DNA from: an uncultured Geobacteraceae bacterium
GTDB taxonomy: Bacteria; Desulfobacterota; Desulfuromonadia; Geobacterales; Pseudopelobacteraceae
Direction of reading: 5' to 3'
Assembly: GCA_903862245.1 (NCBI GenBank)
Contig: CAIOXL010000173.1
Location: 1 to 57,477 of the forward strand
Length of the DNA: 57,477 nt
Position 1 is the stretch's first letter; each line of letters begins with the position of its first letter. The notes beneath the pieces were generated by a model. It made no database searches and was not told the DNA's origin. It worked only from the letters and a program-made list of their open reading frames with translations. Shown piece after piece: positions 1 through 57,477 of the stretch. The position numbers were made by a program, and so were the translations under genes.

Positions 1-2
1 CC

Positions 3-71
3 TTTTCCAGCAATGGTTTCTTGGTCGAAACCCATACTGCCGGATTTGAAGACGGGATGCCCTATTATTAA
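3..71 (+). CDS. possible 3' end of an upstream gene (partial)
   Basis: The third plus-strand frame is open from the left edge to a TAA at 69-71 and reads as 22 residues ending in GFEDGMPYY. The composition looks protein-like, but the fragment is too short to assign to a family. No start is visible, so if real it is the C-terminus of a gene lying outside the window, convergent with the alpha/beta hydrolase that ends at 142. The other two plus frames close sooner or look random. Confidence 0.3.
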   Translation, partial: FSSNGFLVETHTAGFEDGMPYY

Positions 72-141
72 CAACAACGTAGCAACTCAGGCCTCCGCAC
101 CCTGAAATCTACCCACAAATTTTTCAAGAGAACCTATTTTT

Positions 142-1266
142 TTAGACATGTTCTGCTCCTTGATCGTTACGTGAATACAAGCCTGCCGCACGGGGCACAG
201 CGTTACCAGAAAGGGTACGCGCTTTCACCTTTTCAACCACGTGGCGGATCGCCTCCACTACCTGCAGTGCATATTTCTGCCGGGTGACAAGTGTCACGTG
301 GTCGGCGCCCTTGACGGCAAAGTGAATGCTGTCGGATGACAAATTGGCGAGTTCACTTTGCAATTCAGGATGACCGGGTAAAACGCCCTTGGCCGCAGTC
401 ACTACCGCCAGAGGTGTACCCGCCAGACCTCTTGTACTGCGAACCTCAGCACAGATGGTTTCCCACGCAAGCGACTCATCACGCGTTGTCTTGAGGTGTT
501 GGTGCGTGGCAAGGAAAGACATCGCCTCCGCTACCTGCCGTGCAGGCAGTCCTTCCGACCAGACGTTAAAGATCCCGGCAAGACGGATGTATCCAAGTCG
601 TGTCAGCATGGGTACGGCTTCGAGAAAACGGAATCCGCTGCGCATATGGGTGGAAATAGCTGCACTGCGCAGATGCTGATCCGGGTGAACGGCATCCAGC
701 AACACCATCCCGGCCACCTCATTCGGGTAAAGATCGGCGAAGACCCGAATTAAGAGGCCTCCCATGGAGTGACCGACAAGCACGTAAGGAGGGGCGACAG
801 AGGACTGCAGCAGGATACTGCGCAGCCGCCTTGCTGCCAGAACGGCAGACTTTTGAGCGCTGTCCGGCCCGCTCCATCCGAGTCCACCTCGATCATATGA
901 AACGACACGACAGAATTTGGCCACTTCTGGTTGAATCCATCCCCACGCGGAAGACATCCCTCCGAGGCCGGCTTCCAGAACTACTGAAGGGCCGAAACAG
1001 CCTGTCGTATGCACATGCAGCCGGCAACCATCGGCCTCAAGGAACCGTCCGGGAGGTTGGAGACTGTACCGATCACGTGCAGTTGCCACTGCCTGATACA
1101 TCGCACCGAACCCGGTAAGGCAGGGGATAATAGCGGCAAGGCTCCGATATTTCCAACGTTCTCCCGGAGAAAATTGATGTTTTTTCCGGTATTCGTAGGG
1201 GGCCCCCGAGACGTCCACCACCGTTAAAAGGCCGGGTACTATCTCCCCGGAATTGTCGACAGCCAT
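142..1266 (-). CDS. alpha/beta hydrolase
   Basis: A 374-residue protein with the alpha/beta-hydrolase fold. The nucleophile elbow GHSMGG is at about 165-170 (Ser167), an oxyanion-type LEAGLGG lies near 97-103, a candidate acid Asp in LLDAVHPD is near 190, and a late His is in GADHVTLV. These form a plausible Ser-Asp-His triad. Substrate is unknown; small esters or lipids are typical of the family. There is a hydrophobic stretch around residues 43-60, so a membrane-anchored N-terminus is possible. It is the last gene of the nine-gene minus-strand run and starts 3 nt after the M28 peptidase stop, so it is almost certainly cotranscribed with it. Confidence 0.85.
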   Translation of the reverse strand: MAVDNSGEIVPGLLTVVDVSGAPYEYRKKHQFSPGERWKYRSLAAIIPCLTGFGAMYQAVATARDRYSLQPPGRFLEADGCRLHVHTTGCFGPSVVLEAGLGGMSSAWGWIQPEVAKFCRVVSYDRGGLGWSGPDSAQKSAVLAARRLRSILLQSSVAPPYVLVGHSMGGLLIRVFADLYPNEVAGMVLLDAVHPDQHLRSAAISTHMRSGFRFLEAVPMLTRLGYIRLAGIFNVWSEGLPARQVAEAMSFLATHQHLKTTRDESLAWETICAEVRSTRGLAGTPLAVVTAAKGVLPGHPELQSELANLSSDSIHFAVKGADHVTLVTRQKYALQVVEAIRHVVEKVKARTLSGNAVPRAAGLYSRNDQGAEHV

Positions 1267-1269
1267 GCG

Positions 1270-2178
1270 TTACTCCGTGACCCGTGCTATCTCAGCGACC
1301 GCCCCGCAGGTGGCGCGACATACCTTTGCTGCAAATTCAAGGTTTAGCGTGGTCAGGGTGTCAGTCGGCAGATGGAAGTTAGGATTGCGAAAGTTTGTCG
1401 TGTCGGTCACCATGATTGCCTTGAAACCTTCGTCCCAAAAAGATGCATGATCGGACCGCCGACTGTCCGGGAGCAGTTCACCGTTACCGGGTACTTCCAA
1501 TACAACATGTGGAAGATCGCCCCGATATTTTTCTGCTGCCCGTGTGAAAAGTTTCAACAGTTCCCTTGACCGTTCGTTACCAACAACAGCTATAAAGTCA
1601 CCAGCCTCGGGGATCGAGATTGGAACACCCGGCGGAATTGACTGAATGGCAGTATCTCCGGCATAGGCTACCGATTCGAGTACCAGTACGCCTTCGATGT
1701 CCCAGCCGTTTTCGCGGGCGTGGCATGCCAATGCCCGGCTTCCTCGCGTACCTGAGCAGGGATTGTCGTCATGTTCATTCTCTTCAAGACATACGCCGAT
1801 GAAATGGACGGTCCGCTCAAACCGGAATTTTGCCAGCACCCGGGCTAACTCCAGCAGTACCGCCACCCCGCTGGCGTTGTCATCGGCGCCAGGAGACCCG
1901 GCGACAGTATCGTAATGGGCAAGAACCAATACCCTCTCATGCGGACAATGGGACCCGCTCCGGGTGGCTAGTATGTTTCGAAAGATGCGGCCATTATCAG
2001 GGAAATAATGATCCGTGACTTCATAGCCAAGTGAACTGAGCGACTCCGTTATATGAAGTGCTGCTTGCTCAAGTGCTTCAGGAGCCATCTCCGGATGCCG
2101 CACCCCTTCAAGCGCCTTGATGTGTCCGCGGATATTGTCAATTGAAACCGTTTCCACGATTAATTCAATTGGAACCAT
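1270..2178 (-). CDS. M28-family zinc peptidase
   Basis: A 302-residue protein with the M28 core: AHYDTVAGSPGADDNASG at about residues 86-105 supplies the first His and the bridging Asp, CLEENEHDD near 150 supplies the catalytic Glu pair, and later Asp/His residues lie in SDHASFWDEG. M28 enzymes use two zinc ions and act as aminopeptidases or, in some members, glutaminyl cyclases. No convincing signal peptide is visible, so it may be cytoplasmic. It lies between the phospholipase C-like gene and the hydrolase with gaps of 35 and 3 nt, which places it in the lipid/envelope operon. Its actual substrate is not evident. Confidence 0.88.
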   Translation of the reverse strand: MVPIELIVETVSIDNIRGHIKALEGVRHPEMAPEALEQAALHITESLSSLGYEVTDHYFPDNGRIFRNILATRSGSHCPHERVLVLAHYDTVAGSPGADDNASGVAVLLELARVLAKFRFERTVHFIGVCLEENEHDDNPCSGTRGSRALACHARENGWDIEGVLVLESVAYAGDTAIQSIPPGVPISIPEAGDFIAVVGNERSRELLKLFTRAAEKYRGDLPHVVLEVPGNGELLPDSRRSDHASFWDEGFKAIMVTDTTNFRNPNFHLPTDTLTTLNLEFAAKVCRATCGAVAEIARVTE

Positions 2179-2213
2179 ACGTCCCGTCCCCTTTAACCGC
2201 TATCGGCTCTTAA

Positions 2214-3152
2214 CTAATCCCAAAATACAAGAGTGCCATGCTCGTCGCGGCCGGAGTCCAGATTCCAGTTACTGAACAATGGCACAGGATTCGAATCCCC
2301 GGAACAAATGGCCTGCTCCACCAAATTCCACACCGCCGCAACATTGTCAACGGCCTGGTCGAAGATATCGTCATAATCAAGGTGATACGGATTTTCTGTC
2401 GGCACTAATTGCTCGCTAATGTACTGCCGGCTGACTTTCTTGTATGCCGGATAGGTAAGGCCGATTTTTGCCGCAATAACATGGGCAAGGGGGAAGAGTT
2501 TCACCTCGCCGGCCTTGCAATCAACAGTTTTGGCAATAAATTCCCCATGCCATCTGGCACTGTCCGGAGGATGCGTAGCGAACAGCTCCGGGTGGACATC
2601 TTCAAGCATCCCTTCCCAGAGCGAGACGATGTCCCGATCCAGCCTGGTTCTGTCCTCAGAATCACCGCACCGTGCAACGGTCAGGGCAAAATCGTCCGAC
2701 TCCCCGATTTCCCCCAGATTCATCCTGCGGAATATATAACTGTCCTGGTTCATTTCACAGATGCGGTGATGACGCTGGTTTTCAGCATACACACCCACTT
2801 TGGCCTGTACTATGGGATGGATGGTAACATCGGCAGCAACATGCGCGCAGTATCCAAACAGCCATGCCAACTGTTTGTCACGTGCGATTCCTTTCCCCGC
2901 TCTGATGCGTATAATGCCACTTGAAATCATATCGCACGCCCGAGTGTAATGCATGGCGTCGGCCCAATTCGTGGCGGTGGCGTTTTCCCGTACAAGGTTG
3001 GGATAATCCGGGCTGACAGCACCCAACGCACAGTAAGGAAAGTATTCCCTCAGGACACGGCCAGATTCTGACGAGGGAGAAAATATTCTCTCTAGTCTGT
3101 CGTGTTGCATCAGTTCGTGTAGCAGTGTGATGTGAGCATAGGGGCCCGCCAT
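2214..3152 (-). CDS. zinc-dependent phospholipase C-like protein
   Basis: Residues MAGPYAHITLLHEL at the N-terminus and FGYCAHVAADVTIHPIVQ about a third of the way in are typical of the Zn-dependent phospholipase C family (pfam Zn_dep_PLPC), whose His/Asp residues bind zinc. The start at 3152 is preferred over 3176 because GGGAGG lies 4 nt upstream of it. The product is 312 residues with no signal peptide. In this family some members cleave phospholipids while many are uncharacterised, so phospholipase activity is inferred. Its place beside phosphatidylserine decarboxylase and an Lgt paralogue supports a lipid role. Confidence 0.75.
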   Translation of the reverse strand: MAGPYAHITLLHELMQHDRLERIFSPSSESGRVLREYFPYCALGAVSPDYPNLVRENATATNWADAMHYTRACDMISSGIIRIRAGKGIARDKQLAWLFGYCAHVAADVTIHPIVQAKVGVYAENQRHHRICEMNQDSYIFRRMNLGEIGESDDFALTVARCGDSEDRTRLDRDIVSLWEGMLEDVHPELFATHPPDSARWHGEFIAKTVDCKAGEVKLFPLAHVIAAKIGLTYPAYKKVSRQYISEQLVPTENPYHLDYDDIFDQAVDNVAAVWNLVEQAICSGDSNPVPLFSNWNLDSGRDEHGTLVFWD

Positions 3153-3184
3153 GTAACCTCCCTGAATTTTGTCCATTGTACGTA

Positions 3185-3709
3185 CTATATTTCATAACCC
3201 TTATCTTCTGGGCTGTTTTTCCCCGCAGCTATCATCAGTATGCCGTAGGCGATCAGGAGTATCGGAATGGCAGTTACCAGCCAAGCGGCAAGCGATTTGA
3301 CCGTTATCCAGCCAAGTATATTCAATGAGGTCAGGCCTGGACCGTGAAGCAATGCCGACAGCATCTGCTTCGGAATCGTCGGCCCCCAGGGGAACAGCCA
3401 CTCGCCAAGTTTAAAAAATGGAATCAGCAATACCAGTTGAACCGGATAGAGGAGATAGTTCACCGTCTGCAGTGCAACCTGGTTGAGGCCGAAAAGGTAC
3501 GCCAGCATGATGCCGATGAACGATGTACCCCACAGAAGCGGCATCGTTCCCAGAGCGATCCCGAGGCAAAGTGTCAGTACCAGTTTTTCGGGTGTCATCC
3601 CGCAGGTCATGACGGAGCGTAATCGTTGTGCTACAGGGTGGGCATTTCGCTGCCACACATTCTTCAACGTTCGTACGGCGGACAAACTAAATCCGGTCCT
3701 GATGCACAT
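3185..3709 (-). CDS. DUF2062 membrane protein
   Basis: A 174-residue protein with the DUF2062 pattern: a hydrophobic LVLTLCLGIALGTMPLLWG segment, then LNQVALQTVNYLLYPVQLVLL, and a C-terminal helix AWLVTAIPILLIAYGILMIA. Three or four membrane helices are likely. The function of DUF2062 is unknown, though in many bacteria it neighbours glycosyltransferase or lipid genes. The start used here overlaps the end of the Lgt paralogue by 23 nt; a later start at an internal Met is possible. It is followed 32 nt downstream by the phospholipase C-like start. Confidence 0.75.
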   Translation of the reverse strand: MCIRTGFSLSAVRTLKNVWQRNAHPVAQRLRSVMTCGMTPEKLVLTLCLGIALGTMPLLWGTSFIGIMLAYLFGLNQVALQTVNYLLYPVQLVLLIPFFKLGEWLFPWGPTIPKQMLSALLHGPGLTSLNILGWITVKSLAAWLVTAIPILLIAYGILMIAAGKNSPEDKGYEI

Positions 3710-4739
3710 GGAAACGGAGCGTGGCGCCAGTTACCGTACTGCGTCCCGTGTAGTAGAATAATACCAGCCAGATGATCTGTAGAAAGAGAATCAGCGCCGG
3801 ATTCCAGAGGCTTTTCAGGCCGACTGAAAGATCAGGCAGACCGGTCGGCTCATGGGCGAGGAAGAAAGCTGCCGCAATGGCATAAACAACGCCGACCATT
3901 CCCATGATCTGATACGCAGAAATGGAACCTGTGCCCCGGTAGTCGGCACGGAGGGTCTCGGAAAACGAACGCCACCCCTGGGTAGCGATGGTGGCGAGCA
4001 GAAATGCTCCCGTAAGATGCGATGACAGATACATTCCGGCCGCAATCAGGCCGCTGATGGTGTAGAAAACAGCGGTTACCGCTTGGATGGGAATCACCTC
4101 GGTCGCCTCCAACCCCCCGGCATACGCAATTTTTTTGGTACTGCCGAAGAACACGAAGCTGCGTCCCCTGAACAGTCGTTTCAGTAGAACCGAGCTGGTC
4201 GCAAGCGGTTTCCCGTAGCAGCAGCCAAAGCTGATGCAGGCCATCCTCCCCAATCCTTCACCAAAGGCGTAGGCAATGGCGATGGCTGCATACGCCGACA
4301 TGATCGGAATATGAAAAGCCAGCAGCTCGCCAGCGGTGCGGTTGATGGCCGTTATTACGAACGGGGTGATCAGGATGCCGACGAAAACAGCTCCGCCAAC
4401 CGTAAACGTGTGGGCCTTCTTCTCTACAATCCGGGCCACTAACCGCGATGCCGGCACGCAACAGCAGAGCATGGCCGCCGCCAGGATGGCCGTGCCAATA
4501 GGCGGGACACCAGCCGCTCCCATCAGCACCAGCAACACTGCCACTGCAACCAGATAGGCGTTGGCGGTAAGCAGACCATACCAGGTGAAGTTAATGCCAC
4601 TCCATTCCCTTTCCCCAGTGATGACTGACGGAACTGAAGCAAATATTTGCCACTTCTCGCCCGGCAGCTTTTTAAATCCCCACCAGAAATAGGCGGTCAG
4701 AAGTATGAGTGCGGAAATAATTGTTACGGTTTCAATCAT
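3687..4739 (-). CDS. prolipoprotein diacylglyceryl transferase paralogue
   Basis: A 350-residue multi-pass membrane protein resembling Lgt. The signature GEGLGRMACISFGCCYGKP near residues 161-178 corresponds to the family's GRxGCFxxGCCYG loop, and a later E-x-x-R followed by G-SISAYQ matches the C-terminal Lgt region. Lgt transfers diacylglycerol from phosphatidylglycerol to prelipoproteins. The canonical HPTQLYE loop is degenerate here (EVIPIQAVTAVFY), so this may be a specialised paralogue acting on another acceptor rather than the housekeeping enzyme. Its start and the stop of the decarboxylase share one base at 4739, indicating translational coupling. Confidence 0.75.
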   Translation of the reverse strand: MIETVTIISALILLTAYFWWGFKKLPGEKWQIFASVPSVITGEREWSGINFTWYGLLTANAYLVAVAVLLVLMGAAGVPPIGTAILAAAMLCCCVPASRLVARIVEKKAHTFTVGGAVFVGILITPFVITAINRTAGELLAFHIPIMSAYAAIAIAYAFGEGLGRMACISFGCCYGKPLATSSVLLKRLFRGRSFVFFGSTKKIAYAGGLEATEVIPIQAVTAVFYTISGLIAAGMYLSSHLTGAFLLATIATQGWRSFSETLRADYRGTGSISAYQIMGMVGVVYAIAAAFFLAHEPTGLPDLSVGLKSLWNPALILFLQIIWLVLFYYTGRSTVTGATLRFHVHQDRI

Positions 4740-5749
4740 TAGTTCCTCCCCGATACCGACGATTTACGTGCTGTGCCGAGCAGCGACCTCACCCGGATAT
4801 CCGTCTCAATAAGCGGCTTTTGAAACCCCTGGGTGAATCGGCTCGACACATTCGGTTTGTCCATGTTGTCCAGAATGTCCCCGGCAAAATCGATACGTCC
4901 CTCCTGAAAAACCAGTATGTCGGTGCTGCTCCCCGGGCGGTACAGGCTCTTGGGCTGTCCCTTCTGCAGGAACATCCCCTTTGTTATCGGCTGCGGTGAA
5001 TTATATGCCTCCGAGCTGTATGCCTGAACGATGTCGCCGATCATCAAGGCTACTACTTCGATCATTGCCACCAGTCCGACTCCGGTGCCATTTGGCACAT
5101 CCGTATCAATTATAGTAACGACCCGCTTGTTTTTTGAATACGGTGTCGCAACGGCAACAACCGCAGTCGGGTTACAGGAATGATAAACTCCGTCGATGGC
5201 GTAGGAGTCAACCACCTGACCGGACACCGGGGTGTGGTTGTAGTGGTACTTGTCGGGTGTCAGGCGAAATACCGCAAAATCTCCGCCGCAAAAGGCTCGG
5301 TGCCATACAGTGTTGCCAACACCGAACAGCTCTTCAAAAGAGAAAAACTTCTCTTTCAGGAAGAGCAGCGATGTCTCGTGGAAAGAGCCTACCAGCACCC
5401 GCGCATCGGCAGGGGATACGACCGCATCGGTATCAGCCGGCATGGGGCGGCATTCCCAGTAGCGGATTCTCCGCTCGAATACCTTTCGAAGCGTATCCAG
5501 TTGTGACAAGGGATCAAGGCACTCAGAAAGGTTGATGCTGCAGTTCTCCAGAAAGGTGCGATCAGATAGAACGGGTCGGTCATAATTGACCAGGCTCAGA
5601 ACATGGGACGACCAACTGCTGGTTAAAATCCTGAAGAGCTTCGTACTGCTTTCGCGCACGTCATGGTAGAGTAACCGAACCATGCGGTCTCCGATCAATT
5701 GCTCGGTGACAACTCTGCCGCTATACCGCTCGATATACTGATGCATCAT
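4739..5749 (-). CDS. psd: phosphatidylserine decarboxylase family protein
   Basis: Converts phosphatidylserine to phosphatidylethanolamine through a pyruvoyl group made by self-cleavage. Visible motifs in order are SPADARV (family SPADG, catalytic Asp), FRLTPDKYHYNHTPVSG (catalytic His region) and, near the C-terminus, YRPGSSTD, where cleavage would fall between Gly and Ser. The usual LGST is GSS here. The N-terminal 100 residues are longer than in short Psd enzymes. The start at 5749 is chosen because AAGGAG lies 8 nt upstream; it overlaps the preceding gene by 29 nt. Position in an operon with an Lgt paralogue and a phospholipase-like gene suggests a lipid-remodelling role. Confidence 0.85.
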   Translation of the reverse strand: MMHQYIERYSGRVVTEQLIGDRMVRLLYHDVRESSTKLFRILTSSWSSHVLSLVNYDRPVLSDRTFLENCSINLSECLDPLSQLDTLRKVFERRIRYWECRPMPADTDAVVSPADARVLVGSFHETSLLFLKEKFFSFEELFGVGNTVWHRAFCGGDFAVFRLTPDKYHYNHTPVSGQVVDSYAIDGVYHSCNPTAVVAVATPYSKNKRVVTIIDTDVPNGTGVGLVAMIEVVALMIGDIVQAYSSEAYNSPQPITKGMFLQKGQPKSLYRPGSSTDILVFQEGRIDFAGDILDNMDKPNVSSRFTQGFQKPLIETDIRVRSLLGTARKSSVSGRN

Positions 5750-8192
5750 CCCGGTCACTCCTTTGTCTGTCAATTGAATGCGCAGCCGCCGCCTCGTCGT
5801 GATACACCTTGAGCAGAATCAGGTTCATCAGGCGCTTCAGGGTGGGGATATCGGCCCGTTCATGCAGGATATCCTCTTTTGCGAGCTCGACAAACCGGCA
5901 CGCCTCCTGCCCCTGTAGAACCAACTGCAGGGCTTTCCGCAGTTTCTCATCAAGCGTTACGGGTTCACGGTCAAGAATGCTGCTCTCCTCGGCCAGAAAT
6001 CCGAGCGCCTCTTCAGTATGGCGGCGGCGCAGGGTGCCGCGATAGTAGCTCTCGGCACCAAGATTGAACTCGCTGGCATTGACGCGTAACGGCGATTTTG
6101 CGTTCACTTCAGAGAGTATACCGGAGGTGATTCGACCTGCCGCTGAATGGCATCCGGGCTCGTCAAGTCTCAGCTCCAGATCGCTCAGCATATCGTGCAG
6201 GCCCATCAGTTCGACCAGATCAGCCGCATCCTCCCGGATTACCCGCAGCAACGCCCGGCGGTATTCATGGATCTGAACGCGAAGATAGCCGGGATACCGA
6301 CGGCTGGGGCGAATGCCATCAGTTTTTTTGAGGATTTTCTCCAGAAAAGCGTTTTTACTGTTCCTGCTGACAAAAAAAGTGGGAATGCCGATGGCCGCGC
6401 CGAAAAAAATCTGCCGCCGTTCGCTTTCCACCGACGGATTGTCCGGAATGTGGACGTGAGTTGTGCCGAGTGCCATGTATTTATAGGCAAGCGAAGTTAT
6501 GAGGGTCTGCAGGTCGGCAGCCCGCCCCATGTCATCCCCAAAATTCTCAAAGATGCTGTAGTATCTTCCTTCAAAACCCGAAAAGCCCATTTTGGCAAAT
6601 TCACGCTGTTTGTAGAGCAGATATACCGACATCTGCTGATCGAATACGCCCATGTCGGCAAGATCGCTGCGGAGGCGGTCGCTGTTGCCGCTTTGGCCAT
6701 TCAGCCCAGGACTGTGCTCAGTGGAGAGCAGGCAGACCAAATAATCAAGCAGGCGGTAGTCGGGGACAAAATCCCCTTTCAGCCTGAACACAGAACTCAG
6801 CACCTTGTCCAGAGCCTGCGGCCCGAAAGGGGTCAACGGCTGGCCGAAAATGGAAAGATCGGCCTTCTTTTTCCACCGGCGCCAGATCATTCTCAGATGG
6901 GTAAAGTCCAGTTCATGGGGCAGAAAGCCAAGCGCCTTTTCTGGATGGAAATCGCTGAAAGCCAGCCGATAGGGAGCCGCAGTATAGGTACCAACGAAGA
7001 GCGGCAGGAAATGTTCACTGATCTTGATGGCCAGATCTCCGTAAAGCTTTTCGTGGACTGCGTTAAAACCGGAGTTACCGTCAGCCATGGCTCGTGTCAG
7101 TCTCCGGCTGCCTATACTGATATGGGTACCGTTATTAGCCAGGCTGACATTTGAGAGGTTGGGAAGTACCACCAGGTTTGTCTGGATTATGCCGGCGTCG
7201 CGCAGTTTGGCGACCGCATTCAGTTGACTGCGGGACAATACCTGATGGCAGAGTTGCATGTAGCGGAACTTGTCCTCCCCCTTATCCCATCCGGAAAGAC
7301 AGGGGCTCATGAACAGATCCCGGTAAAAACTGTCCGAGACATGATCGTTCAGTTCTTTCTGCCGAACCGGAGGGTGTGGGGCGAAATAGACCATGGCCTG
7401 CTGGCCGCGTTCATCGAGGCCGAAGGCCTGATTGGCGTACATCACCAATAATTGCGTCATGAGAAAGCGTATGGCGGTTTCTTTGGCGATGCCTCTACCC
7501 ATGCCGTTATCCGGTGTAAGGGAGACGACATTGAACGAAAACGTTTCCGGCGAGGTATTGTCGTTCAGGTAATGTTCCATCAGACGGATGCCGGTATGAC
7601 GAATAATGTCCGGCAGTATGTGTTGAGAGCCAATAAGGTCGGCCAGAGCGAGTTTAATCAGGTAACTGATCGGAAGGCGCAGCATATCTTCGCCCGAAGT
7701 ATCACGAAACATGAAGCGGGCTGAATCGGAGCGCGTACCTGCTCCCGGGTTCTGCTTGTCCGCCAGAAGATCTCTTTCCAATACATCCAGAGCGAACCGG
7801 GAAAGGTTTCGGCGGGGGAAGCGCACCCAGCTGTTTTCCCAGACACGTGAAGGGTTATCCGCCAGAAACCTTCCAAGATCAGCCACGGCCTTGCGTGGTG
7901 TTTCTCCTGCCGCAGCCCGTTTCATCATGTTGGCAAAGAAATTGGACTGTTCTATTAACAACGGCAGGTCAACATCTTCCCTTGCACCGCTTACAACTGC
8001 CTGGAGCTCACTTTCCGAGCCGGCGGTCACATCATTGACCGAAAATGGCAGCGTAGCCGCCAGTTCTTCCCGGGAAGCAAATGAAACGCCCATCTGTGAG
8101 AAAACCGTTCGAATATTGAGCGGCGCGGACTCTTCTTTTGCTTTGTGTTCTCCAGCCATGCTGTAGTACATACCGTTAGGGGGATTGTTCAT
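5721..8192 (-). CDS. large conserved-looking protein of unknown function
   Basis: I do not recognise this roughly 820-residue protein. It looks soluble (no signal peptide or clear membrane helix) and rich in long helical stretches. Distinctive segments are LTPDNGMGRGIAKETA, YFAPHPPVRQKELND, VVLPNLSNVSLANNG and FENFGDDMGRAADLQT. The start is uncertain: ATGs at 8192, 8171 and 8159 are in frame and none has a strong ribosome site. The frame stays open further upstream to 8357, into the preceding gene. It overlaps phosphatidylserine decarboxylase by 29 nt at its 3' end, so a job in the same lipid pathway is likely. A Pho-box-like array lies just upstream (8202-8246). No catalytic motif could be assigned. 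Confidence 0.8.
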   Translation of the reverse strand: MNNPPNGMYYSMAGEHKAKEESAPLNIRTVFSQMGVSFASREELAATLPFSVNDVTAGSESELQAVVSGAREDVDLPLLIEQSNFFANMMKRAAAGETPRKAVADLGRFLADNPSRVWENSWVRFPRRNLSRFALDVLERDLLADKQNPGAGTRSDSARFMFRDTSGEDMLRLPISYLIKLALADLIGSQHILPDIIRHTGIRLMEHYLNDNTSPETFSFNVVSLTPDNGMGRGIAKETAIRFLMTQLLVMYANQAFGLDERGQQAMVYFAPHPPVRQKELNDHVSDSFYRDLFMSPCLSGWDKGEDKFRYMQLCHQVLSRSQLNAVAKLRDAGIIQTNLVVLPNLSNVSLANNGTHISIGSRRLTRAMADGNSGFNAVHEKLYGDLAIKISEHFLPLFVGTYTAAPYRLAFSDFHPEKALGFLPHELDFTHLRMIWRRWKKKADLSIFGQPLTPFGPQALDKVLSSVFRLKGDFVPDYRLLDYLVCLLSTEHSPGLNGQSGNSDRLRSDLADMGVFDQQMSVYLLYKQREFAKMGFSGFEGRYYSIFENFGDDMGRAADLQTLITSLAYKYMALGTTHVHIPDNPSVESERRQIFFGAAIGIPTFFVSRNSKNAFLEKILKKTDGIRPSRRYPGYLRVQIHEYRRALLRVIREDAADLVELMGLHDMLSDLELRLDEPGCHSAAGRITSGILSEVNAKSPLRVNASEFNLGAESYYRGTLRRRHTEEALGFLAEESSILDREPVTLDEKLRKALQLVLQGQEACRFVELAKEDILHERADIPTLKRLMNLILLKVYHDEAAAAHSIDRQRSDRDDASVYRAV

Positions 8193-8201
8193 ATGGCGCA
8201 T

Positions 8202-8246
8202 ATCATATAGTAAAATTGTGACGGTTACGTTCGTGCCATGTAAAGA
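8202..8246 (-). promoter_or_regulatory. weaker candidate Pho-box promoter for the large unknown gene
   Basis: Reading the minus strand, TCTTTAC (8246-8240), CACGAAC (8235-8229) and CCGTCAC (8224-8218) recur every 11 nt, and TATGAT (8207-8202) follows the last by exactly 10 nt. The middle copy is poor. The spacing matches four better arrays in this window. It sits in the short gap after the secreted protein gene, so it would be an internal promoter of the operon. Confidence 0.35.
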
Positions 8247-8251
8247 TTGTG

Positions 8252-8998
8252 TTACATTTCCCTGCTCACCGTTTTCGCCTGAACTGAATAGGAATTTTTC
8301 TCTCCCCTGCTGTCTTGGCGAAACATGATTATCGCCGAACCATCCCACGCTATCCAACGTCTGGCTTTTTTGTTCTGGTCTGAAAAATCAATAATACGGC
8401 ACGGATATTCCTTGCCTCCGATGGCATAAACCGTGTTTTGCACGAGATGATAGTCCCGCTTGACTACAGCCATTTTTTCAACATCGAGAATTCTCAAGGT
8501 AATTTGTGTTTTATCTAAAAAATCCAGGCGCGCTTCGGGGCACTCCATGGTGGTATAGTCATAGCTGTTGCGTGGAACGAGGATGGAGTGTGCAGTCCCC
8601 TGTTCACGCACGTCAAACCGGAATGATAAATTATCAAGTCGACCCTCGACATCAATCCGGTCACCGTTTTCCCGGCCTTTACGGGAGTAACTGGTCAGGA
8701 CCCCTTTTTGAAGCATCCCCTTCTCCATTGAATCAAGGGAATACCCCATCCACAAAAATGATGCCTTGACCGCAGTTCTGGTTTCAAAATGAACTTTCGC
8801 TTCACCGCCTTCTTCATTGACGCGCTGCGTAGTGGTGACGTCGCCAATCGTAAACCCCTTGGTGGTCACCGTGTAGTACGTCACAGTTTTTAGCGAATTG
8901 CCTGCCGATTGCGCGAAAAACGGGATAAAGAATAATGCCAGGAAAAAAGACCACGTTAGGACAGTACGTAATAGCGTCACAGATCTTCCGTTGTGCAT
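8252..8998 (-). CDS. secreted DUF3108/DUF6134-like protein
   Basis: A 248-residue protein starting MHNGRSVTLLRTVLTWSFF with a typical signal peptide and likely cleavage after FAQSA. The mature part is beta-rich, with repeated patterns such as VTYYTVTTKGFTIGDVTT and KVHFETRTAVKASFLW and a late CRIIDFSDQNKKARRWIAWDG. This resembles DUF3108/DUF6134-type periplasmic proteins that measure a lipid-like or polymer substrate, but no activity is known. The start overlaps the end of the psiE-like gene by 22 nt, so it is the second gene of the operon. A longer in-frame start exists at 9079 but would hide the signal peptide. Confidence 0.7.
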   Translation of the reverse strand: MHNGRSVTLLRTVLTWSFFLALFFIPFFAQSAGNSLKTVTYYTVTTKGFTIGDVTTTQRVNEEGGEAKVHFETRTAVKASFLWMGYSLDSMEKGMLQKGVLTSYSRKGRENGDRIDVEGRLDNLSFRFDVREQGTAHSILVPRNSYDYTTMECPEARLDFLDKTQITLRILDVEKMAVVKRDYHLVQNTVYAIGGKEYPCRIIDFSDQNKKARRWIAWDGSAIIMFRQDSRGEKNSYSVQAKTVSREM

Positions 8999-9414
8999 CG
9001 TGGAGAAAACCTGACCGTAATAATCCTGATGCAGGCAAGAGAAAGCACCAGTAATAAGGTCATGGCAACTTCCTGCCATTCCATCTCTTTATACCAAAAT
9101 GCCATTACCTCTGTTAACACGGTAACAATAACCGTGTCGATGATGTACGTTACCTTGACCCTGCCTTCAGTAAAATAGGCCAGTGCTGTACGTAACACCT
9201 CAACAATGGCAAGCACCGTCAATATATCCACCAGTATGGTTTTGAAGGCGGAATGAGAATCCTGATGAAAAATGAGTCTCAAATCGTAAAAGGTGTAGCC
9301 AATTCCTGCCACTATCGTTGTCAGGATAGCAACGATTAACAATGACAGCACAACACGCGCTGACATCTCGAAGAAACGGCTTACGTTCAGGTCTATAACA
9401 TCTTCCCTCCACAT
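8977..9414 (-). CDS. PsiE-like phosphate-starvation-inducible membrane protein
   Basis: A 145-residue protein with four predicted membrane helices: roughly residues 14-40, 58-80, 88-108 and 116-135. The central ILVDILTVLAIVEVLRTALAYFTEGRVKVTYIIDTV pattern, divided by the charged EGRVKV loop, is typical of the PsiE family. PsiE was named for induction by phosphate starvation in E. coli; its activity is unknown. It is the first gene of the nine-gene minus-strand run. A Pho-box-like promoter lies 31-75 nt upstream, which agrees with the family name, and GGGGAGGAA precedes the ATG at 9414. Confidence 0.82.
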   Translation of the reverse strand: MWREDVIDLNVSRFFEMSARVVLSLLIVAILTTIVAGIGYTFYDLRLIFHQDSHSAFKTILVDILTVLAIVEVLRTALAYFTEGRVKVTYIIDTVIVTVLTEVMAFWYKEMEWQEVAMTLLLVLSLACIRIITVRFSPRCTTEDL

Positions 9415-9444
9415 GAATCATTTCCTCCCCATAGTTTTTCTTTC

Positions 9445-9489
9445 AGTCTAGCAGGGTCAGATTACGATCAGGTTGTGACATGGTTACGA
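9445..9489 (-). promoter_or_regulatory. candidate PhoB-type promoter of the psiE-lipid operon
   Basis: On the minus strand, TCGTAAC (9489-9483), TCACAAC (9478-9472) and TCGTAAT (9467-9461) form three 7-bp direct repeats separated by 4 nt. The hexamer TAGACT (9450-9445) begins exactly 10 nt after the last repeat. PhoB boxes in characterised bacteria are 7-bp direct repeats with 4-bp spacers that replace the -35 and end about 10 bp before the -10. Transcription would begin near 9438, leaving a short leader with a good ribosome site. Confidence 0.65.
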
Positions 9490-9539
9490 TTGTGGAAATT
9501 ATTTCAGTGCTTTTGTGGGCGCAAAAATATTCTACAAAA

Positions 9540-9584
9540 CAATTACACAACCGAAACATCGCTGTAACATTGGCATGATATACA
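9540..9584 (+). promoter_or_regulatory. candidate PhoB-type promoter of the PHP-GT4/ppk1 operon
   Basis: CAATTAC (9540-9546), CCGAAAC (9551-9557) and CTGTAAC (9562-9568) are 7-bp repeats with 4-nt spacers. TATACA (9579-9584) follows the last by exactly 10 nt. Transcription would start around 9591, immediately before the ATG at 9593, so the message may be nearly leaderless. The array is divergent from the psiE array, separated by about 50 nt. Confidence 0.6.
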
Positions 9585-9592
9585 CTCGGAGC

Positions 9593-12043
9593 ATGAACCC
9601 ATACAAAGCTGATCTACATGTTCACTCGAGCCACTCCAACAAACCAACCTACTGGGCCATGCGCAAATTCAGTGTCCCGGAGAGTTACACATCCCCCAAA
9701 TATCTCTACCGGGTAGCGCGTGAACGGGGCATGGATTTCGTTACCATCACCGACCACAACGCCATCAGCGGAGCTCTGGAAATAGCACATCTTGAGAACA
9801 CCTTCATCAGCTCCGAAATTACGGCCCATTTCCCGGAGAATGGCTGCAAAGTTCATGTTGTGGTGTTGCATATCTCCGAAATCCAGTTCCAGTCGATAAT
9901 GATCCTACGCAAAAATATCTATGAACTGGTGGCGTATCTTCATTCGGAAAAAATAGTACATTTCCTGGCCCATCCTCTCTATGCCCAGAATGAAAAACTG
10001 AACTGCGAGATTATTGAACGGTCGCTGCTGCTTTTTACCACCTTTGAAATCAAGAACGGTTGCCGGGCACACCGCTTCAACGGATTCACCAAGCGTTTGG
10101 TTTCCTCCTTGAACGAAGCGGTCATAGAGCGTCTTGCCAATAAATATGATCTGCAACCCTCCGGTGAAATCCCATGGATTAAGGGTGTAGTCGGGGGATC
10201 TGATGACCACGGCGGCCTGTTCATAGCACGGGCCCATACCACCGTCTACGATACGCCGACTATCGAAGGATTTATTGACGGCATCAGAAACGGCGACAGT
10301 TGGGCCGATGGTGAAGATGGCGGACCACTGACTATGGCGCACAGCCTGTACGGCATTGGTCATAGTTTCTATCGGGAGCGCTTGGGGCAGCGCCGGCGCG
10401 GTGCTACTCCCTTCGTCAGCGCCCTTCTGGATCGTTTTTTCAACATTGGCGAAGACAAGGGCTCTTTCATCGACACGATTCGTCTATTTATTCTAAAGAA
10501 TCTGCCCGCTTCACGCAGTCATACAGGAAAACGTTTTGAAGAAATCCTCGATTCAGAAGCTCGGCTGTTGCTGAGTGACAACCAGTTTATGACCGGTATC
10601 AGTAATGCTGACAGTAATCGTAAAATATTTGCCGTAACGAGCCGATTGGCAAACCGCCTGATTTTCCACTATACGCACCGCCTTATGACACTGCCGCTCA
10701 ACGCCGGTTTTTTTGACTATCTCAATACGGCGGGCACAATAGGGCTGGTCCACGCCCTTATTTCCCCCTACTACCTGGCTTTTCATCACCAGCACAAGGG
10801 GAAGGAACTGATTCGGGATATCACAAGGGCATTACCTGAACTGCACTACAAGGAAGTCCCTGAAAAGATAGCTCTATTCACCGACACACTGGATGAGATT
10901 AACGGCGTTGCCATAACTATCAAACGCCTGATCAGTACCGCCCGGAACCGTGGGGTTGAGTTGACGGTCATCACGGCGGGAGATGCCAGTGACGTGGTGG
11001 TTGACGGTGTTAAGAAGTTTCCGTCTGTTGGCGACTTTGTGCTGCCGGAATATCCAGAACTGAAACTCAACTTCCCACCGATTCTGGATGTAATGGACTA
11101 TATCGAGCGAGAAGGGTTTACCCGGATTCATGTCAGCACTCCCGGGACGGTGGGGCTGCTTGGGCTTTTGATAGCCCGTATAATGAACATTCCGGTAGCC
11201 GGCACCTATCATACCGACATTCCCCAATATGTACGCAGTCTGACTAACGATGAGTTTCTTGAAAAGGCTGCCTGGAGCTATATGATCTGGTTTTACAGCC
11301 AGATGGAAGAGGTTATGGTGCCGTCAGTAGGCACACGCGAACAGCTGGCGGCACGCGGTTTGCCGCCTGAACGAATGAAACCTCTGCCCCGCTGGGTGGA
11401 TACGGAGACGTACTCGCCTGAAATGCGCAACCCGAGCTTCTGGAAAAGTCGTGGTATCGGAATGGGCAGAACCGTACTGCTCTACGTGGGGCGCGTCTCG
11501 CGGGAAAAAGGCTTGGCAATGCTGGTGGAAGCCTTCAGAGAGCTGGTAGATAATGGGGCCTCAATTGCTCTTGCGGTCATCGGTGACGGACCGTACCGGG
11601 AGGAAATGGAAACAACGCTTTCGGGATATCCAACGTTTTTTACCGGTTATCTGGCGGGAGAACAACTCCAGATGGGTTACGCCTCTGCCGACCTTTTCGT
11701 CTTTCCCAGCGCCACTGATACCTTCGGCAATGTGGTTCTCGAAGCACAGGCTTCAGGTTTACCGGTGATCGTCTCTGATGAAGGTGGCCCACGCGAACTG
11801 ATGATAGATGGCGAAACCGGGGCGGTTTTCCGTGCCGGCAGTAAAAGCGGCCTAGTTGCAGCTATCAGGCTGATAGTCTCCGATCCGGAGCAAATGGCTC
11901 GAATGAGTATGAATGCCCGGAACTTTACACTGACGAATGCCCCTGACAGCAGCCAAACTTACAGCACTATTTTGCACCTTGACGTGCAACGGCAAGTAGA
12001 CACGTGCGCTGCCGGAACTGAGTTCGCAGATGTTGGAGCATAA
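9593..12043 (+). CDS. PHP-domain/GT4 glycosyltransferase fusion
   Basis: An 816-residue fusion. Residues 1-270 are a PHP metal-dependent phosphoesterase domain (DLHVHSSHS at 6-14, TITDHNA, a late SDDHGG). Residues from about 420 form a GT4 glycosyltransferase, beginning FTDTLDEINGVA and containing YHTDIP, YVGRVSREKG and SATDTFGNVVLEA with the EAxASGLPV nucleotide-sugar loop. The opening pattern is like lipid glycosyltransferases such as SqdX and MgtA, so a glycolipid product is a reasonable inference. The ATG at 9593 is preferred: PHP homology starts at once, GGAG precedes it, and the 9575 and 9515 starts lie inside the predicted promoter. It is 3 nt from ppk1. Confidence 0.85.
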   Translation: MNPYKADLHVHSSHSNKPTYWAMRKFSVPESYTSPKYLYRVARERGMDFVTITDHNAISGALEIAHLENTFISSEITAHFPENGCKVHVVVLHISEIQFQSIMILRKNIYELVAYLHSEKIVHFLAHPLYAQNEKLNCEIIERSLLLFTTFEIKNGCRAHRFNGFTKRLVSSLNEAVIERLANKYDLQPSGEIPWIKGVVGGSDDHGGLFIARAHTTVYDTPTIEGFIDGIRNGDSWADGEDGGPLTMAHSLYGIGHSFYRERLGQRRRGATPFVSALLDRFFNIGEDKGSFIDTIRLFILKNLPASRSHTGKRFEEILDSEARLLLSDNQFMTGISNADSNRKIFAVTSRLANRLIFHYTHRLMTLPLNAGFFDYLNTAGTIGLVHALISPYYLAFHHQHKGKELIRDITRALPELHYKEVPEKIALFTDTLDEINGVAITIKRLISTARNRGVELTVITAGDASDVVVDGVKKFPSVGDFVLPEYPELKLNFPPILDVMDYIEREGFTRIHVSTPGTVGLLGLLIARIMNIPVAGTYHTDIPQYVRSLTNDEFLEKAAWSYMIWFYSQMEEVMVPSVGTREQLAARGLPPERMKPLPRWVDTETYSPEMRNPSFWKSRGIGMGRTVLLYVGRVSREKGLAMLVEAFRELVDNGASIALAVIGDGPYREEMETTLSGYPTFFTGYLAGEQLQMGYASADLFVFPSATDTFGNVVLEAQASGLPVIVSDEGGPRELMIDGETGAVFRAGSKSGLVAAIRLIVSDPEQMARMSMNARNFTLTNAPDSSQTYSTILHLDVQRQVDTCAAGTEFADVGA

Positions 12044-12046
12044 ATA

Positions 12047-14224
12047 ATGTCAAATACGATACCACCCAAACCACGAAGATCCAGGAAACCTGCCGGCGAA
12101 TTTAATCTTTCGGACCCTTGCTGGTACCTAAACCGCGAGTTAACCTGGTTGGAATTCAATAGCCGTGTGCTGCATGAGGCTGAAGATGTACGTACTCCGT
12201 TACTGGAACGCCTCAAATTCATCGCCATAGTCAGTGCCAACCTTGACGAGTTTTTCATGAAGCGCATCGGCGGACTCAAACAACAGGTCGCCGCAGGTAT
12301 GCGAGAAGTCAGCATTGATGGACTTACGCCACTTCAGCAGATACACGAGTGCTACAAATACATCCGGATTTTGGAAAGCAGAAAATTTGATTTATTGCAG
12401 CAGGTTCTTGAGCTGCTCAATGAACAGGGTATACGGATTTGCAGAATAAAAGATCTCACTGCAAGCGAGAGGAAAAAACTTCGTAAGCATTTTGCAACTA
12501 ACATATATCCTCTGCTGACACCCCAGTCCATCGACCCTGCCCACCCGTTCCCATTTATATCAAACCTGTCACTTAATCTGCTGCTTACCCTGAACAGCGC
12601 TTCAGGACCTGATATGCAGTTGGCTCGCGTCAAGGTACCGGTCGGTGCAAGTACTTCCAGATTCATTCCTGTTCCCGGCAGATCTGATTGTTTCGTACGC
12701 CTCGAAGAACTGCTTTGCTGCAATCTGGATATGCTTTTCCCCGGTATGGAGGTTGTACGCTGCGACCTGTTTCGTGTTACCCGCAACGCCAACACGGAGA
12801 CAGACGAGGAAGAAGCGGACGATCTGGTTGAGATGATTGAAACAGAGCTAAAGGAGCGACGTTTTGCGCCAATCGTACGGCTGCAGGTACTTGAAGGAAT
12901 GCCTGTGTTTCAACGCGGCAGACTGGCTGCGGAACTTGATATCAACGAAAATGACGATGTATTCTTTGTACCGATGTTGTTGGCCATGCGCGACCTGTTT
13001 GAGCTTGTAAAACTTGATTATCCGCACCTGCATGACCCGCCACACTACCCGATTGTGAATCCGCAATTGGACTCTCAGCGAAATATTTTTCATATTATAC
13101 GCGACGCGGGTTCAATCCTGCTTCAGCACCCCTATGAATCATTTTCATCGTCAGTAGAGCGCTTTCTACGTGATGCAGCCTCAGATCCCAAGGTGCATGG
13201 CATCAAGATGACGCTCTATCGCACTTCCAGCCAGAGCCGCATCATTGAAGCCCTGCTGCTGGCTGCCCAAAACGGCAAACAGGTGGCGGTGGTTGTGGAG
13301 CTGAAGGCGCGTTTCGATGAAGCCACAAATATTCGTTTGGCTGAACTTATGGAACAGGCGGGGGTTCATGTCACATACGGTGTGGTTGGACTCAAAACCC
13401 ATTGCAAGGTGATTATGATCGTTCGCCGGGATTTTAACGCTCTACGCTGCTATGTCCATATCGGCACAGGGAATTACCACGCTGACACAGCACGTCTTTA
13501 CACCGATGTCGGTCTGTTAAGCTGCAGTGAGGCCCTCGGACATGACGTCACGGAGCTGTTCAACTACCTGACAACCGGTTTCAAACCGCGCAGGAAATAT
13601 AGTCGTTTGTTGACCGCCCCTCGGTTCCTCAAGCAGGCACTGTTAGCCAAGATTGAGCGCGAAACCGTACTGCACCGTGAAAATGGCTGTGGTTTGATAC
13701 AATTCAAGATAAATGCGCTGGAAGATGGAGACATTGTCAAGGCGCTTTATCTGGCATCTCAAGCTGGAGTCCAGATCGACCTGATTGTGCGCGATACCTG
13801 CCGTATTCGGCCTGGGATTGCCGGTCTGTCTGAGACAATTCGTGTTATCAGTATTGTTGGGCGGTTTCTGGAACATTCCCGCATTTACTATTTCAGAAAC
13901 AATGGATCGGAAGAATATTTTATCTCTTCAGCCGACGCCATGAAGCGCAATCTTGAAGCTCGGGTGGAGGTGCTTTGCCCGGTGGAGACTCCTGCACTTG
14001 CCCGTGAACTTCGTACTATCCTTGATATTCATTTGAGCGATACCCGCTCTGCGTGGGATATGCAGTCGGATGGGAGTTATGTCCAGCGAATTTCTACCGA
14101 CCCTGACATTGTTGACTGCGGTAGCCATAGCCAATTGATTGAGTATGCCGATAAGCGCGTTGTGCAACACCGGAAGAGAATGAAGAAAAAAAACTCAAAA
14201 AAAGAGATCGATATTCACAACTAA
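12047..14224 (+). CDS. ppk1: polyphosphate kinase 1
   Basis: Reversibly polymerises the gamma-phosphate of ATP into polyphosphate through a phosphohistidine. All four Ppk1 domains are present in 725 residues (usual about 690-730): N-terminal YLNRELTWLEFNSRVLHEA, the NLDEFFMKRIGGL head region, TLYRTSSQSRIIEAL, the catalytic HCKVIMIVRR, and HIGTGNYHADTARLYTD. The start has GGAG 8 nt upstream. It follows the PHP-GT4 gene by 3 nt and so would share its Pho-type promoter; ppk under Pho control is known in several bacteria. A Lys-rich tail (KKKNSKKE) ends the protein. Confidence 0.97.
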   Translation: MSNTIPPKPRRSRKPAGEFNLSDPCWYLNRELTWLEFNSRVLHEAEDVRTPLLERLKFIAIVSANLDEFFMKRIGGLKQQVAAGMREVSIDGLTPLQQIHECYKYIRILESRKFDLLQQVLELLNEQGIRICRIKDLTASERKKLRKHFATNIYPLLTPQSIDPAHPFPFISNLSLNLLLTLNSASGPDMQLARVKVPVGASTSRFIPVPGRSDCFVRLEELLCCNLDMLFPGMEVVRCDLFRVTRNANTETDEEEADDLVEMIETELKERRFAPIVRLQVLEGMPVFQRGRLAAELDINENDDVFFVPMLLAMRDLFELVKLDYPHLHDPPHYPIVNPQLDSQRNIFHIIRDAGSILLQHPYESFSSSVERFLRDAASDPKVHGIKMTLYRTSSQSRIIEALLLAAQNGKQVAVVVELKARFDEATNIRLAELMEQAGVHVTYGVVGLKTHCKVIMIVRRDFNALRCYVHIGTGNYHADTARLYTDVGLLSCSEALGHDVTELFNYLTTGFKPRRKYSRLLTAPRFLKQALLAKIERETVLHRENGCGLIQFKINALEDGDIVKALYLASQAGVQIDLIVRDTCRIRPGIAGLSETIRVISIVGRFLEHSRIYYFRNNGSEEYFISSADAMKRNLEARVEVLCPVETPALARELRTILDIHLSDTRSAWDMQSDGSYVQRISTDPDIVDCGSHSQLIEYADKRVVQHRKRMKKKNSKKEIDIHN

Positions 14225-14238
14225 AAACGGAGGATTAC

Positions 14239-14418
14239 ATGAAACTGGAAGAAATTAAAGAAATGGCAAAGCAGCACAACATCAAGGTGGGTAAGTTGAA
14301 GAAGGCTGATCTGGTAAGAGCCATCCAGGCAGCAGAAAATAATGAAGTCTGTTTTGAGACCGGCACCGCAGACATCTGCGGACAGGATGCCTGTCTATGG
14401 CGCGAGGTCTGCGTATAA
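14239..14418 (+). CDS. small SAP/Rho-N-like Cys-containing protein
   Basis: A 59-residue protein starting MKLEEIKEMAKQHNIKVGK, with CGGAGG 5 nt upstream of the ATG. Residues 1-33 form the helix-extended-loop-helix pattern of SAP or Rho N-terminal domains (LKKADLVRAIQ), which usually contact nucleic acid. Residues 38-58 hold four cysteines (VCF, ICGQDACLW, VCV), suggesting a metal site. It lies 14 nt after ppk1 in the same direction, so it is likely cotranscribed. Function is unknown; the ppk1 linkage suggests a polyphosphate or stress connection, but that is only contextual. Confidence 0.7.
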   Translation: MKLEEIKEMAKQHNIKVGKLKKADLVRAIQAAENNEVCFETGTADICGQDACLWREVCV

Positions 14419-14460
14419 GCGAATCTTTCAGGCTTGCGCATTATTTAACCAAATTGTAAC

Positions 14461-14488
14461 TTGATATATCCGCTAAAGCGGATATAAT
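14461..14488 (+). promoter_or_regulatory. arsenate reductase promoter with perfect inverted repeat
   Basis: TTGATA (14461-14466) and TATAAT (14483-14488) are 16 nt apart, a near-consensus sigma-70 promoter. The spacer is filled by a perfect inverted repeat with 9-bp arms TATATCCGC (14465-14473) and GCGGATATA (14478-14486) and a TAAA centre. That is where a dimeric repressor such as ArsR would block RNA polymerase. Just upstream, ATTTAAC and TTGTAAC (14443-14460) recur with an 11-nt period but lack the proper spacing to the -10. Confidence 0.6.
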
Positions 14489-14495
14489 GTGCCGT

Positions 14496-14912
14496 ATGAA
14501 AATACAAATACTTTTCCTCTGTACCCACAATTCCTGCCGCTCCCAGATGGCCGAAGCATTGGCCAATCATTTCCTGGGCGACCGCTGCCAAGCCTTTTCG
14601 GCCGGTACTGAAGCAACACGGGTCAACCCGCTGGCTGCCTTGGTACTGGCCGAACTGGGCATAGGCACATCAGCCCTCCGCTCAAAAACCATCGATGAAT
14701 TCGACGACCAGGTTTTTGATCATGTGGTGACCCTTTGTGGTGATGCCAATGAAAAATGCCCTCTCTTTTTCGGGGGAGTTCAACGCCTTCATCGTGGTTT
14801 TGAAGATCCTTCACGGCTCAGTGGTAGCGAAGAAGATATTCTGCCAGAATTTCGCCGAGTGAGAGATGAGATTAAAAATTGGATCATCGAATATTTCGGT
14901 GAGAAAAAATGA
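14496..14912 (+). CDS. arsC: thioredoxin-coupled arsenate reductase
   Basis: A 138-residue protein of the low-molecular-weight phosphatase fold. The P-loop C9-T-H-N-S-C14-R-S is followed by a resolving pair C81 and C88 in VVTLCGDANEKCP, matching the three-cysteine relay of the thioredoxin-linked ArsC type (Staphylococcus C10/C82/C89). It reduces arsenate to arsenite in the cytoplasm. The ATG at 14496 rather than 14487 is favoured because 14487 falls inside the -10 hexamer; the message would then be leaderless. No arsR or arsenite pump is adjacent. It may also act on phosphotyrosine. Confidence 0.85.
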   Translation: MKIQILFLCTHNSCRSQMAEALANHFLGDRCQAFSAGTEATRVNPLAALVLAELGIGTSALRSKTIDEFDDQVFDHVVTLCGDANEKCPLFFGGVQRLHRGFEDPSRLSGSEEDILPEFRRVRDEIKNWIIEYFGEKK

Positions 14913-15019
14913 GTGGGTATCTTATTCCCGTTCCAGGTCAAAGATGATTTCAAGGTGGCGAGGAGAACGGCGACGTAAAGGGAAGTAACTGTTCAGGAGT
15001 ATGTAACCTTCTGGTCTGA

Positions 15020-16549
15020 TCAAGAAATTGCGAAGACAACCGAACTGCCAAAAGCCCTCTCAAACAGATCCTTCTTGGCATTTGCACCGAAAATCTCCAC
15101 TGATACGTCTTCAGTTGCAGTCAGGTTGATCGTTATAGTTGTGCCACCAAACAGGCAGGATACCTCCCGGATTAAACCGTTTCTCCGACGATCAAGGCCA
15201 TCCGCCAAGCGCAAAATACCCCCCATGCGGGCAACTGTGACCTGATCCTTCCCCTTCAGATTCTGGAATGCTTCATGTTTTCTCTTGGGAATGGATTTCC
15301 GGTGATAGCGTGCTATTTGAGCGATCAGTTCACGCTCTCGCGGTGAGAAGCCAAATAATTCTGAATGTCGGATAAGGTGATACGAATGTTTGTGGTGGCT
15401 GCCGTAGCTAATGAAATACCCACAGTCGTGAAGTATGGCCGCCGCCTCAAGAAGTTTCTTCTCTGGTTTTTCTAAGCCAAAGGGAAGCTCTAAGGCATCG
15501 TAAATTGACAATGCAATCCCTGCAACGTGCCTGGCATGCTGCTCATCAACGTGGCAAGAGACAGCGAACTCCTTGATGGAGTCTCTCCACGTCGGAGGTG
15601 TGCTGCTACCAGCGGTTAGGCCCAGCTTCTTCATTGATTTGATTAGTAAGCCCTCGCGGATCCCACGCTCATTAATCAACACCCGGTTCGCATTAAAAAA
15701 ACGCATAACCTCGTCAATCACCACGACTCCAGCCACAATAATATCAGCCCGGTCCTGGTTAAGGCCTGGAATAGTCCGGCGACCTTTCAGGTCTCTGTGG
15801 ATCAGCATAGCCAACAGGTGGACTACTTCCGCATGAAGTACCTCGGACCCGTGAATGGATACATAGTTATCTTTACGCATCTGCATAGCCATACAACCAA
15901 GTGCCGTAAGGGTCCCGCCAGATCCTATGAATGAATCAATCGATATTTTCCTGCTGGAGAAGGTTCGCTTGAGACTTTCCCGGATGTGTCTCCGGAGTTT
16001 GCGAAGTTCGCTTTCTGATATGGGGTCGCTCTTTAAAAAACTGTCAGTCATGACAACGGCGCCAAGGTCAATGGAATAAACCTCTTCCACATGGTTCCCG
16101 TATGCCGTAACAATTTCAACGCTTCCCCCGCCGATATCAAGCATGGCGTAGCGTTTCCCGTACATGTCGAAGTTGGAGAGGGCGGATGATGCTGTCAGTT
16201 CAGCTTCTTCTACACCTGAAATGATCCGTATATCGTGACCCAACTCCCCGGAAAGTTTTGCAATCAACTCCTTGCCATTTGATGCTGTTCTAACCGCACT
16301 GGTGGCAACTGCCTCAACTGCTTCAACATTCAGTCCTGTGATGAGCTGATGAAAACGCTGAATAGCATCAAGTGCCCGGCCGGAAGCTTCATCAGAAATG
16401 ATTCCTGTTATCGCCAGTCTTTCTCCAAGGCGTACGGTGGCTTTTTCATCATCAAGTATCTTGAATTTGCCGTCATTGGAGGCTTCTGCAATAATACAGC
16501 GGATGGAGTTAGTGCCAATATCTATAGCGGCAATGCGTGGTTTTTTCAT
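15020..16549 (-). CDS. ppx: Ppx/GppA exopolyphosphatase with C-terminal HD domain
   Basis: Removes terminal phosphates from polyphosphate or converts pppGpp to ppGpp. The 509 residues start AAIDIGTNSIRCIIAEAS (ASKHA phosphate-1 loop), followed by LDIGGGSVEIV near 140 and GSGGTLTALG. The C-terminal part carries an HD-type domain with LHDCGYFISYGSHHKHS, as in longer E. coli Ppx-type enzymes. It is the last gene of a minus-strand trio (SixA, CHAD, Ppx), 8 nt after CHAD, and converges on arsC. Opposed to ppk1 across 2.8 kb, it completes the synthesis/degradation pair. Confidence 0.93.
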   Translation of the reverse strand: MKKPRIAAIDIGTNSIRCIIAEASNDGKFKILDDEKATVRLGERLAITGIISDEASGRALDAIQRFHQLITGLNVEAVEAVATSAVRTASNGKELIAKLSGELGHDIRIISGVEEAELTASSALSNFDMYGKRYAMLDIGGGSVEIVTAYGNHVEEVYSIDLGAVVMTDSFLKSDPISESELRKLRRHIRESLKRTFSSRKISIDSFIGSGGTLTALGCMAMQMRKDNYVSIHGSEVLHAEVVHLLAMLIHRDLKGRRTIPGLNQDRADIIVAGVVVIDEVMRFFNANRVLINERGIREGLLIKSMKKLGLTAGSSTPPTWRDSIKEFAVSCHVDEQHARHVAGIALSIYDALELPFGLEKPEKKLLEAAAILHDCGYFISYGSHHKHSYHLIRHSELFGFSPRERELIAQIARYHRKSIPKRKHEAFQNLKGKDQVTVARMGGILRLADGLDRRRNGLIREVSCLFGGTTITINLTATEDVSVEIFGANAKKDLFERAFGSSVVFAIS

Positions 16550-16557
16550 ATGACCTC

Positions 16558-17508
16558 TTATATCAGAAATGTGTAGGTGAGCGGTTTTTGCTCCATCAAT
16601 TCGATAAAACTTTCCAGCAAACGGGTGTTCTCTGCGTGGAATGTCGCCGTGACATACTCTCGTTCATCCTGAGGCAGCTTCATACTGCCAATCAGCGCTT
16701 CGAACTCGGCAATATCGTTCATCTGCCCAAGAATAGACTGATATTCTTTGAGCAAGGCAAGTAAGTGCGTGTAGTCACGTTCCAGAATCAAGGAGATAAT
16801 CTCAAAAAAGTAGCGCCATTTTTTGATGGCAATCCGCAAGGTGTGGCGTGATATGTGCTGATCAGGTACGCCTGCCACGACAAGCAGGCGGTGTATCGGC
16901 AGGTAGTGACGGATCGAAGTATTTGAAAAATAAGCCAAAAGAGATATGCTGTTTCGCAGGGAAATATCAGCTTCATTGACGTCAGCCACCATCACCCGTA
17001 CCATCCGGTCAAGAGCGCTATGATCAAAAGCTTTGAGCATCTTCTCAATCCGCTTCAATTCTACAGGGCGTAACTTTGAAAGTGTTTTGAAAAGCACAGT
17101 GTCGGGCAACGCATCTGTTTGACTTTTCGCTTGAAAGAAAAGTAGCGCCTCATCAATATTACGCAGGCCGCCCAGCACCTGAGTCAGTTTGCGTACCTGC
17201 TTTCGGAGTTTGGCCTTTGAATCTTTTTGCAGAAAAGGATAAAACAGCTCCAGTACCGCCCTGAAACGACGTGAAGCAACCCGAAGATCGTGGATATCAT
17301 CTACCGCTGCTGTTTTTAAGACTACACGTCGAAGCCGAAGGAGATCTTCCCATTGTGCAAAGAGAACGCCTCGAGAACGTTCAATAATGGTTGCCGAATT
17401 CGGCCATAATCGTTCCGTGCATGAGGTGCTATTTTCTGCGTTTTTCGCGCAGGCCATACCTTGGTTAACGCGTGTATTCTGATTATCCGGGGTGGGCTTT
17501 GGCAGCAT
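16558..17508 (-). CDS. CHAD-domain protein
   Basis: A 316-residue all-helical protein with the CHAD pattern: conserved histidines and basic residues in DDIHDLRVASRRFRAVLELF near 75-95, then KLRKQVRKLTQVLGGLRNIDEALLF and RIAIKKWRYFFEI near 225. CHAD domains bind inorganic polyphosphate granules through a basic groove lined by these residues. No CYTH domain is fused. It lies between sixA (4 nt) and ppx (8 nt), so polyphosphate binding close to a polyphosphatase is strongly suggested by both family and context. Confidence 0.88.
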   Translation of the reverse strand: MLPKPTPDNQNTRVNQGMACAKNAENSTSCTERLWPNSATIIERSRGVLFAQWEDLLRLRRVVLKTAAVDDIHDLRVASRRFRAVLELFYPFLQKDSKAKLRKQVRKLTQVLGGLRNIDEALLFFQAKSQTDALPDTVLFKTLSKLRPVELKRIEKMLKAFDHSALDRMVRVMVADVNEADISLRNSISLLAYFSNTSIRHYLPIHRLLVVAGVPDQHISRHTLRIAIKKWRYFFEIISLILERDYTHLLALLKEYQSILGQMNDIAEFEALIGSMKLPQDEREYVTATFHAENTRLLESFIELMEQKPLTYTFLI

Positions 17509-17512
17509 TTTT

Positions 17513-18034
17513 CTAAGCTACTTTTTGCGGGAATGCCTTTTGAAAAGACGTAGTCCTTTTCTTGCCGGGAGCCAGATACCCGAGAAAGCTTGCCGGTCTA
17601 TCATCCGTTTCCAGATCAAGTTTCAACGTAACGCAGGCACCTTTTTTCAATAGAACCGAACCACCCTCGTGGCGAAGAAGTTTGGCAATCAAAGCGCCAA
17701 GCTGGGGTTCGTGGCCAACCAGCATGACCCGTTTAGCATCCTTGCAGCTTTTCAGGTGTGAAACCAACCCGGCGATGTCAGTCCCAGGCAGAAGAAGTTC
17801 ACTTGAAACAATTATATTTTTGCGGTACGCCTTTTTAGCTGCGATCTCGGCTGTCTGTACCGCTCGAGTTAGCGGACTGGTAATAGTCAGCCGCGCTTTT
17901 GGACCGGTTTTGGCTACGGCAGCGCTCACTTTTTCAGCCGTAGCTCTTCCTTTCTCAGTAAGATAACGCCATTCGTCCTGCAAAGTGTCGCTTGCTTCTA
18001 CCGCTTCAGCGTGCCGCATCACATACAAAATCAT
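17513..18034 (-). CDS. sixA: SixA phosphohistidine phosphatase
   Basis: A 173-residue single-domain histidine phosphatase. The RHG-type motif is MRHAEA at 6-11, the second catalytic His is in VGHEPQLGALIAKLL, and TSPLTRAVQTAEI gives the third conserved region. SixA removes phosphate from phosphohistidine in Hpt/PTS-type proteins. Ppk1 also works through phosphohistidine, so the linkage is notable but not proof of a link. The start MILYVMRHAE at 18034 fits the family better than 18046. It is first of the sixA-CHAD-ppx trio. Confidence 0.88.
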   Translation of the reverse strand: MILYVMRHAEAVEASDTLQDEWRYLTEKGRATAEKVSAAVAKTGPKARLTITSPLTRAVQTAEIAAKKAYRKNIIVSSELLLPGTDIAGLVSHLKSCKDAKRVMLVGHEPQLGALIAKLLRHEGGSVLLKKGACVTLKLDLETDDRPASFLGYLAPGKKRTTSFQKAFPQKVA

Positions 18035-18176
18035 GATATCCCCCAAAAACGTAACTTGTAATGAGATCAGTATAGACCAGATTGTGCATTATATCATTTA
18101 TGTCTCAAAACTGTTCACCTGACAGTATGGATTCAATACTGACGGAATAAATCGACTGCTGGTCTGCCCATTCTTT

Positions 18177-19130
18177 CTACGATACGGCCAGTTCGGCAAT
18201 AGAGTTTCCGGCTCCCAACTCCTTGAGTATCGTGACGAGATTATTTGCAGATTCCCGAGTCTGGTCGAAATATCTGCTGCGAAGCTCACAAATCAGCATT
18301 CCGTCATATGAGCTGACAAACTCGGCAAGGATATCGCGAATCGGGATCGCACCCCAGCCAACCGGCATATGGGCATCACCCTTACCAAAGGGTATCTGGT
18401 GGGTCTGGGTTTTTTCAGTGTGGTAGACCGGGTTGCCGAAATTGTCATGAACATGGCAATGGGCTATCAGCGGAGCTATGGCACGCACTTCAGCGACAGG
18501 GTCGAGGTTGTAAAATTGTGACGACATCTGGAGGTGTCCAAAATCGAGATTGATTTTGACGTTTTTACGTCCGATTTGACTGACTTGGTTCTTTAGTTGA
18601 TCGGGACATTCGGCATAACAATAGGGAGAATGATGCAGGTATGGCCTGGCATTCTCCATGGCGATGATAATGCCAGGAAATTGATCTGCCGCTTCCTTCA
18701 GGATTGATGCTTCCATTTCCAGCAGTTTCATCTGCTCATCCACGCCAAGCAGAAGCGGTCCCCGTAGAGCGAATTCTTCTTCAACAAGAAAGCGTCCGGG
18801 ATGGTAGACCAGTACTTCGGAATTTATAGCCGCTGAAAAATTCAGGGACGCCATCAATACATCACGATGCAACGCTCCATGATTCTGATCCATCAGATTA
18901 AGAGGATTCGGGGCATGCACGCTGTAGCAAAATGGGAAGTCATCAAGGATGGCCCTTGCCTCCGCAGTTCTACGCTGGTCAAGGGTGCCGTTTTTGATGG
19001 CATCAATGCCGTGGACCGTGATCTCGGCAGCGGTCAGCCCAATGCTTAGAAATGAAGCCAGGTCTCTATGGAGCTTACTGAGGTTCCCGTCTACCCTCAC
19101 TTCATTGATATTGCTTCCTATGCTCAGCAT
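18177..19130 (-). CDS. sugar phosphate isomerase/epimerase-like TIM-barrel protein
   Basis: A 317-residue protein of the xylose isomerase-like/AP endonuclease 2 TIM-barrel superfamily. Metal-ligand patterns are visible: YSVHAPNPLN, VYHPGR, MENARPY (Glu), NLDFGHLQM (Asp, His), AHCHVHDNFG and ICELRSRY (Glu). Its ATG overlaps the phnM stop by 7 nt, so it is translated with the C-P lyase genes as the last gene of that operon. No phnP or phnN is present, so it may process a ribose-phosphate product such as the cyclic phosphate left by PhnJ. That role is inferred only. Confidence 0.8.
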   Translation of the reverse strand: MLSIGSNINEVRVDGNLSKLHRDLASFLSIGLTAAEITVHGIDAIKNGTLDQRRTAEARAILDDFPFCYSVHAPNPLNLMDQNHGALHRDVLMASLNFSAAINSEVLVYHPGRFLVEEEFALRGPLLLGVDEQMKLLEMEASILKEAADQFPGIIIAMENARPYLHHSPYCYAECPDQLKNQVSQIGRKNVKINLDFGHLQMSSQFYNLDPVAEVRAIAPLIAHCHVHDNFGNPVYHTEKTQTHQIPFGKGDAHMPVGWGAIPIRDILAEFVSSYDGMLICELRSRYFDQTRESANNLVTILKELGAGNSIAELAVS

Positions 19131-20290
19131 GTTGCGTAGACCTCCTTGCCTTCGATAAAGGTTGAGAGGATTCTCGGAAATCCCTCCGATGGATCGACGA
19201 TCAGTATATCCGCATCCTTACCGATCTCCAGCGAACCGGTTTGTTCACTGATTCCTACCGCCCGGGCAGGATTGAGACTGACCATATTGACCGCCTCGTG
19301 CAACGGAAGGATTTCTAGCCGCTCCAACGCCAAAACCGCATGCAGCATGGTCATGGGAGCGTAGTCCGAACAGAGGATGTCGCCGTACCCCCAGCTGATG
19401 GCCTCACGAGCGCTCAAGTTGCGTGCCTGTGACTCGCCGCGAAGAACATTAGGAGAACCGAGGCAGACACTGATGCCATGCTCCCGTGCAGCCCTCACAG
19501 CCTCAATATTAACCGGGAATTCAGTCATCCCGACACCCAGTTCTTTCAGCCATTCTATTTTTTCCCGGGAGTCATCGTCGTGCGAAGCAATCGAGATTGA
19601 ATGTTCTTTGCAGAGTGCTACCAGACGTTCTATGGCATCCGGAGCACCGTCCTCCCTGGCACGTCGCTTGCGGTCAATGATACCGTCCATCTCGGCATCA
19701 CTCTTGCCGTATACCGGGCCGTAATAGCTTTTGTATGAGGTAATATCCCTAAACTGCCCCTGTCCTGGTGAGTGATCCATAAATGAGAACAGGTGGATCA
19801 GGTCATCCTGGATAAGTCCCTCCAAAAATGGTACTGCCGCCATGTCGGTGATCTCGAAACGGGCGTGTATTTTGGTGTGCACCTTTAGTTTGCCGGTAAA
19901 CTCGTTTATCTGTCGAATAATTCCGGCAGCCGTACTGTTGGAGCGTAGTCCCACCTCCATTTCGGCAAAAGAAAGCGAATGATACATGGTGGTGATGCCG
20001 CAGGAGGCTATTTTCTTATCCAGCTCGAACACAGCAATATCAACCGGAAAAAACGTGTTGGGACGTGGTTCGATACCCTTTTCAATTGCATCGGAGTGCA
20101 TATCCACGAATCCGGGGAACAGATAGTTGCCCTGGACATTTACCTCCCGCGTTCCAGAAAGAGCTCCCTGGCTAATCTCAGCGATTTTTCCGTTTTCAAC
20201 CCGCAGAGAGGCCTCTTCCAGAATACCGTCCGGTGTCACCAGGCAGGCATTGTTGAGTACAAAACTGTGTGCCATTCTATCTCCGTTCAT
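19124..20290 (-). CDS. phnM: PhnM triphosphate diphosphatase of the C-P lyase pathway
   Basis: Hydrolyses alpha-D-ribose 1-methylphosphonate 5-triphosphate to the 5-phosphate plus pyrophosphate. The 388-residue amidohydrolase has the metal-binding FPGFVDMHSDAIEKGIEPRPN at about 54-74, SIASHDDDS, and SDYAPMTMLHAV near 315. Length matches E. coli PhnM (378). It starts one base after phnL's stop and overlaps the downstream TIM-barrel gene. Confidence 0.95.
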   Translation of the reverse strand: MNGDRMAHSFVLNNACLVTPDGILEEASLRVENGKIAEISQGALSGTREVNVQGNYLFPGFVDMHSDAIEKGIEPRPNTFFPVDIAVFELDKKIASCGITTMYHSLSFAEMEVGLRSNSTAAGIIRQINEFTGKLKVHTKIHARFEITDMAAVPFLEGLIQDDLIHLFSFMDHSPGQGQFRDITSYKSYYGPVYGKSDAEMDGIIDRKRRAREDGAPDAIERLVALCKEHSISIASHDDDSREKIEWLKELGVGMTEFPVNIEAVRAAREHGISVCLGSPNVLRGESQARNLSAREAISWGYGDILCSDYAPMTMLHAVLALERLEILPLHEAVNMVSLNPARAVGISEQTGSLEIGKDADILIVDPSEGFPRILSTFIEGKEVYATC

Positions 20291-20968
20291 TCAGCTTATT
20301 GTGAAAATCGAGTCGGTCACCGATGCCATTAATTCACTATCGTGGAAAATGCCGATCATGGTGGTTCCTTCCTCTCGCAGCTCCTTGAGAAGCTCCAGCA
20401 CCAAATCAACCGATCCGGAGTCCAGCGAGGCGGTCGGCTCGTCAAGCAGCAGAAGCCGTGGCTTCCAGCTGACCGCATGAGCAATGTTTATCCGTTGCTG
20501 TTCTCCACCGCTGAAAGTCGCCGGGTAGGCATCAAAGAGATGATCCGGTATCCGTAAGCGTTTTAACAACCCGACAGCCCGGCTGCGGGCCTCCTCCCGC
20601 GACACACCGTTGCGGGCAAGAATCGGTTCCATGACTACATCCAGCGCCGACACGCGGGGGATTACCTTGAGAAACTGCGATACATACCCCATTTCACGGG
20701 TACGGATATCGATAACCGCCCGGTCTGGAAGAATCGCCAGATCTATCCGGCCGTATTCGGCGGAATCATACCAGACGGCACCGCTGCTGGGCAGATAGGT
20801 GCGGTAGATACATTTGAGAACAGTGCTCTTGCCGGCGCCGCTGGGACCGGAAAGCCCAAGAAAACCGCCTTTCGGAACATTAAATGAAACATCCCTGCAG
20901 GCGGCAATGTTCTTTTCACCCAGAATATGGAGGGTAAAATCTTTAGAGAGCTCTTTGACGGTCAGCAC
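20291..20968 (-). CDS. phnL: PhnL, ATP-binding subunit associated with C-P lyase
   Basis: A 225-residue ABC-type ATPase: Walker A GPSGAGKST, signature FSGGEQQRINIAHAV, Walker B LLLLDEPTASLDS and a late switch His. PhnL works with PhnI to form ribose 1-methylphosphonate triphosphate and binds the core complex. The GTG at 20968 (VLTVKELSKDF) is chosen because AAGGAG lies 6-7 nt upstream, embedded in the end of phnK; a longer reading from 20995 would overlap phnK further. Confidence 0.94.
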   Translation of the reverse strand: MLTVKELSKDFTLHILGEKNIAACRDVSFNVPKGGFLGLSGPSGAGKSTVLKCIYRTYLPSSGAVWYDSAEYGRIDLAILPDRAVIDIRTREMGYVSQFLKVIPRVSALDVVMEPILARNGVSREEARSRAVGLLKRLRIPDHLFDAYPATFSGGEQQRINIAHAVSWKPRLLLLDEPTASLDSGSVDLVLELLKELREEGTTMIGIFHDSELMASVTDSIFTIS

Positions 20969-20978
20969 GACACACTCC

Positions 20979-21851
20979 TTACAATTGGGAAGCAACCAGA
21001 AGCTGCGTGTATTTGTGTTGCGGATCCTGGAGAATCTGATCGGTCAGCCCAGCTTCCACCACTCGGCCGTATTTCATGACCATGGTACGCTGACAGAGCA
21101 GGTTGATGACCCCAAGATCATGGGAGACTACCAGCAGGGAAAGCTTGTATTCACTCTGCAGGGTTCGAATCAGATCCAGTACCCGCGCCTGCACTGACAG
21201 GTCGAGGCCAGTGGTGACTTCGTCCAGATAGAGGATCAAGGGGTTGTTGGAAAGCGCTTTGGCAATTTGAACCCGCTGCTGCATGCCGCCGCTAAAGTTT
21301 TTTGGTGGCTCGTCCATCCGGTCCAGAGGGATTTCAGTCTTTTCCAAAAGTTCTGCTGCGCGTTTCCGCATTTTGCCGATATTTCGCCAGCCGGCCCCCA
21401 ACAGTCGCTCGGCGATATTTCCGCCGGAGCTGACATTCATTCGTAAGCCAAGAAAAGGATTCTGGTACACGATGCCCATCAGGGCGTTGCGCACCTGTCG
21501 TTTTTGAAAAGGGCTCAACCCCAGAAGGTTACGGCTGTACAGGTCCCCGTCAGCAAAAAGCTCCGGCATGGTGTCCAACCCAGCATTGCGTTGTATTTCC
21601 ATACTGCCATCGGTAGCGTCCCATTCGAAATGCAGCAGACGTACCAGGGTGCTTTTGCCGGATCCGCTTTCACCCACGATTCCCAGGGCTTCATTTTTAA
21701 AGAGATCAAAAGACACATCATTGCAGGCAACAACTGAGCCGCAATGAGGGCACATGTTGGTTTCAAATTCCGGCCCGGTTGCGGAGAGACAGCGGTTGCA
21801 CCCGTTTCCAAAACGTTTTGATAACCCCCGTATCCGTATCAATGGTTCCAT
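20979..21851 (-). CDS. phnK: PhnK ATPase with four-cysteine insertion
   Basis: A 290-residue ABC ATPase docking on the C-P lyase core. Walker A GESGSGKST, signature FSGGMQQRVQIAKAL and Walker B LILYLDEVTTGLD are intact. At residues 18-37 there is an insertion with two CxxC pairs (C18/C21 and C34/C37), plus C43, that looks like a small zinc ribbon; E. coli PhnK goes directly from the first strand to the DVSFDLW-type segment. The start and phnJ's stop share position 21851. Confidence 0.94.
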   Translation of the reverse strand: MEPLIRIRGLSKRFGNGCNRCLSATGPEFETNMCPHCGSVVACNDVSFDLFKNEALGIVGESGSGKSTLVRLLHFEWDATDGSMEIQRNAGLDTMPELFADGDLYSRNLLGLSPFQKRQVRNALMGIVYQNPFLGLRMNVSSGGNIAERLLGAGWRNIGKMRKRAAELLEKTEIPLDRMDEPPKNFSGGMQQRVQIAKALSNNPLILYLDEVTTGLDLSVQARVLDLIRTLQSEYKLSLLVVSHDLGVINLLCQRTMVMKYGRVVEAGLTDQILQDPQHKYTQLLVASQL

Positions 21852-22738
21852 TATGCAGACCTCTTATCGCAGTACCCGGAATCGGAACAGTAATGCACCC
21901 GATCACCCCCTGCATTTTCGATTACCTCGTCCAGAAAGGTGTCGGTGGCTCCGCATCGGGCACAGGATTTGCCGCTGAAATCCTCAACACGGAAGGTGTG
22001 GTCCTCGAACTCAAGTGGTTCGACAGTTGTATGAGGTGGTATGGCATAAATTCGTTTTTCCCGTCCGGCGCCGAACAGGAAGAGAGTTTCAGCCATGTGC
22101 AGCTTGGGGACGTCCCAGCGAGGAATAGGACTGGGATCCATTATGTAGCGGCCGTTGACCGTAACCGGATAACGATAGCTGATGGTTATCTCGCCGTAGT
22201 TGACAATATCCTCGTACAGATAAAGCCACATCCGGCTGTAATCAGCCTCGGCGTGCATGCGCCGGGTCTCGGCCTCTGATGCCTCTACCTCGCGTAGTGC
22301 TTCAGGATAAGGAACCTGCAGGACCAGAATCTGCCCGGCAGACATCGCTTCTTCCGGGATGCGATGGCGCGTCTGAACCACCGTCGCTGCAAGAGTGTCG
22401 TTAGTAATCTGTACATCAGCAACTGCCTGGATGAACTTTTTGATGTTAACGGCATTGACACTGCCGTCGCACCCTTGATCGATCACCTTGAGGATGTCAT
22501 CGGGCGTAATCAGTGAGAGTGTAATCTGGATGCCACCAGTCCCCCACCCACGAGCGATCGGCATTTCACGCGAGCCGTAGGGCACCTGGTAGCCAGGTAT
22601 CGCAACAGCTTTGAGAATACTGCGGCGGATATCTTTTTTAGCGCCGTCATCCATGAAACCATACGGATAGCCGCCAACTATGCTGTCACCTTTTTTACGC
22701 AAGAGATCTTCCTGCTCGAGCCACTCATGCATCTGCAT
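21851..22738 (-). CDS. phnJ: PhnJ, radical SAM C-P lyase catalytic subunit
   Basis: Cleaves the carbon-phosphorus bond of ribose 1-methylphosphonate 5-phosphate. The 295 residues contain the Gly-rich GWGTGGIQITLSL and the C-terminal cysteines C259, C262, C284 and C290. Their spacing is the same as C241, C244, C266 and C272 of E. coli PhnJ: three iron-sulfur ligands and the thiyl cysteine. The ATG at 22738 has AGGAGG 7 nt upstream, inside the end of phnI (14-nt overlap). The frame is open further upstream but that part is phnI shadow. Confidence 0.95.
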   Translation of the reverse strand: MQMHEWLEQEDLLRKKGDSIVGGYPYGFMDDGAKKDIRRSILKAVAIPGYQVPYGSREMPIARGWGTGGIQITLSLITPDDILKVIDQGCDGSVNAVNIKKFIQAVADVQITNDTLAATVVQTRHRIPEEAMSAGQILVLQVPYPEALREVEASEAETRRMHAEADYSRMWLYLYEDIVNYGEITISYRYPVTVNGRYIMDPSPIPRWDVPKLHMAETLFLFGAGREKRIYAIPPHTTVEPLEFEDHTFRVEDFSGKSCARCGATDTFLDEVIENAGGDRVHYCSDSGYCDKRSA

Positions 22739-23828
22739 GGCATTCCTCCTGTTGCGCGATAGATTGTGCCTTGCGCAGGCGATCCAGGTCAGACAGAAAA
22801 TCAACGTAATGGGGAAGTTTCCAATGGTTGCTGAAACCCATGGCCTCGATCCCGTCGGTGTGGTACAGCACATACTCCTGATCTTCTGCCGGGCAGCTTG
22901 GTTTTTCGGCCCTGGTGGTGCGGTCCAGAACCGCCATGGAGATAGCTTTGAGTTCGTTCTGGCCAAAACAGAGTCCATACCCCAGGCTGAAGCGCGGCAT
23001 ACCATCACTACCATCAAAGCGAGCCAGAACCTCTGCCTCGGTAACTTTCACTTCGCCCACGGTGTATGGCTCGCCGGTTACCGGGTGGGATATCTGTAGA
23101 GGAACATATCCCACTCGCAGTTCGCCGAGCGTAGGATGGATGTTGCCATAGCCGCGCATACTGGAATAAGCCAATGTCAAGAGCCCCCCGGTTTCACCAC
23201 GAGCCAGGGATTGCAGCGCAGCGCTACGTGGTGCGGGAAAAATTACCGACTGGCGGGTTATGTCGAACGGTTCGTCGTTGCTGGCCAGATCTACCGCATT
23301 TTCCAGCAGACCCTCATGCCGCAGTATGTCAATTACCTTGGGAAGAGTATCCGGTATTTCAGCGTTAATCGGGAGAGCGTTGAAAACAGTTTCTCGAAAC
23401 GCCTCACGCCGCGCAGTATCGTCTTTCAACAGGTCAAAATCCAGCAGCCGGAGGGTGTAGTCACTGGTTGCTCCCAACATCTGCCCGCCCGGGATGTCCT
23501 TGAATGCCGATGAGATGCGTCGCTTAATCCTCATCTCACGGGTGTTGCCCGGCAGTGAATAGCCGATTCGAGGCTGAGTAGCCCGATAGGCGCGCAGCAT
23601 GAATGATGCTTCGAAAGAATCTCCCGCCGCTTGCTTGAGAGCCAGGGCAGCGAGGTCGGGAGCATAAAGAGAGCCTTCACCCATAACTCGATCCACAGCC
23701 AGATAGAGCTGTTCGCGGATCTGTTCAACCGCCAGAGGTTCGGATGCTCCTTTCGACCGTTCCCAGGCAAAGAGCCGGCAGGCGTTCTCAATTGCTTCGA
23801 TGCCACCTTTGACGGCAACATATCCCAT
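22725..23828 (-). CDS. phnI: PhnI, C-P lyase core nucleosidase subunit
   Basis: A 367-residue PhnI that, with PhnG, H and L, displaces adenine from ATP with a phosphonate. The N-terminus MGYVAVKGGIEAIENACRLF and the segments GYGNIHPTLGELRVGYVPL and LGYGLCFGQNELKAISMA are highly characteristic. Length matches E. coli PhnI (354). It follows phnH by one base and overlaps phnJ by 14 nt. Confidence 0.96.
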   Translation of the reverse strand: MGYVAVKGGIEAIENACRLFAWERSKGASEPLAVEQIREQLYLAVDRVMGEGSLYAPDLAALALKQAAGDSFEASFMLRAYRATQPRIGYSLPGNTREMRIKRRISSAFKDIPGGQMLGATSDYTLRLLDFDLLKDDTARREAFRETVFNALPINAEIPDTLPKVIDILRHEGLLENAVDLASNDEPFDITRQSVIFPAPRSAALQSLARGETGGLLTLAYSSMRGYGNIHPTLGELRVGYVPLQISHPVTGEPYTVGEVKVTEAEVLARFDGSDGMPRFSLGYGLCFGQNELKAISMAVLDRTTRAEKPSCPAEDQEYVLYHTDGIEAMGFSNHWKLPHYVDFLSDLDRLRKAQSIAQQEECHADA

Positions 23829-23829
23829 A

Positions 23830-24399
23830 TCAGTACTCTCCGATTTGTGTTGAACGTGGAATGCAGGTTATTCTGCCGTTTGTATCCAGGAACATTGAAT
23901 CCACACCCAACGGATATTCGGCGTTGATTTCGCGCAGTTCCCTGAGTTCTGACGTTGCCAGGCCGGCGATCCGGGGACGAACTGTACCGTTTATTCCAGG
24001 GCCGGACAGCTCAGCAGTTCCTTCTGCTTCAGCTATTTCATCAACCAGATAGACGATTGTTGCTCCGCCGTCCGGATACTCCAGGGTTCCACGCTTTATT
24101 AGTGACAGCTGCCCGGACGTCGTGCCCTTGGTGGCTATAACAAAATTGCTTTCGCTGATGTTCGACTGGATGCTACCGGTATGCATGGATATATCGCTAG
24201 CCAGGCCCCCGGCATCATCTCCGACGATGGAGAATGACACTTCATTATCCATCAAACAGGATAACAGCTGAATTAACGGAGCATGTTCTCCTGCTATGGG
24301 TACGAGAACCGGCAACTGGCAGGTAGTGCCAGGGTGGCTCATAGCCTGCAAAACTACTCTGAATGTGGCATGATCCTTATGAATGGTGGCGCTTCTCAT
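23830..24399 (-). CDS. phnH: PhnH, C-P lyase core subunit
   Basis: A 189-residue PhnH, a structural subunit of the PhnGHIJ core related to a PLP-fold but without cofactor. The segments FRVVLQAMSHPGTT near residues 14-27, TLEYPDGGATIVYLVDE, and LSGPGIN(G) near 130 are family hallmarks, and the end YPLGVDSMFLD matches the usual C-terminus. It lies 2 nt after phnG. Confidence 0.95.
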   Translation of the reverse strand: MRSATIHKDHATFRVVLQAMSHPGTTCQLPVLVPIAGEHAPLIQLLSCLMDNEVSFSIVGDDAGGLASDISMHTGSIQSNISESNFVIATKGTTSGQLSLIKRGTLEYPDGGATIVYLVDEIAEAEGTAELSGPGINGTVRPRIAGLATSELRELREINAEYPLGVDSMFLDTNGRITCIPRSTQIGEY

Positions 24400-24401
24400 G
24401 G

Positions 24402-24827
24402 TTATGCTCCTGCCATGAGGTCGAAGTTGACCCGGGTTGATGCTACCAGGGCCGCCTCTTCTGCATATTTTGTGTTCTGCCGCTGCCGCGACCGCTCAAG
24501 GCAGTCAGATACCTGCTTGCAGAGCAAAACCGGACGACCACAGCGCAATAATGCATCAGCAGCAGCTCGCGCCAAGGCCTTGCGTGGTTCTTCTCCGATG
24601 ATCAAGCCATAGCCGCGCTCTCCACGGAGTAATACTTCTGCTTCCGTCACCAACACTTCTCCCAGGTGAAAATTAACAGCCAGGCTGTCCTTGACGGTCA
24701 TCATAATTAGTCCGGCACGGGGCGGGTGCGTGATTTGTATCTCCTCGGTGACAAGCAGGGTGAGAAGTTCATCTACTTCTGTGACATCCATGCCGATTAT
24801 GGCGGCGGTCGGATCGTTAGCGTACAT
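24402..24827 (-). CDS. phnG: PhnG, C-P lyase core subunit
   Basis: A 141-residue PhnG. Hallmarks are PPRAGLIMMTVKDSLAVNFHLGEVLVTEAEV, with its conserved G-E-V-L-V-T-E-A turn, and GYGLIIGEEPRKALARAAADALL. It forms the PhnGHIJ complex and takes part in the first ribose transfer. It is first of the core genes, 17 nt after the acetyltransferase. Confidence 0.94.
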   Translation of the reverse strand: MYANDPTAAIIGMDVTEVDELLTLLVTEEIQITHPPRAGLIMMTVKDSLAVNFHLGEVLVTEAEVLLRGERGYGLIIGEEPRKALARAAADALLRCGRPVLLCKQVSDCLERSRQRQNTKYAEEAALVASTRVNFDLMAGA

Positions 24828-24844
24828 GAAGCCTCCTGCGGGGA

Positions 24845-25291
24845 TTATTCATAACTGACATAAAAACTGTAGCCATGCTTCCGGTAACCGAGTGATTCGT
24901 AAAAACGATGGGCTGGTTCTCGATTGATGTTGCTGGAAAAGGCCATCTTGTAACACCCCTTCTGTCGGCAGAGGGAATTGGCATACTCCATCATGAGTTT
25001 GCCTATCCCCTGACCTCTCAACTCATCGGCCACCACGACATCTTCCAGAATAGCACTTGGTGTGCCGAGGTGACCGATGTTGTCCATAACCAGCAGGGCA
25101 AATGTGCCGATGACCCGGTCGTTGGAAAGTGCAACATGTATCTTGTAGTCGGGATAGCTTTTCATCTTCCAATAGACTCTTTTGGCTACGTCGAGAGGAA
25201 GTACCGAACCGTCATCCTGGCCGAGTTGTGCATACAGTGAGAGTACGCCGGGAAGGTCGCTTTCAAGCGCTGCCCGCATGATAATGTCCAT
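24845..25291 (-). CDS. GNAT acetyltransferase, possibly PhnO-like
   Basis: A 148-residue GNAT protein with the acetyl-CoA-binding VVADELRGQGIGKLMMEYA at about 88-106 and a C-terminal HRFYESLGYRKHGYSFYV. In E. coli the phn operon encodes PhnO, an aminoalkylphosphonate N-acetyltransferase; length and shape agree with it (144 residues), and it sits between phnE and phnG here. Substrate is inferred from position only, so no symbol is given. The start MDIIMRAALESDL at 25291 is used instead of 25339, which would overlap phnE. Confidence 0.8.
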   Translation of the reverse strand: MDIIMRAALESDLPGVLSLYAQLGQDDGSVLPLDVAKRVYWKMKSYPDYKIHVALSNDRVIGTFALLVMDNIGHLGTPSAILEDVVVADELRGQGIGKLMMEYANSLCRQKGCYKMAFSSNINREPAHRFYESLGYRKHGYSFYVSYE

Positions 25292-25310
25292 TGTGTGTCC
25301 CCTGTAAATT

Positions 25311-26168
25311 TCAGGTGTATTTTGCCCGGATGGCCGCACTTGCCCGATCTATGAGCGCCACGGTGACAACGATGATAATCAGGATGGTGGTAACATCCCT
25401 GTTTTCGTAGCTTTTTAATTTATCGAACAGATACACCCCGATGCCGCCGGCGCCGGTAAAACCGAGGATAGTGGCGGAGCGAACGTCAGACTCCAGCCGG
25501 TAGAGAGTCATGGATACAAAAAAAGGGGTGATTTGGGGGAAAACCGCATATCGGATCACCTTCACGAATCCGGCTCCAGTTGCAGTCAGTGCGTCGATCG
25601 GCTCCTGTTGGATCGCCTCAATCCCTTCCGAAAAAAGCTTGATCAGAACGCCAGAGGTATGAATGCCCAGGGCCAGAATACCGGGCATCGGCCCCAGGCC
25701 GACGGCTGAGACAAATAGCAATGCCCAGATGATCTCATTGATGGAACGGGAGCAGTTGGCGAACAGTCTGACACCTGTATAGATTCCGTTCTTGATAAAC
25801 AGCATCATTCCCCGATTGCCGGGGATGATGATCGACAAGGTGTTCTTCGAAGCAAAAAACGATAGCGGGAATGCAATGAGTACCGAGAGAATCAGGGCCA
25901 GAAAAGCCATCTGTACCGTTTCCAACATTGACAGGAGGTATTTGGCCAGCCGGTTGGTCGCAAAATCCGGAGGGAAAAAGCCACTATCGGCAATTGCCGG
26001 ATTACCGGACAGGTAGGTCAGCATGTTTCCCCAGCCGTCCAGCATCTTGCCGATACCCATTTCAGTGGAATGCCAGCACCATGCCACCACTATCAAAGAA
26101 ACAGCCAGGACCATGATGTTGTAAGGCTGAAATGGATTGGTCTGCCTTTTTATATCATCAAGATTCAT
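25311..26168 (-). CDS. phnE: PhnE, phosphonate ABC transporter permease
   Basis: A 285-residue inner-membrane permease with about six helices. The EAA-type loop appears as EGIEAIQQEPIDALTATGAGFVKVIRYAVFPQITPFF around residues 180-215, and the N-terminal SMLETVQMAFLALILSVLIAFPLSFFASKN is typical for PhnE. It imports phosphonates with PhnC and PhnD. An 87-nt gap separates it from phnD. Confidence 0.94.
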   Translation of the reverse strand: MNLDDIKRQTNPFQPYNIMVLAVSLIVVAWCWHSTEMGIGKMLDGWGNMLTYLSGNPAIADSGFFPPDFATNRLAKYLLSMLETVQMAFLALILSVLIAFPLSFFASKNTLSIIIPGNRGMMLFIKNGIYTGVRLFANCSRSINEIIWALLFVSAVGLGPMPGILALGIHTSGVLIKLFSEGIEAIQQEPIDALTATGAGFVKVIRYAVFPQITPFFVSMTLYRLESDVRSATILGFTGAGGIGVYLFDKLKSYENRDVTTILIIIVVTVALIDRASAAIRAKYT

Positions 26169-26255
26169 TTTTCAGGATCTCTTCGAGCAGTTTATGATCA
26201 TTGGCGAAAGGTGAAGCTGTGACCGGTTTGTCTCGGCGTCGGACACGGCTTTGTA

Positions 26256-27125
26256 CTACTTTTTTCCGAGCTGTTTCTTTACCTCGATCTGGTCGCGGAT
26301 CGGGTCATATATGTCATCAGACACAGTTACATAACCTTTTAACTTCAACTTTTTCAGCCCTTCCTTGTCGTTGTAGGAAAGGAAGGCGTCTTTGAGGGCT
26401 TTCTTAAGTGACTCTGGTAAGTCTTTGCGATACGCCATATTGGAACCGGGAATCAGTTTCGAAGTCCAGAGTACTTTGAAGTCCTTATCCTTATTCCAGA
26501 ACTTTCCTTCGCCACGGTCAATGTCCAGGTCATTGGTTGAGGCAGCTTCAATTTTGCCCCCTTTAACTGCCAGAATAGAGGCCTCATGGCTGCCGGAGTA
26601 GATCACTTTGGAAAAATATTTATCCGGATCGATCTTCAGATCTTTGACGAAATAAACGGTCGGCACGAGAGTCCCACTGGTTGAATTTGGATCGGTGAAG
26701 GCCCAGGTTTTACCTTTTAGATCGGTCACGCTCTTGTATGGGGAATCCTTACGGGCAATAATTACGCCGTGGTACCCCTTGGTGCCATCTTCCAAAACTT
26801 CCATGGCAAAGCACTCGGCATTGGCCCGTTGTGCTGCCTCGACATAGGACTTCGGCCCAAAATACGCGACATCAACGTGCTTGAATTGCATAGCAGTTAT
26901 GACGCCGCCATAGTCGGTTGATGTTTTGAGTTCAACTGGGATGCCGAGTTTCTTCTCCAGATACCGATGCAGGTTGTCGAACCGGTCGGTAATGTGGGAT
27001 GACGACTCCGTCGGGATCAGACCAACGGTCAGCTTTTTTGGCCATTCAGCGGGGGCGGCCAGGGCTGCAACCGGCAGAGATACTGCGAGAAGGAAGGTTA
27101 CTGCTGCTTTTAGTACGGCATTCAT
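26256..27125 (-). CDS. phnD: PhnD, periplasmic phosphonate-binding protein
   Basis: A 289-residue binding protein. MNAVLKAAVTFLLAVSLPVAALAAPAEW is a signal peptide with likely cleavage after ALA. The mature part has LTVGLIPTESSSHITDRF, AYFGPKSYVEAA, the substrate loop FTDPNSTSGTLVP and SGSHEASI, all diagnostic for PhnD. The ATG at 27125 has AAGGAG upstream; a start at 27185 would hide the signal sequence. It follows phnC by 56 nt. Confidence 0.95.
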   Translation of the reverse strand: MNAVLKAAVTFLLAVSLPVAALAAPAEWPKKLTVGLIPTESSSHITDRFDNLHRYLEKKLGIPVELKTSTDYGGVITAMQFKHVDVAYFGPKSYVEAAQRANAECFAMEVLEDGTKGYHGVIIARKDSPYKSVTDLKGKTWAFTDPNSTSGTLVPTVYFVKDLKIDPDKYFSKVIYSGSHEASILAVKGGKIEAASTNDLDIDRGEGKFWNKDKDFKVLWTSKLIPGSNMAYRKDLPESLKKALKDAFLSYNDKEGLKKLKLKGYVTVSDDIYDPIRDQIEVKKQLGKK

Positions 27126-27181
27126 GGTGTACTCCTTTTTGTTATTTGGATGTTCTCCAACACGTTTATGTAGTGAGGTGG

Positions 27182-27991
27182 TCAAGCTGTCGACGCGGCA
27201 GAAGGCGAAAAGGGGAAACGCATATTCTTAACGTCTTGCATCTCCTGCCTGGATGAACAGCTGTAGATCTGATCTACTGTTGCCTGGCAGAGACGCTCCG
27301 GCGGACCGTCATAGATAATTCGGCCATTGTTCATCCCGATTATCCGGGTGCAGAATTCTCGGGCATATTCCAGTTGGTGGAGGTTGGCAACCACGGTGAT
27401 ACCGTACTTCTCATTGGCACTCCGGAGGGTCTCCAAAACAGCGCGGGCACTGACCGGATCCAGTGATGAGATCGGCTCATCGGCCAATATGATCTCGGGG
27501 TTTTGGGCAATGGCCCTGGCGATGGCCACACGCTGTTTTTGTCCACCAGACAGGCGGTCGCAACGGCTGAGGGCCTCCTCTTCGATGCCGACAACTTTCA
27601 TGTATTCGTAGAGTTCTTCATACTGGCGCGGTGTATAATGCTTAAAGAGAGCGGAGAAGAGCGGTTTGCGGTGCAGCATACCACTGGCAATGTTATCCAA
27701 AACTGACATACGCGAAACCAGATTGAAACCCTGAAAAATGACGCCGATCTTCGACCGCAATGTCTTGAGGTCGCCATGACGGATTGAACCGACATCATTG
27801 CCCAAAACCTTCAGTGTGCCGCCCAGAATCGATGTTGTGGCATTGATTCCCATCAGAAGAGTTGACTTACCGACACCGGAAGGTCCGATAATGCTTAGGA
27901 ACTCCCCTTTGCGAATAGTGAGGTCAACTGCCTTGACGACGTCCTTCCGGCCGTAACCGAGTGTCAGCTTTTTCGCGCAAATCTGATCCAT
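27182..27991 (-). CDS. phnC: PhnC, phosphonate ABC transporter ATPase
   Basis: A 269-residue ATPase with Walker A GPSGVGKST, Q-loop GFNLV, signature LSGGQKQRVAIARAI and Walker B EIILADEPISSLDP. It powers phosphonate uptake with PhnE and PhnD. The ATG at 27991 has AAGGAG about 7 nt upstream; the in-frame ATG-like start at 28030 lies close to the predicted transcription start and is less likely. It is the first gene of the phn operon, 52 nt downstream of the expected start of transcription. Confidence 0.95.
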   Translation of the reverse strand: MDQICAKKLTLGYGRKDVVKAVDLTIRKGEFLSIIGPSGVGKSTLLMGINATTSILGGTLKVLGNDVGSIRHGDLKTLRSKIGVIFQGFNLVSRMSVLDNIASGMLHRKPLFSALFKHYTPRQYEELYEYMKVVGIEEEALSRCDRLSGGQKQRVAIARAIAQNPEIILADEPISSLDPVSARAVLETLRSANEKYGITVVANLHQLEYAREFCTRIIGMNNGRIIYDGPPERLCQATVDQIYSCSSRQEMQDVKNMRFPFSPSAASTA

Positions 27992-28042
27992 TCGTATCTC
28001 CTTACGGTCATTTCCGTGAACTCTCCCCAACGTAGCACATGA

Positions 28043-28095
28043 ATGTTACATACATATTTCGGCAGGGTAAAATTTGCGTAAATGTTGTGTTACAG
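28043..28095 (-). promoter_or_regulatory. phnCp: candidate PhoB-type promoter of the phn operon
   Basis: On the minus strand, CTGTAAC (28095-28089), CATTTAC (28084-28078) and ATTTTAC (28073-28067) recur every 11 nt, and TATGTA (28056-28051) begins exactly 10 nt after the last. The first copy differs from the E. coli Pho-box half CTGTCAT at two positions. The array overlaps the stop of the GH3 gene. The downstream half, TTTACCC then 7 nt then ATATGTATGTAACAT, is repeated at 30837-30865. Confidence 0.7.
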
Positions 28096-29718
28096 AGGGA
28101 GTGGATCAGGATTAGGGATGTTATGCAAGTTTATGGTCCGAGGTGTAATTGTATGAAATTGCTGAAGACTCATTATCATTGATGAATCCGGGGTCGGATC
28201 AATATGCGGTATTTTACTCTGCCCGCCCAGTTTTCCCCGTTCTGCCTGCGACCATTGGTATATTCCGTTTTCCGGAACAAACATTACATCCGGCGCGTTG
28301 ATGCGCCCCTGACTGCGGAAGGTGGCATAGTCGGCGTTCCGGCTGCAGAGATTTGTGTCCAATATGGCACTGGCGGTAGTAGCGTCAATGTCATTCTGAA
28401 CAGCCAGAACCCACCGGTGCCGCCGTGCCTGTGTATCGGCACCGACCATAAACTCCCGGACATTTACACCGCTGGTTTTATTAAGATGGGCAACCGCCTG
28501 TTCCACCTCTTCCTGCGTGACCTTCTCTTCCAGTTTATCCAGAAAACGGTCTCTGCCGGTAAACTCGATGTGATGGGGAGAAGTGGAGGTGAAGCGTATC
28601 GTGTCGCCAATGTGGTAGCGCCACAACCCTGAACAGGTGCTGAGGATAACGGCATAGCGCTGACCCACTTCGACCCGCTCGAGAGGTATCGCGTGTGCGT
28701 AAGGTGCGGGCTTGCCTTGTTCATCCAAGTCTTCAAAACGGACAAATTCAAAAAATACCCCATAGTACGGAGTCAAACGCATCTGGGTTTCGCCGAACTG
28801 CTGAAACGCCATGAAGGCCTCGGATGAGGGGAGCAGTTCCAGCAGATTGGGCGTGCCGCCATCGAACAGGCTCTCCAGTTCCTTGCGATAGGGTAGTATG
28901 CTGGTGCCGCCGTGGATGATCAGCTCTAAATTCGGCAGTAATCGGGAAAGTGGCTTGCCGCCGATCTCCATGCAGCGCTTTAGCAGCAGGATGATCCAGG
29001 GTGGCACGCCGGAAATGACGCGGATTTGGTTGTCTCGCACCAACAACTCGGCCATGGCCTGCAGTTTTTCTTCCCATGGCAGGGCCGATATTTTTGCACT
29101 AGGCTCTACGAACGCCGACAGGTACCAAGGGCGAAAGCGAAGTGTCAGTGCACTCATATCGCCGGACCAGACCCCGCGCTTGACTTTGGTTAAACGGGTT
29201 GAACCGGACATATAGAGAACTTTGCCTTGTAGTATCTGCGATTCCGGATTGGCGGTCAGATAGCAGGCCATCATGTCCAGGGCGGCCCGCCGGTTTTCCG
29301 CAAACATCTGGGCTGAGAACGGAATGAATTTGGTCGGAGCGGTCGTTCCGGAGGTCTCGCAGAACATGGTAATGCTGTCGGGCCAGGTAATGTTGTCCAG
29401 ATCAGGAACCGACCCCCCCATAGAAGAGGTTGGCTGATTGAGATAAAAATAATCGGTCATGAAGTTCTGATACGAACGGATCGGCACACGGTTTTGGTAG
29501 TAACGGTACGCAGCATCAAAGGATACACCACGGATACGGGCAAAGTTGTTGTCCCTGCCGAACTGTGTCGTGGCACCGGATTCAAGCAACTCACGAAATA
29601 TCCGTTGTTGCGCTGCCAACGGGTCCTGGCGGTTAAATGTATCAGCCCGCTTTACGGCTTGAGAGTGCAGCAATCGTTGCAGCACCCCGACATTCTGCGC
29701 TCGTGCCAGCATACTCAT
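28090..29718 (-). CDS. GH3-family acyl-acid amido synthetase-like protein
   Basis: A 542-residue member of the GH3 branch of the ANL adenylating superfamily. The ATP-binding loop is CETSGTTAPTKFIPFS near 115-130, the second motif region is TPYYGVFFEFVRFED, and YHIGDTIRF corresponds to the third. In plants GH3 enzymes join jasmonate or auxin to amino acids; bacterial members are mostly uncharacterised. It starts directly at the end of the alpha/beta hydrolase gene and is preceded by a shared Pho-type promoter, which would put it under phosphate control. The substrate cannot be predicted from this sequence. Confidence 0.85.
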   Translation of the reverse strand: MSMLARAQNVGVLQRLLHSQAVKRADTFNRQDPLAAQQRIFRELLESGATTQFGRDNNFARIRGVSFDAAYRYYQNRVPIRSYQNFMTDYFYLNQPTSSMGGSVPDLDNITWPDSITMFCETSGTTAPTKFIPFSAQMFAENRRAALDMMACYLTANPESQILQGKVLYMSGSTRLTKVKRGVWSGDMSALTLRFRPWYLSAFVEPSAKISALPWEEKLQAMAELLVRDNQIRVISGVPPWIILLLKRCMEIGGKPLSRLLPNLELIIHGGTSILPYRKELESLFDGGTPNLLELLPSSEAFMAFQQFGETQMRLTPYYGVFFEFVRFEDLDEQGKPAPYAHAIPLERVEVGQRYAVILSTCSGLWRYHIGDTIRFTSTSPHHIEFTGRDRFLDKLEEKVTQEEVEQAVAHLNKTSGVNVREFMVGADTQARRHRWVLAVQNDIDATTASAILDTNLCSRNADYATFRSQGRINAPDVMFVPENGIYQWSQAERGKLGGQSKIPHIDPTPDSSMIMSLQQFHTITPRTINLHNIPNPDPLPL

Positions 29719-30795
29719 CTAAACCGCCAGCTTCAGCCGAGGATACAGCAGCCTGTTATACCAGCGATCCAGCAGCGCATTGTATGCTTCGTGATGGAAA
29801 ATGAGGGATGCGTGGGCGACTCCATCACCCTCGATGTCTGATTTTACGGTCTTTACCAGGCAGGTCGGAAATATCCTGCTGTACAGAGACGGTTCGCTGA
29901 ACAGCTGTAACGTAGGCGACGATGGGACCAGAATGTCCGATTCATTTTCAGCCAGAAGTGCCAATACCGGGCCGGAGAAGAGTGTTCTGGAGAATACGGG
30001 GAAGCGGAAGTCCCGTAGTGCCACAACCCGCTCAAAACCACCCCGGGCAGTCGTGTATTCGATGACATCATTGATTTTTTTTCTGATAGCAAGGTGACGG
30101 ACACTGAGGGTGCGGTTCTCCGCTCCTGAATTGAAAAGAGCCTGGAAACAGCGGCGTGAGCGTTCTATATGTTTTGATATATCCGATTCGTTTTCCGGAT
30201 CGGCAGCGACAATTTTTTTGAGGTTACTTTCTAAAATCCGTACGCCGTCCCGTTTTTGCTCCGGCGGTCTGATCAGGTCGTCAGTTGAGATGACAGGACT
30301 GACCAGTATGAGCCCCCGCACGTTTTCATGAACCTGCTCATCAGCGTGCAGCAGATAGTCGGAGAGAAGGCCGCAGCCAAAGCTGATGCCCATGATCAAA
30401 GGTTTTTGCCCTTTACGCGCCAGCGATTCGATCAGGTCAGTAAGCTGGGCTGTAAACATCTTTCGGCAAAATCTGTTGCGAGAATAGTTAACGTAGTAGA
30501 TGGAGCCATGCTGGCGCAGAAGTTTACGCTGGAACTCCACGGTCTCGGTCGCGTCCGGTACAAACCCTCCCAGTACTATGGTCGGTACGTTGCCGGCACC
30601 TTTTTCCCGGAAGATTTCACACCGCGAGCGGTGCGCATCCGGACTTTGCTCAATTTCTTCAATTTCCCGGCGCCGAGTTTTCGGAGCGAAGCGTTTGATG
30701 GAGATCCCACGCATAAAACCTGCGGCTGCGGTGATCGCAGTTACTACATGGCCGCCGTCCTTCACTACGCGAAGCTTCTTCGACTTTTCGCTCAT
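29719..30795 (-). CDS. alpha/beta-hydrolase-like protein partnered with GH3
   Basis: A 358-residue protein. PTIVLGGFVPDATETVEF (oxyanion strand) near 65, LIMGISFGCGLLSDYLL with a G-I-S-F-G nucleophile elbow near 135-140, LLAENESDILVPSS (acid) and GVAHASLIFH (late His) form a plausible hydrolase triad. The N-terminal basic stretch (KSKKLRVVKDGG) may be a loose membrane or acceptor-binding segment. It is the first gene of a two-gene operon with GH3 and lies 43 nt downstream of the expected start from a Pho-type promoter. It may prepare or reverse the GH3 product; this is inference. Confidence 0.7.
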   Translation of the reverse strand: MSEKSKKLRVVKDGGHVVTAITAAAGFMRGISIKRFAPKTRRREIEEIEQSPDAHRSRCEIFREKGAGNVPTIVLGGFVPDATETVEFQRKLLRQHGSIYYVNYSRNRFCRKMFTAQLTDLIESLARKGQKPLIMGISFGCGLLSDYLLHADEQVHENVRGLILVSPVISTDDLIRPPEQKRDGVRILESNLKKIVAADPENESDISKHIERSRRCFQALFNSGAENRTLSVRHLAIRKKINDVIEYTTARGGFERVVALRDFRFPVFSRTLFSGPVLALLAENESDILVPSSPTLQLFSEPSLYSRIFPTCLVKTVKSDIEGDGVAHASLIFHHEAYNALLDRWYNRLLYPRLKLAV

Positions 30796-30836
30796 ATTAC
30801 CTCCCGGGTTTGTTTGGGAGGCATCATAGCATCGTC

Positions 30837-30878
30837 ATGTTACATACATATTGCAATCGGGTAAATGTTGTGAAAATT
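30837..30878 (-). promoter_or_regulatory. candidate PhoB-type promoter of the hydrolase-GH3 operon
   Basis: On the minus strand, AATTTTC (30878-30872) and CATTTAC (30867-30861) are spaced by 4 nt, with TATGTA (30850-30845) exactly 10 nt after the second. A third, more distant copy is poor. The segment from TTTACCC through ATATGTATGTAACAT is repeated in the phn promoter with the same 7-nt gap, so the two promoters look like copies of one module. Confidence 0.6.
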
Positions 30879-30930
30879 ATGGATGTTGCGGTGATTGTTT
30901 CACAAATATGAAGCTGATTAGTACTGATCT

Positions 30931-31046
30931 ACGGCCTCTCCCTTCTCCATGAGGGAGAAGGTGGCCGAAGGCCGGTTGAGGGGGCAACGAAGGAGTATAA
31001 ATCATCACTTCCCCCTCACCCCGACCCTCTCCCTCAGGGAGAGGGA
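30931..31046. repeat. intergenic inverted repeat pair (REP-like)
   Basis: Two copies of a short palindromic unit lie head to head: CTCCCTTCTCCATGAGGGAG (30938-30957) continuing to GGTTGAGGGGG, and CCCCCTCACCCCGACCCTC leading into CTCCCTCAGGGAGAGGG at 31026-31045. Each unit folds as a hairpin around GAGGGAG. They occupy most of the 308-nt gap between the GH3 partner and the M29 peptidase. No gene is seen in the gap. Similar GGGTGAGGGG/CTCCCTCAGGGAGAG units are widespread bacterial dispersed repeats. Confidence 0.75.
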
Positions 31047-31103
31047 ATTATAAGCGGGAGATTCACTCTGCGTATAAACATGAACGGTCACATCGCGTGG
31101 GCG

Positions 31104-32261
31104 TTACATCAACACACCATCGGAGATGATGGCCCGTTCACTGCCGTCGGCCCGAATTGCCGTCAGGGTCGGCCGGTAAAACACATAGTCCTCGTGGAAC
31201 GGCGCGCTGACTTTCCCCCCGAAACCGGTGTTGTCGCCCAGGGCGATGTGAATGGTGCCGAGTATCTTTTCCGCCTCCAGCACGTTGTCGGGGCGAGAGG
31301 CCTTGTCGTTGGTGCCGATGCCCAGCTCGGCGATGTTGCGGCAGTTGGCGTTTTCAGCAAAGCGGGCTTCAAGCCGGGTCCGGAGGCTGTCACTCCCTTC
31401 AATCTGTACGACCACGCCATTCTCAACGGTCAGTCGCAGCGGCTCATCCAACCTGCGGGTCGGCCCCCATTCGATCACCATGACTCCGTGACTTTTCCCC
31501 TCCAGCGGCGCCAGGTACGCTTCACCGGCCGGCAGGTTGCCAAAACTCCCCGGCGCGGTGAGCAGGCCGTCATCCCCCCCGGCATGGCGTCCCTGTTTGC
31601 AGATCATCATGTCAGTGCCGTTCGGGGTGGTGACGCGGATCCATTCGGCCTCGTTGACGATCTCCACGAGGCGGGCGGTACGAGCCGCCAGGGCGTTCCA
31701 GTCCACGGTCATGGAGGTGTGGAACATGTCCGGGTCGAAATGCGGCAGGCTGGCAAAACGGCATCCGGCAGCGCACGCCAGTGCCCGATAGCGGGTGTGG
31801 CTGGTGGAGTTGTTGGCGAGGGCGACGATAACCCGGGCGACATCATTCCTCCGCGCCAGAACAATCTCCCTAGCACGGGCAAGTTCATCAGTGGACGCCG
31901 TTTTGGCGAGCAGTTTTGCCAGCAGGCATTCTGCATCCAGTTCCTCCATGGTTGCTGCGCCGAAGGTCGCCAGCCAGAGTTCGGCCGGCGGTTCAACGCC
32001 TGAAGCGGTGGTGGCCGGAAATTCCACGAAGTCGGCGTTCCCGTACACCCGCGCGGCGAATCCGGCCGCATCCCGTGCTGTGGCGTTCAAGCGGGTACGC
32101 CGATCGAGGTCTGACGGTGACGGGGCCTCGTCAGGGCGGATGGTATCGCTGAAAACCAGCACCCGCTCTGCAGGTGTACCGGGGGACGTTGCCGCCGTTA
32201 TGCCCATATTGGTTTCAAAAAGCGTGCGGAACGCGTCATCAAGATTCTGGCTGCCGATCAT
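31104..32261 (-). CDS. M29-type aminopeptidase-like protein
   Basis: A 385-residue protein resembling thermophilic-type M29 aminopeptidases. The C-terminal block NVLEAEKILGTIHIALGDNTGFGG, followed by HEDYVFYRPTLTAIRADG, and the N-terminal RVLVFSDTIRPDEAPS with NSTSHTRYRALACAAG agree with that family. The usual metal ligands are Glu, His and Asp in these blocks. No signal peptide is seen. It stands alone between a repeat-containing gap and the divergent sfrB promoter region. Confidence 0.82.
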   Translation of the reverse strand: MIGSQNLDDAFRTLFETNMGITAATSPGTPAERVLVFSDTIRPDEAPSPSDLDRRTRLNATARDAAGFAARVYGNADFVEFPATTASGVEPPAELWLATFGAATMEELDAECLLAKLLAKTASTDELARAREIVLARRNDVARVIVALANNSTSHTRYRALACAAGCRFASLPHFDPDMFHTSMTVDWNALAARTARLVEIVNEAEWIRVTTPNGTDMMICKQGRHAGGDDGLLTAPGSFGNLPAGEAYLAPLEGKSHGVMVIEWGPTRRLDEPLRLTVENGVVVQIEGSDSLRTRLEARFAENANCRNIAELGIGTNDKASRPDNVLEAEKILGTIHIALGDNTGFGGKVSAPFHEDYVFYRPTLTAIRADGSERAIISDGVLM

Positions 32262-32415
32262 GTGATTTATTTCTCCTCAAATGAAGGTTGAAAAACAATG
32301 GCTGTATTCAGCATATAGCATAACGTGAAGAAAAGGTAAAATGCTGGCAACAGGGCTGCATAACCGGCTGTTTTTTCCTTGATTTATAGGGTCTTATTGT
32401 GATAATCATGCATAC

Positions 32416-32423
32416 TGTATACA
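32416..32423. promoter_or_regulatory. short palindrome upstream of sfrB
   Basis: TGTATACA is a perfect 8-bp palindrome 74 nt before the sfrB start, in the 235-nt divergent gap. Such a core occurs in GntR-type operators, but no regulator gene is adjacent and no clear -35/-10 pair was assigned. It is recorded as a possible operator only. Confidence 0.25.
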
Positions 32424-32496
32424 ATTGTCAGGACTGATTTTTATCAATAATTGCGAGTACTTAACCCGGTAAGCAGGGTGGTTGGCGGAGGTTTTT

Positions 32497-34527
32497 GTGG
32501 CACAGGTCGTTTTTTCTACGTGGGGCGGAAATACAGTAGATAACAGGAATGTCTCCGGCGAGCCGCAGGCGGTCAGCTACCGTTTGCCGGTTGCGTTCGA
32601 TGGTCAGCGTCCTCTGCGGGCGTTCATGGGGTGGGACGGAATTATTCTGTTCGACAAAGACGTTGATGTTCCGGCCATGACGGCGGAATACATGAAGCGT
32701 GTCCAGACCCTTTACTGCTGTGGCAAATGTACGCCGGGCAAGAAGGGGACCAAGGTGCTGATGGACCTGTTCCAGAACGTGTTGGCCGGTAAGGCGACTG
32801 ATGCCGATCTGGATACGGTGGAAGATCTGGCGGAACTGCTGAAAAACTGCAAATGCACCCTGTGTCAGAGTGCCACCGTGCCGGTGTTTGATGCGGTGAA
32901 GCACTACCGTCCCGCGTTTCAGGCGTATATGGCCGGAGGCTGCCGTCCGGGTGAACCGGAAGGCACCGCGCGCTACATCCACAAAATCACCGCTCCCTGC
33001 ATGGACAAGTGTCCATCGCATATCGACATCCCCAAATACATCGAAGCGATCAAAAATTATCAGATGGATGTGTCGCTGGCGACCATCCGGGAAAATATGC
33101 CGCTGGCTGCGGTGTGCGGGCGTGTCTGTCCCCATCCGTGCGAAACCGCCTGCCGCCGCAAAAATGTTGATGACGCCATCAACATCATGGTGCTGAAGCG
33201 TACCGCCTCAGATTATGAACGGCTCCACAACGTGACCCCCGCCCTGGCGCCGAAACCGAGGAAAGCAAAGAGTGTCGGCATTGTCGGCGCCGGTCCTGCC
33301 GGTCTGGCCGCAGCCTACTACCTTGCGCTGGAAGGGTACCCCTGCACAATTTATGAAACGCTGCCCGAAGGATTCGGCGGCGGCATGGTTGCTGTCGGCA
33401 TCCCCGCCTACCGCATGCCGCGGGCGATTCTGCAGCGCGATATCGACATTATCCAGTCCGTGGGAGTCGAGATCGTCTATAACTGCCGGGTCGGCACGGA
33501 TATCAGCCTTGCCGAACTGAAGCAGAAACATGACGCCGTGTTTATCGCTCCCGGTGCCCACACCTCGAAACCGATGGGCGTGGCGGGCGAAGAGAAAGGG
33601 TACAAAGGCTTTTTGACCGGCGGGATTAACTTCCTCCGCGATGCCTATCTGGGTAAGCCGACCGGCATGGGGAAAAAGGTTGTGGTGGTCGGCGGCGGTA
33701 ACACCGCCATTGACTGCGTCCGGGTGGCGCTCCGCGAAGGAGCGGAAGTGTCCTGTCTCGTGTATCGCCGCTCTCGCAAGGAGATGCCGGCCGATGTCTG
33801 GGAAGTTGACGGGGCGGACGAAGAAGGGGTCAAGTTTGAATTTCAGGTACTTCCCACACGGATCATTGTTGATGAGAATGACGAAGTAACCGGTGTCGAG
33901 TGCGTGCGAATGGCTCTTGGTGAGCCGGATGCGTCGGGGCGTCGTCGTCCCGAGCCGATGCCGGGGAGCGAATTTGTCATCGAGTGCGATACGGTTATTC
34001 CGGCCATCGGCCAGGATATGGACCTGAGCTTTATCCCGCCCGACATGGGCATCGATATCACCAAATGGAATACGGTCGTCACCAAATATCTGCCGCTTGT
34101 GGATGCTGCGGGCAAAGAGCTGAAGGACAGCATGGGCAATCCGCTTTCACGCACCCTGATGACAGACTGCGAGGGAGTGTTTGCCGGGGGTGACGCCGAA
34201 ATCGGGCCGCTGACGGTGGTGGCCTGTGTCGGCAATGCCCATCGGGCGGCAGCCGTGATTCAGCGCTGGCTCGAAGAGGGTCAGGCGTACCTGAGCGAGC
34301 AGGACATTTTTGATGATGTTCTGACCTACCTGGGTGTGTACGACAAGGGTGAGCAGGTTCCCTGGCTCGATTCCGCCGACCGTGCCAATCAGAAAGAGAT
34401 TCACGGCAGTGCGCGGGCGGCCAAGGGGAACTACCGCGAGGTTGAGCTCGGCTTCAGTGACAGCACGGCTCAGGCCGAAGCGGACCGCTGCCTGCGCTGC
34501 TACCGCATGGCAATGGTCGTGGTTTAA
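32497..34527 (+). CDS. sfrB: NADPH oxidoreductase beta subunit (SfrB-like)
   Basis: A 676-residue iron-sulfur flavoprotein. It begins with a NuoF-like cluster region (CGKCTPGKKGT and CKCTLCQSA at about 70-130), then a GltD/DPD-type domain with CMDKCPSHIDIP and CGRVCPHPCETACRR, an FAD fold VGIVGAGPAGLAAAYY, and an NAD(P) fold VVVVGGGNTAIDCVR. In Geobacter the Sfr pair is a soluble NADPH-dependent Fe(III) reductase linked to NADPH turnover. GTG at 32497 is preferred because GGAGG lies 5 nt upstream; the TTG at 32482 has no ribosome site. It lies 35 nt before sfrA. Confidence 0.88.
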   Translation: MAQVVFSTWGGNTVDNRNVSGEPQAVSYRLPVAFDGQRPLRAFMGWDGIILFDKDVDVPAMTAEYMKRVQTLYCCGKCTPGKKGTKVLMDLFQNVLAGKATDADLDTVEDLAELLKNCKCTLCQSATVPVFDAVKHYRPAFQAYMAGGCRPGEPEGTARYIHKITAPCMDKCPSHIDIPKYIEAIKNYQMDVSLATIRENMPLAAVCGRVCPHPCETACRRKNVDDAINIMVLKRTASDYERLHNVTPALAPKPRKAKSVGIVGAGPAGLAAAYYLALEGYPCTIYETLPEGFGGGMVAVGIPAYRMPRAILQRDIDIIQSVGVEIVYNCRVGTDISLAELKQKHDAVFIAPGAHTSKPMGVAGEEKGYKGFLTGGINFLRDAYLGKPTGMGKKVVVVGGGNTAIDCVRVALREGAEVSCLVYRRSRKEMPADVWEVDGADEEGVKFEFQVLPTRIIVDENDEVTGVECVRMALGEPDASGRRRPEPMPGSEFVIECDTVIPAIGQDMDLSFIPPDMGIDITKWNTVVTKYLPLVDAAGKELKDSMGNPLSRTLMTDCEGVFAGGDAEIGPLTVVACVGNAHRAAAVIQRWLEEGQAYLSEQDIFDDVLTYLGVYDKGEQVPWLDSADRANQKEIHGSARAAKGNYREVELGFSDSTAQAEADRCLRCYRMAMVVV

Positions 34528-34562
34528 CTACTAACAGCTTATATGTCTGGAGAGAGATAGAT

Positions 34563-37118
34563 ATGGTAACGTTGACGATTGACGGTAAGGAAGTTCAGGT
34601 TCCCAAGGGGACGACCATCCTTGATGCAGCGGCGCAGCTGGGGATTACGATTCCGACGCTCTGCTGGCTGAAAAAGGTTTCAACTACCGGTGCCTGCCGA
34701 ATCTGCATCGTTGATGTTGCGGGTGTTGACCGCCCCATGACCGCCTGCAACACGCCGGTCAAGGAGGGGATCAGTGTGACCACCTCCACCCCCGCCCTGG
34801 AAAAAACCCGTAAAAAGACGCTGGAACTGATGCTCGTCAACCATCCGCTGGATTGCCCGATCTGTGACGCCGCAGGGGAGTGCAACCTGCAGGACAGCTG
34901 CTATTCTCTCAAGGTTGACAAAAACAGCTATGGTGCCGAACTGGAGCGCCTGCCGATCCGCTACGACTGGAAACTGCTGGAGAGCGATCCGAACCGCTGC
35001 ATCCTGTGTGAAAAATGCGTCAAGGTCTGCCGTGAAATTGTCGGCCGTGAAGCGATAGAGGTTGTGGACCGGGGTGACAATACCATCATCGACACCATGA
35101 CCCGCGAAGGGTTGGACTGTGATTTCTGCGGTAACTGCATCGGCGCCTGCCCGACCGGTACCCTGATCAGCAAACCGTTCAAATTCCGGGGACGCCCCTG
35201 GACGTTTGATGTCACCCCCGGTATCTGCGCGTTCTGTTCCTCCGGCTGCGAGGTCGAGTACCATACCAAGGATGGCCGGGTTGAACGGGTCACCAGCGCT
35301 GACGACAGCTTCAACCGGGGCAACCTCTGCATCAACGGCCGTTTCGGCTATGCCGCCTTTAACTCGCCGGAGCGCCTGACCTCGCCTCTGGTCAAAAGCG
35401 CCACCGGCAGACTTGAAAAAGCGTCCTGGGACCAGGCACTGGAAGCCGCTGCCACAGGGCTCAAGAACAGAACCGCCGATGCCGTTGCCGGTATCGGTTC
35501 ACCGAGGGTCACCAACGAAGAGAGCTATCTGTTCCAGAAGTTCCTGCGCGGAGCTCTGGGGAGCAACAATATCGACTCCGAGGCCCGTCTCGGTTACTTC
35601 TCCGCACAGGTCACCCAGTGGGAAATGCTTGGCTACAGCGGCGGGACATCCGCCATGGATGCCATTGAAAAAGCGACTGCCGTCGTTGTCGTGGGCGCTG
35701 ATCTCAAGGCTGAATCGGCCGGCTTTGCCTATCGCGCCATTCAGGCCGCCACGAAAAATGATGCCAAACTGATACTGGCAGGAAGCCGCGCCAGCTCCAT
35801 GAACAAGTTTGCCAATGCCTTCCTGCAGTGTGCTCCCGGCAGCGAAGCCTGGCTGGTGGCCGGTCTGAATAAGGCGATCGTGGCTGAAGGGCTCGCCTCC
35901 ACGGCTGGCCTGACGGAGTTTGACCGGCTGAAGGCATCACTGGATGCCCTGTCATTTGAACGGATCACCGAACTGACCGGAGTCTCCGAGGCTGCTCTGC
36001 GCGGTGCTGCTGCTCTGGCCTGTTCCGGCGGGCGCACCGCCGTTATCTACGGTGCCGATGTTATCCGTTCGGCTGACAGCAGGAACGCCGTTGCCGGTGC
36101 GGTCAATCTTGCGCTGCTGACCGGTGCCGTGACCGATGCGGGAGCCGGAATCTACCCGCTGGACGAAAAAAACAATACCCAGGGAATGCTGGACATGGGC
36201 GTCTGCCCGGAATATCTCCCCGGATACCATACCTATGACCATGCCGCCGCTTCGTTCAATGCCGCCTGGCATGCCACGATCCCGACCATCCCGGGAAAGG
36301 ATCTGTTCCAGATCGTTGATGCCATAGAAGCGGGTCAGATTACGGCGCTGTACGTTATGGGGAGTGACCCGCTCCACTTCATGCCGAATCGTGCCCGGGT
36401 GCTGAATGCCCTGAAAAAGCTGGAACTGCTGGTGGTGCAGGATCTCTTCCTGACCGATACCGCACAGCTGGCGCATATCGTTCTCCCCGCCGCAACCGGC
36501 GCCGAAAAGGGCGGTTCGTTCACCTCGGTTGACAATCGGGTGCAATGCTTTGGCGCAGCGGTCAAGCCGGCCGGTAATTCCCGCACCGATGGCGATATCC
36601 TGCAGGCGCTGCACACTCTGGTTTCGCCCCAGACAACGGTCGCCGGGCAGACATCCGATGCGCTGCACCATGAAATCACCACCCTGACCGGCCTTTACAG
36701 TGAGGTGTGCGATCACGACGGCTGCAGGATGGGACGGATCAAAAAACGTACGGGGTCATTCGTCTGTCTGCCCCTTGCACCGCTTGCACGGTCGGCGGGT
36801 GCTCGTCCGTTTGCCCTGACGATCGCTCCGCTGCTGCACCATAACGGCTCCATGACCACCCGGTCGGCCAACAACCTTCGTGTGTCGGGAGAGGCGTCTG
36901 TTTTCCTTTCCCGTGAGGATGCGGCAGCGCTCGGCATCACAGCCGGAGACCCTTTGACCATAACTTCAGATAACGGCAGCGTTTCGTTGAAGGCAGAGCC
37001 TTCCGAGCAGCTCCAGCGCGGCGCCCTGTTTATTCCGGCGCATTTCAGCGCGGCAGCGGTAACGGTTCTGACCGGTTCCGCCTCATTTCCACAGTACGTT
37101 TCTCTTTCTAAGGGGTAA
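34563..37118 (+). CDS. sfrA: NADPH oxidoreductase alpha subunit (SfrA-like, NuoG-type)
   Basis: An 851-residue protein built like NuoG/formate dehydrogenase alpha. The first 75 residues are a [2Fe-2S] ferredoxin domain (CWLKKVSTTGACRICIVDV). Next come NHPLDCPICDAAGECNLQD (His/Cys cluster), CILCEKCVKVCREIVG and CDFCGNCIGACPTGTL (two [4Fe-4S]), and CAFCSSGCEVEY of the molybdopterin-type domain. The remainder is molybdopterin oxidoreductase fold with a C-terminal dinucleotide-binding-like part. The start has GGAGAG at about 10 nt. Together with sfrB it gives a soluble electron-transfer complex. Confidence 0.88.
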   Translation: MVTLTIDGKEVQVPKGTTILDAAAQLGITIPTLCWLKKVSTTGACRICIVDVAGVDRPMTACNTPVKEGISVTTSTPALEKTRKKTLELMLVNHPLDCPICDAAGECNLQDSCYSLKVDKNSYGAELERLPIRYDWKLLESDPNRCILCEKCVKVCREIVGREAIEVVDRGDNTIIDTMTREGLDCDFCGNCIGACPTGTLISKPFKFRGRPWTFDVTPGICAFCSSGCEVEYHTKDGRVERVTSADDSFNRGNLCINGRFGYAAFNSPERLTSPLVKSATGRLEKASWDQALEAAATGLKNRTADAVAGIGSPRVTNEESYLFQKFLRGALGSNNIDSEARLGYFSAQVTQWEMLGYSGGTSAMDAIEKATAVVVVGADLKAESAGFAYRAIQAATKNDAKLILAGSRASSMNKFANAFLQCAPGSEAWLVAGLNKAIVAEGLASTAGLTEFDRLKASLDALSFERITELTGVSEAALRGAAALACSGGRTAVIYGADVIRSADSRNAVAGAVNLALLTGAVTDAGAGIYPLDEKNNTQGMLDMGVCPEYLPGYHTYDHAAASFNAAWHATIPTIPGKDLFQIVDAIEAGQITALYVMGSDPLHFMPNRARVLNALKKLELLVVQDLFLTDTAQLAHIVLPAATGAEKGGSFTSVDNRVQCFGAAVKPAGNSRTDGDILQALHTLVSPQTTVAGQTSDALHHEITTLTGLYSEVCDHDGCRMGRIKKRTGSFVCLPLAPLARSAGARPFALTIAPLLHHNGSMTTRSANNLRVSGEASVFLSREDAAALGITAGDPLTITSDNGSVSLKAEPSEQLQRGALFIPAHFSAAAVTVLTGSASFPQYVSLSKG

Positions 37119-37265
37119 CGGCGGTTCTCACAAAAGAATAACCATGCGGTACGGACAGTACGGACAGGGTCGCGTCTCAACTTGTGAACATTCAGGAGTT
37201 GGCACGCGGCCCTTCTTCTTCCCATGATCCGGCGATCAAACAAGCGGCAGCAGCGGACAGAGGCA

Positions 37266-38945
37266 ATGACCATATCCATCAGAAACAGACACCGGGCGTT
37301 ACTCCAGGCTGAAACCCATCTTCACCACCATGGGCGGGTGGGGCAGCTTTCGGTCTGCCTTGTTTCCCCCAGCCGCTATCAGACCGGCATGAGCAGCCTC
37401 GGTTTTCAGACGGTGTATGCGCTCCTGGCCGGCGCCACCGACATACGCTGTGAACGGGCGTTTCTTCCCGATCGTGAAGAGCTGGAAGAGTACCGCCGCA
37501 GCGGCACTCCGCTGCTCTCCCTGGAATCTTCAACCCCCCTGGCTGATTTTGATGTGATCGCCTTTTCCACCTCCTTTGAACCGGACTATCTGAATATCCC
37601 CCTCCTTCTCACGCTGGCCCGTATCCCGCACTTCTCCGCCCAGCGGAGTCAAACCGACCCGCTGGTCATTGCCGGAGGCGCCGCATTTTTTATCAATCCG
37701 GAACCGGTGGCCGATTTCATTGACGCCATCTGCATCGGTGAAGGGGAGGATGTGGTGCCGCGCATGGTGGCAACGCTGCTCAGCCCGGTTGACAACGGCC
37801 GGCGCGGCCTGTTGCAGGCTCTTGCCGCTATCCCCGGGGTGTACATTCCGTCGTTTTATCACCCCATATACGATTCGGACGAATTGATCCGCTATGAGGC
37901 TGCAGCCGGTGCTCCGCTGCCGGTCACGCGCCAGCCGGTCTGCCTGGAACAGCACGAGCCGTCTGCATCCCAGATCCTGACGGAAAACACCGAATTCGGT
38001 GATATGTTTCTGGTGGAAGTCGCCCGAGGCTGCCCACGCGGCTGCCGCTTCTGCAGTTCCGGGTTTATCTACGGAGCTTTTCGCCAGCACTCTTTTGACA
38101 GCCTGGTCGCCCTGATTGACCGGGGGCTTGAACATCGGAGCAAGGTCGGACTGGTGGGCGCCGCCGTGTCGGACTACGCCGGAATCGGCCGTCTCTGCAG
38201 CCATATAACGGCACAGGGGGCCAAGGTTTCGGTATCATCCCTCCGGATCGACCGGATCGACCCCGAGATGCTGGATGCTCTGCTTGCCAGCGGCCACAAA
38301 ACAATCTCCCTGGCTCCGGAGGGGGGATCGCAGCGCATGCGCGATGTGATTCGCAAAAATCTGACCGAGGCGCAGATTCTGGATGCCTGCGGGATGCTGA
38401 TTTCACGGGATATCCTCAATCTGAAGCTCTATTTCATCATCGGCCTTCCGGGCGAAACCGATGCCGATCTTGAGGAATTGATCCGGCTGGTGGAAACAAT
38501 CCGCGAGCGGGTCATCGAACGGGGACGGATCAACAAGCGACTGGGGGAAATCACCCTGTCGGTCAACCCCTTTATCCCCAAGCCGTTTACCCCTTTTCAG
38601 TGGTGCGGCATGGAGCCGCTCCCCTCTCTGGAACGGAAGGTAAAACTGTTGGAAACCCGGCTGCGGCGACTGTCCAATGTCAAACTGAAGGTGGAAAGCC
38701 TGCGGGAATCCTATCTGCAGGCGCTCCTGTCCCGGGGCGATCGCCGTTTGGCACCGCTGCTCGTTGACATGGCCGGGGGGGCAAACCTGAAAAAAGCGGC
38801 CAAAAGCTGCGGCATCGACACCGGGTGGTATGTACAGCGCACGATCGCCGCCGAGGAAATCCTCCCCTGGAGCGTTATCGGGACGGCGGATCAGGCCATG
38901 CTTCGGGTGGAGTATGAGCGGGCGCTGGCGGGAGGGCCACTGTGA
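37266..38945 (+). CDS. B12-binding-type radical SAM protein
   Basis: A 559-residue radical SAM protein. Residues 256-263 read CPRGCRFC, the CxxxCxxC cluster ligands, preceded by GDMFLVEVARG. An N-terminal Rossmann-like part (SVCLVSPSRYQTGMSSLGFQTVYALL, DVIAFSTSFEPDYLN, GGAAFFINPEPVADFID) resembles a degenerate cobalamin-binding domain. It matches the type annotated TIGR03960, but here without the fused DUF2344 tail. The ATG at 37266 has AGAGG upstream; the start at 37224 has none. It overlaps the next small gene by 4 nt (GTGA). Confidence 0.85.
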   Translation: MTISIRNRHRALLQAETHLHHHGRVGQLSVCLVSPSRYQTGMSSLGFQTVYALLAGATDIRCERAFLPDREELEEYRRSGTPLLSLESSTPLADFDVIAFSTSFEPDYLNIPLLLTLARIPHFSAQRSQTDPLVIAGGAAFFINPEPVADFIDAICIGEGEDVVPRMVATLLSPVDNGRRGLLQALAAIPGVYIPSFYHPIYDSDELIRYEAAAGAPLPVTRQPVCLEQHEPSASQILTENTEFGDMFLVEVARGCPRGCRFCSSGFIYGAFRQHSFDSLVALIDRGLEHRSKVGLVGAAVSDYAGIGRLCSHITAQGAKVSVSSLRIDRIDPEMLDALLASGHKTISLAPEGGSQRMRDVIRKNLTEAQILDACGMLISRDILNLKLYFIIGLPGETDADLEELIRLVETIRERVIERGRINKRLGEITLSVNPFIPKPFTPFQWCGMEPLPSLERKVKLLETRLRRLSNVKLKVESLRESYLQALLSRGDRRLAPLLVDMAGGANLKKAAKSCGIDTGWYVQRTIAAEEILPWSVIGTADQAMLRVEYERALAGGPL

Positions 38946-39121
38946 AAACCTGTACCATGTGCCGCAGGGAATATGACGAAAACGCACCGCGCACCGGGTA
39001 TGCCGAGGCGGGAGAGTGGCTGGCCGGTGAGGTATGGCATGATGCCGGGGAGTTGTGTCCGCTCTGTCTGGAGAACCGTGCCCGGCTGGTGATGATGTAT
39101 CACTCCGGGTACAATTCCTAG
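38942..39121 (+). CDS. 59-residue zinc-ribbon-like protein
   Basis: Starts with GTG overlapping the radical SAM stop (GTGA), so translation is coupled. The sequence MKTCTMCRREYDENAPRTGY ... LCPLCLENRARLVMMYHSG has two CxxC pairs, CTMC at 4-7 and CPLC at about 40-43, expected to bind zinc or an iron-sulfur cluster. A strong terminator follows 22 nt after its stop. The function is unknown; it may be an accessory to the radical SAM enzyme. Such a short gene is easily missed. Confidence 0.65.
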   Translation: MKTCTMCRREYDENAPRTGYAEAGEWLAGEVWHDAGELCPLCLENRARLVMMYHSGYNS

Positions 39122-39143
39122 AGCGCTGCATCAGGGGATAAAC

Positions 39144-39178
39144 AAAAAGAGGCGGGCACACTGCCCGCCTCTTTTTGT
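39144..39178 (+). terminator. rho-independent terminator after the radical SAM operon
   Basis: AGAGGCGGGCA and TGCCCGCCTCT pair around a CAC loop, preceded by A5 and followed by T5. It can work in both directions because of the flanking A and T runs. It is followed by a dispersed repeat, as is the terminator at 54286-54323. Confidence 0.85.
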
Positions 39179-39195
39179 TATGAACCTACAAAAAA

Positions 39196-39346
39196 CAGTT
39201 GAAACACGGAGCAACTGTGCAACGGAGTAAAATCTGAGAACTTTTTTTTGGAAACCCTTTGTTGATACTCGCCTTTTTGGTGAATGATCTGTTCGGTGTA
39301 GTCCTTTAATTTCTCAGTTGCTCCGTTGCTCTGTGTTATTCGAACT
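39196..39346. repeat. inverted copies of a CACGGAGCAAC-type dispersed repeat
   Basis: GAAACACGGAGCAACTGTGC at 39201-39220 begins one copy, and the complement of ACACAGAGCAACGGAGCAAC lies at about 39317-39336 as an inverted copy. About 80 nt of unremarkable sequence separates them. A third copy is at 54330-54376. The 253-nt gap holds this repeat, the terminator and no gene. Confidence 0.7.
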
Positions 39347-39374
39347 GCCGTTTTTGGATAAGTCTGCTGTAATC

Positions 39375-40565
39375 CTATCGGGCTGCCACCGCTTCGGCCG
39401 CCGCCCGTCCGAGCGCTTCACACCGTTCAAGCACTTCCGGTTTCGGCGAGAAAATTGTTTTCACCGTTTCACCCACCAGCTTGAAGCCGAGGCTTTTCAA
39501 GCGCTCTTCCGCCATTTTGCAGGCTTCGCCGCTCCAGCCGTAGCTACCGAATATTCCGGCCAGATTGGTTTTCAATTTTACGGTACTGAGGTACGCCAGC
39601 ACTTCCCACATCGGCTTTGCGATGTCGCGGTTAAAGGTGGGGATGCCGAACAGCAGCGCGTCGGCCTCTTCCATCAGATTGCGCAGTTCACTGGCATTCA
39701 GGCTGTTGATGTGATAGCTGGCCACCTCTATCCCCCCCTGTGACACACCGTTGGCAACGGCGTGAGCCATCTTTTCGGTGCTGCCGTGCGGCGACAGGAA
39801 GAGCAGAACGACCTTTTTGTTCTGGGAGGTCGGCTTGCTCCAGTTTTCAAACTGCTGGATAACCCGCCAGGGATCACGGCGGATAATCGGCCCGTGACTG
39901 GGGCAGATCATGTCGATCACGTCGTGGCGAATTTTCTCTACTGCGGCCAGCACTTTGTCCTTGAAGGGGCGGAAGATGCAGTCAAAATAGAAATGGCGTG
40001 CCGAGGTAAAGTCTTCCACCTCATCGTTAAAAATATGTCCGGTCTGCCAGAAGTGGGCGGCAAAGGCGTCGCAGGAAAAGAGGATCTTGTCTTCCTCCAG
40101 CCGGGTGAACATGGTGTCGGGCCAGTGCAGGAACGGGGCGGAGATGAAGCGGAGTGTGCGTCCCCCCAGATCAAGGGTGTCCCCGTCCTTCACGGTCTGA
40201 CAGGTAATCGGTTTCGGCAGGATGTTGGCAAGAAAATTCTTGGCGGCGATGGAACAGATAACCGTCGCCTGGGGTGCCTGCTCCAGAAGATACATCAGTG
40301 AGCCGGAATGATCGTGCTCCGTATGGTTGACGATGATGTAGTCGATCGTCTTCGGGTCCACCAGCGACCTGACCTTGTCCATGTACTCATCGACAAATTT
40401 TTCCTCGACCGTGTCGATGAGAACGGTTTTGTCAGCCCCTTTCAGCAGATAGGCATTGTAACTGGTGCCATGTTCCGTCGGAAAAAGGTCGTCAAAGACC
40501 CGCAGATCCGGATCCTCTGACCCGATCCAGTAGAGGCCTGTTTTAATTTCTATTGGTCCCAGCAT
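39375..40565 (-). CDS. FprA-family flavodiiron protein
   Basis: A 396-residue A-type flavoprotein. The N-terminal metallo-beta-lactamase-like domain has the di-iron ligands in NHTEHDHSG near 79-87, SCDAFAAHF and CPSHGPI. The C-terminal flavodoxin domain (VLLFLSPHGSTEKMAHAVANG from about 260) binds FMN. Such proteins reduce O2 or NO to protect anaerobes. Start: MLGPIEIKTGLYW at 40565; the frame upstream to 40649 is intergenic. It is divergent from radA. Confidence 0.92.
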   Translation of the reverse strand: MLGPIEIKTGLYWIGSEDPDLRVFDDLFPTEHGTSYNAYLLKGADKTVLIDTVEEKFVDEYMDKVRSLVDPKTIDYIIVNHTEHDHSGSLMYLLEQAPQATVICSIAAKNFLANILPKPITCQTVKDGDTLDLGGRTLRFISAPFLHWPDTMFTRLEEDKILFSCDAFAAHFWQTGHIFNDEVEDFTSARHFYFDCIFRPFKDKVLAAVEKIRHDVIDMICPSHGPIIRRDPWRVIQQFENWSKPTSQNKKVVLLFLSPHGSTEKMAHAVANGVSQGGIEVASYHINSLNASELRNLMEEADALLFGIPTFNRDIAKPMWEVLAYLSTVKLKTNLAGIFGSYGWSGEACKMAEERLKSLGFKLVGETVKTIFSPKPEVLERCEALGRAAAEAVAAR

Positions 40566-40827
40566 GGTAACGTGTTCTCCTTTTTTTCTGCAGCGATCCG
40601 CAGCGTTGAGGCTGCTGCAACTCGTGGTGTATTTCAATGCCATATCCAATTACGGCGATAATATACCAGAAGTCATATCTCCTGTACAGGCTGCAAATCA
40701 TAAATTCGCAATTGCTTCACCGGCCTGTTTCCTGTATTTACGGCGAAAACTATGCAATACTGCACCGGCCGAATTTCCGTCACCACACCATATTCGCGCC
40801 TGTTCTGCAGGCTGTCAGCGGGGTTCT

Positions 40828-42180
40828 ATGAAACAGAAAACGGTTTTTACCTGCCAGAAATGCGGCAGCCAATCCCCCAAATGGCTGGGCAAGTGTCCTG
40901 ACTGCGGTGCCTGGAACAGTATGGCGGAAGAGGCGGTCGTCAAGGCTTCCCATGCGGTACACCCCGCCAGTGGAGCACGTCCGGTGCCGATTTGCGACGT
41001 TCCCCCCCAGACAGAGAGTCGCAGGCCGACCGGTATCGGCGAACTGGACCGGGTGCTGGGTGGCGGGATCGTCCCCGGTTCGCTCGTGCTGATCGGCGGT
41101 GATCCTGGCATCGGCAAGTCAACGCTGCTGCTGCAGGCGATGCACACCCTGGCGGAGGAAGCGGGCAGGGTGCTGTACGTTTCGGGGGAGGAGTCGGCTT
41201 CACAGACCCGGCTGCGGGGCGAGCGTCTCGGTGCCTCCAGCAAAAATCTGCTGATACTGGCGGAGAACTCGCTGGAAGCGATCCTGAGCCAGGCCGCCGC
41301 ACTCAAGCCGGCCGCCATGGTGGTGGACTCGATCCAGACGGTCTGGACCTCTGCCCTGGAATCTGCCCCCGGCAGCGTCAGCCAGGTGCGGGAATCGGCC
41401 GGCAAACTGATGCTGCTTGCCAAGGGGAGCGATATCCCCATATTCATCGTCGGCCATGTCACCAAGGATGGCTCCATTGCCGGTCCGCGCGTGCTGGAAC
41501 ATATGGTTGACACGGTTCTCTATTTCGAGGGGGACGGCAGCCACCCGTTCCGCATTCTTCGGGCGGTGAAGAACCGCTTCGGCTCGACCAACGAAATCGG
41601 AGTGTTTGAAATGAAACAGGAGGGGCTGTGCGGGGTGGCAAACCCTTCGGAACTGTTTCTCTCCGAGCGCCCTCTTGGGGTGTCCGGCTCGGTTGTCACC
41701 ACCTCCCTTGAGGGGAGCAGGCCGTTGCTGGTGGAACTTCAGGCGCTGGTAACCGCTTCATCCTACGGCGTCCCGCGCCGGACCACCATCGGGGTCGACC
41801 ATAACCGCCTGGCGCTGCTGGTGGCGGTGCTGGAAAAGAAAGTCGGTCTGCACATGGCCGGACAGGACATCTTCCTGAATGCGGCCGGCGGTGCCCGGCT
41901 GAACGAACCGGCCGCCGACCTGGCCATGATTATGGCCGTCGCCTCCAGCCATCTGGACAAGGCCATCCCCCCCGACACGGTCATCTTCGGTGAAGTTGGT
42001 CTGGCCGGTGAGGTACGGGCGGTCACCCAGCCCGAACTGCGCATTGCCGAAGCGGAAAAGCTTGGCTTCAAGCGCTGCATCATTCCGGCCGGCAGCCTGA
42101 AGCGCCTGAAGAAACGGGGCATCAAGCTGGAAGGGGTCGCGACGGTGCAAGGTGCTCTGGATGTGATGTTTGATTCGTGA
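40828..42180 (+). CDS. radA: DNA repair protein RadA/Sms
   Basis: A 450-residue RadA. CQKCGSQSPKWLGKCPDCGAW is the N-terminal zinc finger, GGDPGIGKST the Walker A, the KNRFGSTNE motif is RadA-specific, and the C-terminal LonB-like domain carries NAAGGARLNEPAADLA. It promotes branch migration in recombination. The ATG at 40828 gives the zinc finger at the usual position; an open frame back to 40564 is not coding. The 262-nt region upstream is shared with the divergent FprA gene. Confidence 0.96.
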   Translation: MKQKTVFTCQKCGSQSPKWLGKCPDCGAWNSMAEEAVVKASHAVHPASGARPVPICDVPPQTESRRPTGIGELDRVLGGGIVPGSLVLIGGDPGIGKSTLLLQAMHTLAEEAGRVLYVSGEESASQTRLRGERLGASSKNLLILAENSLEAILSQAAALKPAAMVVDSIQTVWTSALESAPGSVSQVRESAGKLMLLAKGSDIPIFIVGHVTKDGSIAGPRVLEHMVDTVLYFEGDGSHPFRILRAVKNRFGSTNEIGVFEMKQEGLCGVANPSELFLSERPLGVSGSVVTTSLEGSRPLLVELQALVTASSYGVPRRTTIGVDHNRLALLVAVLEKKVGLHMAGQDIFLNAAGGARLNEPAADLAMIMAVASSHLDKAIPPDTVIFGEVGLAGEVRAVTQPELRIAEAEKLGFKRCIIPAGSLKRLKKRGIKLEGVATVQGALDVMFDS

Positions 42181-42220
42181 TACAGATATCCCCTACAACT
42201 ACGCAAGGAGGCTTGCCGAC

Positions 42221-43861
42221 GTGACTGACAACCGTGTACCCCGCACCCCGTCCGCCCATGACTACCAGCTTTTGATCAAGAATCTGCTCTTCTCTCCGGT
42301 GGTGAACAACCCGGAGCAGGAGATCGTGTATCGCGGCACGTTCCGCTACACCTATCGACAGCTGCACCAGCGGGTCAAGCGGCTGGCATCCGCCCTGACG
42401 GCCCTTGGCGTTAAGCCGGGGGACACGGTGGCGATCATGGACTGGGACTCGCACCGCTATCTGGAGTGCTTCTTCGCCGTCCCGATGATCGGCGCGGTAC
42501 TGCACACCATCAACGTGCGCCTCTCGCCGGAGCAGATCCTGTACACCATCGACCATGCCGAGGATGATGTGCTGCTGGTCAATGCCGAGTTCGTGCCGAT
42601 TCTGGAGCAGATCCGCGGTCGTATAGATACGGTAAAGAGTTTTGTCCTGCTCAATGACGACCCGGCGCCGCCGACCACCACGATCCCCTTTGCCGGAGAG
42701 TATGAGGCCCTTCTCCACGGGGCGCTGCCCGAATTCGATTTTGCCGATTTCGATGAAAACAGCCGCGCCACCACCTTTTACTCCACCGGGACAACCGGCA
42801 TGCCCAAAGGGGTGTATTTCAGTCATCGCCAGCTGGTTCTGCACACTATGGGGGCGCTTGCCGCCCTCGGTTCCGCCACCCGGCATGGGCGCTTCCACCG
42901 GGAGGACGTGTACATGCCGATTACCCCCATGTTCCACGTCCATGCCTGGGGTCTCCCCTATGTGGCCACCATGCTGGGGGTGAAACAGGTATACCCGGGG
43001 CGCTATGTTCCTGATCTGCTCCTTGAGCTGGTGGAAAAAGAGGGGGTCACGTTTTCCCACTGTGTGCCGACGATCCTCCATATGCTGCTCAAACACCCGC
43101 ACGCCGCGCGGATCGACCTGTCGGGGTGGAAACTGATCATCGGCGGGGCGGCCATGTCCCGTGCCCTCTGTCTCGAGGCCATGGGGCGGGGCATAGATAT
43201 CTTCACCGGCTACGGCATGTCCGAAACCTGCCCGCTCCTGACTCTGGCCCACCTGACCCCGGAAATGATGGATCTCTCCCCCGAAGAACAGGCGCTGATC
43301 CGCTGCAAAACCGGCAGCTCGCTGCCGCTGGTCGATCTGAAAGTCGTGGATGCGCAGCAGCGGGAACAGCCGCGTGACAACAGCAGCCCCGGCGAAATTG
43401 TGGTGCGGGCCCCCTGGCTGACCCAGGGATACCTCAAGGACCATAAAGCCTCTGAACGGTTGTGGGAAGGGGGGTGGCTGCACACCGGGGATGTGGCGGT
43501 GCGTGACCGGTCCGGCTACGTTAAAATTACCGATCGGACCAAGGATATTATCAAGGTGGCTGGTGAATGGGTTTCGTCGCTGGAGCTGGAGGACCTCATC
43601 GCCCACCATCCGGGCGTTTCCGAAGTGGCGGTCATTGGCAGTATCGACGAGAAGTGGGGGGAACGTCCCCTGGCGCTGGTTGTGCCGCGCCCTGACAGCA
43701 GGCTGACGGAGAAGGATGTCATACACCTGGTCAAGGAATACGCCGATAAGGGGCTGGTCAACAAGCATGTGGTGCTGCTGAAGGTGCGCTTTGTCGATGC
43801 CATCGACAAAACCAGCGTCGGCAAGGTGAACAAGGTCATGTTACGGGAGAAGTATGTCTGA
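42221..43861 (+). CDS. AMP-dependent fatty acid-CoA ligase
   Basis: A 546-residue ANL-superfamily ligase that activates carboxylic acids, probably medium- to long-chain fatty acids, as CoA thioesters. Motifs are FYSTGTTGMPKGVYFSHRQ (ATP loop), YGMSETCPLLTL, WLHTGDVAVRDRSGYVKITDRTKDIIK and a late K in KTSVGKVNK. The GTG at 42221 is chosen because AAGGAGG lies 9 nt upstream; the in-frame ATG at 42170 overlaps the end of radA. It overlaps the following thioesterase by 8 nt. Confidence 0.9.
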   Translation: MTDNRVPRTPSAHDYQLLIKNLLFSPVVNNPEQEIVYRGTFRYTYRQLHQRVKRLASALTALGVKPGDTVAIMDWDSHRYLECFFAVPMIGAVLHTINVRLSPEQILYTIDHAEDDVLLVNAEFVPILEQIRGRIDTVKSFVLLNDDPAPPTTTIPFAGEYEALLHGALPEFDFADFDENSRATTFYSTGTTGMPKGVYFSHRQLVLHTMGALAALGSATRHGRFHREDVYMPITPMFHVHAWGLPYVATMLGVKQVYPGRYVPDLLLELVEKEGVTFSHCVPTILHMLLKHPHAARIDLSGWKLIIGGAAMSRALCLEAMGRGIDIFTGYGMSETCPLLTLAHLTPEMMDLSPEEQALIRCKTGSSLPLVDLKVVDAQQREQPRDNSSPGEIVVRAPWLTQGYLKDHKASERLWEGGWLHTGDVAVRDRSGYVKITDRTKDIIKVAGEWVSSLELEDLIAHHPGVSEVAVIGSIDEKWGERPLALVVPRPDSRLTEKDVIHLVKEYADKGLVNKHVVLLKVRFVDAIDKTSVGKVNKVMLREKYV

Positions 43862-44645
43862 TCTGAATATCAGTTTAAGCACCAACAGCCGGGATTACGT
43901 ATTTCATAAAGATTTTACCGTCCAGTCCTACGAGACCGGCCTGCGCGGTTTTGCCCGCCCGGTGGCACTGCTCAACTACCTGCAGGCGGCAGCCGGGGAG
44001 CATGCCGCCCTGCTGGGGGTGGCGGTGTCGGATCTGCGCAAAAGCGGCCACACCTGGGTGCTGTCCCGGATTCACCTGGCCATGGAGCGCTATCCCCGTG
44101 GCGGCGAGACCGTCCGGCTGAAAACCTGGCCGGCGGCCAGGGATACCCTCTTCACGGTGAGGGATTTTGAGCTGTTCGACTCGGGGGGGGCGCTGATCGG
44201 CACGGCGACGACATCATGGGCAGTGCTGAACCTCAAAACCCGGCGTCCGGTAAAACTGGTCAATGTGCTCCCGACCTACCCGATCAATCCGGAACGGGCA
44301 TTGAATGACCCGTTCAGCACCCTCCCGGTCAACGAAACAGCGGAATATGAACTGCGTCTGCCGGTGCTGCGGGGCGACCTGGATGTCAACAGGCATGTAA
44401 ACAATACGGTTTATGCCGGATGGGCGCTGGAAACGGTCCCGGAGGAGGTGGAGAGTTCCTGTCGCCTCGCCGGGCTGGAAATCGCGTTCCGTGCCGAAGC
44501 CTTTTACGGTGATACCATCGCCGCCCGTACGGCACGGGGGGAGGAGGAGGGCTGCTACCTCCATCGTATCGAGAACGGCAGCGATGGCCGGGAGCTGGCA
44601 CGGCTCCGGACCCGCTGGATACCGTTGGAGAATACCCTGCCATGA
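43854..44645 (+). CDS. acyl-ACP thioesterase
   Basis: A 263-residue double-hotdog thioesterase of the FatA/acyl-ACP type. The first half has HTWVLSRIHLAMERYPRGGETVRLKTWP and SWAVLNLKTRRPVKL. The second begins RGDLDVNRHVNNTVYAGWALE, with the Asn/His of the catalytic VNNTxY region. It releases free fatty acid from acyl carrier protein, which the overlapping CoA ligase could then activate. The 8-nt overlap with that gene supports coupled expression. Confidence 0.88.
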   Translation: MSDLNISLSTNSRDYVFHKDFTVQSYETGLRGFARPVALLNYLQAAAGEHAALLGVAVSDLRKSGHTWVLSRIHLAMERYPRGGETVRLKTWPAARDTLFTVRDFELFDSGGALIGTATTSWAVLNLKTRRPVKLVNVLPTYPINPERALNDPFSTLPVNETAEYELRLPVLRGDLDVNRHVNNTVYAGWALETVPEEVESSCRLAGLEIAFRAEAFYGDTIAARTARGEEEGCYLHRIENGSDGRELARLRTRWIPLENTLP

Positions 44646-44654
44646 TGTGAGACC

Positions 44655-44682
44655 CCTTCCCCCGCCCGGGGGGAGGACTTTT
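44655..44682 (+). terminator. possible terminator after the thioesterase
   Basis: CCTTCCCCC and GGGGGGAGG pair around a GCCC loop, followed by ACTTTT. The stem is strong but the T run is short, so efficiency is uncertain. Confidence 0.35.
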
Positions 44683-44729
44683 ACGAATGCTGCGTTACCC
44701 CACCCACCCTTCACCCCTTTAATTTTTTT

Positions 44730-44799
44730 TTGACCTTCTCCTGTACCTGTGCTATATCAAGAAAAGTTGATTTATAAAAACCGGGATATCTGATATATC
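44730..44799 (+). promoter_or_regulatory. promoter and operators of the ArsR-methyltransferase gene
   Basis: TTGACC (44730-44735), a 17-nt spacer and TATATC (44753-44758) form a sigma-70 promoter. ATCAA and TTGAT (44756-44760, 44767-44771) form an inverted repeat over the -10 and start point, and GATAT and ATATC (44785-44789, 44795-44799) form a second one just before the ATG. This arrangement suits autorepression. The half-sites resemble those upstream of metK. Confidence 0.55.
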
Positions 44800-45717
44800 A
44801 TGCTGGAAACCTTCAAAGCACTTGCCGATCCCTGTCGCCTCCGTCTGACGGCGGTACTTCTGTCCGGTGAATTCACCGTTCAGGAGCTGACCCGCATCAT
44901 GGAGATGGGGCAGTCGCGTATTTCACGGCACCTCAAAATCCTGACCGGTGCCGGTGTGCTGGCGGTCAAGCGCCAGGGGACCTGGAGCTACTTCCGGGCC
45001 GGTGACGGCAACAGCTTTTTTGCCACCATCCGTTCTGCGTTTGAACAGGAACTTGACGCACTGCCGGAGCGGAGTCGTGACCTGGCAGCTGTTGCGGCTG
45101 TTCTTGAGGAGCGCCGTCGGCGGAGCCAGGAATTTTTTGATCGTCATGCCCGCCAGTGGGATGATCTGGCCCGAACACTCCTGCCGGTTCCTGAGTATCG
45201 CCAATCCCTCCTGGAGAACGTCCCGGCAGGTGCTGCTGTACTGGAAATCGGTACCGGAACCGGGGGGTTGCTGACGGAACTGGCTGTCAGGGCATCCCGG
45301 GTGATCGGAGTGGATCATTCCCCGGCCATGGTGGAAGAAGCCCGGCGCCGTCTGGCAGAGAGCGGCGTCAGCGGTATCGAACTACGGTTGGGAGAGATGA
45401 CCCACCTGCCGCTCCCCGACGCTTCGGTCGGCTGCGTGGTGGCCAACATGGTGCTGCACCATGCGGCGGATCCAGTTTCCGTTCTGGCCGAGATTGCACG
45501 GGTCCTGACCCCCTGCGGAACTCTGGTTCTGGCTGACCTTTGCCGTCACGAGCGCGAAGCTGTCCGCGAACAGCTGGCCGATCAGTGGCTCGGCTTTGAG
45601 GAGGCGGAACTGACCGGGTGGATGAAGGCCGCAGGGTTCACCGGGGTAGTCTGTGTAAAAATCGAGGGGACCGCCGGGCAGGAGTCTGTGCTGGTGCTCC
45701 GGGGCACACATTCGTAG
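44800..45717 (+). CDS. ArsR-type regulator fused to a SAM-dependent methyltransferase domain
   Basis: A 305-residue fusion. Residues 1-90 are an ArsR winged helix (ALADPCRLRLTAVLLSGEFTVQELTRIM, SRISRHLKILTGAGV). From about 125 a class I methyltransferase domain has VLEIGTGTGGLLTELA and IGVDHSP. This resembles SahR-type regulators that sense S-adenosylhomocysteine and control the SAM cycle. Direct linkage to ahcY (69 nt) and inverted repeats at the promoter support that. A purely enzymatic role for the C-terminal part is possible. Confidence 0.85.
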   Translation: MLETFKALADPCRLRLTAVLLSGEFTVQELTRIMEMGQSRISRHLKILTGAGVLAVKRQGTWSYFRAGDGNSFFATIRSAFEQELDALPERSRDLAAVAAVLEERRRRSQEFFDRHARQWDDLARTLLPVPEYRQSLLENVPAGAAVLEIGTGTGGLLTELAVRASRVIGVDHSPAMVEEARRRLAESGVSGIELRLGEMTHLPLPDASVGCVVANMVLHHAADPVSVLAEIARVLTPCGTLVLADLCRHEREAVREQLADQWLGFEEAELTGWMKAAGFTGVVCVKIEGTAGQESVLVLRGTHS

Positions 45718-45730
45718 AGTAAGAGAGTCA

Positions 45731-45751
45731 GGGCGATCACAAGGATCGCCC
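45731..45751. repeat. small palindromic repeat upstream of ahcY
   Basis: GGGCGATC (45731-45738) and GATCGCCC (45744-45751) pair around a 5-nt loop, then CCTACATAC. It lies in the 69-nt gap before ahcY. The unit looks like a common dispersed hairpin rather than an operator, but it could also attenuate readthrough from the regulator gene. Confidence 0.55.
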
Positions 45752-45786
45752 CTACATACAAACACCACACAAAGGAGAATACACAG

Positions 45787-47181
45787 ATGTCACAGGATTA
45801 CATCGTAGCAGACCTTGCACTTGCCGATTGGGGGCGCAAGGAGATCAGAATAGCCGAAACGGAAATGCCGGGACTGATGGCGATCCGCGAGGAATTTGCC
45901 GCCAGCCAGCCGCTTAAAGGGGCCCGCATTACCGGCTCGCTGCACATGACCATCCAGACCGCCGTATTGATCGAAACCCTGACCGCTCTCGGGGCTGAAG
46001 TCCGCTGGGCCTCCTGCAATATATTTTCCACCCAGGACCACGCCGCTGCCGCCATCGCCGCATCAGGTGTGCCGGTGTTCGCGGTCAAGGGCGAAACACT
46101 GGAGCAGTACTGGGATTATACCCACCGCATTTTTGAATGGAGTGACGGCGGCTTTTCCAACATGATTCTGGACGACGGCGGCGATGCCACCCTGCTGCTG
46201 CACCTGGGTGCCAGAGCCGAAAAGGATCTCTCCGTACTGACCAACCCCGGTTCGGAAGAGGAAACGATCCTCTTTGCCGCCATCAAGGCCAAACTGGCCG
46301 TTGACCCGGTCTGGTACTCCACCCGTCTGGCAGAGATCAAAGGGGTAACCGAGGAAACCACCACCGGTGTCCACCGCCTGTACCAGATGCATGAGCGGGG
46401 CGACCTGAGATTCCCGGCTATCAACGTCAACGACTCCGTCACCAAGTCCAAGTTCGACAACCTTTACGGCTGCCGCGAATCGCTGGTTGACGGCATCAAG
46501 CGCGCCACCGATGTGATGATCGCCGGCAAGGTTGCCCTGATCTGCGGTTATGGCGATGTGGGCAAGGGTTCCGCCCAGGCTATGCGCGCCCTGTCGGCTC
46601 AAGTATGGGTGACGGAAGTCGATCCGATCTGTGCTCTGCAGGCAGCCATGGAAGGCTTCCGCGTGGTCACGATGGAATATGCCGCCGACAAGGCCGACAT
46701 TTTTGTCACCTGCACCGGCAACTATCACGTGATCACCCATGACCACATGATCCGGATGAAGGATCAGGCCATCGTCTGCAATATCGGCCATTTCGACAAC
46801 GAGATCGAGGTTGCCGCCCTTGAAAAATACGAGTGGGAAGAAATCAAACCACAGGTTGATCACATCATCTTCCCGAGCGGTTCGCGCATCATCCTGCTGG
46901 CCAAGGGGCGTCTGGTCAACCTCGGCTGCGGCACCGGACATCCCAGCTACGTCATGTCCTCCTCCTTCGCCAACCAGACCATCGCCCAGATCGAGCTGTT
47001 CTGCAATCCGGGCAAATATCCGGTCGGAGTGTACGTCCTCCCGAAACACCTCGATGAGAAAGTCGCCCGCCTGCAGCTCAAAAAACTGAATTCACAACTG
47101 AGCGTGTTGACCGACGAGCAGGCCGCCTACATCGGCGTGCCGAAGGAAGGGCCGTACAAGGCCGATCAATATCGGTACTGA
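45787..47181 (+). CDS. ahcY: adenosylhomocysteinase
   Basis: Hydrolyses S-adenosylhomocysteine to adenosine and homocysteine. The 464 residues show [23 protein letters not shown] (substrate domain), [24 protein letters not shown], the NAD-binding [16 protein letters not shown] and the C-terminal KPQVDHI and [14 protein letters not shown] with the final DQYRY typical of the family. AAAGGAG precedes the start. It lies between the SahR-like regulator and metK, completing the SAM-cycle group. Confidence 0.97.
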
Positions 47182-47188
47182 GGAATCT

Positions 47189-47222
47189 AAATCCCCCCTG
47201 GCCCCCCTTTCATAAAGGGGGG
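47189..47222. repeat. dispersed C-rich inverted repeat (copy 1)
   Basis: AAATCCCCCCTGGCCCCCC followed by TTTCATAAAGGGGGG. The CCCCCCTTT/AAAGGGGGG arms make a strong hairpin and it may end ahcY transcription. Related copies lie at 51340-51374 and, inverted, 51446-51485. Confidence 0.7.
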
Positions 47223-47289
47223 TGCTTTCTGGCCTAATATCCGGTTTGCATACAACGGGGGGTATGGGGTTGTTCCGGAGGGATGAATT

Positions 47290-47583
47290 ATGGAGTGTCG
47301 TGTGGGGTGTGCAGCCTGCTGCATTGCGCCGTCAATCTCTTCGCCGATTCCGGGCATGGCCGCCGGAAAACCGGCGGGGGTCCGCTGTGCTCAGCTGACC
47401 CCCGATAACCGCTGTCTGCTCTTTGACAATGACGAACGACCGCCGGTCTGCCGCAGCCTCCGGGCAAGCGGGGAGATGTGCGGCTCAACCAGTGAAGAAG
47501 CGCTGGAACGGCTGGCTAGCTGGGAACAGTTGACGCGCCCCGTTCAAGGTAGCGGCGACGCACCGGACGGTACAGAACGATAA
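47290..47583 (+). CDS. YkgJ-family cysteine cluster protein
   Basis: A 97-residue protein with the YkgJ/CxxCxxCC pattern: [17 protein letters not shown] near the N-terminus, [16 protein letters not shown] and [14 protein letters not shown]. These cysteines are thought to bind an iron-sulfur cluster or zinc. The C-terminal about 22 residues run into the 3' end of the convergent metalloprotease gene (68-nt overlap), so its end may be less conserved. No specific function is known. Confidence 0.8.
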
Positions 47584-49477
47584 CGGTCAGCAGCAGCCCG
47601 GCACCCGAAGCGGCCGGATGGACTACCGCCATGACCACCGGTGTCAAAAGGATGCGGGTGACACCGCGCAGAACCGTGTGGCGGGAGATGAAGTCGGCCA
47701 GCGGCGGACTGCAGCGGTAGTACAGCGCCACAAACGCCCGTCCCGGAGCAGTGGTCAGCAGATGGTCGTCCCGAAACTGACGGAGGAGCTGCACCTGGGG
47801 ATGGAGATAACTGCCGTAGGCTGCGGTGGCGATGAAACAGCCGCCGCCGGAGGACGCTGCTCCCGGCACGACCGGGTCAGGTGCGACCGGGTCAGGCGCT
47901 ACCGGATCAGGTGCCACCGAAGTTGAAGCAGCGGTGAATTTTGCCTGGTGATTATCTGTGCCGGATGCGTTGGTAATAAGCAGAACAACTTCGCTTGAAC
48001 TGCTGAAATCGCTATCGGTGTAGGAGCTGCCGCCGGTATCAGCCGGTATTTCAGTGATGACTCCGGTGGAGTTTTTTCTGAAGGCAGCGGTCTGAATACC
48101 GCTGTTCTTGGCGATGGTGATAGTCAAGGACGGAACCCCCGCCGTGGGAACAAACCGGTAATAGGCGAACGAGTAGTGGGGCAGGGTAATTGATGGTGTC
48201 TTGCTGCTGCTCTTGTTTACCGGGTACGTTGCGTATGTGGCAATGGGAACAAAGGTGGGTATCCGGGCAATGTTGGCCTGGTTTGACCAGTCACGCGTAT
48301 ATACCCGCTTGGTGAATTTAAAAAAATCCGTACTGAGCCCACTGTTGTACGGTGACGCGGAAAGAACCGCGTCGAGCACATACGTCATTTGAATATCGCC
48401 GCTGCTGTTGAGCGGGGAACCGGTCCGGCTGCGACCGGCAAGATTCTTCCAGAAATCCAGAACTACCGAGGTTGTGTAGTTTTCCGCCAGGTAGCGGTCG
48501 AAGATCCAGCGGCCATAGCCGCCACCGCGTGTCATGTCCACGCCGAGGTCGAGCTGCTGATCGCTGTAGGTGAACCAAGCCGGCAGGCTTGTGTGGGGAG
48601 ACGGTTGGAACAGGTAGCTGTAAAGCTGTAACGTGTTTGCGGTGAGATCATGTTCCCCTTCGAACCAGGTTGACGTCGCTTCGGCGAACCATCGGTCAAA
48701 ATAGTAATTATAGCCGAATTGAATTGCGTGATGAAATTCGTGGGTAGATGTGATGTCAAGGCTCTGCTGGGGAGAATAGGTCGATGGTCTAAAGAGGAAA
48801 TCGGTGAAATCCTTGTCTATCGTTATGTATGAGGGGGACGAACTGGCAAACGTACCGGTGAAAACAGGAGAATAATCATTGTTATGATGAATGTCATTTG
48901 GAGAATAATTCTGGGTTTCCCCGTACTCTGATTCGGATACCAGTGACTTCATATATACGTGGTAATACTGATCGGGGTAGGCGGGCGGCATTTGATACCC
49001 CAATGCTTTATAATACGAAAACGTCTTTTCAAAGGACTCTGCCACCTTTGCTGCCCAATCGGCTGTGCTGGTCAGGACGAGGCCGGTGTAACGGTTGATT
49101 GCGTCAATGTCCGGGGCATCCGTGCCGCTGGAGCTGTAGTGAATCGCGAAATTGCCTCCGGAAGAGTACAAAACTGCCGGCGTGCCCGACAGGGTTGGCA
49201 GTGCCAGCTGTTTAGCCAGCACGGTCTGCGTGGACATCTCCAGCAGTTTCCAGTCGCGCTTCAGGTCATGTTTAAGCGGCATGCCGCAGCGGTGGGCTTG
49301 TGGGGCCTCCGGGGAAACCGACAGCAGTGCTTTCTGGAGCTGACCGCTTCTCGCCTCGCCAAACTGCTGCAGGTAGTGGTCGTCCAGCGGTCCGGCATAT
49401 GCCGGTGCCGCGAACTGGAGGAGTGCAAGGGTGACAAGGGTGACAAGGGTAAGTCGGGTGGGGAAACGGTTCATCAA
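47516..49477 (-). CDS. secreted metalloprotease-like protein with CFI-box C-terminus
   Basis: A 653-residue protein with a signal peptide ([19 protein letters not shown]). HEFHH at 246-250 with E266 in [10 protein letters not shown] is a zincin-type HExxH...E motif, so metalloprotease activity is likely. A Pro/Asp repeat (PDPVA three times) links to [10 protein letters not shown] at 547, the start of a CFI-box-CTERM sorting region. It ends with a hydrophobic helix and an RRR patch. Sorting and cleavage near this box would release or anchor the protein. It overlaps ykgJ in convergent direction. The 9-bp repeat GGTGACAAG encodes the TLV repeats of the signal peptide. Confidence 0.8.
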
Positions 49478-49983
49478 TCTACCATCCTTTTGCCGCCCCT
49501 GAGCGGGACGAGTCTGGTGATGCCAGGTTCAACAGTGATCGTTGCGGTGAGCGGCCCGCTGCCGATTGAATAGAGACCGGCCGGCAGAACGGCCACAAAA
49601 TAGCCTTGGTCGTCAGTCTGCACGGTGACAAATTGCCTGCCTCCGGAGGAAATCTGGAGCGGTACACGCGGGTAGGGGCGGTACCTGCTCCCGCCGCCGA
49701 GTTTACCGCCGCCGCCTTGCTGGTAGCAGATTCCGGCAATGACGCCGGCGCCGTCCGGGAGGGTGGTCTGTTCGGGTGGTGCCGCCTGGGTTGTCAGGAT
49801 AACCGGCCGTGCCTTTTCCCGTATCGCCACAAACGGACTGCCGTCAGCGGCCGGACCGGTGACGAAGGCGCTGCCGTCGAAGTGGTAATAGCTCCAGACA
49901 CCGGTCGGTCGTGTACCGGCAGCAGATAGCGGCAACGCCGAACAGACAAGAAGTGCCAGCAACATGTTGAGTATCTTGGTCAC
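49474..49983 (-). CDS. small secreted protein with carboxypeptidase-regulatory-like domain
   Basis: A 169-residue protein. GTG at 49983 ([23 protein letters not shown]) gives a good signal peptide with AAGGTGG 5 nt upstream. The mature part has two beta-rich segments, the second ([33 protein letters not shown]) resembling a CarboxypepD regulatory/transthyretin-like fold. It is upstream of and overlaps the metalloprotease by 4 nt (ATGA), so the pair is cotranslated. It may help localise or inhibit the protease; that is only inferred. Longer starts to 50121 are in frame but unlikely. Confidence 0.6.
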
Positions 49984-50079
49984 GGATACCACCTTGAAAA
50001 TTTCAGATACAGCGTGCCTACATACTGCCCAATTTACAGTTTCGAAGTCAAATGAAATAATGGGACAGCCGCTCTCCGC

Positions 50080-50134
50080 TTGACAAAGCAGCAGCATGAC
50101 GATACTTATCAGAAAAACCACACGATCTGATAAG
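50080..50134 (+). promoter_or_regulatory. metKp: metK promoter with inverted-repeat operator
   Basis: TTGACA (50080-50085), a 17-nt spacer and TACTTA (50103-50108) form a sigma-70 promoter. A perfect inverted repeat, CTTATCAGA (50105-50113) and TCTGATAAG (50126-50134) with a 12-nt centre, overlaps the -10 and transcription start. The TATCAGA half-site recurs upstream of the ArsR-methyltransferase gene, suggesting a shared regulator. Confidence 0.6.
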
Positions 50135-50167
50135 AACTATTATTCAGAATAGAGAGGAGTTACAGCC

Positions 50168-51334
<1,167 letters not shown>

Positions 51335-51339
51335 GGGAA

Positions 51340-51485
51340 AATTCCCCTCAATCCCCCTTTCGTAAAGGGGGAGGCTTAACGTCTCCCCCACAGTGATAAG
51401 GGAGGGGCTTTACGTCACTCGCTGTTAACTAGAGAGTGGTTTACAGTCCCCCCCTTTACAAAAGGGGGGTTAGGGGGGATTTCCT
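51340..51485. repeat. inverted pair of C-rich dispersed repeats (copies 2 and 3)
   Basis: AATCCCCCTTTCGTAAAGGG at 51350-51369 and, in the opposite direction, CTTTACAAAAGGGGGG with TTAGGGGGGATT up to about 51482. The 71 nt between include another CTCCCCCACAGTGATAAGGG unit. The 168-nt gap between metK and the polymerase is mostly repeat. Either hairpin could stop transcription from metK. Confidence 0.7.
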
Positions 51486-51502
51486 TTTAAATACAGTCCC
51501 CT

Positions 51503-53743
51503 ATGCCCATACGTTCGATCGAACATAACCCGCTGCTCTTCGGTCGTGACGAACGCCCCGGCATCGTTGCGGTAGAATCGGTCGGCCCCTTCATCCGGCT
51601 ATTTTTCAGGACCGCCGGTCGCGTACATTTTCACGATGAGCCGTTTCAGCCGTTTATCCTGATCAACGATCCGGCCCTGCTCTCCGGATGCAAGGTCCCC
51701 TGCGCTGTGCGGCAGTTGGCCGGGGATGACTATTTCCGCTGCCAGCTGCTGTTTGACTCCTGGAACCACTGCCTTGCCGCCCGGGATTTTCTGGCGGCAA
51801 AAACCGGCAAAAGTTACTCCTCCCCCGATGCCCCCTATCTGTTTCTCCCTGATCTTGCCCACCAGTACATGCTTGTCGGCGGCACCACGCTTTTTAAAGG
51901 GGTGGAATTCTCCGAGCTGCGCTGTCTGGCGCTGGATATCGAAACTGCGTGTGCCGAAGGGTACAGTTTTTCCAACCCGGAGCGGGCGGAGGACCGGATA
52001 ATCTCCATCGCCCTCAAGGATTCCCACGGGGAGGAGACCGTGCTGCGGGGCGACCAGCTGGCGGAACCGGAACTGCTCCTGGCGCTGAACTGCGCCATAC
52101 ATCGCTGCGATCCTGATGTCATTACCGGCCACAATATTTTCCGTTTTGATCTCGATTATATCGGCCGCCGGGCCCAGTTGCATGGTATTCGCCTGAACTG
52201 GGGACGCAACGGGGCTGCGCCGCACGTCACCCCCCATGCCCGCTGGAACCTGGCGGAGAGGACGGTAGAATACCCGCGCTGGGATATCTACGGGCGGCAT
52301 GTTATCGATACCTACTTCCTGGTGCAGCTGTATGATCTTGGCGGCCGTAATCTGGAAAGTCACGGGCTCAAGAGTGTGGCACGGCATTTCGGTCTTGCCG
52401 CCGAAGATCGCACCTATCTTGACGGTCCGGAGATTGCTGACACATTCCATACTGATCCGGAACGGCTTTATCGCTACAATATTGACGATGCCCGGGAAAC
52501 ACTCGCCCTGTTCCGGCTGCTCGGCTATCCCTGGTTTCTGCAGAGCCGTATTTTCCCGTACTCCTTTCAAAGCTGCGTCATCCGGGGTAACGCCACCCGC
52601 ATCAATGCGCTTTTCCTGCGCGAGTACCTGCATCGCAGTCACGCGATTCCGTCCCGTTCTCCCTATGTCGCCCCGTTCGAAGGGGGATATACCGAGTCGC
52701 CGTTTCAAGGCATAATCGGTCCGATCGTCCATTGTGACGTGGCATCACTCTACCCGTCGTTGATGCTGACTTACCGGCTGGCTCCCGCCCGGGACAGCCT
52801 GGGATTGTTTCTGCCGATGCTGGCGGAACTGCGCCGTTTCCGGCTGACCGCCAAACAGCGGGCCCGTGACGCCGTGGAAGATGCGGAACGCCACTATTAC
52901 GATGCGCTGCAGCAGGTGTTCAAGGTGCTGATCAATTCATTTTACGGCTATCTGGGTGCCGCACGGCATAACTTCTCCGACCCGGCGGTTGCTGCCGAAG
53001 TGACCCGTCTCGGCCGGGTCACGATCAAAACCATGATCGGCCTGCTTGTTGCCGAGGGAGGCCAGCCGGTGGAGGTGGATACGGACGGCATTTATTTCCG
53101 GCCGCCGGATACCTGCACGGGTGAAGGGGAGGAGCTGGCAACCATCCGGCGCATCTCTGCACAGCTGCCGGATGGGCTGGAGGTTGAGCTGGACGGCCGC
53201 TATCGTGCCATGTTCGCCTACAAAGCCAAAAACTATGCCCTGCAGGAGTATTCCGGCAGGATCGTCATCAAGGGGAGCGCCCTTCGGTCGCGTGGTCTGG
53301 AACCCTATCTGCGGGACTTCATGCGCGATGGCATCGGTCTGCTGCTGGCCGGCACGGCGGGAACCATGGATCAGCTTTTTGACCGGTACGTTGTCCGGCT
53401 CCGTTCCCATGGCCTGGATGTGGCATGGGTGGCCCGGAGCGAGACGCTCAGCGAATCGCCCGACAGTTACCGTGAAAAACTTCGCTCAGGCAAGCGCAAC
53501 CGTTCAGCCGCGTTCGAGATTGCCCTCGCTTCCGAGAGGGCCTATCGTGCCGGTGACCAGGTCAGCTACTATGTCAGCGGCTCCGGCAGGGATGCGACAG
53601 CGTATGAGCAGTGCCGCCCCGTAAGCGCCTTTGATCCGCTGCAGCCGGATATAAACCTGCCGTACTATGTGGAAAAACTGCGTCATGTCCGGAAACGGTT
53701 TGCCCCTTTTCTGCCGAAAGAACCGACCCTGTTTGACCTGTGA
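51503..53743 (+). CDS. family B DNA polymerase
   Basis: A 746-residue B-family polymerase. The exonuclease motifs are D145-I-E147 (LALDIETA), NIFRFDLDYIG and YNIDDARETL. The polymerase motifs are D412 in DVASLYPSLMLTYRL (A), K474VLINSFYGYLG (B) and EVDTDGIYF at 525-533 with D526/D528 (C). All catalytic acids are present, so both activities should work. It is shorter than E. coli Pol II (783). There are no phage or plasmid genes around it, so it is likely a chromosomal repair/restart polymerase. Confidence 0.92.
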   Translation: MPIRSIEHNPLLFGRDERPGIVAVESVGPFIRLFFRTAGRVHFHDEPFQPFILINDPALLSGCKVPCAVRQLAGDDYFRCQLLFDSWNHCLAARDFLAAKTGKSYSSPDAPYLFLPDLAHQYMLVGGTTLFKGVEFSELRCLALDIETACAEGYSFSNPERAEDRIISIALKDSHGEETVLRGDQLAEPELLLALNCAIHRCDPDVITGHNIFRFDLDYIGRRAQLHGIRLNWGRNGAAPHVTPHARWNLAERTVEYPRWDIYGRHVIDTYFLVQLYDLGGRNLESHGLKSVARHFGLAAEDRTYLDGPEIADTFHTDPERLYRYNIDDARETLALFRLLGYPWFLQSRIFPYSFQSCVIRGNATRINALFLREYLHRSHAIPSRSPYVAPFEGGYTESPFQGIIGPIVHCDVASLYPSLMLTYRLAPARDSLGLFLPMLAELRRFRLTAKQRARDAVEDAERHYYDALQQVFKVLINSFYGYLGAARHNFSDPAVAAEVTRLGRVTIKTMIGLLVAEGGQPVEVDTDGIYFRPPDTCTGEGEELATIRRISAQLPDGLEVELDGRYRAMFAYKAKNYALQEYSGRIVIKGSALRSRGLEPYLRDFMRDGIGLLLAGTAGTMDQLFDRYVVRLRSHGLDVAWVARSETLSESPDSYREKLRSGKRNRSAAFEIALASERAYRAGDQVSYYVSGSGRDATAYEQCRPVSAFDPLQPDINLPYYVEKLRHVRKRFAPFLPKEPTLFDL

Positions 53744-53873
53744 CACTTGCACGGGGGGCCTTCCTTATGGTAAGAGACAGAAAACGACAAAACAGGTACT
53801 ACTGCATCCGTACTTTTCGGCTGTTCTGTATTGATGCCATCCGCGCACCGTTGGACGTGAAAAAGGAGACCGA

Positions 53874-54263
53874 ATGAAAAAGGTTTTACTGCTGTCAGCG
53901 TTATTGGTCGTGTCTGCGGTGAGCGGGCCCGGGAAGGCTGCTGCTGATCAACAGCCGGAGATGATTGTGGAAAAGATGGCCATCAAATTTACCCGGGGCA
54001 TTACCAATGTTGTCACGAGCGTTATTGAACTGCCGAAACAGACGGTTCTGACCAGTCGTGAAATGGGGGGGGCCGGAATGATCGTCGGGCCGATCAAGGG
54101 GGTGGGAATGACCTTGTACCGTGGTGCGATCGGGGTAGTGGAGGCTTTTTTCTGCATGGTGCCGCAACCGGGGTATTATGACCCGATGATGGAGCCGGCC
54201 TATGTCTGGCAGGGATGGGAGCCGAGGAGAGATACGTCAAAGGCGGCCGGTGATGAGAAATAA
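53874..54263 (+). CDS. exosortase-associated TIGR04073-like protein
   Basis: A 129-residue protein with a signal peptide (MKKVLLLSALLVVSAVSG ... KAAA). The mature segment KFTRGITNVVTSVIELPKQTVLTSREMGG, followed by IGPIKGVGMTLYRGAIGVVEAFFC-like hydrophobic repeats, matches the family that co-occurs with exosortase/PEP-CTERM systems. No exosortase is in this window. AAAGGAG precedes the start. It is followed by a strong terminator. Confidence 0.78.
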   Translation: MKKVLLLSALLVVSAVSGPGKAAADQQPEMIVEKMAIKFTRGITNVVTSVIELPKQTVLTSREMGGAGMIVGPIKGVGMTLYRGAIGVVEAFFCMVPQPGYYDPMMEPAYVWQGWEPRRDTSKAAGDEK

Positions 54264-54285
54264 CCGGCGGGATACTGCCTGACAA

Positions 54286-54323
54286 TAAAAAAGGCGGGCC
54301 GCGTATCGGGCCCGCCTTTTTTA
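54286..54323. terminator. bidirectional terminator between TIGR04073 and galU genes
   Basis: AAAAAAGGCGGGCC and GGGCCCGCCTTTTTT pair around a short loop, ending TTATT. The flanking A and T runs would serve both converging genes. It is directly followed by a dispersed repeat, like the 39144 terminator. Confidence 0.85.
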
Positions 54324-54329
54324 TTCTGA

Positions 54330-54376
54330 AACGGCAATTCAAATAACACGGAGCAACTGAGCAACGGAGAAATCAA
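54330..54376. repeat. dispersed CACGGAGCAAC-type repeat (third copy)
   Basis: AACACGGAGCAACTGAGCAA with flanks ACGGCAATTC and GGAGAAATC. It closely matches the inverted copy around 39307-39353, including the flanking ACGGC and AATAACAC. Confidence 0.7.
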
Positions 54377-54417
54377 TATCTTACCTTACATGAAAAACAG
54401 CACTCACCGATACGGCA

Positions 54418-55290
54418 TTACGCCAGTCGCTGGCGAAGGTATGCTTCAAACTCGGTACTGAACTCCTTCCGCTTCAGTGCCATATCAACGGTGGCTTTCA
54501 AAAAGCCGAGCTTATCGCCGCAATCGTGGCGCAACCCCTCAAACAGACAGCCGTACACCTCTTCCTCTTTCGACAATTTCAAAATGGCATCGGTCAGCTG
54601 AATCTCTCCCCCCCGTCCCGGCTCCTGATCCTGCAGGATGCTGAATATACGCGGCGTCAGTATGTAGCGGCCGATGATCGCCATATCAGACGGAGCCTCA
54701 TCGCGGGCCGGTTTTTCCACCATGTTGGTTATACGGAACGTCCGTTCGTCCAGCTGGTCCGCCGCCACGCACCCGTAGGCGGAGATGTTGTCCATCGGCA
54801 CTTTTTCCAGCGCCAGCACCGAAGCACTCCGCTGATCGTACACATCCAGCAGCTGCCCGAGACAGGGGCGCTGGCCGTCAGCGGTGTCGACGATATCATC
54901 GCCGAGCAAAACGGCGAATGGTTCGTTCCCGACAAAATCTTTGGCGCAGAGGATGGCATGACCCAGTCCCATGGCCTGCCGCTGGCGCACGTAGAAGATG
55001 TCCACCATCTCGGCGATTTCGCGTACCCGTGACAGCTCCCGGTCTTTTCCCTTATCGTACAGGTGTGCTTCCAGCTCCACGGAAATGTCAAAGTGGTCCT
55101 CAATGTTATGCTTGCCCCGACCGGTAATAAACAGGATCTGTTCGATTCCGGAAGCGACCGCTTCCTCCACCACATACTGCACCAGCGGCTTGTCGATCAG
55201 CGGCAGCATTTCCTTGGGGGAGGATTTGGTGGCGGGGAGAAAGCGGGTGCCGAGGCCGGCAACCGGAAAAACAGCTTTTTTTACCTTCAT
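54418..55290 (-). CDS. galU: UTP-glucose-1-phosphate uridylyltransferase
   Basis: Makes UDP-glucose for envelope polysaccharides and glycolipids. The 290 residues start FPVAGLGTRFLPATKSSPKEMLP (nucleotide loop) with VEEAVASGIEQILFITGRGK, then GLGHAILCAKD, LLGDDIV and MVEKP as in GalU. UDP-glucose could feed the GT4 enzyme at 9593, but that is only a metabolic possibility. An inverted-repeat element lies 37 nt upstream of the start. Confidence 0.96.
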   Translation of the reverse strand: MKVKKAVFPVAGLGTRFLPATKSSPKEMLPLIDKPLVQYVVEEAVASGIEQILFITGRGKHNIEDHFDISVELEAHLYDKGKDRELSRVREIAEMVDIFYVRQRQAMGLGHAILCAKDFVGNEPFAVLLGDDIVDTADGQRPCLGQLLDVYDQRSASVLALEKVPMDNISAYGCVAADQLDERTFRITNMVEKPARDEAPSDMAIIGRYILTPRIFSILQDQEPGRGGEIQLTDAILKLSKEEEVYGCLFEGLRHDCGDKLGFLKATVDMALKRKEFSTEFEAYLRQRLA

Positions 55291-55326
55291 GGGGGGGCTC
55301 CGGGGATGTGGCTGGTAAGAATAATA

Positions 55327-55415
55327 AAACAGAGAGGCACCGAGACACAGAGGAAAACTAAATCAGAAAGCCTTGTATCCTGGTTTTCTCAGTGTCTCCG
55401 TGTCTCTGTGTTGAA
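55327..55415. repeat. long imperfect inverted repeat upstream of galU
   Basis: AACAGAGAGGCACCGAGACA with AGGAAAAC (55328-55359) and its near complement GTTTTCTCAGTGTCTCCGTG with TCTCTGTGTT (55383-55414) flank a 23-nt loop. Such CAGAGAC-type hairpins are dispersed in many genomes. It lies between galU and the FmdB gene, both on the minus strand. Confidence 0.7.
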
Positions 55416-55425
55416 CAATCTGGTT

Positions 55426-55659
55426 CTACTCCCCCGAACAGGCACAGCCGCCGCAGCCGGCCGGCTTTGGTGCTTCGGTCTTCGGGCAGTAGCCGGTATT
55501 GAACCAGCCGTCACCTTTCAGGCTGAAGGCTGCCGACGAGATCATCTTTTCAACGGCAGAGCCGCATTCGGGGCATTGGCTGGCCGGCGGGTCGGAGAAC
55601 TTCTGGCGCAGTTCAAACTGGTGGTCACAACTTGTGCAACGGTATTCATACATCGGCAT
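55426..55659 (-). CDS. FmdB-type zinc ribbon protein
   Basis: A 77-residue protein beginning MPMYEYRCTSCDHQFELRQ with CxxC at 8-11 and CPEC at about 29-32, the classic FmdB/putative regulatory zinc ribbon. The C-terminal GCGGCACSGE holds further cysteines. Function is unknown for most members. Confidence 0.88.
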   Translation of the reverse strand: MPMYEYRCTSCDHQFELRQKFSDPPASQCPECGSAVEKMISSAAFSLKGDGWFNTGYCPKTEAPKPAGCGGCACSGE

Positions 55660-55900
55660 GACAGGTTAATCCTCCGGCGGTGATAATTAGGTACGACTGC
55701 ACTATAATAATCCAATGGCCGGTTTGTCAATGTTACAGCATGCGACGGGCCTTTGGGAGACAGTATTATCTGACGTAGTTTGAGAGAATACTGCCTGTAC
55801 ATTCAAGATGTTGTGTGATATCGTCCCCGCCACTATCCCGGGTCTACGCAGGTTGTCAATCAGTGACTATTCTGTAGTATTCATAAAGGTGCGGAACACT

Positions 55901-56308
55901 ATGAAACATCTGATAATAGCCATACTGCTTGTTGCGTCACCGGCGCTGGGCACGGTCTACCGGTGGAACGACTCCGCCGGCATTGCCCACTACACCAACA
56001 GGGAATATGACATCCCGGATCGTTACAAAAGCCGGGCAAAGCCGCTCTACCCGGAAGCCACTGACCCCCGTCCCGGCTCGTCCGCCGGCAGTGGAGAACA
56101 GAAGAGTCCTGAATCAGTGCCGCCACCGGCAGCCGCAGTCCGGCAGCCGGCACCGGCAAGGGCAGCCAGACAGCAGACACCGGCAACTGCAGCCAGACAG
56201 CAGGCCCCTCCTCCCATCGTGAAGGTACAGCCGATTAATGCGGAGACAAAGGCCGAAAAACGGGCAAGAAGAGAAAGGGAGCGGGCGCAGGATGGTGAGC
56301 ACGAATAG
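55901..56308 (+). CDS. DUF4124-domain secreted protein
   Basis: A 135-residue protein with a signal peptide (MKHLIIAILLVASPALG) and the DUF4124 segment TVYRWNDSAGIAHYTNREYDIPDRY. A low-complexity Ala/Pro/Arg/Gln linker (QPAPARAARQQTPATAARQQ) follows, then a basic tail KAEKRARRERERAQ. The linker contains repeated CAGACAGCAGAC-type units and could vary by slippage. The start at 55901 has AAAGGTG upstream. Confidence 0.75.
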   Translation: MKHLIIAILLVASPALGTVYRWNDSAGIAHYTNREYDIPDRYKSRAKPLYPEATDPRPGSSAGSGEQKSPESVPPPAAAVRQPAPARAARQQTPATAARQQAPPPIVKVQPINAETKAEKRARRERERAQDGEHE

Positions 56309-56447
56309 GACTGTAGTGCCGCCACCAGTGAATTAACCGCAGCAAGAAAAACGTGCTTGAACATTTGTAGGCCGTCTCCACTCACAATTATCGGTGAAAT
56401 ACCGGATCGCACATAATCTGCAATAAAAAACAACCAAAATACGAATC

Positions 56448-56463
56448 TGGCCCAGTTCCTGCT
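56448..56463 (+). promoter_or_regulatory. possible sigma-54 promoter in the porin leader region
   Basis: TGGCCCAGTTCCTGCT keeps the GG-N10-GC spacing of -24/-12 promoters. It is about 330 nt before the porin start. A separate sigma-70-like TATAAT is at 56543-56548. The 483-nt gap 56309-56791 holds these and no convincing gene. Confidence 0.3.
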
Positions 56464-56791
56464 AACACTCTGCCTTGCAAACCCGAAATTCAGTACGTAA
56501 ATATGCCGGGTCAGCGCAGCTGTAAAAGCTAATTATCTGATTTATAATACGATATTATGGCTTGTGTGCCGGGGTAAAGTAATGTACGGCATGGCTTGTG
56601 ATACGCAGGGCAACGGTAAAACAGGTCGTATGACGGAACGCTTGGTCGGCAGTCCGGTGTTTTGACGGTTCTGATCGGCACATATTTTTCTCCAGGAGCA
56701 TCCAGAAATGAAAAAAACGAAGGGAGGTGAAGGCAGGATCGTCGTTTGTAAGACAGATACATGGTTCAATCTATGTGAAAGGAGGTCATTA

Positions 56792-57477
56792 ATGGGGATG
56801 AAAAGATTGGTTCAAGCATTCCTCTGTGGAACAGCACTGTTTGCAGCCGCAACAGCTGGAGCGGCGGAAATCCACGGCAGCAGTTCCACTCAGTACCAAT
56901 GGTTTACCGATTACCTGACTGGAAACAAGCAGGCTGAGTTTGGCGAATACCTCAACCTGTCAGTCTCAAAAATCGACGACGCCGGCAAATTGACTTTAAC
57001 CGGTTATGGTCGGTTAACTCAGGACATTTTGAATGGCAAGGGCACGAACGGAAGGCTCTACTACCTGTATGCTGACTACAGTAACCTTTACGACAAAGTC
57101 GACATCAGACTTGGTCGCCAGTTCGTCAACTCTGCAGCCGGCACCGCTCTTGTTGACGGCGGTAGAATCGAGCTTAAAAACGTCGGACCGCTCGCCTTCT
57201 CAGTTATGGGCGGCCGCAACGTCATCTTCAATCTGGATGGCGAAGCATCAAACGACAAAGATTTCGTCTGGGGCGCGGGTGTCTACCTGAACGGTTTCAA
57301 AGGTACCGATGCCGAGTTGAGCTATTTCATGAAACTGGACAGTGCCGGTGTTGCCCGCGATCAGATCGGCGGCACATTCAAACAGTACCTGTTCAATTCC
57401 CTGAAAGTGTATTCAAATGCCCGCTTTGACTTAACAAGCGAGGTATTCAGCGAAGTACTGGCCGGTGTCAAGTACTA
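56792..57477 (+). CDS. porin-like outer-membrane protein (5' part, runs off edge)
   Basis: The ATG at 56792 has AAGGAGG 6 nt upstream. MGMKRLVQAFLCGTALFAAATAGAAEIH is a signal peptide with likely cleavage at AGA-A. The mature region shows alternating hydrophobic patterns and aromatic ends typical of a beta barrel (GYGRLTQDIL, YYLYADYSNLYDKVDIRLGRQF, GPLAFSVMGGRNV). Geobacter species make several such barrels, some paired with multihaem cytochromes. The C-terminal part and neighbours lie beyond the window, so its class cannot be settled. Confidence 0.75.
   Translation, partial: MGMKRLVQAFLCGTALFAAATAGAAEIHGSSSTQYQWFTDYLTGNKQAEFGEYLNLSVSKIDDAGKLTLTGYGRLTQDILNGKGTNGRLYYLYADYSNLYDKVDIRLGRQFVNSAAGTALVDGGRIELKNVGPLAFSVMGGRNVIFNLDGEASNDKDFVWGAGVYLNGFKGTDAELSYFMKLDSAGVARDQIGGTFKQYLFNSLKVYSNARFDLTSEVFSEVLAGVKY

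Follow-up and report, generated by a model that had tools for sequence, protein, structure and literature searches.

Two divergent predicted Pho-box promoters between psiE and a metallohydrolase-glycosyltransferase gene in an uncultured Geobacter relative

Introduction

What controls the two sets of genes that run away from each other on either side of a 178-nt intergenic region in an uncultured relative of Geobacter? The stretch of DNA analyzed here (herein the window; 57,477 nucleotides) is contig C173 of a 2.92-Mb genome assembled in 204 contigs. On its minus strand, psiE is followed by genes for a 275-aa protein, an 823-aa protein (herein p878), a phosphatidylserine decarboxylase (PSD), a paralogue of prolipoprotein diacylglyceryl transferase (Lgt), a DUF2062 protein, a phospholipase C-like protein, an M28 peptidase, and an alpha/beta hydrolase. 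On the plus strand lie the gene for a PHP metallohydrolase domain fused to a family-4 glycosyltransferase (herein PHP-GT4) and ppk1. A preliminary description read the 140 bp at 9445 through 9584 as divergent Pho-box arrays that join the lipid operon to the glycosyltransferase/ppk1 operon in one response to phosphate starvation.

PhoB promoters keep a spacing of about 10 nt from the Pho-box repeats to the -10 element. In Escherichia coli, passages of two reports describe a Pho box of 7-bp repeats with a 4-bp spacer, with psiE and Phn uptake among the targets (PMC3333781, PMC4415409). The organism studied here encodes the PhoB/PhoR pair that such promoters need: contig C112 carries phoB, phoR, pstS, two pst permease genes, pstB, and phoU together, as judged by Pfam matches and gene order, and a second phoB lies on C160.

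Results

Two back-to-back arrays with fixed spacing

The features of the locus are collected in Table 1. The open reading frame of the 275-aa protein overlaps psiE at its start, and the true start is therefore probably further downstream. A pattern scan of positions 1 through 15100 found 10 terminator-like places, compared with 15.9 in shuffled sequences; those listed on the minus strand to the left of 9414 all fall inside genes.

Table 1. Coordinates of predicted promoter elements and genes in the window
Feature	Position	Strand	Basis or remark
Zinc-dependent phospholipase C-like protein	2214..3176	-	PF00882, E 1.5e-21
DUF2062 protein	3185..3709	-	PF09835
Lgt (prolipoprotein diacylglyceryl transferase) paralogue	3687..4739	-	PF01790, 32.5 bits
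Phosphatidylserine decarboxylase (PSD) paralogue	4739..5773	-	PF02666, E 9.1e-37
p878, 823-aa conserved protein, ATG at 8192	5721..8192	-	Previously unannotated; in 57/141 genomes of the order, E<=1e-20
Additional Pho-box array, four units, plus -10 TATGAT (8207-8202), directly before p878	8202..8256	-	Matrix rank 4; R1 on window only, E 0.029
275-aa conserved protein, family unassigned	8252..9079	-	Without Pfam or NCBIfam family; relatives near the module in many loci
psiE, phosphate-starvation-inducible E family	8977..9414	-	PF06146, E 1.3e-14
Extended -10 TGC TAGACT, predicted psiE promoter	9445..9453	-	Sequence; TA in 7/7, TG in 6/7 aligned sequences
psiE-side Pho-box array, three good units and a weak fourth	9460..9500	-	Outside matrix, shuffles, conservation in phase
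Four-unit Pho-box array before the PHP-GT4 gene, 11-nt period	9529..9570	+	Matrix rank 1, genome scan, conserved distance to ATG
Extended -10 TGA TATACA, 8 nt before the ATG at 9593	9576..9584	+	Sequence
PHP metallohydrolase domain fused to family-4 glycosyltransferase (PHP-GT4), 816 aa	9593..12043	+	PF00534, PF13439
ppk1, polyphosphate kinase, 3 nt after the PHP-GT4 gene	12047..14224	+	Pfam
Pho-box array before the phosphonate uptake/C-P lyase operon	28031..28082	-	R1 genome-wide, E 8.2e-6
Pho-box array before the hydrolase-like and GH3-like genes	30824..30877	-	Genome-wide, R1 E 0.0036 and R2 E 2.3e-7

The geometry given in the preliminary description holds on both strands. Three 7-mers stand at an exact 11-nt period on each, the two sets lie back to back, and the last 7-mer ends exactly 10 nt before a hexamer in the -10 place, with no -35 element. 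The plus-strand units are CAATTAC (9540-9546), CCGAAAC (9551-9557), and CTGTAAC (9562-9568), followed by TATACA at 9579-9584; those of the minus strand are TCGTAAC (9483-9489), TCACAAC (9472-9478), and TCGTAAT (9461-9467), followed by TAGACT at 9450-9445. A further upstream unit had been missed; it is clear on the plus strand (9529-9535) and weak at best on the minus strand (9494-9500). A consensus scan of the intergenic region returned a single weak sigma-70 pair (9475-9502), which uses neither array's -10.

Similarity among the repeats is by itself weak evidence. When all triplets of units with TA at the -10 place are compared, 14 of 2,010 on the plus strand and 2 of 2,009 on the minus strand score as high (the arrays themselves included), so that by this measure the arrays are only modestly beyond chance. 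They were therefore tested against promoters from outside the window.

A matrix built from phoB and pstS promoters recognizes both arrays

The training pool consisted of upstream regions taken from 30 phoB and 30 pstS loci in the same family. Four loci from the window's genome or near-identical to it (L106, L107, L136, and L137), one whose phoB region is degenerate (L117), and one in which no site lies near (L126) were left out, and the final matrix comprises 26 phoB and 28 pstS sites, all from other genomes. These promoters have a common layout of four hexamers at an 11-nt period (TCTACA or TTAACC; TTTATC or TTTTCC; GCAACA or GTAACA; GTAACA), then 6 nt, TGN, and the -10 hexamer; the T, G, T, and A of TGNTA are invariant at the same spacing in the 54 sites.

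The preliminary description mentions five arrays in the window but gives no positions for them. Scored with array and -10 together and with both promoter types, the five best places on the two strands of the window are 9529+, 30824-, 28032-, 8206-, and 9448-. The plus array reaches 47.0; the arrays whose last units start at 30843-, 28049-, 8222-, and 9465- (the psiE side) reach 35.5, 35.0, 26.9, and 6.6, respectively. Whichever of the six matrix variants is used, the plus array comes first in the window. The psiE-side array is fifth in this one and takes ranks 6, 7, 7, 9, and 36 in the five others, which use the array alone or the phoB or pstS sites alone. Chance as the origin of both arrays was rejected by shuffling: among 20,000 shuffles of the intergenic region none attained 47.0 and eight attained 6.6, and no position on either strand of ten shuffled copies of the whole window reached the lower score. 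The organism's own phoB and pst promoters bear the motif seen here, with a strong match on the plus side and a weak one on the psiE side.

Genome-wide scans find the motif at phosphate genes

Two models were used to scan the genome. R1 is a sequence-only model of the 54 phoB and pstS sites, and 150 of its 628 first-look candidates were scored. A Pho-box reading would be refuted if arrays of equal quality stood at random places in the genome, and among the scored candidates it withstood this check: R1 gave seven matches at E<=10, and the six at E<0.01 all belong to phoB, pstS, or window promoters. Three are outside the window, at phoB (C112:1769), the second phoB (C160:3884), and pstS (C112:4313), and three inside it, at 9529-9582 (E 2.2e-7), 28031-28082, and 30825-30872 (E values in Table 1). 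The psiE-side array went unreported by R1, both in the genome scan at E<=10 and on the window alone with filters off at E 10; the latter run did report 8214-8256.

R2 was trained on sites from relatives (12 phoB, 14 pstS, 16 glycosyltransferase-side, 5 p878-side, and 6 psiE-side), with the window sequence excluded. Its eleven genome matches (150 of 439 candidates scored) include ten at E<=0.0011, and half of these ten are in the window: 9529+, 30824-, 8206-, 9448-, and 28032-. R2 provides no independent test of the glycosyltransferase-, p878-, and psiE-side promoters, as it was trained with the relatives' copies, and every training site, though from another genome, comes from the same family as the window.

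Exact patterns were tried and set aside. A loose two-unit pattern had 60+75 matches in the genome versus 61+62 for its reversed control, counts that fail to separate signal from noise, and a stricter one had a single match per strand for pattern and control alike, which is uninformative. Three of the best loose-pattern matches and both strict ones are at phoB, pstS, phn, and window sites.

Could the sites belong to another OmpR-family regulator that binds 11-nt direct repeats, and not to PhoB? Such repeats are common to the OmpR family, and the genome has seven Trans_reg_C matches; we nevertheless judge this very unlikely, given that the same motif precedes phoB, the second phoB, pstS, and the phn operon, and that R1 at E<0.01 reports no further promoter outside the window among the 150 of 628 candidates scored. 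All 76 genomes of the family also encode a response regulator that matches PhoB; the match reaches E<=1e-60 in 69, and in the remaining seven the best match may be another regulator. The Pho-box reading of the arrays is supported by the outside matrix, by the whole-genome scans, and by conservation among relatives, and we consider it highly probable that the 140 bp comprise two divergent promoters predicted to be activated by PhoB. This confidence is for the pair and not for a purpose in lipid metabolism.

The predicted promoter before PHP-GT4 lies at a fixed distance from the start codon in most regions

A query with the PHP-GT4 protein retrieved 48 loci titled Geobacteraceae, Desulfuromonadales, and similar; one (L058) is identical to the window, two (L067 and L099) share a single genome with each other, and three are without the gene start, so that the window and 45 loci gave 46 upstream regions. 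Named isolates among the loci are Geobacter argillaceus (L077), Trichlorobacter thiogenes (L078), Oryzomonas japonica (L089), and Geomesophilobacter sediminis (L092); of these four, L078 alone has p878 in its locus. The best site ends 21 to 23 nt before the PHP-GT4 ATG in 37 of them, some of these sites scoring poorly (L086, L092, and L104, for example), and lies elsewhere in the other 9; the fixed distance is thus not universal. R1 gives 29 matches at E<0.01 in 843 kb; 20 of these, from as many of the 45 loci, are the site before PHP-GT4, and 3 more stand before phoB or pstS. Random segments of the same loci were dropped as a yardstick, since Pho-rich loci hold real sites; measured against this background, which contained such sites, 11 of the 46 sites before PHP-GT4 attained p<0.001, and on the divergent strand none of the 46 did.

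The end of the -10 is only 6 to 8 nt from the ATG in 37 of the 46 regions. In these 37, a five-base Shine-Dalgarno core never occurs from 18 to 5 nt before the ATG, compared with 30 of 30 pstS and 24 of 30 phoB regions that have one. On these two grounds the PHP-GT4 mRNA is predicted to be leaderless, probably starting at the ATG or within a base or two of it. The window has a GGAG one base before the ATG, outside the stretch searched and, by the usual Shine-Dalgarno spacing, presumably too close to act. The start codon can hardly be further downstream, because the first metal residues are residues 7 through 11 of the protein; residues that we take to be the metal-binding ones of a PHP-type site are invariant in 30 PHP-GT4 sequences.

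Relatives retain the phase of the predicted psiE-side promoter

In the window and six relatives that have psiE (L058 left out as identical), all seven aligned sequences keep the psiE-side units in phase with some substitutions, and the -10 is conserved to the extent given in Table 1. Matrix scores in the six relatives are 8.1, 12.7, 2.0, -2.1, 20.6, and 10.0. Mean pairwise identity is 0.83 in the glycosyltransferase-side array and 0.72 in the psiE-side array, compared with 0.31 between the arrays and 0.42 in the psiE leader.

An alternative is that only the rightward array functions, the leftward repeats being decayed or fortuitous, with psiE expressed otherwise and the lipid genes dependent on the array at 8206-8256. 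The gap between 47.0 and 6.6, the failure of R1 to detect the psiE side, and a psiE-side score below zero in one of six relatives would all fit, but decayed or chance repeats would hardly stay in phase in the window and all six relatives, retain an identity of 0.72 against 0.31 between the arrays, or hold a score that so few shuffles (8 of 20,000) attain, and we regard this alternative as improbable. We retain two divergent promoters, the psiE-side one predicted to be much weaker than that on the glycosyltransferase side.

A separate array precedes p878 and the lipid genes

The third array, directly before p878, changes how the lipid genes would be controlled. Covering 8206-8256, it has a genome-wide E of 3.6e-6 with R2, which was trained with relatives of the same site. 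A similar site is found within about 200 nt upstream of p878 in 7 of 15 p878 loci, the window's copy L058 included; the other 8 have no credible same-strand site before p878, and in one of these (L091) the gene start is off the contig, so that its row was left out as an artefact. PSD and the Lgt paralogue are probably driven mainly by the predicted 8206-8256 promoter and not by the psiE-side array. The claim that divergent Pho boxes join the lipid operon to the glycosyltransferase and ppk1 is supported as to the Pho boxes and refined as to the lipid genes, for which 8206-8256 is the likelier direct control of PSD and the Lgt paralogue. An array-like site on the opposite strand upstream of p878 was seen, alike, in three loci (L076 ~3943, L078 ~4085, and L081 ~6420, all minus).

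p878 belongs to no Pfam or NCBIfam family and has no PDB sequence match of note; its lone Pfam match was discarded as chance-level (E 0.26, in 1 of 11 members). Of 141 genomes of the order, 57 encode p878 (E<=1e-20) and 62 encode PHP-GT4 (E<=1e-60); the two occur together in 42 (odds ratio 9, p 5e-9, kinship uncorrected). PHP-GT4 is repeatedly linked to Lgt and PSD paralogues, in several lineages, and in several relatives (L105, L077, L082, L062, L104, and others) pho or pst genes are in the same locus as the module. In L083 and L090, PHP-GT4 is followed in the same direction by p878 and PSD, and the site before PHP-GT4 is the sole one in the locus to score above 8. Of the 48 loci, some of which end at a contig end, 13 have a ppk1 match that begins no more than about 310 nt after PHP-GT4; the idea that ppk1 is tied to the module everywhere was therefore rejected.

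Because the genome holds another Lgt (C36), PSD (C159), and ppk1 (C16), the window copies look like dedicated paralogues. The Lgt at C36 matches with 262 bits and the window copy with 33, and the latter may not be a true Lgt; by eye it seems to be without the histidine of what we take to be the usual HGG motif.

Gene content suggests a role in lipid replacement or recycling

The PHP domain of PHP-GT4 (residues 4 through 236) matches the NCBIfam CehA/McbA metallohydrolase family at E 1.4e-9, below the family cut-off. Matches to the GT4 domain come from many unrelated glycosyltransferase families, and those listed all fall below their curated cut-offs; the best NCBIfam match acts on phosphatidylglycerol (120 bits, cut-off 480), and the best solved structure is alpha-maltose-1-phosphate synthase, with the lipid mannosyltransferase PimA also among the matches. 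From gene content alone, the most likely purpose of the promoter pair is the replacement or recycling of phospholipids.

The divergent genes may instead be Pho-regulated without lipid remodelling, the glycosyltransferase making a piece of surface polysaccharide and the lipid genes recycling phospholipid for its phosphate. The breadth and low scores of the family matches, the structural match to a maltose-1-phosphate synthase, and the phospholipase C-like, M28 peptidase, and alpha/beta hydrolase genes that come next in the same direction are compatible with this. We think it rather unlikely, since the Lgt and PSD linkage recurs in several lineages, the best NCBIfam match, for all its distance from the cut-off, is to an enzyme of phosphatidylglycerol, and PimA is among the structure matches.

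In the reading that we favour, phosphorylated PhoB would bind head-to-tail on the 11-nt direct repeats, which take the place of a -35 element, and would recruit sigma-70 RNA polymerase to the extended -10 (unit, 6 nt, TGN, hexamer) when phosphate is low. The rightward promoter would drive co-transcription of PHP-GT4 and ppk1 into an mRNA that is probably leaderless. The weaker leftward one would drive psiE and, with the 8202-8256 promoter, p878, PSD, the Lgt paralogue, and the DUF2062 and phospholipase C-like genes. Phospholipids would be replaced or recycled with a glycosylated, phosphorus-poor lipid, and a second ppk1 would handle polyphosphate.

Comparison with known phosphate responses

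As in E. coli, the arrays have 11-nt direct repeats instead of a -35 element, and psiE, pst, and phosphonate genes are among the targets. They differ from the E. coli CTGTCAT in that the units are GTAACA- or TTTACC-like, usually number four, and lead to an extended -10, and the predicted targets here include PHP-GT4 and p878. Passages on DVU1083, a PhoB of a related group in Desulfovibrio vulgaris, describe GT(n)AC-type repeats and pst targets, a likeness to the organism studied here; the repeat given there is 6 bp long with a 4-bp spacer, and the targets listed differ from those predicted here (PMC3333781).

Remodelling by Agt and PlcP in Agrobacterium, marine bacteria, and Desulfovibrio alaskensis is among the closest known parallels for the glycosyltransferase, which here has a predicted Pho box upstream. 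According to passages of one report, the group 1 glycosyltransferase Dde_3613 of D. alaskensis is required for growth at low phosphate (PMC5193443). In the window, by contrast, the GT4 domain is fused to a PHP metallohydrolase domain and stands beside PSD and Lgt paralogues and p878, and no PlcP-type metallophosphoesterase was detected beside it at E<=0.001 in 20 window proteins. PHP-GT4 might by itself do both the PlcP and the Agt jobs in a Pho-controlled lipid module of the Geobacterales expressed from a leaderless PhoB-driven transcript: its PHP domain would remove the phospholipid head group and its GT4 domain would glycosylate the diacylglycerol, with p878 (as a new enzyme family) and the dedicated PSD and Lgt paralogues as helpers. 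We offer this as a doubtful proposal.

The type of switch is known, and the conserved lipid/glycosyltransferase module is largely uncharacterised; titles, abstract openings, and passages of the open-licence literature yielded neither a Pho box in Geobacter nor the gene set of PHP-GT4, p878, PSD, and Lgt. The analysis provides a cross-tested Pho-box model for the family. It places a large share of the predicted sites of the genome on one 57-kb contig, namely 3 of 6 with R1 (150 of 628 candidates scored) and 5 of 10 with R2 (150 of 439 scored; trained partly on relatives of the window promoters). It also suggests that the phosphate response includes a patchily conserved module (PHP-GT4, p878, and the PSD and Lgt paralogues), and makes the question of lipid remodelling directly testable in cultured relatives.

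Other predicted Pho-box sites in the genome

Downstream of the array at 28031-28082 are PhnC, PhnD, PhnG, PhnH, PhnI, and PhnJ, the phosphonate operon being a classical Pho target. Directly before this operon, 28090-30877 holds the GH3-like gene and the hydrolase-like one, the latter without a Pfam family and with a GxSxG-like motif by eye.

Elsewhere, a Pho-box-like match at C112 1694-1739 (minus; R2 E 0.001, R1 E 0.99) points away from phoB; no ORF of at least 100 aa is just downstream on its strand, and it possibly serves a small gene or RNA. An R2 match at C17 72-117 (E 5.4e-4) precedes an ORF of 167 aa that belongs to no Pfam family; genes for MgtE and NRAMP transporters are nearby. The second phoB (C160 3142-3861, minus) is 77% identical to the phoB of C112, has a strong Pho-box array of its own at 3883-3936, and is followed by a gene that resembles a histidine kinase by eye; the two PhoB proteins may share a regulon.
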